This document shows positions 1-34,715 of a stretch of 34,715 bases of DNA, piece by piece. Under the pieces are notes generated by a model, which was not told the origin of the DNA, did not search any database, and saw only the letters and a list, made by a program, of their open reading frames with translations. Source of the DNA: Bacteroidales bacterium (GTDB taxonomy: Bacteria > Bacteroidota > Bacteroidia > Bacteroidales > P3); NCBI GenBank assembly GCA_009777915.1, contig WRKV01000008.1, positions 1 to 34,715 on the forward strand. Direction: 5' to 3'. Numbering within the stretch: the stretch's first letter is position 1; each line of letters opens with the position of its first letter. The position numbers were made by a program, and so were the translations under genes.

Positions 1-22
1 GCGCAGCGTAAAAAACCATGAG

Positions 23-129
23 GAGCGTAGCGACGAATACGTTATCGCAGGAAATGTCAGAGCGTAGCGGTGACGTATTTCCTGCAAAGAGTTTTTTTGA
101 ATACTTTTTTTGCTCCCAAAAAAAGTATT
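23..129. repeat. Extragenic palindromic element: GAGCGTAGCG direct repeat (23-32, 60-69), bulged hairpin GCAGGAAATGTCA/TGAC-gt-ATTTCCTGC (47-85), and perfect 12-bp hairpin AATACTTTTTTT-gctccc-AAAAAAAGTATT (100-129)
   Basis: Direct reading of inverted and direct repeats in the intergenic sequence upstream of the first CDS. Confidence 0.7.
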
Positions 130-172
130 GAAGGATAAGGCTCGACATGACGGCAAAAAATTTGCACGAAAT

Positions 173-203
173 TTGGTCAATTCAAAAAGTTTTTGTAACT
201 TTG
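173..203 (+). promoter_or_regulatory. Bacteroidetes-type promoter TTG(173-175)-N20-TAACTTTG(196-203)
   Basis: TTGGTCAATTCAAAAAGTTTTTGTAACTTTG; matches TTG / TAnnTTTG with 20-nt spacing. Confidence 0.75.
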
Positions 204-227
204 CAAATGGAATACATATTCCATTTG
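204..227. promoter_or_regulatory. Perfect inverted repeat CAAATGGAAT-ACAT-ATTCCATTTG at the predicted transcription start
   Basis: 10-bp arms with a 4-nt spacer directly after the -7 box. Confidence 0.65.
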
Positions 228-247
228 TATCGAAATAATATATAGAA

Positions 248-1456
248 GTGGTCAAACTATCAGATATAGAGCAAATTGCAAGCGAACAGAAAGAACGTCT
301 TTTGCAAAACGACAGTGGATTGCAAAGAGAAATCCTGGAAACGTTGCCACGTATGGCATCGCACGCACTGATTATTTCGGGCATTCGCCGTTGCGGGAAA
401 AGTACACTGCTACACCAATATCTACGTAGCAGTGAGCAAGATTTTTTCTATTTTAACTTTGAGGATATTCGCCTCTATGATTTTCAAATCAAAGATTTTG
501 CTTTGTTGGATACAGCTATTGAAAAATCAGGACAAAAACTGTTGTTTTTTGATGAAATACAGGCTGTTACAGGCTGGGAATTGTTTGTAAGGCAGAAATT
601 GGATCAACGGTATCGGATTGTTTTGACAGGTTCCAATGCGTCGTTGCTAAGCCGTGAATTAGGTACAAAACTTACCGGTAGGCAAATTACCAAAGAATTG
701 TTTCCGTTTTCGTATCGCGAATTTGTTTCGTTCAAAAACAAAAAAAATAATGCGAAAACATTTCTGGAATATCTGCAAACAGGCGGTTTTCCGGAATATG
801 TGAAAGCCGAAAATCCGGATATCCTGAATGGGTTGATCGATGATATTTTGTATCGAGACATTGTAGTCAGATACGGCATCAAAGACGCATCGTCGATCAA
901 ACGCTTGCTTTCCTATCTCTTTTTCAACACCGCCAAACTCACTACGCCAAGCAAACTCAAAGACATTGCCGGTGTTAAATCTCCATCTACAATACTGGAT
1001 TATTTTTCCTACTTGGAGGCGTCCTATTTGATTCAACTTTTACCCAAATTTTCGTTCTCCCTTAAATCGCAAATGTTGGCACCCAAAAAAGTCTATGTGT
1101 GCGATACGGGATTGATCAAAACGGGTACAATTTTGTTGACAGAGAACTACGGCTACCTGCTGGAAAATATAGTGTTTTCGCATTTGCGACGGCACACAAA
1201 AGAATTGTTTTATTTTAATGAAAACAACAAAGAATGCGACTTTGTGGAATTGCAAAACGGAAAAATTAAGACCCTCTTGCAAGTTTGTTGGGATTTAAAC
1301 GAAGACAACGAAGAGAGAGAAATAAGAGGTTTGACGGAAGCGATGCACTACTTCAAACAAACCAAAGGTTATATCATTACCTATAATCAGCGAGATACCA
1401 TCCATCACGAAAATGTAGTGATAGAAGTGATTCCGGCACACGAGTTTTTAATGTAA
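248..1456 (+). CDS. AAA-type ATPase, DUF4143-containing family (402 aa, GTG start)
   Basis: Walker A GIRRCGKST, Walker B LLFFDEIQ, LTGSNASLLS and PFSYREF motifs, C-terminal DUF4143-like region. Confidence 0.88.
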   Translation: MVKLSDIEQIASEQKERLLQNDSGLQREILETLPRMASHALIISGIRRCGKSTLLHQYLRSSEQDFFYFNFEDIRLYDFQIKDFALLDTAIEKSGQKLLFFDEIQAVTGWELFVRQKLDQRYRIVLTGSNASLLSRELGTKLTGRQITKELFPFSYREFVSFKNKKNNAKTFLEYLQTGGFPEYVKAENPDILNGLIDDILYRDIVVRYGIKDASSIKRLLSYLFFNTAKLTTPSKLKDIAGVKSPSTILDYFSYLEASYLIQLLPKFSFSLKSQMLAPKKVYVCDTGLIKTGTILLTENYGYLLENIVFSHLRRHTKELFYFNENNKECDFVELQNGKIKTLLQVCWDLNEDNEEREIRGLTEAMHYFKQTKGYIITYNQRDTIHHENVVIEVIPAHEFLM

Positions 1457-1461
1457 CTTTG
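1454..1461 (+). promoter_or_regulatory. -7 box TAACTTTG for the PPi-PFK gene, overlapping the TAA stop of the upstream ATPase gene
   Basis: taactttg directly at the stop codon, 16 nt before the ATG at 1478. Confidence 0.5.
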
Positions 1462-1477
1462 CACCAAAATAAAAATT

Positions 1478-3127
1478 ATGAAAACAAGTTCTTTACAAAT
1501 CGCACGTGCTGCGTATCAACCCAAACTTCCAAAAATCCTGAAAAACCAAGTAAAATTAGTTGAAGGTGAAAAAACCCAATCGGTTGCCGACCAAAAAGAA
1601 ATCGAAGAATTATTCCCGAATACTTACGGAATGCCGTTGTTGAAATTTGAAGAATGTTCGGAAAACCCCAATTTTTCCGCAATCAACACCGGTGTCATTC
1701 TTTCCGGCGGACAGGCTCCGGGCGGGCATAACGTGATTTCCGGACTTTTTGACGGATTAAAACATATCCACAAAGACAGCAAACTCTACGGTTTTCTCAT
1801 GGGTCCGGGTGGATTAGTCGACCATAAATATATCGAACTAACCACCGAAATCATAGATGAATACCGCAACACAGGCGGTTTTGATATCATCGGTTCGGGA
1901 CGTACTAAACTCGAAGACCCCGCACAATTCGACAAGGGTTTGGAAATTTTGAAACAATTAGACATCAAAGCCCTCGTGATTATCGGTGGCGACGATTCCA
2001 ACACCAATGCCTGTGTTTTGGCGGAATATTATAAAGCCAAAAACGCCGGAATTCAGGTCATCGGTTGTCCGAAAACGATTGATGGCGATTTGAAAAACGA
2101 CATGATCGAAACTTCGTTTGGTTTTGATACCGCTTGCAAAGTGTATTCCGAACTCATCGGAAATATCCAACGCGATTGCAATTCTGCCCGAAAATACTGG
2201 CATTTCATCAAATTGATGGGACGTTCGGCATCGCATATTACACTCGAATGTGCATTGCAAACGCAACCGAATGTTTGTTTGATTTCGGAAGAAGTTGAAA
2301 CGAAACAACAATCATTGGACGAAATCGTTACCTATATTGCAGAAACCGTTGCACATCGCGGAAATCACGGCAATAATTTCGGAACGGTTTTGATTCCCGA
2401 AGGCTTGATTGAATTTATTCCCGAAATGCGTGTTTTGATGGACGAACTCAACGATTTTTTGGCTGACAATGACGACTTTTCGATGATGGATAAGAACAAA
2501 CAACGCGACTATGTTATTTCTCACCTTTCGCCGAAAAATGCTGGGGTTTACGCATCGTTGCCTGAGGGTGTTGCTCGTCAATTAACGCTCGACAGAGATC
2601 CTCATGGTAATGTTCAAGTTTCGTTGATCGAAACGGAAAAATTGTTGGCAGAAATGGTTGGTGTGAAATTACAACAATGGGCTAAAGAGGGCAAATACAA
2701 AGGGAAATTTGCTGCAATGACACATTTTTTCGGTTACGAAGGACGTTGTGCAGCCCCATCGAATTTCGATGCGGATTATTGCTATTCTCTCGGCTACACC
2801 GCGTCGTTGTTGATTGCCAACGGGAAAACAGGTTATATGTCGTCCGTAAAAAATACCACCGAACCCGCCGAAAAATGGGTTGCAGGTGGCGTTCCCACCA
2901 CGATGATGATGAACATGGAAAAACGTCATGGAGCCATGAAACCCGTTATTCAAAAGGCTTTGGTGAAATTGGACGGAGCACCGTTCCAAACATTTTCTAT
3001 ACATCGCGAGCAATGGGCGAAAGAAACCTGCTACGTGTATCCCGGTCCAATCCAGTATTTCGGACCGACCGAAGTCTGCGACCAACCGTCGAAAACGTTG
3101 TTATTGGAGCAAGGGAAAACGATTTAA
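1478..3127 (+). CDS. pfp: Diphosphate--fructose-6-phosphate 1-phosphotransferase (PPi-PFK)
   Basis: 549 aa; [35 protein letters not shown] and MGRSASHI motifs of long-form PPi-dependent PFK. Confidence 0.95.
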
Positions 3128-3206
3128 TAGAAAAAAGTTGTAAATTTAGTAATAAACTCATTTGTTTTCGATATTTTTTCGTATCTTTGCAAAAAAATTC
3201 CAAACT

Positions 3207-3329
3207 ATGGAACACGAAGAAATTACAGATCAATTATCGGAAGAGGTTGATTCTACAAGTCAAACTGTCGATTTCAACCTTCAAGATGCTATTATTTATT
3301 CAACTATTTTAGAACGAAAGTATAAATAA
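3207..3329 (+). CDS. Candidate 40-aa acidic microprotein MEHEEITDQLSEEVDSTSQTVDFNLQDAIIYSTILERKYK
   Basis: ATG-to-TAA ORF not in the supplied track (too short); upstream TATCTTTG at 3182-3189; next gene's promoter begins right at its stop codon. Confidence 0.6.
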   Translation: MEHEEITDQLSEEVDSTSQTVDFNLQDAIIYSTILERKYK

Positions 3330-3330
3330 T

Positions 3331-3361
3331 TTGGTTATTTCAAAAATAAGTTGTATCTTTG
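3331..3361 (+). promoter_or_regulatory. Promoter TTG-N20-TATCTTTG upstream of greA
   Basis: TTGGTTATTTCAAAAATAAGTTGTATCTTTG. Confidence 0.75.
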
Positions 3362-3420
3362 CAAATTGATTAACAACTGAGGCACTCTTGGATCGAGAGT
3401 GTTTCTATTTTTTTGTCGCT

Positions 3421-3897
3421 ATGAGTAAAATAAAGTATTACAGCAAAGAAGGTTTGCAGCGCTTGAACGAAGAGTTGCACCAATTGATTACGGTTGCACG
3501 TCCTGCTGCATCTGCCAATATCGCAGAGGCACGCGACAAAGGTGACCTTTCCGAAAATGCAGAATATGATGCTGCAAAAGAGGCACAAGGTTTGACGGAA
3601 TTGAAAATTGCTAATTTGCAAAACGAAATTGCAAATGCTCGATTAATTGATGAATCCAAATTAGATGCCTCAAAAGTTTTGGTGTTTTCTGTTGTTAAAC
3701 TGAAAAATCTCAAAACCAATACAACGGTTACTTACACATTGGTTCCCGAAAGCGAATCCGATTTCAAAGCCGGAAAACTTTCCGCAGAATCTCCGATTGC
3801 GCGGGGTTTACTCGGACATAAGCAAGGCGATAAAGTAGATGTGAAAGTGCCGGCAGGTGTTATTCCATTTGAAATTTTAGAGATTTCACGTGCCTAA
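3421..3897 (+). CDS. greA: Transcription elongation factor GreA
   Basis: MSKIKYYSKEGLQRLNEEL...ARDKGDLSENAEYDAAKEAQG signature; start set at ATG 3421 rather than the track's TTG 3388. Confidence 0.95.
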   Translation: MSKIKYYSKEGLQRLNEELHQLITVARPAASANIAEARDKGDLSENAEYDAAKEAQGLTELKIANLQNEIANARLIDESKLDASKVLVFSVVKLKNLKTNTTVTYTLVPESESDFKAGKLSAESPIARGLLGHKQGDKVDVKVPAGVIPFEILEISRA

Positions 3898-4479
3898 AAT
3901 CCGTTTTTCATTCTGTGCAATAAATGTTTCCCAACCGGAGTATTTTCGCGTGGGAGTTGATGTTTTTCGTCCCTTGCATTTTTTTTCAACAACTCCGGAA
4001 ATATCATTTTGCAGGGAGTGACAAACCGCCGCTGCTAAACCGTCTGTGGCGTCCAAATGTTTGGGCACAATTTCATCAATTTTCATCAAACTGAACAACA
4101 TTTTCGCCACTTGTTCCTTAGAGGCTGTGCCTTTTCCGGTGATTGCCATTTTGATTTTTCGAGGAGCATATTCGTGAATCGGTACGTTTTTCGACATGGC
4201 TGCCGCAATCGCAACACCCTGTGCACGCCCAAGTTTGAGCATCGACTGAACGTTTTTTCCGAAAAAAGGTGTTTCGATAGAAAGATGTGACGGTTGATGT
4301 TTTTCGATCAAAGCAACAGTACATTCAAAAATTCGATGTAATTTCTTTGCAACATCAGGTTCTTTACTCAAATTGAGCACATCCATTTCGATGAATTGAA
4401 TGGATTTTCCGACTTGTTTGATCACGCCGTAACCCATCATCACTGTGCCCGGGTCAATACCCAAAATCACCCGTTCCAT
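3886..4479 (-). CDS. ruvC: Crossover junction endodeoxyribonuclease RuvC
   Basis: MERVILGIDPGTVMMGYGVI, SIETPFFGKNVQSMLKLGRAQGVAI and HLDATDGLAAAVCH motifs. Confidence 0.95.
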   Translation of the reverse strand: MERVILGIDPGTVMMGYGVIKQVGKSIQFIEMDVLNLSKEPDVAKKLHRIFECTVALIEKHQPSHLSIETPFFGKNVQSMLKLGRAQGVAIAAAMSKNVPIHEYAPRKIKMAITGKGTASKEQVAKMLFSLMKIDEIVPKHLDATDGLAAAVCHSLQNDISGVVEKKCKGRKTSTPTRKYSGWETFIAQNEKRILGT

Positions 4480-4486
4480 AAGGCTT

Positions 4487-5542
4487 TTAGAGAATTAACA
4501 TCGCATCGCCGTAAGCCAAAAACTTGTATTTTTTAGCGATGGCTTCTTTGTACGCTCGTTGAATCAATTCAAAACCTCCAAACGCACACGTCATCATAAA
4601 CATCAACGATTGCGGCTCATGGAAATTCGTAACCAACGCATCTCCTAAACGAAAATCGTAAGGCGGATAAATAAATTTATTCGTCCAACCTTGATAAGGT
4701 TTCAATTGTCCGTTGATGCCGACAACCGTCTCAACCCCGCGTAAAGTCGAGTTTCCGATAACACAAACTCTTCCGCCTTGTGCACGTGCATGGTTCACAA
4801 TATCGCAAGCCTCTTCGGTGATGATAATTTCTTCGGAATCGGTTTTGTGTTTACTTAAATCCTCAACATCGATGCGACGAAAATTTCCTAATCCACAATG
4901 TTCGGTAACAAAAGCCAACTCGATTCCCTTTATTTCCGCACGTTTCAGAAGTTCGCGACTAAAATGCAATCCGGCAGCCGGAGCAATCACAGCACCTTCG
5001 TGTTTCGCATAAATCGTTTGATAACGCTCTTCATCGATAGGTTCGAGATCTCTCAATGCCAAAATTTGTTCGGGCAGCGGAATCTTTCCGAGATGTTGAA
5101 TCATGTCCTTAAATTCATCATACGGACCGTCGAAAAGAAAGCGTAGCGTACGTCCGCGAGACGTTGTGTTATCAATAACTTCCGCAACCAATTCTTCGTT
5201 CTGACCAAAATATAATTTATTGCCAATTCGGATTTTTCGAGCAGGCTCCACAAACACGTCCCATAAGCGATATTCGGGGTTGAGTTCACGGAGCAAAAAC
5301 ACCGTAATCATGGCTCTGGTTTTTTCTTTGGTGCCGGAAAGCATCGCCGGAAAAACCTTAGTGTCATTCATCAAAAACACATCACCCGAATCAAAATACT
5401 TCAAAATATCTTTGAACGTTTTGTGTTCGATTTTTTGTCTATTGCGATCCACAACCATCAACTTCGCCTCATCGCGATTCTTCGCGGGATACAAGGCAAT
5501 CATGCTGTTCTTAAACGGAAAATTGAATTGAGACAGTTTCAT
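4487..5542 (-). CDS. queA: S-adenosylmethionine:tRNA ribosyltransferase-isomerase QueA
   Basis: 351 aa; [18 protein letters not shown]-like [23 protein letters not shown] and YGDAMLI motifs. Confidence 0.95.
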
Positions 5543-5562
5543 TTATGCACAATTTGGGTACG

Positions 5563-5593
5563 CAAAGGTAATATTTTTTTTTGAAAAATGCAA
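5563..5593 (-). promoter_or_regulatory. Promoter TTG-N20-TACCTTTG (minus strand) upstream of queA
   Basis: caaaggta 5563-5570 and caa 5591-5593 on the plus strand. Confidence 0.65.
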
Positions 5594-5607
5594 ATTTTTT
5601 GGAAAAT

Positions 5608-6288
5608 TTATTCCAAAATCATGGAATTATCGCTATTTTCAACCCTAAATCCGCCGATTTTGGTCCGCCGAAGTGCGGATAAATAGGCTCCTGAATGTAA
5701 TTTTTCACCAAAATCTCGTGCAATCGAGCGAATATAAGTGCCTTTACTGCAAACAATCCGAAAATCCACTTCGGGCATTTCGATACGCGTAACTTCAAAT
5801 TCTTTGATGAAAATCGGTTTGGCTTTAATCTCTACATCTTGCTCCTGTCGGGCGTAATCGTAAGCTCGCTTACCATCGATTTTCACTGCGGAAAAAATCG
5901 GAGGAACTTGCATTTGCTCTCCAACAAATGATTTGGCGGTTTCCAAAATCAGTTCTTTGGTCACGTGATTAGTCGGAAACTCCCTGTCTATGGGCTTTTC
6001 CATGTCGAAACAAGGAGTCGTTGCACCCAAAACAAACGTTCCGGTGTATTCTTTTTCTTGGGCTTGAAATTCCGCAATACGTTTGGTAAATTTTCCGGTG
6101 CAGATAATCAAAAGCCCTGTTGCCAAAGGGTCTAACGTTCCGGCATGACCGATTTTCAATTTCGATAATTTATACGTATGTCGGATTTTCCATTTCAATT
6201 TATTCACCACTTGAAAGGAAGTCCAGCCGTAGGGCTTGTCTATCAACAAAACCTGTCCTTCTTCGAAAGGTGTTAACGGTTTTTCCAT
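5608..6288 (-). CDS. truB: tRNA pseudouridine(55) synthase TruB
   Basis: DKPYGWTSFQVVNKLK, IGHAGTLDPLATGLL and CSKGTYIRSIARDFG motifs. Confidence 0.95.
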   Translation of the reverse strand: MEKPLTPFEEGQVLLIDKPYGWTSFQVVNKLKWKIRHTYKLSKLKIGHAGTLDPLATGLLIICTGKFTKRIAEFQAQEKEYTGTFVLGATTPCFDMEKPIDREFPTNHVTKELILETAKSFVGEQMQVPPIFSAVKIDGKRAYDYARQEQDVEIKAKPIFIKEFEVTRIEMPEVDFRIVCSKGTYIRSIARDFGEKLHSGAYLSALRRTKIGGFRVENSDNSMILE

Positions 6289-7304
6289 TATTTTGACTTC
6301 TCTAATTCGTTCAAACGTTTCACAATTTTGTCGAAATTCTTGAAATGAATCGTTGAACGCCGATATTCGGAAGCGTCCATTGCCGGAGAGCCGAAAAACA
6401 CAGCGTTTTCCTGTTTGATGCTCGACGGAACGCCGCTCTGAGCCGCGAGTTTAACACCATCAGCGATCATGGCATGACCTGCAATGCCGACTTGTCCGCC
6501 GAACATACAATTTTTGCCGATTTTGGTTGAACCTGAAATGCCCGTTTGGGAAGCCATTACAGTGTTTTCGCCAACTACAACATTGTGGGCAATTTGAATT
6601 AAATTGTCTAATTTCACGCCTTTTTTGATGATGGTTGAACCCAGCGTTGCACGGTCAATACAGGTGTTTGCTCCAATGTCAACATGATCTTCGATAATCA
6701 CATTGCCGATTTGTGCCACCTTGCTGTACGACGAATCCACAGGTGCAAAACCAAATCCGTCCGCACCAATCACGCTACCCGCATGAATCGTAACATCTTT
6801 GCCAATTTGTGTATCGGAATAAATTTTCACACCGGCGAAAATCGTTGTGTTATCGTCGATTTTCGTGTTGTCGCCGATATAAACTTGCGGATAAATTTTC
6901 ACATGGTTTCCCAATTGAACATTTTCGCCAATCACGGCAAACTCGCCTACATAGCAGTTTTCGCCGATTTTCACACTTTCGTGAATGGACGATTGTTTGG
7001 AAATTCCAACCTTGTTACTCTTGACCTGATTGTAAATTTCCAAGAGTTTTGCGAAAGCCAACTGCGCATTTTCAACGCGGATAAGTGTTGTTTTTACAGG
7101 CTTTTCGAGAATTAAATCCGAACCGATAATCACAGCCGTTGCATTCGTGTCGTAAACATACGGAACATATTTCGGATTCGCCAAAAACGAAAGTCCGCCC
7201 GATTCGCCTTCGTCGATTTTACAGAGTTTATGCACCTTTGAGTCGGTATTGCCTTCGATTTTTCCGTCTAAAAGTTGTGCAATTTGAGAGAGTGAGAATT
7301 CCAT
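6288..7304 (-). CDS. lpxD: UDP-3-O-(3-hydroxyacyl)glucosamine N-acyltransferase LpxD
   Basis: Hexapeptide-repeat protein with [24 protein letters not shown] and [24 protein letters not shown]; start chosen at MEFSLSQ (7304), 18 nt downstream of a -7 box. Confidence 0.93.
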
Positions 7305-7322
7305 GTTATGATAATTTTGATG

Positions 7323-7330
7323 CAAAGATA
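7323..7330 (-). promoter_or_regulatory. -7 box TATCTTTG for the lpxD-truB transcript
   Basis: caaagata on the plus strand, 18 nt from the lpxD ATG. Confidence 0.5.
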
Positions 7331-7341
7331 CGAAAAAAAAA

Positions 7342-9513
7342 CTAAAAACTTACACTAATTTTGAAATTCAAGCGTCGTGAAGTAAGATAATTCGACACAG
7401 CATATTGTCGATTACTAAAATCTGAAATCCATAAATACGAAATCGTGTTATTCATATCAAACAAATTAAAAATTTCTGCACTTAGCCAAAGAGTGCCTGT
7501 TTTAAGGGCTTTCACGTGATATGAGAATCCTAAATCCACTCGACGATAAGGGGGCAAACGAAAATCTTTTCGCTGTTGAAACGCTTCAAAATTTTTCAAT
7601 GCATTGGGTGAACCATACGGCAAACCCGTACCAAACACGAGATTCAAGTGTGCTTTGAAATTATCGTTCGTTCTCAAATAATCTTGAAAAAACAAATTAA
7701 AATTTATACGTTGATCGGTCGGACGAGGAATATATGCTCCGCCGGCAATACTCTCTTTTGTACTCATAATCGACAAACTCGCCCAAGACTCAGCACCTTT
7801 AATCACTTCACCTGCCAAGCGAAAATCAATTCCGGTAGCGTAGCCTTTTCCGATATTTTCTGCCAAATAGCGAATGCGAACATTATCAATTTCGTAAGGA
7901 ATTAAATTGCTCAAAGCCTTGTAATACGCCTCAGACGTGAGTTTGAACGGACGATTCCAAAGTGTCAAATAATAATCCGCACCACCTACAACATGTATCG
8001 AACGTTGCGATTTTATATCCGCATTCAAATGCCCGTCCAAATCTCTCAACTCTCTGTAAAATGGGGTTTGATAATAGATTCCCGATGCAAATCTGAACGC
8101 CCAATTGACCCAATTTTTCGGTGCATATGTCAACGAAGCACGCGGACTAATTAAAAATTCGTTATTGAAATCCCAATACGACACTCTGAATCCTGCAACT
8201 ACAGCCAATTCCGGAGAAACTTCAAAATTGCTTTGCAAAAATCCTTGATAGCGATTCGTTATCAAATGATGATTCGCTTGGTAAACATTTTGCAATAAAG
8301 GAGGACGTGATGAAGGATTTGAAATCTCCGGAAAGCCCGGTGGATTGGGCAATGTAAACCCTGCCGAGTCTACAATTTTCCATTCGTTCAGATAATCCAA
8401 AATATCCTCGCGTTGAAATTTTGCACCCCATAGCCAATAAGTTTTTTCAGTCAAATATCGCCCGTGATAATTCGCATTGTAGATAATCGCATTCAATTCA
8501 TTTCGAGCATGATTGAGAAAGGTTCCTATGCCCATTAATTCGCCGGAATCTACTTCGTCATCACCACCAACTTCATTCAACCAATACTGCCCTAAAATAT
8601 CAAAAAATTCGCGTTCGACCGTTTGGTATCCCGAAATAGTAAAACGATGTTGCATATTCACATGAGGTCTGTACGTTGTTGAAAAAGCCCCGAAAACACT
8701 GTTAAATCGGTCGATTTCTTGACCTTCGAAATGAATGTAAAGCCCCATCGGACTGTTGACAGTACCGAACCTCGAACGTCTTGATGTTGGCACAAATTCA
8801 TATTTATTCAGTGCGATATTTCCCAAAATATCGAATTCCCAAAACGGATTCGGCGTATACAAAACATAGGTTTGAATATCCGTAAACGACGGTCGATAGT
8901 CGCCTTGCGTAGGTAAAGAATTCAACAGATATTGATTGGATTTATGTCGAACGCCCATCAATCCTTTCCATTTTTGATTATTCGAAGCACCTTCCAAATG
9001 TGCTGAAGCACCTAATAAATCTAATGATACAGAGCCTGCAAATTGATTCGGACGTTTGTATCGAATATCCAAAACCGACGCCATTTTATCGCCATATTTA
9101 GCATCAAATCCACCTGCCGAAAACTGCACCGTAGAAACCAAATCAGGATTGATAAAACTCAGTCCTTCCTGCTCTCCCGAACGAACCAAAAACGGTCGAA
9201 AAATTTCGATATCATTCACATAAACCAAATTTTCATCGAAATTTCCACCTCGAACAGCGTATTGCGAACTCAATTCATTGTTGGACGCAACACCCGGCAA
9301 AGTCTTGATTAACGCCTCAATACTGTTGTTTGCAGAAGGTAAATCTTTTGCAGAAATAGTGCTGATAATTCGAGGATTATTGGTTAGCCGTCCACTACGA
9401 ATTTCCGGACCCATGATATCTCGAACAAGGGTCGTATCCTGTGTTTGAGCCATCATCAACGAAAAACTCAACAGGCAAAAAATCGCTGTCAAAAAAATTT
9501 GGTTACGGTTCAT
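7342..9513 (-). CDS. TonB-dependent outer-membrane receptor (plug plus barrel)
   Basis: 723 aa; signal peptide, plug motifs ([41 protein letters not shown]), barrel ending in aromatic F. Confidence 0.9.
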
Positions 9514-10195
9514 ACGAATCCCAATCTCGTACGCGTTGTCGTTTTTTCTCTTCTTTTTGTTGGCTCCAAATTCGCAGGAATTGTGCCCACGCCAATGGAT
9601 TTAGCAAATTATTCGGTGCTTGTTGTCCGGCGTAATACAATTGGTCGGTTCTTTGTTGAATAAAATGTCTGTAATTCATGCCGGCATCCATTTTCGAATA
9701 TCTGGCACGTTCTCTCAGATCAGACAACAGCACATTTTTTCGTGCAATTTCAAAATCATCATCGGGAACATTCAAATTCAAAAATGCCTCTCGGAATTTT
9801 TCTTTGCTGGGCCACGGATAAACCACAGTAAGAGGCAACTCCAACGTGTCTCTTTGCATGGATTGATAGATGGTGTAGCGATCTGCCATGATGGTATCGG
9901 AAATTCTCACAGCAACAGAACGAAAGCCGATACTTGTAAATTCCAAGACATCTCCCACCAAAGTTGCGAATGAAAAAAATCCGTTTGCATCTGCCGAAGT
10001 TCCTCGATGTGAGCCTCTTACCGAGATATTGACGTATGGAATCGGTTTCAAATTTTCATTATCCATAACCACTCCGGCAATCTGTACCACGCGTCGAGGC
10101 GTCGGAACATCAGGAATAGTCTGCGAAACGGCAACATAACTGAACATTACCAAAAGTGCAAAAACGGTGATTGGTTTTATCTTGAGTGAAAACAT
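9503..10195 (-). CDS. CarboxypepD_reg-like domain protein, secreted (230 aa)
   Basis: Signal peptide plus IAGVVMDNENLKPIPYVNISVRGSHRGTSADANGFFSF domain; start overlaps downstream TonB-dependent receptor gene by 11 bp at its 3' end. Confidence 0.8.
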   Translation of the reverse strand: MFSLKIKPITVFALLVMFSYVAVSQTIPDVPTPRRVVQIAGVVMDNENLKPIPYVNISVRGSHRGTSADANGFFSFATLVGDVLEFTSIGFRSVAVRISDTIMADRYTIYQSMQRDTLELPLTVVYPWPSKEKFREAFLNLNVPDDDFEIARKNVLLSDLRERARYSKMDAGMNYRHFIQQRTDQLYYAGQQAPNNLLNPLAWAQFLRIWSQQKEEKKRQRVRDWDSYEP

Positions 10196-10199
10196 TTGG

Positions 10200-10230
10200 C
10201 AAAGATACGTAAAATAATTGAATTAACCAA
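10200..10230 (-). promoter_or_regulatory. Promoter TTG-N20-TATCTTTG, 4 nt from the ATG at 10195
   Basis: TTGGTTAATTCAATTATTTTACGTATCTTTG on the minus strand. Confidence 0.75.
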
Positions 10231-10234
10231 AAAA

Positions 10235-10259
10235 AACGGCTGCCTACTTGACAGCCGTT
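10235..10259 (-). terminator. Rho-independent terminator-like hairpin downstream of rpmB
   Basis: AACGGCTG-cctacttga-CAGCCGTT with a T-run on the minus strand. Confidence 0.75.
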
Positions 10260-10276
10260 CGTTTTCTCGAGGTGCA

Positions 10277-10516
10277 TTACAAACGAATAATTCCGTTTTT
10301 ATCTGCTTCCAACAAACAAGCGTAGATGCCTTTTTTGTTAATCGAACGAATGGCTTTAGCCGAAACTCGGAGCGTAATCCACGCATCTTCTTCGGGTACA
10401 TAGAACTTTTTCGTTTGCAAATTCGGATAGAATTTACGTTTGGTCTTGATATTCGAATGCGAAACATGATTTCCGCTAATGACCTTTTTTCCGGTTAAAT
10501 CACAAATTCTTGCCAT
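10277..10516 (-). CDS. rpmB: 50S ribosomal protein L28
   Basis: MARICDLTGKKVISGNHVSHSNIKTKRKFYPNLQTKKFYV... Confidence 0.95.
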   Translation of the reverse strand: MARICDLTGKKVISGNHVSHSNIKTKRKFYPNLQTKKFYVPEEDAWITLRVSAKAIRSINKKGIYACLLEADKNGIIRL

Positions 10517-10548
10517 GATAATTTATCTTACTTGTTAAAATTGGAGTG

Positions 10549-10579
10549 CAAAGATACGACTTTTTTTTGGATTATGCAA
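10549..10579 (-). promoter_or_regulatory. Promoter TTG-N20-TATCTTTG upstream of rpmB
   Basis: TTGCATAATCCAAAAAAAAGTCGTATCTTTG on the minus strand. Confidence 0.7.
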
Positions 10580-10638
10580 ATTTTTTCGAAAAAAATGTTG
10601 TTTTTGAGTATTTTTTTTTGTTTTTAGATATTTTTTTG

Positions 10639-10646
10639 TATCTTTG
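10639..10646 (+). promoter_or_regulatory. -7 box TATCTTTG upstream of pruA
   Basis: tatctttg 25 nt before ATG 10672. Confidence 0.55.
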
Positions 10647-10671
10647 CCGAAAAAATTAAATTCAAATTATT

Positions 10672-12303
10672 ATGAACAACGCAATTTTTAATTATCCGAT
10701 GCCCCAAAATGAGCCGGTTAACTCCTATGCTCCGGGCACACCCGAACGAGCGGCACTGAAAGCTGCTATCAAAGAATTATCTTCAAAAACCATCGACATT
10801 CCGATGATTATCGGCGGAAAAGAAGTCCGCACCGGAAAACTCGGAAAAGTGGTGATGCCACACAATCACAAACACGTGTTGGCAACCTATCACCAATGTA
10901 CGGAAAAAGAAGTGAAAATGGCAATTGATGCTGCCCTGAAAGCCAAGAAAATGTGGGCAGACATGCCGTTTGTGGACAGAGCGTCTATCATGCTCAAAAT
11001 CGCAGATTTGTTGGCGACGAAATATCGCTATGTTGTTAATGCCGCAACCATGCTCGGACAAAGCAAAAGCCCCTATCAAGCCGAAATTGATACGCCTTGC
11101 GAACTCATCGACTTTTTGCGTTTCAACGTGCATTTTGCACAGGAAATCTACCGCAATCAGCCGATTCACGGTGCATTGATGTTGAATCGTATGGAATATC
11201 GCCCGTTGGAAGGATTTATTTTGTCGGTTACACCGTTCAACTTCACGGCAATCGCCGGAAACCTCAACCTTGCTCCGGCTTTGATGGGCAACGTTTGTGT
11301 TTGGAAACCTTCCACAACATCGTTGTTTTCGAATTATTTCTTGATGAAAGTTTTTCAAGAGGCGGGTTTGCCCGATGGAGTCATCAATTTTGTTCCGGGT
11401 TCCGGAAATTTGATTGGCACGGTTTGCACGGATCACAGAGATTTCGCGGGGTTCCATTTTACCGGTGGTAATGTGGTTTTCAACAGTGTTTGGGAAAAAA
11501 TCGGAAAGAATTTGGCAAACTACAAATCGTATCCGAAAATCGTTGGCGAAACCGGTGGAAAAGACTTTATTTTTGCTCACGAGTCGGCTGATGTGGAGGC
11601 ACTTTGCGTGTCTTTGTTGCGTGGTGCCTTTGAATATCAAGGTCAAAAATGTTCGGCTTGTTCGCGTGCTTACATTCCGGAAAGCCTTTGGAAAGACGTC
11701 AAAACTCGCTTGGGAAAAATGTTGAAAGAACTGAAAATGGGTGGTGTCGAAAACTTTTCAAATTTCGTGAATGCCGTGATTGACGAGCCTTCTTTCGATA
11801 ATTGTATGAACTATATTGAACATGCGAAAAAAGCGAAAGATGCGGAAATTATTTTTGGTGGAAAAGGCAACAAGAAAAAAGGATATTTCATCGAACCTAC
11901 TGTAATTTTGACGACAAATCCGAAATATAAATCTATGGAAGAAGAAATTTTTGGACCAATTCTCACGATTTACGTTTACAAAAATGCCGACTACAAGAAA
12001 ACGCTGGATTTGTGCGACACCACGTCTCCATACGCCTTGACGGGCAGTATCTATGCACAAGATCGCGAGGCTATTTTAATGGCTGATGAAAAACTTCGCT
12101 ACGCCGCCGGAAACTACTACATCAATTGTAAATGTACCGGTGCTGTGGTGGGTCAGCAACCATTCGGCGGTGCACGTTCGTCCGGAACCAATGACAAAGC
12201 AGGGTCTTATCTCAATCTGATTCGTTGGACCAGTCCACGGACCATCAAAGAGCAACTTGTTTTGCCTACGGATTACAAGTATCCGTTTATGTTGAAAAAA
12301 TAA
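10672..12303 (+). CDS. pruA: L-glutamate gamma-semialdehyde (1-pyrroline-5-carboxylate) dehydrogenase
   Basis: 543 aa aldehyde dehydrogenase; GETGGKDF, GAFEYQGQKCSACSRAYIP and TGSIYAQD motifs of the P5CDH group. Confidence 0.93.
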   Translation: MNNAIFNYPMPQNEPVNSYAPGTPERAALKAAIKELSSKTIDIPMIIGGKEVRTGKLGKVVMPHNHKHVLATYHQCTEKEVKMAIDAALKAKKMWADMPFVDRASIMLKIADLLATKYRYVVNAATMLGQSKSPYQAEIDTPCELIDFLRFNVHFAQEIYRNQPIHGALMLNRMEYRPLEGFILSVTPFNFTAIAGNLNLAPALMGNVCVWKPSTTSLFSNYFLMKVFQEAGLPDGVINFVPGSGNLIGTVCTDHRDFAGFHFTGGNVVFNSVWEKIGKNLANYKSYPKIVGETGGKDFIFAHESADVEALCVSLLRGAFEYQGQKCSACSRAYIPESLWKDVKTRLGKMLKELKMGGVENFSNFVNAVIDEPSFDNCMNYIEHAKKAKDAEIIFGGKGNKKKGYFIEPTVILTTNPKYKSMEEEIFGPILTIYVYKNADYKKTLDLCDTTSPYALTGSIYAQDREAILMADEKLRYAAGNYYINCKCTGAVVGQQPFGGARSSGTNDKAGSYLNLIRWTSPRTIKEQLVLPTDYKYPFMLKK

Positions 12304-12316
12304 TCCATAAAAAAAA

Positions 12317-12333
12317 GGGCTGCTTGGCAGCCC
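12317..12333. terminator. Bidirectional terminator between pruA and rpsT
   Basis: GGGCTGC-ttg-GCAGCCC flanked by A-run and T-run. Confidence 0.85.
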
Positions 12334-12340
12334 TTTTTTT

Positions 12341-12589
12341 TTATTTGTTTGCTTGTTTCATCAATTTCGATTTCAAATTGGAGGCTTTGTTTTTGTGAAT
12401 AACGCCTTTTTTCGCCAACTTGTCGACTTTTTCGATAACGGATGATACCGTTTCAATCATCGCGGATTTTTCGGTCAAGGCACGGAAATCTCTCAATGAG
12501 TTACGCATAGTTTTTGCATACAAACGGTTAGATAGTCTCTTTTTTGCAGAAGAGCGGATGTTTTTTTTAGCTGATTTATGGTTTGCCAT
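12341..12589 (-). CDS. rpsT: 30S ribosomal protein S20
   Basis: MANHKSAKKNIRSSAKKRLSNRLYAKTMRNSLRDF. Confidence 0.95.
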   Translation of the reverse strand: MANHKSAKKNIRSSAKKRLSNRLYAKTMRNSLRDFRALTEKSAMIETVSSVIEKVDKLAKKGVIHKNKASNLKSKLMKQANK

Positions 12590-12607
12590 AATGTTTTGTT
12601 TTTTTTG

Positions 12608-12631
12608 TAGAGGCGGAGATGACCGTCTCTA
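12608..12631 (-). ncRNA. Hairpin in the rpsT 5' leader
   Basis: Minus strand AGAGACGG-TCATCT-CCGCCTCT (one G-U pair) between tRNA-Glu and rpsT. Confidence 0.5.
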
Positions 12632-12645
12632 TGTTATGATATTTG

Positions 12646-12719
12646 TACCCCGTAGGGGATTCGAACCCCTGATCTTCAGGATGAAAACCTGATGTCCTAG
12701 GCCTCTAGACGAACGGGGC
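12646..12719 (-). tRNA. tRNA-Glu (anticodon UUC)
   Basis: Minus strand GCCCCGTTCGTCTAGAGGCCTAGGACATCAGGTTTTCATCCTGAAGATCAGGGGTTCGAATCCCCTACGGGGTA; acceptor, anticodon (TCAGG-TTTTCAT-CCTGA) and T-arm (GGGGTTCGAATCCCC) pair. Confidence 0.97.
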
Positions 12720-12736
12720 GTAGGTTTTTTGAACGT

Positions 12737-12766
12737 ATCCGATTTGAGATTTTTTCAAAATCGGAT
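12737..12766. promoter_or_regulatory. Inverted repeat at the predicted start of the tRNA-Glu/rpsT transcript
   Basis: ATCCGATTTGA / TCAAAATCGGAT (one-nt bulge), abutting the -7 box at 12769-12776. Confidence 0.5.
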
Positions 12767-12768
12767 TG

Positions 12769-12799
12769 CAAAGGTACGAATTTTTTTTGAATTGACCAA
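12769..12799 (-). promoter_or_regulatory. Promoter TTG-N20-TACCTTTG upstream of tRNA-Glu/rpsT
   Basis: TTGGTCAATTCAAAAAAAATTCGTACCTTTG on the minus strand. Confidence 0.75.
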
Positions 12800-12825
12800 A
12801 TTTTGAGGCAATTTTTTCGTTTTTT

Positions 12826-13530
12826 TTACGTTTTATTCGCAGCAATCGACATAATCACACCCAAAACAATGCCCAGAATCGCAGCAAACAACACTTGCAG
12901 TTCACTCGGAAGAATAAACGTAATCGTGTGTGCCGGAATCCAAAACAACGGAATGGTTTTCATAAATACAAACTTCCATTGAACCGTCCAATTCATGGTT
13001 TGCAAGATATTTGAGAAATCAATTCGATGTGTGAAAAATCCTTTCAAGGTTCCGCCATACTGCACAATATGCGTATCGGTAATTTTATGAAACACCATAA
13101 AAACCGGAGCAAATATGCAGTTCATCATTAAACTGATCGAAAACGAACCCAACAATTTCATTCCCGTAAAATGGCTTTGCATCGCTGCAATCAACTGTCC
13201 TTGCTGATTAAACAGATAGTCTGTCAAAATCGGTGCACCGAATTTGAACACCATCATTGCGGCAGTAATTGCTACTCCGAGAAATCCCCAAACCACAGCA
13301 CGCGGAACAAGTCCGAAACCAACTTCATTGTAAACTCCTTTGCGAATGCGGAGTCCAAGCATTTCACCCATGGTGGCGAGAATGGCAAATTTTGCAAAAC
13401 CCATCAAGAAAGCATGATTTCCGGACACGACCTTAAACCATGTGTACAAACATTCGCTTACCACAAACGGTGCGAAAATCAGCACTAAAATCAATCCAAA
13501 AAGGATATCGGAAATCAGTGTTTTTTTCAT
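12826..13530 (-). CDS. Polytopic membrane protein, Mpv17/PMP22-like
   Basis: 234 aa hydrophobic; C-terminal FMKTIPLFWIPAHTITFILPSELQVLFAAILGIVLG resembles the Mpv17/PMP22 C-terminal pattern. Confidence 0.55.
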   Translation of the reverse strand: MKKTLISDILFGLILVLIFAPFVVSECLYTWFKVVSGNHAFLMGFAKFAILATMGEMLGLRIRKGVYNEVGFGLVPRAVVWGFLGVAITAAMMVFKFGAPILTDYLFNQQGQLIAAMQSHFTGMKLLGSFSISLMMNCIFAPVFMVFHKITDTHIVQYGGTLKGFFTHRIDFSNILQTMNWTVQWKFVFMKTIPLFWIPAHTITFILPSELQVLFAAILGIVLGVIMSIAANKT

Positions 13531-13535
13531 CGGAA

Positions 13536-14489
13536 TTATCTGCGTCTACCGGTCGAAGTTGGTGCTACTGCATTCGGCGTACTTGTTGAAGAAGGTGTTG
13601 TTGCCGCAGGTGCTACCGTATTGGTTGCCGGAGCTGCGGTACTTCTTGCCGTTCTCGCACGCCTTCCTGTTGGTGCCGATAATGTTGACCCTTCGTGAGG
13701 TATGTAATACTTCATCGCCAAAGCGATGTTTTTCCGGTTTTCGTCAATCCGTTTTTGATTGGCAGGGTGAGTCGACAGAAAATCCGATGTAGATTTATTT
13801 CCCGACAGAGCCATCATTCTTTCCCAGAATAGAGGTGCCTCGTTTGGGTCGTAGCCCGCCATTGCCATAAAAATCATGCCGAGTTTGTCGGCTTCGTATT
13901 CGTGTTTACGACTATACGGCAAAATACCAAGGATGTTCGTACTGATACCAAAAGCCTGCAACGCCAGGTTTTGTGTGGATTCCGGTTGATTTGCCAATGC
14001 TACCGAAAGAGCAACACCGCCCATTTGCTGCATCAAGCCTTGTGTCATACGTTCGGAACTGTGATTGGCAACGGCATGTGCAATTTCGTGTGCCATCACA
14101 ACAGCAACGCCATCTTCGTTTCTACAAATCGGCATAATCCCTTCGTAAAACGCAATTCTGCCTCCGGGCATACACCATGCATTAACCGTAGGATCGGCAA
14201 TTAGAATGAATTCCCAGTTAAATTCTTTGATTTTTGCTTCCATTTTGTTTTCTCTCAAAAACGTTTCAACGGCTTGACTGATGCGACGTCCGGTGTTGTG
14301 GACCATTGCCGTATATTCGGCATGAGTGGAAATTTGACTTGATGCTCGAACTTCTTGAAACGATGTTGCAGACATCGTATTCAACATCGATGCAGGTACT
14401 AAAGCAAATTGTCGGCGTCCGGTGATAGGGACGGTTTTGCAACTGACTACAGCAGTAAACAAAAGGGTCAAAAAGATAAGCTTTTTCAT
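13536..14489 (-). CDS. M48 family metalloprotease, lipoprotein, with Thr/Ala/Pro-rich C-terminal tail
   Basis: HEIAH zinc motif (VVMAHEIAHAVANHSSERM), VPITGRRQF N-terminal motif, EYEAD downstream motif. Confidence 0.92.
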   Translation of the reverse strand: MKKLIFLTLLFTAVVSCKTVPITGRRQFALVPASMLNTMSATSFQEVRASSQISTHAEYTAMVHNTGRRISQAVETFLRENKMEAKIKEFNWEFILIADPTVNAWCMPGGRIAFYEGIMPICRNEDGVAVVMAHEIAHAVANHSSERMTQGLMQQMGGVALSVALANQPESTQNLALQAFGISTNILGILPYSRKHEYEADKLGMIFMAMAGYDPNEAPLFWERMMALSGNKSTSDFLSTHPANQKRIDENRKNIALAMKYYIPHEGSTLSAPTGRRARTARSTAAPATNTVAPAATTPSSTSTPNAVAPTSTGRRR

Positions 14490-14523
14490 GGATTAGATTT
14501 TTTTTTGATTATCAATTATTTTT

Positions 14524-15261
14524 TTATTCCGATATTGGACTATACCACCAATGCAAACCGGAAATCACAGTATTTCTAAGGGTTCTGGTTCGTGATACCA
14601 AGATGCCATCGGTCTCTGAAATACTCCACACTTCTTCATAGACCTCATACACGATATTCCAACCTGCGTTAAGTTCTACATTCTCGAATACATTTTCGAT
14701 TTCGATATCTCTATAATCATCGTCAACGATTTCCGTATACAATCCGTCAAAGGTTACTTCTGCGGAGGCATACCAAAATTGTGCCCTTGATTGTTGTCTG
14801 ACAAATGAGGACGATCCTGTCGGACCCAGACCCTCCTGAACTTTGGCATAAAGGAAATAACCAACATGACCGGAAGAACCGGACGTAGACGAAAGTCCTA
14901 CAATATCTACCTGTGCTGCTTTTACGCTTTCATCGCTTATCGTTCCGGAGAATCTCAAATCATCTAAAAAATCAGCAAGATTTCTGAGAGAAGCGGCATT
15001 AACATCATCAGAAAGTGCTAACGTTGCGGTCGTTTTTCTAGCAAAATCAACCGTGCCAAAAGTTTGTAGAGCGTCGTCGATTTCTCTCGCTTGCACTCGT
15101 CTAACCGTTGATAAATAGTTGCCGAAATCCATCACTTCACTTGTGATATTGGCGAAAGCAGAGGAACTAACGGTTAAGATGGTAGGGTCTTCTTTTTTAT
15201 TACAGCTTGTTGTAACCATCATCGCTGTAAGAATCAATACTGAAACAAAAAACTTTTTCAT
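14524..15261 (-). CDS. Hypothetical lipoprotein (245 aa)
   Basis: Lipobox-like LTAMMVTTSCNKKEDP; no recognised domain. Confidence 0.8.
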   Translation of the reverse strand: MKKFFVSVLILTAMMVTTSCNKKEDPTILTVSSSAFANITSEVMDFGNYLSTVRRVQAREIDDALQTFGTVDFARKTTATLALSDDVNAASLRNLADFLDDLRFSGTISDESVKAAQVDIVGLSSTSGSSGHVGYFLYAKVQEGLGPTGSSSFVRQQSRAQFWYASAEVTFDGLYTEIVDDDYRDIEIENVFENVELNAGWNIVYEVYEEVWSISETDGILVSRTRTLRNTVISGLHWWYSPISE

Positions 15262-15297
15262 AATTGCAGTTGTTTTTTTTGGTTAATAGTTTTTACA

Positions 15298-15328
15298 AAT
15301 AATGCGGCGGAATTTCCGCCGCATTATT
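15298..15328. terminator. Strong 15-bp hairpin between two lipoprotein genes
   Basis: AATAATGCGGCGGAA-t-TTCCGCCGCATTATT; no long U-run on the minus strand, so terminator or mRNA-stabilising stem. Confidence 0.6.
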
Positions 15329-15351
15329 GTAAAAGTTGAGATAAAGTCTAT

Positions 15352-16341
15352 CTATCTTTTTTTGCGAATTTTCATATCTTTCAGATTTCCAACGCGGCTT
15401 TCCGGAGAAACTTCAACCGCTTGATCTAATCTGAAGTTAGTGTTACCCGCTTTTCTTGGGTTGGCACGCAACAGACTTGATTTTGCAGGTGACTGACCTG
15501 GTTTTGTAAAGAGTGGAGACTCTATAAAATCTATCATTGTACCATTTTCGCCGAAGGTCAGTGTGGCTCCTTCATAGGTTACAAGGGCAAGTGCAGCATC
15601 GAAAGTGCCAGAACCGGCAACCGTCATAGGGAATGTATAATTGCCATCCAATACTCCTGCTGTGGTGTGGTATAGAGTTCTTGCCGGGAGAACGAACACC
15701 TCGTCATCAGAAAGTCTTACAGCAACCGGAACCTGTGTCAGCCCTTCACCTAATGAGCGTGTGCTGAAAACAAAGCCTGTGCTGTCGGTATTATGTTCAA
15801 TGACCAATTTAGGATCACCCCATTGTGCTGCATAATCAAAGATGTAGAACAAAAGAGCGTTCGAACTGTCGCGAGTAATGTTGTCGGTCGTTGTTGACCA
15901 ATCATCACTATCTACCCAACTTTCAGGATACAACTCATATCCATCAAAGAAAACGAGCTCCCACTGCCCCGTAATGTCGGGAGCGTTGTTAAAATTGGGT
16001 CCTACGTTAATGGTTACCGTTGCTTTTTTACCATCAACAATAAATTCGAGGTCAAACGTAAGGGCATTACTACCGGAGTTGGGATCAACCTTGATAGTAA
16101 CATCCGACGACCCTGGTGTGAATTCCACCTTGATCCACTCTGGGTAAACGTTGTTTGTCCATTGTGCATCCGAATTTTCCACAGTAACCTTGACGGTTTT
16201 ACTACCACCGGCAGCGGTGAAGTCTAATGTGCCCGGCGTAACGGAGATAGAGACGTCGTCTTTGCCACAGCCTACCATACATACGAATGCAGCAGAGAGC
16301 AAAAGAGCAGAGATTTTTTTCATGTTCAAAAGTTTTTTCAT
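15352..16341 (-). CDS. Lipoprotein with N-terminal BACON-like domain (329 aa)
   Basis: CGKDDVSISVTPGTLDFTAAGGSKTVKVTVENSDAQWTNNVYPEWIKVEF... typical BACON pattern; alternative start at 16323. Confidence 0.75.
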   Translation of the reverse strand: MKKLLNMKKISALLLSAAFVCMVGCGKDDVSISVTPGTLDFTAAGGSKTVKVTVENSDAQWTNNVYPEWIKVEFTPGSSDVTIKVDPNSGSNALTFDLEFIVDGKKATVTINVGPNFNNAPDITGQWELVFFDGYELYPESWVDSDDWSTTTDNITRDSSNALLFYIFDYAAQWGDPKLVIEHNTDSTGFVFSTRSLGEGLTQVPVAVRLSDDEVFVLPARTLYHTTAGVLDGNYTFPMTVAGSGTFDAALALVTYEGATLTFGENGTMIDFIESPLFTKPGQSPAKSSLLRANPRKAGNTNFRLDQAVEVSPESRVGNLKDMKIRKKR

Positions 16342-16476
16342 GTTTAATTGTTTTTTAATAAGTTAATAATATGTTTTTTTGTTTAGACAATTTTAATTGG
16401 TAAAGGTTTAATTTCGGGTGTAATTTTTTTTTGTTCAGGTGTAATTTTTTTTGCAATACCAAGGCAAAGCATTTTG

Positions 16477-16507
16477 CAAAGGTACGAAAAATTATTGAAT
16501 TAACCAA
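16477..16507 (-). promoter_or_regulatory. Promoter TTG-N20-TACCTTTG upstream of the BACON lipoprotein
   Basis: TTGGTTAATTCAATAATTTTTCGTACCTTTG on the minus strand. Confidence 0.75.
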
Positions 16508-16545
16508 ATACTGACAAAAAAAGTTAAGGAAAAATTACCCTAAAA

Positions 16546-16576
16546 TTGTTTTATTCAAAAAAAAGTTGTATCTTTG
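16546..16576 (+). promoter_or_regulatory. Promoter TTG-N20-TATCTTTG upstream of the small lipoprotein
   Basis: TTGTTTTATTCAAAAAAAAGTTGTATCTTTG. Confidence 0.7.
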
Positions 16577-16618
16577 CAAAAAAATTAATTATTCTAACCA
16601 ATTAAAAATTTTAAGATT

Positions 16619-16900
16619 ATGAAAAAATTATTTGCAATCCTTCCGTTGGCAGCCATTATGTTTGCTTGCGGTAGCCCTGCGGCTCAACCCGAAGTTGTAG
16701 AGCCTGAAACCGAAATCGTTGAAGAAGTTGAGGAAGTAGTTCCGGCACCAGCCCCTGCTAAATCTACTCCGCAAACGACTGCGAAACCTGAAACGCCTAA
16801 AGAACCGGAAGCCGAAAACGTTCGTACGGAAGAGGCTGTTGAGGTTGAAGCCGAAGCACAAGTAGAAGGTGCCGGAGCAGCACGAAGGAGATCGAGATAA
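16619..16900 (+). CDS. Small Pro/Glu/Val/Ala-rich lipoprotein (93 aa)
   Basis: Lipobox LAAIMFACGSPA then EVVEPETEIVEEVEEVVPAPAPAK low-complexity sequence; own promoter and terminator. Confidence 0.8.
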   Translation: MKKLFAILPLAAIMFACGSPAAQPEVVEPETEIVEEVEEVVPAPAPAKSTPQTTAKPETPKEPEAENVRTEEAVEVEAEAQVEGAGAARRRSR

Positions 16901-16920
16901 GTTTGCTTACTCAAACCAAA

Positions 16921-16944
16921 AACTCGCATCGAATGATGCGAGTT
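16921..16944 (+). terminator. Rho-independent terminator
   Basis: AACTCGCATC-gaat-GATGCGAGTT followed by T-run. Confidence 0.88.
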
Positions 16945-16973
16945 TTTTTTATTATGCTTTTTAATTTTCGCCT

Positions 16974-17747
16974 TTAATTTAGTTTGATGAATCGATACGA
17001 AATTGTTCCCACTTGTTGTTCGGGGGCATTTCTATCGGGTGTAAAACTTGACCGCAAAGCCGCTTGTTCTGCGGTTCTCCAAAGATTTCTGTCGTTAACG
17101 GTTGTACCGCGTTGTCCGGCTTCTGCACGAATCACAGTTCCATTGGCGTTGACCCAAATCCTTACAACCACCGTACCTTGATCGGGCGAATCGTATGCAG
17201 GTTTTGCTAAATTACTTGCTTGTCGACCACTTAAATTAAACGACACACCTCCTCCACTTCCCGCTGTTCCGGAATATGCGGTGCCTGTTTTCGAACCATC
17301 TTCTTGACCTTGATCGCCGGGTCTTCCGGTTGTTCCTTCGTTACCGCCTTGTGCAGGATTTCTTGGAGGAAACAATGCTGCTTGATTGATTTGCGGTTGT
17401 TGCGGTTGTTCGGGTTGTGGTTGCGTAGTTTCTTGGGTGGTTTGCGTTGGGCGTTGTGTGCTGGGTTGCTGTTGCGAAGGCAACGCAACATCGCTGTTGT
17501 CTTGCGTTGCAAGATGTTCTTGCGATGCCGATGAACTCGGTGCAATTTGCGAAACATTTTCGGAAATATCGGGCTGAATATCGCCCATGCCGTCTATGCT
17601 ATTGCCCAAATTCACTTCCACGCCGTATTCGGGTGGGGGAGGATAGGGGCGTTTCAAGCTAAACAGCAGCAATAAAATCCACAATAATCCGAGAAAAATT
17701 ATGGTCAATGCTATCGCAATTATATTTCGTTGCCGATCGTTTGTCAT
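16974..17747 (-). CDS. tonB: Energy transducer TonB-like protein with Gln/Pro/Thr-rich linker
   Basis: Single N-terminal TM, proline-rich linker, C-terminal GTVVVRIWVNANGTVIRAEAGQRG...AALRSSFTPDRNA. Confidence 0.85.
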   Translation of the reverse strand: MTNDRQRNIIAIALTIIFLGLLWILLLLFSLKRPYPPPPEYGVEVNLGNSIDGMGDIQPDISENVSQIAPSSSASQEHLATQDNSDVALPSQQQPSTQRPTQTTQETTQPQPEQPQQPQINQAALFPPRNPAQGGNEGTTGRPGDQGQEDGSKTGTAYSGTAGSGGGVSFNLSGRQASNLAKPAYDSPDQGTVVVRIWVNANGTVIRAEAGQRGTTVNDRNLWRTAEQAALRSSFTPDRNAPEQQVGTISYRFIKLN

Positions 17748-18154
17748 TTGGGCGATGTTGCTAAAATCACTTTGTGTTTGGTGCCATGTTTTGCGTTAAT
17801 CGAATTTACTGCATCAATCACGTGCACCACGTATTGCACGGGAGCCGATTGATCCGAACGCAGCACAACCGTAGCTTCCGTATCGCCTGCAATATAAGGT
17901 GCAATGGCGGCTTCCAACAGTGTTTCGTGAACGGGAGTTTCACCTACAAAAAATTCAGCATATTCGTTGATATATACCGTTACGGTTTGCTTTGCCATGG
18001 TTCGACTTTCGCTTTTCGGCAACAAGATATTGATAGCATTCGGACTGACTAAGGTTGATAATAGAATGAAAAAAATCAACAACAGAAAAACCAAGTCCGA
18101 CATGGATGCCGTGCTGAATTGGTCGGAGCGTTTGAGTTTTGTTTTAATACCCAT
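17744..18154 (-). CDS. exbD: ExbD/TolR family biopolymer transport protein
   Basis: SMSDLVFLLLIFFILLSTLV TM segment with conserved Asp; 4-nt overlap with tonB. Confidence 0.93.
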   Translation of the reverse strand: MGIKTKLKRSDQFSTASMSDLVFLLLIFFILLSTLVSPNAINILLPKSESRTMAKQTVTVYINEYAEFFVGETPVHETLLEAAIAPYIAGDTEATVVLRSDQSAPVQYVVHVIDAVNSINAKHGTKHKVILATSPK

Positions 18155-18160
18155 GACGAT

Positions 18161-18853
18161 TTATTTTACAGGTTCGTTCAATAAATCCATAAATTCGGTT
18201 GCTCTTGCCTCTAAAATGAACACCACTTTTTCGATACGAGCCACCAAATAATTATAGCCAACATACGCCAAGATACCGACAATCAAGCCCGCTACGGTTG
18301 TTACCATAGCCTCGTACATTCCGCCTGAAAGCATGGCTACTTCGACACTTCCGCCTGCATGTGCCATTGCAAAAAACACGCGAATCATTCCGGTAACGGT
18401 TCCTAAAAAACCAATCATTGGTGCAGCTCCGGCAGTTGTGGAAAGCCAAGCCAAGCGGCGTTCGAGTTTGGCAACTTCGAATTTACCAACGTTTTCGATA
18501 GCAGCATTGATATCGTTTAACGGTTTTCCAATTCGCGAGATACCTTTACCAATCATACGGGCAATCGGGCTGTTGGTGTTGGCACACAAGGCTTTCGCAG
18601 AATCAATACGTCCATCGTGAATAAAATCACGAATGGTGCTCATAAAATTAGCCTGTTCTTTCGACGATTGGTTGATGATCATCAAACGTTCGATAAAAAT
18701 GTAAACAGCGACGACCAAAAGAAAAAGCAACGGAATCATAATCCAGCCGCCAAGGAATGCTAATTCCATGATTGGAATACTTTCGGTCGTTTTCACAAGA
18801 GGCGTTTGAACGATTTGTTCAACGGTTTCGGGAGTTGTGATTTGTAGAAACAT
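18161..18853 (-). CDS. exbB: MotA/TolQ/ExbB proton channel family protein
   Basis: LAWLSTTAGAAPMIGFLGTVTGMIRVFFAMA and GMYEAMVTTVAGLIVGI motifs. Confidence 0.95.
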   Translation of the reverse strand: MFLQITTPETVEQIVQTPLVKTTESIPIMELAFLGGWIMIPLLFLLVVAVYIFIERLMIINQSSKEQANFMSTIRDFIHDGRIDSAKALCANTNSPIARMIGKGISRIGKPLNDINAAIENVGKFEVAKLERRLAWLSTTAGAAPMIGFLGTVTGMIRVFFAMAHAGGSVEVAMLSGGMYEAMVTTVAGLIVGILAYVGYNYLVARIEKVVFILEARATEFMDLLNEPVK

Positions 18854-18988
18854 AGTGTTGTATTTTTTGTTTTATCATACAAAATTACGAAAAAAAAACG
18901 TTGGTTATTGATATTTTCGGAAAAGTTATTAACATTCAGACATTAAAAAATGATCCATATTAAAAAATTGTCAAATCTCTCAAAAAAA

Positions 18989-19019
18989 TTGGTCAGTCCA
19001 AAAAATTGTTGTAACTTTG
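18989..19019 (+). promoter_or_regulatory. Promoter TTG-N20-TAACTTTG for the B12 riboswitch/btuB transcript
   Basis: TTGGTCAGTCCAAAAAATTGTTGTAACTTTG. Confidence 0.75.
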
Positions 19020-19025
19020 CACCGC

Positions 19026-19190
19026 GTTTGTAGCACAACTTGTTGTGCGAAGGAATCAGGTGAAAATCCTGGACAGTCCCGCTGCTGTAAGCCGTGAAAA
19101 CACAAGCGTTTGGCAAGAGCCACTGTGAAAATTGATCATGGGAAGGCGTCAAACGAACGGTAAGTCAGAAGACCTGCAATCGCAGCAGTT
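19026..19190 (+). promoter_or_regulatory. Cobalamin (AdoCbl) riboswitch
   Basis: Conserved core: ggtgaaaatCCtggacaGtCCCGCTgCTGTaagcc ... GAGCCACTG ... tgGGAAGGcgtc ... GTCAGAAGACCTGC. Confidence 0.95.
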
Positions 19191-19216
19191 AAATGCTTTC
19201 GTGGATTGAAGCTACA

Positions 19217-21235
19217 ATGATGAAAAAACAAACGAATTATACATATTTTAGATTTTTTGTACAGGGATTTTTTTTAGTACAAAATTTTTGTTTATTTTCA
19301 CAGTCGTTGGATAGCGTTCAAACCTTGCAAGGGGTTATGGTTTCTGCTGTTGCACGTCCGCGTGTGAGTGCGAATATCGGGCAGTTGCAATCGCTGAATA
19401 TGACGAGTTTGGAACGGTTGAATGCTGTTCAATTGTCGGATGCCGTGAAGTATTTTGCAGGTGCAACCGTGAAAGATTACGGTGGTATCGGCGGGCTGAA
19501 AACCGTGTCAGTTCGCAGTTTGGGAGCATCGCATACGGGTGTGTTCGTGGATAAAATTCCGATAAGCAATGCGATGAACGGACAAATTGATTTGAGTAGA
19601 TTCACCTTAGATCATATCGGCGAAATTCAATTGTCGAACGATAATTTTTCAACGCATTTACAAACGGCTTCGTTTTATTCAAAATCTTCGCAATTAAGCC
19701 TTATTTCTGCTCGTCCGACGTTTGATGAACATCAAAAAACACAAGTCGATGTTTCGTTAAAAATGGGCTCGTTCGGCTTATTTAATCCTCAATTCAACAT
19801 CAATCGATTTCTCAACGTCGCTCGGAAACCTCAACTCATTTCGTTGAATGCGGATTATCAAAAAGCCAAAGGAAATTATCCGTTCAAATTAGTCAATGGA
19901 AATATCACAACAACGGAAACCCGCAACAATTCAGCCGTTGAGAGTTATCGCATGGATTTAATGTGGCAAAATTTTTCAGATTCAAGACAGGATTATTTTT
20001 TCAAAGCGAATTATTATTACAGCCATCGACAACTTCCGGGTCCTGTGATTTTGTACAATATATCAAGCAATCAAGAAATGTGGGATCAAGAAAAATCTCT
20101 GCAAGGTCAGTATAATTACCGGTTTGCGGATAGTACGGAAATTTTATTCAGTGCGAAAATTTCAGAGACATTTCATCATTATATGGATCACGATTATCTC
20201 GGTCCGCAACCTTTGGATCATCGGTTTATTCAAACGGAACGGTTTGGTTCCGCAGCCATTCAAAGTCGCCGCTACAAAGGCTTTCAGACTTCGTTGAGCA
20301 GTGATATTTTTTATCATAAGATGCGTTCGAATTTACATCAATATGCTTATCCGACTCGCTTGACTTCGTTAACAAATTTAGCATTGAATTATACGTTGCA
20401 ATCGGTTCTTTTTTATGGTCATGTTTTACAAACATCAATCTTTGAACAGGCTGAATCTACTGATATTGCAAAGAATCGTTACAAACTTTCTCCAACATTC
20501 GGATTAAATTTTCAACCTCAAAAAAATCCGAATTTTTCCGCACGATTTTTTTACAAAGAAACCTATCGCATGCCAACTTTTAACGAACTTTATTATACCA
20601 ACATGGGTAACACAAATTTATTACCCGAATCGGCAAAACAGTTCAACATCGGCGTTTCCGCAGAAAAATCTTTCGACGAAAAAAAATATATCGCCATTTC
20701 TGTCGATGGATATCACAACCAAATTACAGACAAAATTATCGCAATGCCTCGTACTAATTTATTTACATGGTTGATGCAAAACGTCGGAAAAGTTGATGTT
20801 TGGGGTGTTGATGCAACGTTGAAAAGTGGTTTTGATGCCAATAAAAAACTCAATTTTTACAGCGAAATTTCTTATACATTTCAAGATGCAAAAGATATGA
20901 GCGATGTTAAATTGCAAACTTACAAACAGCAAATTCCTTACACACCAAAGCATTCCGGAAGTATCATTTTTGGAGCAAACTATGTTTTGACCTTGCAATA
21001 CAGTTTGATGTTTTCGAGCGAACGTGATCGATTGGGTGTAAATTCTCCAAGAGACCGATTAGATGCGTATTTCGACCATAGTATATTGCTTTCGAAAAAT
21101 TTTTCGATAAAGAAAACAGACTTAAAACTTGCATTTGAAATCCTCAATTTGACCAATAAAAATTACGAAATTATATCGCGTTATCCCATGCCCGGACGGC
21201 AATACCGACTGACAGTTAAATGGAGAATAGAATAG
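19217..21235 (+). CDS. btuB: TonB-dependent vitamin B12 receptor, BtuB-like
   Basis: TBDT plug/barrel (LNAVQLSDAVKYFAGATVKDYGGIGGLKTVSVRSLGASHTGVFVDKIPI) directly under a cobalamin riboswitch; start at MMKKQTN (19217) or 19193. Confidence 0.88.
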   Translation: MMKKQTNYTYFRFFVQGFFLVQNFCLFSQSLDSVQTLQGVMVSAVARPRVSANIGQLQSLNMTSLERLNAVQLSDAVKYFAGATVKDYGGIGGLKTVSVRSLGASHTGVFVDKIPISNAMNGQIDLSRFTLDHIGEIQLSNDNFSTHLQTASFYSKSSQLSLISARPTFDEHQKTQVDVSLKMGSFGLFNPQFNINRFLNVARKPQLISLNADYQKAKGNYPFKLVNGNITTTETRNNSAVESYRMDLMWQNFSDSRQDYFFKANYYYSHRQLPGPVILYNISSNQEMWDQEKSLQGQYNYRFADSTEILFSAKISETFHHYMDHDYLGPQPLDHRFIQTERFGSAAIQSRRYKGFQTSLSSDIFYHKMRSNLHQYAYPTRLTSLTNLALNYTLQSVLFYGHVLQTSIFEQAESTDIAKNRYKLSPTFGLNFQPQKNPNFSARFFYKETYRMPTFNELYYTNMGNTNLLPESAKQFNIGVSAEKSFDEKKYIAISVDGYHNQITDKIIAMPRTNLFTWLMQNVGKVDVWGVDATLKSGFDANKKLNFYSEISYTFQDAKDMSDVKLQTYKQQIPYTPKHSGSIIFGANYVLTLQYSLMFSSERDRLGVNSPRDRLDAYFDHSILLSKNFSIKKTDLKLAFEILNLTNKNYEIISRYPMPGRQYRLTVKWRIE

Positions 21236-21298
21236 TGAATAGTGAATAGTGAATAGTGAATAGTGAATAGTGAATAGTAAATAGTAATATAGTAAATA
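21235..21298. repeat. Heptanucleotide tandem repeat: 6 perfect GTGAATA units plus degenerate GTAAATA/GTAATATA/GTAAATA
   Basis: Direct reading; begins at the last base of the btuB stop codon. Confidence 0.95.
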
Positions 21299-21318
21299 AC
21301 CAATCAAATAATTAAATT

Positions 21319-22380
21319 ATGAAAAAAATTCTTATCACAACAGCAATCCTCGCAATCGTTTCCGTCTCTTGCGAGAAAAAGAAAGAGAGACAAATCGTAA
21401 CTATCGACACCGGACTTTACGTGCTCAACGAAGGAAACGGCGGGTTGAGTAATGCAGACATGACTTACTACGACTTTGAAACCGGTTTGGTTTATCAAAA
21501 TGTGTTTTTTAATCAAAACGACCGAGAATTGGGCGATGTAGGTAACGATATTTTGATTTACGGCGGAAAGATTTATATCTCCGTCGGAGGTTCTTCAACG
21601 ATTGAAATTACGGACTTAGATCTCAAGTCCATCAAGCAAATTTCATTCGACGGAAACTCTGTAAAAGCCCGTGAACCCCAAGGTTTGGCGGCTCATAACG
21701 GAAAAGTTTACATCGTTTGTTTCGACGGACATGTTGCCAAATTAGATACAGTGACATTGACTGTTGAGGATTTTGTCGCAGTTGGTGACAACCCCTTAGA
21801 TATCGCTATTAGCAAGGGTTTCGCGTATGTGACGAACTCCGGCGGAATGAATTATTTAATCGGTGCAGACTACGATAGCACGGTTTCAGTTATAGATTTA
21901 GCCACATTTAAGGAAGTCAAAAAAATCACGGTGAGCCTGAATCCTGCGTCTATCGATACAGATGAAAACGGTGATATCATTGTAAGTTGCATCGGCAATT
22001 ATTGGGATATTCCTGCAAGTTTACATCGCATTAACACGACAACAAATACGCTTGCTAAAACATTTTCAGATGTAGAACTTTCCGGTTTTGTGATGAAAGG
22101 TTCTTTTGCTTACATTTTTAGTCACGATTGGGCTGGAAATAGTCAATTTGTTGAATTAAATACCTTAACCGATGTCATCACTAAAACAAACGTCATCGCT
22201 GATCCGAGCCTTGTTCCGATGCCTCACGGCATGACCATTAACAGCGTGAATGAGGAAATTTACGTTGCTAATGCTGAATGGATTGGTGCCGGAAAAGTGT
22301 TTGGATTCGACAAAACCGGCATTAAACTTTTTGAGTTTTCTACAGGAAATTGGCCTAAAAAAATTGCGATTTTGAAATAA
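21319..22380 (+). CDS. btuG: BtuG-like surface lipoprotein (beta-propeller, B12 capture)
   Basis: Lipobox VSVSCEKK; GLYVLNEGNGG, MTYYDFETG, VSVIDLATFKEVKKITV propeller repeats as in YncE/DUF5074-type Bacteroidetes proteins; immediately downstream of btuB and a cobalamin riboswitch. Confidence 0.8.
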   Translation: MKKILITTAILAIVSVSCEKKKERQIVTIDTGLYVLNEGNGGLSNADMTYYDFETGLVYQNVFFNQNDRELGDVGNDILIYGGKIYISVGGSSTIEITDLDLKSIKQISFDGNSVKAREPQGLAAHNGKVYIVCFDGHVAKLDTVTLTVEDFVAVGDNPLDIAISKGFAYVTNSGGMNYLIGADYDSTVSVIDLATFKEVKKITVSLNPASIDTDENGDIIVSCIGNYWDIPASLHRINTTTNTLAKTFSDVELSGFVMKGSFAYIFSHDWAGNSQFVELNTLTDVITKTNVIADPSLVPMPHGMTINSVNEEIYVANAEWIGAGKVFGFDKTGIKLFEFSTGNWPKKIAILK

Positions 22381-22386
22381 AAAAAA

Positions 22387-22404
22387 GGAACGTCGAAACG
22401 TTCC
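22387..22404. terminator. Bidirectional terminator between btuG and rpsB
   Basis: GGAACGT-cgaa-ACGTTCC flanked by A-run and T-run. Confidence 0.85.
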
Positions 22405-22415
22405 TTTTTGAAAAA

Positions 22416-23297
22416 TTATTTCTTTTTTGCTCCACCGGCGGGACCGCCTGCGGTTCTACGAGGACGACGACCGGCAGCATCTTTGCTTTCGTTTTCACCT
22501 CTCGGTGCACGTTTGCCTTTTTTCTTATTATCGTCATCATCATCATCGGCAGCATCAGTATTTCCGCCTTCTTCCAATTCTTCCTCTTCAGGTGTATGGT
22601 CTTTGTCGAATTTACGTTCTGCCAAACCTTCTTCAACGGCTTTAACCATATTTTCTACAATGATTGCGATAGATTTTGAAGCATCGTCGTTTGCAGGAAT
22701 CGGGAAGTCGATTAATTCCGGATTTGCGTTGGTATCAACCATTGCAAACGTTGGAATGTTCAAGCGTTTGGCTTCTGCGACGGCAATATGTTCTTTCAAA
22801 ATATCCACCACAAAAATGGCAGAAGGCAAGCGAGTCAAGTCTGCGATAGATCCCAAGTTTTTCTCAAGGTTTGCTTTTTCACGCGAGATTTGCAAACGTT
22901 CGCGTTTTGAAATTTGTTCAAATGTTTTGTCAGCCATCAAACGGTCGATCGACGACATTTTTTTCACGGCTTTACGAATGGTTGCAAAGTTGGTCAACAT
23001 ACCGCCGGGCCAACGTTCTGTAACGTATGGCATTCCTGTTGGCGTAACCAATTCGGCAACGAGAGATTTTGCTTGTTTTTTGGTTGCGACAAACAAAATT
23101 TTCTTTCCGGATTTAGCAATTTGTTTCAAAGCGGCAGCCGCTTCGTCAATTTTCTCAACGGTTTTGTTAAGATCGATGATGTGGATTCCGTTTTTCTCCA
23201 TAAAGATGTACGGAGCCATTTTGGGATTCCATTTGCGTTTCAAGTGACCGAAGTGAACGCCGGCTTCTAATAGTTGGTCGAAATTTACTCTGTTCAT
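22416..23297 (-). CDS. rpsB: 30S ribosomal protein S2 with ~65-aa low-complexity acidic/basic C-terminal extension
   Basis: MNRVNFDQLLEAGVHFGHLKRKWNPKMAPYIFMEKNGIHIIDL; tail EEEELEEGGNTDAADDDDDDNKKKGKRAPRG...AGGPAGGAKKK. Confidence 0.95.
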   Translation of the reverse strand: MNRVNFDQLLEAGVHFGHLKRKWNPKMAPYIFMEKNGIHIIDLNKTVEKIDEAAAALKQIAKSGKKILFVATKKQAKSLVAELVTPTGMPYVTERWPGGMLTNFATIRKAVKKMSSIDRLMADKTFEQISKRERLQISREKANLEKNLGSIADLTRLPSAIFVVDILKEHIAVAEAKRLNIPTFAMVDTNANPELIDFPIPANDDASKSIAIIVENMVKAVEEGLAERKFDKDHTPEEEELEEGGNTDAADDDDDDNKKKGKRAPRGENESKDAAGRRPRRTAGGPAGGAKKK

Positions 23298-23332
23298 AAT
23301 ATGTTTTTTTTGTTTACGTTCGAATAAAAGGC

Positions 23333-23366
23333 AATCGCAAGGTAGCTGTAACAGGTCGGTGCGATT
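23333..23366 (-). ncRNA. Stem-loop in the rpsB 5' leader
   Basis: AATCGCA / TGCGATT arms with internal CTGTaACAG. Confidence 0.35.
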
Positions 23367-23383
23367 TTGATGCTAAACAAACA

Positions 23384-23422
23384 TTTTTGTAAGTGCGAGG
23401 CATGCACTCGCACTTACAAAAA
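23384..23422. terminator. Strong 16-bp hairpin between rpsI and rpsB
   Basis: TTTTTGTAAGTGCGAG-gcatgca-CTCGCACTTACAAAAA. Confidence 0.8.
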
Positions 23423-23426
23423 ATAA

Positions 23427-23813
23427 TTAACGTTTTGAGAATTGGAATTTCTTTCTTGCACCCGGTTGTCCGGCTTTTTGACGTTCAACCATTCGATTGT
23501 CGCGCGTCAAAAGTCCTTTTGCTTTCAGTGCAGGACGATGTTCCGCATTGACTTCACACAGTGCACGAGCGATACCCATTCTCAAGGCTTCGGCTTGACC
23601 TTTCACGCCACCGCCGTCGAGGTTAGCCGTAACGTCGAACTGCGAGTCTGCACCCACAGTTTCGAGCGATTGACGAACGACGTACTGCATGATGGCTGTT
23701 GTGAAATACTCTTTGTAATCTTTTCCGTTTACCGTGATTTTTCCTGTTCCGGGTTTTAGATAAACGCGGGCTACAGCAGTTTTACGGCGACCGATTTTAT
23801 TGATTTTTTCCAT
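23427..23813 (-). CDS. rpsI: 30S ribosomal protein S9
   Basis: IGRRKTAVARVYLKPGTGKITVNGKDY ... RMVERQKAGQPGARKKFQFSKR. Confidence 0.96.
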   Translation of the reverse strand: MEKINKIGRRKTAVARVYLKPGTGKITVNGKDYKEYFTTAIMQYVVRQSLETVGADSQFDVTANLDGGGVKGQAEALRMGIARALCEVNAEHRPALKAKGLLTRDNRMVERQKAGQPGARKKFQFSKR

Positions 23814-23816
23814 ATC

Positions 23817-24272
23817 TTATTTCAAATCTTTGATATTAACTAATTTTGGTTGTTGTGCTTCGAATTTGTGATTTGGACCTACCACAACGTGGAGATGGGT
23901 GTAAAGTTTGTTCCCGAGTCTGTTTTTCGGCAACATACCTCTTACGGCTTTTTCCACTACGGCATAAGGTTTTTTCTTCAACACTTCGACAGGTGTGGCG
24001 AAACGTTGTCCGCCGGCATAACCGGTATGGCGAACATAGGTTTTGTCGGTCATTTTGTTACCGGTTAGGCGAATTTTTTCGGCATTGATAACGATGACAT
24101 GATCGCCGCAATCCACGTGAGGCGTGTAGTTTGTTTTGTACTTGCCACGAAGCAAATTGGCTACTTCGGAAGCCAATCGCCCCAAAGTTTGATTTTCAGC
24201 ATCTACGAGCACCCATTCTTTGTTTACGGTGTTTGCGTTTGCAGAAATTGTTTTGTAAGTTAACGTATTCAT
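23817..24272 (-). CDS. rplM: 50S ribosomal protein L13
   Basis: TLGRLASEVANLLRGKYKTNYTPHVDCGDHVIVINAEKI; AVRGMLPKNRLG. Confidence 0.96.
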   Translation of the reverse strand: MNTLTYKTISANANTVNKEWVLVDAENQTLGRLASEVANLLRGKYKTNYTPHVDCGDHVIVINAEKIRLTGNKMTDKTYVRHTGYAGGQRFATPVEVLKKKPYAVVEKAVRGMLPKNRLGNKLYTHLHVVVGPNHKFEAQQPKLVNIKDLK

Positions 24273-24324
24273 TCTTTTTACTATTTTTCAATAAGATATT
24301 TTCCCTGTTTCAAAAACGGGAGTG

Positions 24325-24355
24325 CAAAGATACAAAAAAAATTCGAAATATGCAA
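24325..24355 (-). promoter_or_regulatory. Promoter TTG-N20-TATCTTTG upstream of rplM
   Basis: TTGCATATTTCGAATTTTTTTTGTATCTTTG on the minus strand. Confidence 0.7.
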
Positions 24356-24371
24356 ATTTAATTGAAAAAAT

Positions 24372-26507
24372 TTATTCGTCGTCTTTTTGTTCTGCTTCGT
24401 ATGCTTTCAACAGTGCGGTTTGAACATCTGCCGGCACTTGGGTGTATTCGGCAAATTTCATGCCGTACGAACCACGTCCGGAAGTGATCGAGCTCAATGC
24501 TGTTGAATAACGATTCATTTCTGCCAACGGCACTTTTGCTTTGATGATTTGGAAACCGCCATCGCTATCCATACCCATTACAACGGCTCTACGCCCTTGC
24601 AGGTCAGTCATTACATCGCCCATTCTGTCGGCAGGAACCATCACTTCTACATCGTAAATCGGCTCCAAAATTTTTGGACCGGCATTCTTAAAACCTTCAC
24701 GGAACGCATTACGTCCCGCTAGTTTGAATGCCATCTCATTCGAGTCAACGTCGTGCATTTTTCCGTCGTAGATATTCACAACGATGTCGCGTGCGTAGGA
24801 ACCGGTCAATGGACCTTCTTCCATTTTTTCCATGATACCTTTGAGAATTGCCGGCTGGAAACGTGCGTCAATCGCACCACCCACGATACAATTATTGAAC
24901 ACCAATTTTCCGCCCCACGACAAATCGTGTGTTTCTGTTCCGCGAATCGGATATTTGGTTTGGTTTGCCATGCCGTCGTAATAAGGTTCGATAAGCATGT
25001 GCACTTCGCCGAATTGACCGGCACCGCCCGATTGTTTTTTGTGGCGATACATGGCTTCTGCGTTTTTCGTAATCGTTTCGCGATACGGAATTTTTGGTGC
25101 AAATAAATCAACTTGCAATTTATGTAAATTGTTCAAATACCATTTCACGGTGTTGATGTGAAACTCTCCCATGCCCTGTAAAATCAACTGTTTCAGCTCA
25201 CGTGAGTAACCAACCAAAAGAGTTGGATCGGCAGCACTCATCGTGTTCAAAAGCATACCAAGTTTTTCGTCGTCAGATGAATTTACGGCTTTGATTGCTG
25301 TTGAAAAAATCGGTTCGGGGAAAGTAATTTTCTCAAAAACGATATTTGTATTTTTCGGAGATGTCAGGGTTTGGTTGGTTTTTACATCTTTCAATTTAAT
25401 CGTTGCGATGATATCTCCGGCAACCGCTTTTTCGATTTTTGCACGGTTTTTTCCGGCAACGGCAAACATCTGTGAAATACGCTCTTTCCCGCCGTTTACG
25501 GAGTTTACGACGTCCATACTTTCCGTAACTTCACCTGTAACGATTTTCATGTACGACATTTCTCCCAAGTGTTGTTCGAGAGAGGATTTGAAAATAAATG
25601 CCGAAAACGGTTCAGCGGCATTAACTGCGATATCCTTATCATCAGTGGTTTTGCGAGCTTTTCCTTCGTTCGGAGCAATTACGTTATTTCCGATAAATTC
25701 GAGCAAACGTGCCACACCTTGTGCTTCTTTTCCAACAACACACATCACAGGAAACATTCCGCGCGAAGCCATACAAAGTTTGATACCGCGACGCATTTCG
25801 TCGATCGTTAAATCTTCGGTTTCAAAGTATTTTTCCATCAAATCATCGGCACCTGCAGCGGAGGCTTCCACCAAATGTTTGCGATATTTTTCGGCACGAT
25901 CTTTTTCCGCATCCGGAATATCTACGGTTTCGAATTTTCCACCGCCTTTCGGGAATTTTAACATTTTGTTCAATACCAAGTCGATTACTGCATCGAAGCC
26001 GGAGCCAACGTTTACAGGATATTGACACACCGTGATATTATCGCTGTAATTTTCTTGCAATTGTTTCAAAGCATCTTCGAAATTAGCTTTTTCGCCATCA
26101 AGTTGATTGATGACAAACATTGCCGGAACACTACCTTTTTTAGTGTATCGCCAAGCGAGGTCGGTTCCTGCTTCTGCACCTGCTTGTGCATTCACGACTA
26201 TCGCAGCTGCTTCCACAATGCTTAGAGCAGACACCATTTCGCCTGCATAATCAGCCATGCCCGGGCAGTCGATGATATTAATTTTTTTACCGCTGTATTC
26301 TGCGTAAAGCAACGATGCTACTACAGAATTTTTACGGTCGAGTTCGATTTCGCGATAGTCGGAAATAGTGTTTTTGTCGTCAATTGTTCCTCGACGACTA
26401 ACGACCCCGCCTTCGAATGCCATTGCTTCAGCCAAAGTAGTTTTTCCCGACTTTGCACCTCCAATCAGAGCAATGTTTCTGATTTCATTTGTTTGATAGA
26501 CTTTCAT
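24372..26507 (-). CDS. Elongation factor G paralogue (EF-G2-like, altered GTPase motifs)
   Basis: EF-G domain organisation; start set at MKVYQTNEIRNIALIGG (26507) because the track start (26651) lies upstream of the -7 box at 26620-26627. Confidence 0.92.
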   Translation of the reverse strand: MKVYQTNEIRNIALIGGAKSGKTTLAEAMAFEGGVVSRRGTIDDKNTISDYREIELDRKNSVVASLLYAEYSGKKINIIDCPGMADYAGEMVSALSIVEAAAIVVNAQAGAEAGTDLAWRYTKKGSVPAMFVINQLDGEKANFEDALKQLQENYSDNITVCQYPVNVGSGFDAVIDLVLNKMLKFPKGGGKFETVDIPDAEKDRAEKYRKHLVEASAAGADDLMEKYFETEDLTIDEMRRGIKLCMASRGMFPVMCVVGKEAQGVARLLEFIGNNVIAPNEGKARKTTDDKDIAVNAAEPFSAFIFKSSLEQHLGEMSYMKIVTGEVTESMDVVNSVNGGKERISQMFAVAGKNRAKIEKAVAGDIIATIKLKDVKTNQTLTSPKNTNIVFEKITFPEPIFSTAIKAVNSSDDEKLGMLLNTMSAADPTLLVGYSRELKQLILQGMGEFHINTVKWYLNNLHKLQVDLFAPKIPYRETITKNAEAMYRHKKQSGGAGQFGEVHMLIEPYYDGMANQTKYPIRGTETHDLSWGGKLVFNNCIVGGAIDARFQPAILKGIMEKMEEGPLTGSYARDIVVNIYDGKMHDVDSNEMAFKLAGRNAFREGFKNAGPKILEPIYDVEVMVPADRMGDVMTDLQGRRAVVMGMDSDGGFQIIKAKVPLAEMNRYSTALSSITSGRGSYGMKFAEYTQVPADVQTALLKAYEAEQKDDE

Positions 26508-26619
26508 AATATTAATGTTTGTTTGTTTTTGTTTTTGCAGGTTGTAGGACGTGGTTTTGACTTCGTTGAGATTGCGATTCGCACTTCGGTTGAAACCACC
26601 CTTACAATAATTAACGGTG

Positions 26620-26627
26620 CAAAGATA
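26620..26627 (-). promoter_or_regulatory. -7 box TATCTTTG for the EF-G paralogue
   Basis: caaagata on the plus strand, upstream of the ATG at 26507. Confidence 0.55.
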
Positions 26628-26667
26628 CAAAAAAAATTGAAATAAATTCATTTTTTTTACAAAAAAC

Positions 26668-26698
26668 TTGTATAATTCAAAAAAGTATTGTACCTTTG
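26668..26698 (+). promoter_or_regulatory. Promoter TTG-N20-TACCTTTG for the 1582-aa secreted protein transcript
   Basis: TTGTATAATTCAAAAAAGTATTGTACCTTTG. Confidence 0.7.
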
Positions 26699-26730
26699 TG
26701 GCGTTATACCCTTACAAAAATTTTTGCTCG

Positions 26731-26829
26731 ATGAAATACGGAAGTGGTTTTTATTTTATTTGCTCTCGCGTTACCTCGAAACGCTTGTGCTCCTCTTTGT
26801 ATCAAGAGCTTAAAAAACCACCTACTTAA
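26731..26829 (+). CDS. Candidate upstream leader ORF (32 aa: MKYGSGFYFICSRVTSKRLCSSLYQELKKPPT, stops TAA TAG)
   Basis: ATG-initiated ORF ~30 nt after the predicted -7 box, inside a structured leader. Confidence 0.35.
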   Translation: MKYGSGFYFICSRVTSKRLCSSLYQELKKPPT

Positions 26830-26898
26830 TAGAGCGTTTCGGAACAACGCATCATTAGCGTTTCAAGTTTTTTAGTCGCACGCATGGAGAGATCTCTC
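26744..26898 (+). ncRNA. Structured 5' leader with interleaved complementary segments and a 12-nt palindrome
   Basis: A 26744-26752 GTGGTTTTT pairs A' 26813-26821 AAAAACCAC; B 26777-26785 CGAAACGCT pairs B' 26833-26841 AGCGTTTCG; second B'-like copy AGCGTTTC 26857-26864; hairpin CTCTT/AAGAG 26793-26808; GAGAGATCTCTC 26887-26898. Confidence 0.5.
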
Positions 26899-26954
26899 TA
26901 TCCTTGTTTGGGCGATTTACCATTTACAAATTCTAATTTCTAATTTCCAATCTT

Positions 26955-29900
26955 ATGAAACAAGCAATCAAAACAACAATCTTATTCGTTTCACTTTTCT
27001 TTTGTGGAGCGAGTTATGCACAAGGGCATTTAAATGCCAAACGTGCCCCGCAAAATTTGCAAAAGCACCCTATGGCGGGCATACAAAACCCGGCACCCAA
27101 AGGTCTGACTTCTCCAATGATTTACGCTACCGAATGGGGCGACGACGATCCGGGAATTTACAAAACAACCTTAGGGAATGCTACGGACGTAACCAAACTT
27201 ACCGATGTGGGTAATGCAGACTACCAAGCCATGCAATGGGTCGGCATGAACGACAACATTTATGTGGTTACTTATCAGGAAGTCGACGAAGGTGCAGGTG
27301 TTGTACCGAAAAACACTTTCGGCACGATCGACCCCGTCACGGGAGATCTCACCGTTATAGCAGAAGTCGACTGGGACGGCATTTCGCTGGCATGGCACTC
27401 GGGAACAAGCACCATGTATGCAACGACATGGTACGGTCAGTTCGGAACGGTAAACCTGACCACAGGAGCCTTTACCACAATAACGACATGGACAACGGGA
27501 CCCGCTTTCATCACCATTGACAACAGCGGCGTTTGCTTTATACAGGAATACGATTTTCCGGGTGGCAACAGATTTGGTACTCTGAATCTCGCTACAGGAG
27601 CCATTACCACTATCGCAACACGTCAATACGTGCGTTACCTGCAAAATCTTACCGTAGATTATGAAACCGACGAATTGTACTGGGCAGGCACCATGACGGA
27701 CGGACAAGAAGGCATATACTTCCTCGCCAGAATTGATAAGGCGACCGGAATGTTTCTTAGTGATGATGATTTTGTACCTATAAACCACCGAATCCAGTCG
27801 CTCTGTATCATCGGCGAGATAAATGCCGCTGCTCCATCAGCTCCAACGAATGTAGCACTTGTAAGAAACGGTGTAACCGCCGAACTCTCGTGGACGGCTC
27901 CAACAACAAGCCTGAACGGCGATCCACTCTCCGGTGAAGGACTTCTGTACGATGTTTTCCGTATGCCGGAAAACATTCGGGTAGCAACCGATCAGGCAAC
28001 AACCACCTTTAGCGAAATCATCACTGCACAGGGTATCTTCTCCTATCGCGTGGCTGCAAAGAATGCTGCGGGCACAGGTGGTTCCGCCACTTCAAACGCC
28101 GAAACGTTTTGTCCGGCTATAATGACAGACCATTGGGTAGAAGGATTCAATAATGTGTTGCAATTCCCGCCGCATTGCTGGACAACGTGGAGAAGTCCGG
28201 GAACGAGCGAAAACGGAGAATGGGGCCTAAGTGAGATGGCACCCCGATGGGATGGAGCCTATGCCATTCGAAGAATGGTGATGGGAAGCAATCAAGAATC
28301 TTGGTTGATTACGCCACCCATAACCTTAGATGAAAACGAAACCTATCGTCTTAAATTCATGTCTTTCACGAACGATGAGTCGTATTATGTAGGTGGACTG
28401 AACGCAACTATAGGCAACGGTCTCAGCAAAGTGTTTATATCTACAAAGAGCAACAACCGTACGGATTTTACCGAACTACTCCATACTTTGGAGTATGGAG
28501 TTGATGTGCTGTCACCACCCGCCTGGAGCGAAGTTGTGCTTGATTTGGGCAAATTCAAAGGCGAAACCATCTACATTGGTTTCCAATATACCGGTAATTT
28601 TGCTCATGCTTGGCATTTGGACGATGTGCAGGTATACTCCGTATTTGATGATATTGCCGTGTTAGATATCACAACGCCGAAAAATGGGATAAACATTAAC
28701 CTTTCCGACAATCAGGATGTAACCGTAAGACTAAAAAGTTTCGGTGAGGGGTCGGCAACCGGCTTTACGCTAACCCTCTTGCTTGATGACGTGGTACAAG
28801 CAACCGAAACCTACACCGGTTCTATCGCAAGTTTGGCGGAAGCCAACTACACGTTCACCAAAAAACTGAATCTTTTGGCAGATGCCACCTATCGCATACA
28901 GGTTATTGCCAACTTAATCAGCGATCAAAATCCTACCAACGATACGGCGACGATAACCGTTATCAATACGGTTTGTCCGGTGGTTACAACCTTTCCTTTC
29001 GTTGAATATTTCAACGAAGCACTGTTCCCGCCAAGATGCTGGACGATTTGGAACAGTCCGGAAACGCCCTCCAACGGATTATGGAAAAGGGGCATGCAAT
29101 TGGAATTTGGCGATGAAGGTCCGGCGTGGGACGGATCGTATGCTGTGCGTATGGATGCACTCGGAGACAATCAGGAATCTTGGTTGATTATGCCGGCAAT
29201 AGATTTGGCTGCAGGCGGCGAACATCTGCTCAAATTCATGTCCTATACAGGCTATACCTTTGGTTATACCGGACATCCGCTCGACGCTGGTGACGGTCTC
29301 AGCAAAGTGTTTGTATCCAAAGCAGGCAACGACCCCGGCAATCCGGCTAATTTTACCGAAGTTTACACCTTGCAATTTGGAACCGATGTGCCACAATCAC
29401 CGGCTTGGCGCGAGATAGACGTTGATTTGAGTGCCTTTGCCGGCGAAACCGTTTATATCGGATTCCAGTATACCGGAAGTTTCGCCCACATCTGGCGTAT
29501 TGATGATGTGAAAGTCTATGATCAAGGTGATTTTGTGGATGCGGAATTGGTAACCATTATTACGCCAAACACAAGCACCAATCTAACCGAAGAAGAAGTG
29601 GTGAAAGTTTTGATAAAAAATGGTGGAGTCGATGCACTAAGCGGATTTCATGTGAAATTGGAAGTGAACGGCATCGAAGTTGCCGACGAACTGTTTGACG
29701 GAAGTATCGCAGGTTTGGATAGAGCCACGTATACTTTTACACACAAATTAGACCTTTCCGAAGCCAACACCTATACGCTCAAAGCAACGGTTGTTGTAGC
29801 AGGAGACATGTACCCCGCCAACGATTCGGAAACCAAAATCGTGATCAACAAAGGATGTCCTTATATCACCGACTATCCTTGGAGAGGGGATCTTGGAAAT

Positions 29901-31703
29901 TTCGCCGTGGGTCAGCATAACGCATTTTCGGAGTGTTGGGTCAATTTTGATGCCGATGGCGATGGAGTCGGTTGGGTGCCGGGAGTATTGGGCACAAGCG
30001 GAATACAGGTAGCCATATCCGAATCGTATAATTTTGGACATCTCTATCCCGACAACTGGTTTATCACACCCAAATTGGTGATTGACCACAACCGCTATGA
30101 ACTCTCGTTTGAGATAGGTTCTTTCCGAGTTTTTCCGGAAGACAAATTCTCGGTGTTTATCTCCGAAACAGGAACCAATCCGGAGGATTTTACGGAGGTC
30201 TATTCCGAAGTGCTGAACAACAATGTGCATACGGTAATTCGAGGAGATTTCGGATTCAAAACGGTTAGACTACCTCTTTTCGATTACGGTGGAAAAACCA
30301 TTCATATCGCTTTCCGCCATTGGGATTGCGTAAACCTGTTAACACAACAGATGATTCTTCTTTCGGATATTATGGTGGATGATATCTCCGGCTTTGTGGA
30401 TGGCGAAGTGGTAGAAATCGTATCGCCAGCCAACGCTGTCAACATGACCGCCAACGAGGCTGTTACCGTTAAATTGAAAAACAACGGTGGTGCGGACATT
30501 ACCGGTTTCACGTTGAAAATAGAGGTAGATGGCGTGCTAAAAGTTACGGAAACCTACAACAGCACTCCTATCCCCAGTTGGAGTGAAATGGACTATACAT
30601 TTACGCAAACGGTAGACCTCTCCGGAGAAAATCAAGGTTATTGGCTCACCGTAACGATGGAACTTGCCGATGATGAAGTTGCCGAAAACAATTTCACGAT
30701 CAAAAATGTGGCTAATTTCCCATCAGGATCTGTAGATCTATATGGTTACATTATTTACGACGACAGTTGGGCTACACAGGGTCGCGATACAGGCTTTGTG
30801 AAGTTTTCGACTGCCAACCCGGAAGTGGTAACCATGCATCATCGCTATCCGTTGATCAACGGTGCAAACCGCATTTATGCCGGAGAATTTGCAGACAGTG
30901 CTTTGTATTTCTACACGGTGCATGTTGCTCCTTTAGAGATGGAAACCAAAGATTTCATTAAAGCGAATGCAACCGATTTCTCGACGATAACTCGAGCGGC
31001 TTTTCCGTACAATATTCTCCCTGCGGATATGGCTTACGACCATTCCACGAACACCATGTATGCTATTGTTACTTCCCCCAACTTCCCGGCTATCGAAAGT
31101 GCTTTGGTGACGGTTAATTTAGACACGGGTGTGATGACTTGGGTAGGTTCCATGTACAGAATGATGACTATCGCTTGCAACCTCGACGGAGAGATCTATA
31201 CCGTAGACCGCGATGGTGACTTGCATTTTGTGGATAAGGAAACCGGTGCTACTACGCTTATCGGCAACACCGGAGTCACGCCGCTATACATTCAGTCTAT
31301 GGCATTCGACCACAACACCGGACGCTTGTTTTGGGCAATGCGCGACTACGACCATGGCAGACTGCTTGAAATCAACACGCAAGTAGGTGCAGCACGAGAT
31401 TTAGGACAGTTGGGCGGAAATGCCGAACTTACGTCTCTTTACTCGCTGTACCCCGCCGCCCCTCCAACCAATACACGTCCACTTACGGAATGGCATACCT
31501 CACCTCTACAGGCGTGGATGCAAGATGGCGAACTTCATGTGAGCGGTCTGACGATTGGTCAGCTTTGGAGCATTTACAACCTTTCCGGACAAGTGGTGTA
31601 TCAAGCCATTGCCGACACCGATCCTGCGGTTGTAACGTTGCCCGGACGAGGAGTTTACATCATTCGGAGTGGCAACAAGATTGCGAAGGTGGTGAAACAG
31701 TAG
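26955..31703 (+). CDS. Large secreted multidomain protein: beta-propeller-like module, FN3, three cleaved-adhesin/choice-of-anchor-J plus CARDB-like pairs, second propeller-like module, T9SS type A sorting domain
   Basis: 1582 aa; signal peptide; repeated CWTTWRSPG..SWLITPPITL..IYIGFQYTGNFAHAWHLDDVQVY blocks; C-term LWSIYNLSGQVVYQAI...LPGRGVYIIRSGNKIAKVVKQ. Confidence 0.88.
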   Translation: MKQAIKTTILFVSLFFCGASYAQGHLNAKRAPQNLQKHPMAGIQNPAPKGLTSPMIYATEWGDDDPGIYKTTLGNATDVTKLTDVGNADYQAMQWVGMNDNIYVVTYQEVDEGAGVVPKNTFGTIDPVTGDLTVIAEVDWDGISLAWHSGTSTMYATTWYGQFGTVNLTTGAFTTITTWTTGPAFITIDNSGVCFIQEYDFPGGNRFGTLNLATGAITTIATRQYVRYLQNLTVDYETDELYWAGTMTDGQEGIYFLARIDKATGMFLSDDDFVPINHRIQSLCIIGEINAAAPSAPTNVALVRNGVTAELSWTAPTTSLNGDPLSGEGLLYDVFRMPENIRVATDQATTTFSEIITAQGIFSYRVAAKNAAGTGGSATSNAETFCPAIMTDHWVEGFNNVLQFPPHCWTTWRSPGTSENGEWGLSEMAPRWDGAYAIRRMVMGSNQESWLITPPITLDENETYRLKFMSFTNDESYYVGGLNATIGNGLSKVFISTKSNNRTDFTELLHTLEYGVDVLSPPAWSEVVLDLGKFKGETIYIGFQYTGNFAHAWHLDDVQVYSVFDDIAVLDITTPKNGININLSDNQDVTVRLKSFGEGSATGFTLTLLLDDVVQATETYTGSIASLAEANYTFTKKLNLLADATYRIQVIANLISDQNPTNDTATITVINTVCPVVTTFPFVEYFNEALFPPRCWTIWNSPETPSNGLWKRGMQLEFGDEGPAWDGSYAVRMDALGDNQESWLIMPAIDLAAGGEHLLKFMSYTGYTFGYTGHPLDAGDGLSKVFVSKAGNDPGNPANFTEVYTLQFGTDVPQSPAWREIDVDLSAFAGETVYIGFQYTGSFAHIWRIDDVKVYDQGDFVDAELVTIITPNTSTNLTEEEVVKVLIKNGGVDALSGFHVKLEVNGIEVADELFDGSIAGLDRATYTFTHKLDLSEANTYTLKATVVVAGDMYPANDSETKIVINKGCPYITDYPWRGDLGNFAVGQHNAFSECWVNFDADGDGVGWVPGVLGTSGIQVAISESYNFGHLYPDNWFITPKLVIDHNRYELSFEIGSFRVFPEDKFSVFISETGTNPEDFTEVYSEVLNNNVHTVIRGDFGFKTVRLPLFDYGGKTIHIAFRHWDCVNLLTQQMILLSDIMVDDISGFVDGEVVEIVSPANAVNMTANEAVTVKLKNNGGADITGFTLKIEVDGVLKVTETYNSTPIPSWSEMDYTFTQTVDLSGENQGYWLTVTMELADDEVAENNFTIKNVANFPSGSVDLYGYIIYDDSWATQGRDTGFVKFSTANPEVVTMHHRYPLINGANRIYAGEFADSALYFYTVHVAPLEMETKDFIKANATDFSTITRAAFPYNILPADMAYDHSTNTMYAIVTSPNFPAIESALVTVNLDTGVMTWVGSMYRMMTIACNLDGEIYTVDRDGDLHFVDKETGATTLIGNTGVTPLYIQSMAFDHNTGRLFWAMRDYDHGRLLEINTQVGAARDLGQLGGNAELTSLYSLYPAAPPTNTRPLTEWHTSPLQAWMQDGELHVSGLTIGQLWSIYNLSGQVVYQAIADTDPAVVTLPGRGVYIIRSGNKIAKVVKQ
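28137..28640 (+). repeat. Cleaved-adhesin/choice-of-anchor-J repeat 1 (protein level)
   Basis: VEGFNNVLQFPPHCWTTWRSPG...IYIGFQYTGNFAHAWHLDDVQVY. Confidence 0.75.
29001..29522 (+). repeat. Cleaved-adhesin/choice-of-anchor-J repeat 2 (protein level)
   Basis: VEYFNEALFPPRCWTIWNSPE...VYIGFQYTGSFAHIWRIDDVKVY. Confidence 0.75.
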
Positions 31704-31762
31704 AGGATGTACAATTTACGTTTCGCCAAATCGTAAATCCGTAAATCGTAAATTAAAAAAAA

Positions 31763-31791
31763 ACGAAATGCAACGCATTTCGTTTTTTTTT
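31763..31791. terminator. Terminator (bidirectional-looking) after the T9SS-type gene
   Basis: ACGAAATGC-aac-GCATTTCGT with T-run 3' and A-run 5'. Confidence 0.85.
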
Positions 31792-31793
31792 CG

Positions 31794-31801
31794 TATCTTT
31801 G
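31794..31801 (+). promoter_or_regulatory. -7 box TATCTTTG, 4 nt from the ATG at 31806
   Basis: TATCTTTG-CACT-ATG; lies directly at the end of the terminator T-run. Confidence 0.6.
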
Positions 31802-31805
31802 CACT

Positions 31806-32354
31806 ATGAAAGACCTTGCCCTTCATATATTGGACATTGCTCAAAACTCTATCAGTGCGAAAGCATCGCTGATTCGAATTACGATTGATGAAGATAAATT
31901 CAATAATCGCTATGTGTTGACGATTGAGGATAACGGAACCGGTATGTCGCCTGAAGTTTTGGCGAAAGTTACCGACCCTTATACCACGTCTCGAAAAACG
32001 CGGAAAGTCGGACTGGGCATACCTTTGCTGAAATTGAACGCTGAACTTACAAACGGCAATTTGGAAATTTTTTCGGAATTGGGTGTTGGTACAAAACTTA
32101 TAGCCGTCTTCGAATTTGACCACATTGATCGTGTGCCAATCGGCGATATTGCTGGGGTTATCGTGATGTTGGCGTCAATGAATCCGAATCTGGAATTTAT
32201 TTACAAACACATTACACCAAGAGGCGAATACGTCTTTGATACTCAAGAAATCAAAATAGTTTTAGACGATTTATCCATTCAAACCATCAGCATTCAGAAA
32301 TATCTGAAAGAAATGATTGAGGAAAATCTCAAAGAAATCGGATACGACCAATAA
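31806..32354 (+). CDS. HATPase_c (GHKL) ATP-binding protein
   Basis: 182 aa; IAQNSISAKASLIRI (N box), IEDNGTGMS (G1), GLGIPLLKLNAE (G2). Confidence 0.88.
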   Translation: MKDLALHILDIAQNSISAKASLIRITIDEDKFNNRYVLTIEDNGTGMSPEVLAKVTDPYTTSRKTRKVGLGIPLLKLNAELTNGNLEIFSELGVGTKLIAVFEFDHIDRVPIGDIAGVIVMLASMNPNLEFIYKHITPRGEYVFDTQEIKIVLDDLSIQTISIQKYLKEMIEENLKEIGYDQ

Positions 32355-32357
32355 AAT

Positions 32358-32753
32358 TTATTTTACTTCCACCGTTCTATTTACCGGAAGAATATCGTCT
32401 ACCAATTCGCCTTTTTTGATATATTTTTCAATGATTTCGTCGGCTCTTTTGATATCGACTTTTCCGAAAACAACAGGTTCTTTACTTTGAACAGTAACTT
32501 CAACGGTTGGCTCTGCGAAACAGCAACCCATACAGCCCGTTTGCGTGACAACCGCAGGGATATTGCGTTTGTCAAGTTCTTGAATTAAAAAATCCATGGT
32601 TTGTTTGGCACCGGATGCAATACCGCAAGTTCCCATCGCAATCTTGATTTGCACAAAATTTTCCGGACTATCACTTTTTTCACGCAAATTGACCTTAGAT
32701 TGCATATCATCTTTCATTTGGCGAAGGTCGGCTAAAGATTTGATTTTGCTCAT
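32358..32753 (-). CDS. Thioredoxin-like [2Fe-2S] ferredoxin domain protein
   Basis: Four-Cys pattern GTCGIASGA ... TGCMGCCFAEP; start at MSKIKSLADL (32753). Confidence 0.88.
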   Translation of the reverse strand: MSKIKSLADLRQMKDDMQSKVNLREKSDSPENFVQIKIAMGTCGIASGAKQTMDFLIQELDKRNIPAVVTQTGCMGCCFAEPTVEVTVQSKEPVVFGKVDIKRADEIIEKYIKKGELVDDILPVNRTVEVK

Positions 32754-32783
32754 ATTTTTATATTTTTTAATGATTTTAGATTG

Positions 32784-32791
32784 CAAAGATA
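32784..32791 (-). promoter_or_regulatory. -7 box TATCTTTG for the ferredoxin gene
   Basis: caaagata on the plus strand. Confidence 0.5.
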
Positions 32792-32810
32792 CGAAAAAAA
32801 AATGAAAAAA

Positions 32811-33959
32811 CTATTTTTTTCCGAAACAAAACAAATTTCCTTTGAATGTGAGGATGTAAAAATATCCGTTTATTACGGTGGGTGAAGCAAAAATTTGTTC
32901 TCCGGTATCATACTCCCACAAGAGATTGCCGCTTTTGGTATCCAATATGGAAACTATTCCGTCTCGCGTGCAAACGATGAGTTTATCGTTACAAATCACG
33001 GGCGAACTTTCGCCTGTTTCGCCTTTTAGCAGGTGTTTCCAAGCGATTGAGCCTGTTTTGCGATTAATGGCATAAATATGTCTGTCGTCGGAAACGATGT
33101 AAACCATTTCGTTGGAAACCGCCGGAACAGAGACATGTGTACGGTTTTCGTCTTTCGGTTCTAAGATTTTTTTGTGCGAAACTATTTTTCCTTTGTTTAG
33201 TTTGAGTTCGTAAACATTGCCGGAATGGTCGGCGATATAAGCAAAATTCTCAATGATAGCAGGTGATGCAGGAATGTAAATGTCTATGTCCAATGAATCG
33301 GTTTGTTTGCCGGAAGTTGCGTCAATCACGCGAATCCAACCATCGCATCCGCCATAAACCACAAAATTCTGACTTACCGCAACAGCACCATTAATGTAAT
33401 AACCCGACTCAAAATAGTTGATTTCTCTACCGGTTTTGCTGTTAATTACATACAAATTATTATCGTAACTTCCTACGATAATCGCATCATTTCCGTCAAA
33501 ATTCATACGATTGGGCGATGCAGCAATTTGTCCGAATGTTTCGAACGTCCAAAGTGTGTCTTGTTTTTCCAAACAAATGGCATATAAAAATCCGTCGATT
33601 CGTCCGATGTACAACGTTGAATTACGAATCATCGGAATTGCTTCAACGGCAGTGTTCATCGCATAATCAAAGACTTGTTCGCCATCAGTATTGACACCAA
33701 AAATTCGTCCGCGTCTATCACTCCAATAAGCGATTTGGTTGTAAATTATCGGTGTGGATCTCGTGTTGGATTCGCTTTTGAAAATCCACAAAAGGGCAGG
33801 ATTTTCAGGTAATGAAACATCTGTATAGCCTGTCAAAGCAGGGTTTCCACGAAAGATACTCCAATCGTCATGAGTGTTTTCATTTTGATTTGCGTTGTTT
33901 TTACAAGCACCCAAAAAAAGTGAAATGCAGAAAATTATTAAAATTTTTGAAGTTTTCAT
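32811..33959 (-). CDS. PQQ-like/BamB-like beta-propeller lipoprotein
   Basis: 382 aa; lipobox SLFLGACKNN; repeated AINRKTGSIAWKHLL / SILDTKSGNLLWEYDTGEQIFASPTVING blades. Confidence 0.88.
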   Translation of the reverse strand: MKTSKILIIFCISLFLGACKNNANQNENTHDDWSIFRGNPALTGYTDVSLPENPALLWIFKSESNTRSTPIIYNQIAYWSDRRGRIFGVNTDGEQVFDYAMNTAVEAIPMIRNSTLYIGRIDGFLYAICLEKQDTLWTFETFGQIAASPNRMNFDGNDAIIVGSYDNNLYVINSKTGREINYFESGYYINGAVAVSQNFVVYGGCDGWIRVIDATSGKQTDSLDIDIYIPASPAIIENFAYIADHSGNVYELKLNKGKIVSHKKILEPKDENRTHVSVPAVSNEMVYIVSDDRHIYAINRKTGSIAWKHLLKGETGESSPVICNDKLIVCTRDGIVSILDTKSGNLLWEYDTGEQIFASPTVINGYFYILTFKGNLFCFGKK

Positions 33960-33972
33960 AATTGTTTTTTTG

Positions 33973-34003
33973 CAAAGATACGATTTTTTTTGAAAAACCC
34001 CAA
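33973..34003 (-). promoter_or_regulatory. Promoter TTG-N20-TATCTTTG upstream of the propeller lipoprotein
   Basis: TTGGGGTTTTTCAAAAAAAATCGTATCTTTG on the minus strand. Confidence 0.7.
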
Positions 34004-34056
34004 AAAAACGTAACTAATGATGAAACCAAGAATTTACATAAATACTTGTGTAAAGT

Positions 34057-34087
34057 TTGGATATTTCAGAAAAAATTCGTAACTTTG
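34057..34087 (+). promoter_or_regulatory. Promoter TTG-N20-TAACTTTG for the right-end ATPase
   Basis: TTGGATATTTCAGAAAAAATTCGTAACTTTG. Confidence 0.75.
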
Positions 34088-34172
34088 CTCCCGAAAAGTT
34101 GCAAAAACAGCCTAAACTCGATACCGATTTCCGACAAAACGAACGATTTTTTGGTGCCAAAAAACGAAAAAT

Positions 34173-34715
34173 ATGTATATTAACAGACTGATAGATAGTG
34201 AATTATTAAAATGGCGAACCGATGTCTCCCGTAAGCCTATTTTGCTTCGTGGTGCTCGGCAGGTAGGTAAATCCTCTTCGGTTAGAAAATTGGCGGAGCA
34301 TTTTGAGCATTTTGTGGAGGTGAATTTTGAAAAAGACAGCAAAGTTCACCATTATTTTCAAGGCAATTTAGAGGTTAAGGAGATTTGCGACCAAATCTCC
34401 ATTCAATATAAAAAGCCAATCGTTCTGGGCAAAACGCTACTGTTTTTCGATGAAATACAGGCATGTCCACGTGCCATCTCCGCTTTGCGATTTTTTTATG
34501 AAGATTATCCCGAACTACACGTTATTGCTGCCGGTTCGCTACTTGAGTTTGCACTGGAAGAGCTACCTTCTTTCGGTGTTGGTCGCATCAACTCTATGTT
34601 TATGTATCCCTTTTCTTTTCAGGAGTTTATGACGGCTTGTGGCGAAGAACGCTTGTGGGAAGAGGTGTGTAAATCTTCGCCCGAAAAGCCTCTTTTTCCC
34701 GTGTTTCACGAAAAT
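34173..34715 (+). CDS. AAA ATPase, DUF4143-type (5' 181 codons, truncated by window end)
   Basis: MYINRLIDSELLKWRTDVSRKPILLRGARQVGKSSSVRKLAEHF...LLFFDEIQACPRAISALRFFYEDYPELHVIAAGSLLEFAL...; open to the last base; absent from the ORF track because it has no stop. Confidence 0.9.
   Translation, partial: MYINRLIDSELLKWRTDVSRKPILLRGARQVGKSSSVRKLAEHFEHFVEVNFEKDSKVHHYFQGNLEVKEICDQISIQYKKPIVLGKTLLFFDEIQACPRAISALRFFYEDYPELHVIAAGSLLEFALEELPSFGVGRINSMFMYPFSFQEFMTACGEERLWEEVCKSSPEKPLFPVFHEN

Follow-up and report, generated by a model that had tools for sequence, protein, structure and literature searches.

Does the region in front of the gene for a secreted 1582-aa protein in this Bacteroidales genome hold a regulatory RNA? 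The initial annotation had proposed a new cis-regulatory RNA or a leader-peptide attenuator controlling a T9SS cargo, on the grounds of pairing arms in the crossing order A-B-A'-B' beneath a short upstream ORF (uORF). We analysed the window, that is the whole stretch of 34,715 nucleotides (34.7 kb), together with the fetched 1.4 Mb of the host genome (189 contigs, 2.33 Mb in total) and sequences of its relatives.

Genomic context of the cargo gene

The 1582-aa product carries a signal peptide, choice-of-anchor J / Cleaved_Adhesin and CARDB domains and, at its C-terminus, a T9SS sorting domain scoring slightly below the curated cut-off. Its divergent neighbour encodes elongation factor G2 (EF-G2), whose homologues begin at residue 49 of the longest ORF, thus placing the gene start at 26507 and leaving an intergenic region of about 450 bp. 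Each of the four other species of the genus (loci L063-L066, compared with window positions 26508-26700) has tRNA-Asn as the gene divergent from EF-G2, and the tRNA-Asn of the host lies on contig C120 (G000:C120:2895-2969), behind a different cargo gene. Because a cargo gene stands here where four sister species have tRNA-Asn, the locus must have been rearranged in the host lineage, and the T9SS cargo gene is most likely lineage-specific, occupying the place of the sister species' tRNA-Asn.

Table 1. Features of the window and of the RNA family found elsewhere in the host genome
Feature	Position	Strand	Remark
Promoter	TTG 26668-26670; -7 element 26691-26698	+	20-nt spacer with AATTCAAAAAA; -7 element TACCTTTG; matrix score 30.3
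Predicted untranslated leader, ~252 nt	26703-26954	+	from promoter-to-start-codon distance; predicted transcription start
Candidate uORF, 32 codons + TAA	26731-26829	+	peptide MKYGSGFYFICSRVTSKRLCSSLYQELKKPPT; followed by TAG 26830-26832
Arm A GTGGTTTTT	26744-26752	+	5' strand of crossing helix A:A'
Main hairpin (predicted)	26768-26850	+	GCGTT/AACGC (5 bp), 3x3 internal loop, B:B' (9 bp + G-U); -21.5 kcal/mol
Arm B CGAAACGCT	26777-26785	+	checked on sequence
CTCTT / AAGAG	26793 / 26804	+	checked on sequence
Arm A' AAAAACCAC	26813-26821	+	3' strand of A:A'
Arm B' AGCGTTTCG	26833-26841	+	checked on sequence
Weak terminator-like hairpin AACGC/GCGTT	26846-26862	+	then TCAAGTTTTTT; 5 nt before U6
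Second B partner (B2) AGCGTTTC	26857-26864	+	checked on sequence
Extended B2 AGCGTTTCAAG	26857-26867	+	abuts TTTTTT 26868-26873; signature scan
Palindrome GAGAGATCTCTC	26887-26898	+	checked on sequence
Cargo gene, 1582 aa	26955-31703	+	directly 3' of leader
EF-G2, divergent neighbour	24372-26507	-	start set by homology
Family copy	L245:3300-3439	-	host genome, outside window
Family copy	L249:17288-17431	+	host genome, outside window
Family copy	L237:10480-10619	-	host genome, outside window
Family copy	L262:14868-15013	+	host genome, outside window
Family copy	L218:8609-8750	+	host genome, outside window
Family copy	L189:831-999	+	host genome, outside window
Family copy	L186:843-1010	+	host genome, outside window
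Family copy	L188:1149-1318	+	host genome, outside window
Family relatives	L191-L195		five other genomes

A strong promoter and a long predicted leader

The Bacteroidota sigma-A consensus has the -7 box TAnnTTTG (PMC9723704), and the TTG-N20-TACCTTTG arrangement at 26668-26698 agrees with it. This site scores 30.3 with a matrix built from host-genome promoters, some of which were themselves found by similarity to it (a mild circularity); real promoters in the window score at least 18 and everything else at most 9.7. The next-best promoter-like site within the leader reaches only -4.1, so that a transcription start near 26954, which the initial annotation had named as evidence against its own proposal, is unlikely. 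A candidate promoter nearer the start codon (TATCCTTG, 26899-26906) was rejected at a matrix score of -9.7. With so strong a Bacteroidales promoter upstream, a leader of about 252 nt is credible, and we consider it probably real.

Sites resembling this promoter precede many genes of the host genome, where we also observed an extended promoter consensus, TTTGG-N3-AATTCAAAAAAA...TTGTAnCTTTG, common to tRNA and protein genes and present at window positions 26666-26698. The site can be aligned with the tRNA-Asn promoters of the sister species; descent from them is unproven, since the identical extended consensus stands at many host genes. We further noted that an AT-rich stretch resembling ATTTACCATTTACAAATT, upstream of the start codon (26915-26945), recurs at no fewer than seven other places in the genome.

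The predicted leader is long by local standards: the median over 372 predicted host-genome leaders is 26 nt. Published values, which resemble this median, are 24 nt for Flavobacterium psychrophilum and 32 nt for Bacteroides thetaiotaomicron (PMC9723704). Leaders of the cargo genes of the host and its sister species mostly measure 30-80 nt and lack the element seen here.

Pairing arms and predicted fold

The arms A, B, A', B' and B2, the CTCTT/AAGAG pair, the palindrome and the uORF are all present where they had been described (Table 1), except that B' starts directly after the second stop codon and not, as had been stated, one base after that stop begins. The extended B2 pairs with CTCGAAACGCT at 26775-26785 with one mismatch. 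The A-B-A'-B' crossing with its 9-bp helices is real and rare. Among 3000 dinucleotide shuffles of the 252-nt leader, a 9-bp interleaved pair arose once within a span of 100 nt or less and nine times at any span, and the crossing is the sole case in the window. With at least six G/C letters required, 9-bp crossings occur in 2 of the 508 promoter-defined leaders in the fetched 1.4 Mb of host genome, the second being a member of the RNA family described below. Four other 9-bp crossings were found in 364 kb of fetched loci, so that a handful would be expected across the whole genome. Two further non-family leaders with 8-bp crossings were discounted, as their crossings lie inside coding sequence.

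Folding predictions point to a single nested hairpin. In the ensemble the pair probability is about 0.83 for B:B', about 0.13 for A:A' and 0 for B:B2; the second B partner is present in the sequence, as the proposal of an alternative fold had it, but the fold itself is unpopulated in this prediction. Overall stability is no better than that of shuffles (z of -0.2 for 26668-26970 and -0.8 for 26703-26954, about -0.5 overall). The local hairpin reached a z of -3.5, a value equalled or exceeded by 63 of 2886 windows of the same sequence, and only -2.5 when recomputed in the 2886-window scan. For the pseudoknot, the energies were -44.8 with the A strands left free and -8.8 for the A duplex alone, against -48.2 for the best nested fold; once the usual pseudoknot penalty is applied, the crossing fold and the best nested fold come out about equal.

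Search for relatives of the window leader

The window leader has no other copy in the host genome. No homologue was found by DNA search in 41 relatives, by a single-sequence covariance model in 190 family genomes, in plasmids or phages, or upstream of cargo paralogues (40 regions), and GTDB and viral contigs gave no pattern match. Neither covariation nor recurrence in relatives was therefore observed, the first outcome that the initial annotation had listed as counting against it, and without homologues a covariation test across orthologous leaders is impossible. No known Rfam family matches the leader, in agreement with the earlier remark that no standard riboswitch core was recognised in it. 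At gathering threshold the Rfam scan of the window returned only a cobalamin riboswitch and one tRNA, and relaxed thresholds gave nothing relevant in the leader region. In this it differs from the cis-regulatory RNAs of Bacteroidota that Rfam lists, such as Flavo-1, with which it shares the layout of a structured leader behind a TAnnTTTG promoter.

Two other elements of the window were observed. The cobalamin riboswitch (19011-19195, + strand, 86.9 bits) lies directly before a 680-aa ORF and has its promoter at 18987-19019. A small lipoprotein-like ORF at 16619-16900 on the + strand (MKKLFAILPLAAIMFACGSPAAQPEV..., about 93 aa, below the 100-aa limit of the ORF list) is flanked by a promoter of its own (16544-16576) and by a terminator (near 16920-16950).

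On balance, we favor the view that the window leader is an orphan, species-specific 5' leader ahead of a lineage-specific T9SS cargo gene, and that this leader adopts a single hairpin and lets transcription pass. Transcription from the 26668-26698 promoter would yield the leader of about 252 nt, which would fold co-transcriptionally into a single long hairpin, with GCGTT/AACGC extending B:B'. With B sequestered there, together with the 5' arm of the weak hairpin that is tailed by U6, transcription would read through into the cargo gene; the A:A' and B:B2 crossing pairings would be minor alternatives, the uORF incidental and the leader presumably without regulation. The absence of homologues, the unremarkable folding energies with B:B' dominant, the properties of the uORF and terminator, the tRNA-Asn found next to EF-G2 in the sister species and the short leaders of other cargo genes all argue for this view. 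Against it stand the rarity of the 9-bp crossing, whose topology is that of a functional family, and the observation that long host leaders are seldom empty: 20 of the 43 in fetched host sequence carry a copy of the family described below, and the others for the most part contain tRNAs, small ORFs or the cobalamin riboswitch.

A multi-copy family of leader RNAs in the host genome

When other cargo leaders were compared, that of the C58 gene matched three other places in the host genome at 85-89%. These define a first subtype of RNAs of about 170 nt that lie directly behind promoters, end in TGTACGC-U7-AU and show compensatory changes; a model of it (R2) recovered a fifth host copy as well as relatives from five further genomes. 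The second subtype, which has more copies, was detected via structure; the model built on it (R3) yields 31 loci at E <0.001 in the 1.4 Mb of host genome and also scores the copies from the five other genomes. Together, the two subtypes amount to about 36 copies in the host genome, of 140-180 nt each, nearly all of them 22-100 nt before genes that start like exported proteins or lipoproteins.

The family is characterised by a UUCUUG start, helices P1, P2 and P4, an ACCU junction and a U7-8 tract, after which comes AU (A or G). In an alignment of 34 rows, one of which is the antisense of a true copy, 42 of the 48 pairs show double changes; 95.3% of the family alignment's cells pair, compared with at most 42% when the partners are slid. 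Crossing these helices is a conserved additional pairing, in which the terminal arm that abuts the U tract complements an internal arm usually 62-80 nt upstream. Terminal and internal arms match at a mean of 7.0, against 4.1 for shuffled arms, over 16 different arm sequences. The family has no match in Rfam 15, the library with which it was compared; further catalogues of candidate RNAs exist (e.g. PMC8040213). We conclude that it is a well-supported, strongly covarying leader RNA absent from Rfam 15. In one of the other genomes, a sub-threshold match to DUF805 RNA (RF03081, 35.4 bits, E 0.0035; L193:1686-1749) sits between a new-family copy and the next ORF.

Possible relation of the window leader to the family

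The window leader could be a diverged or rearranged member of this family, switching termination ahead of an exported-protein gene. A:A' would then be the outer helix, and B, the 3' strand of an internal hairpin, would cross it to reach a U-tailed terminal arm. The order of elements is indeed that of the family: A, then B on the 3' side of the GCGTT/AACGC hairpin, then A', then B2 abutting U6. The context fits as well, since for the family a promoter would be expected at most about 120 nt upstream and an exported-protein ORF about 20-100 nt downstream: here the promoter ends 46 nt before A, and a signal-peptide ORF begins 81 nt past the U tract. The leader also obtained the joint top score in a signature scan with nine promoter-linked hits against 1.4 expected, but the signature was defined after the window leader had been seen. 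It likewise speaks for kinship that the one further leader found to have a 9-bp crossing is a family member.

Despite the shared strong promoter, long leader, exported-protein gene and outer helix crossing an internal/terminal-arm pairing, neither R2 nor R3 matched the window leader at a family-like score, even with filters off. It has a single outer helix and U6 followed by AG, and lacks the UUCUUG start, P2, P4, the ACCU junction and the U7-8 tract with AU (A or G). From B to the end of B' the distance is 65 nt, within the family spacing of 62-80, but B' has no U tract; the crossing to B2 and the U6 tract is present at a spacing of 93, measured from where the internal arm begins. Were the leader a member, its original terminal arm would have been parted from the U tract by a 24-base repeat of that arm (B', B2). 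Weighing these points, we do not assign the leader to the family, and regard it as unlikely, if worth entertaining, that it belongs in diverged form to an undescribed multi-copy class that would control exported and T9SS-secreted proteins by pairing an internal arm, across the outer helices, with a U-tailed terminal arm.

Proposed leader-peptide attenuation and possible DNA operators

Leader-peptide transcription attenuators of the amino-acid operon type have been reported in Flavobacterium psychrophilum (PMC9723704), and the window leader resembles such systems in that a short ORF overlies alternative pairings in front of a coding gene. The uORF covers A, B and A', and B' follows immediately on its stops, from which the initial annotation had reasoned that ribosome position on the 32 codons would select A:A' or B:B'. 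The analysis lends this no support. A search of 41 genomes gave no homologue of the uORF peptide (best relative E about 0.035), which also has no Pfam match and no regulatory codon run, and an ATG ORF as long turns up in 15% of shuffles. A ribosome standing at the stop would occlude A' as well as B'. One terminator-like hairpin, at 26846-26862 and with UCAAGUUUUUU behind it, was seen against an expectation of 0.1; its stem reaches -3.9 kcal/mol, compared with -15.6 or stronger for terminators in the window, and its 5' arm is also part of the main hairpin. The window leader differs from known attenuators in its weak terminator, in lacking a regulatory codon run and conservation, and in preceding a secreted cargo gene and not a biosynthetic operon. 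There is no positive evidence for leader-peptide attenuation here, and we hold it to be very improbable.

That the GCGTT-N7-AACGC dyads (26768-26784 and 26834-26850) are DNA operators downstream of the promoter, and not RNA helices, is very unlikely: two of the six dyads in the genome do sit in the window leader, but one is the inverted copy of the other, so that they do not count as separate cases, and the genome count equals that of a control pattern (6 vs 6), for which reason an operator regulon was rejected.

Discussion

Our analysis separates a striking single-sequence pattern into a credible part, consisting of the promoter, the long leader and one hairpin, and an unsupported part, attenuation by the uORF. 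What stands of the proposed cis-regulatory RNA or attenuator is the probable leader and the rare crossing topology, for which no conservation in relatives and no support from the uORF were found. The family search that the window leader prompted matters more than the leader itself, as the multi-copy family would be a new candidate regulator, acting at the RNA level, of the surface and secreted proteins of Bacteroidales.
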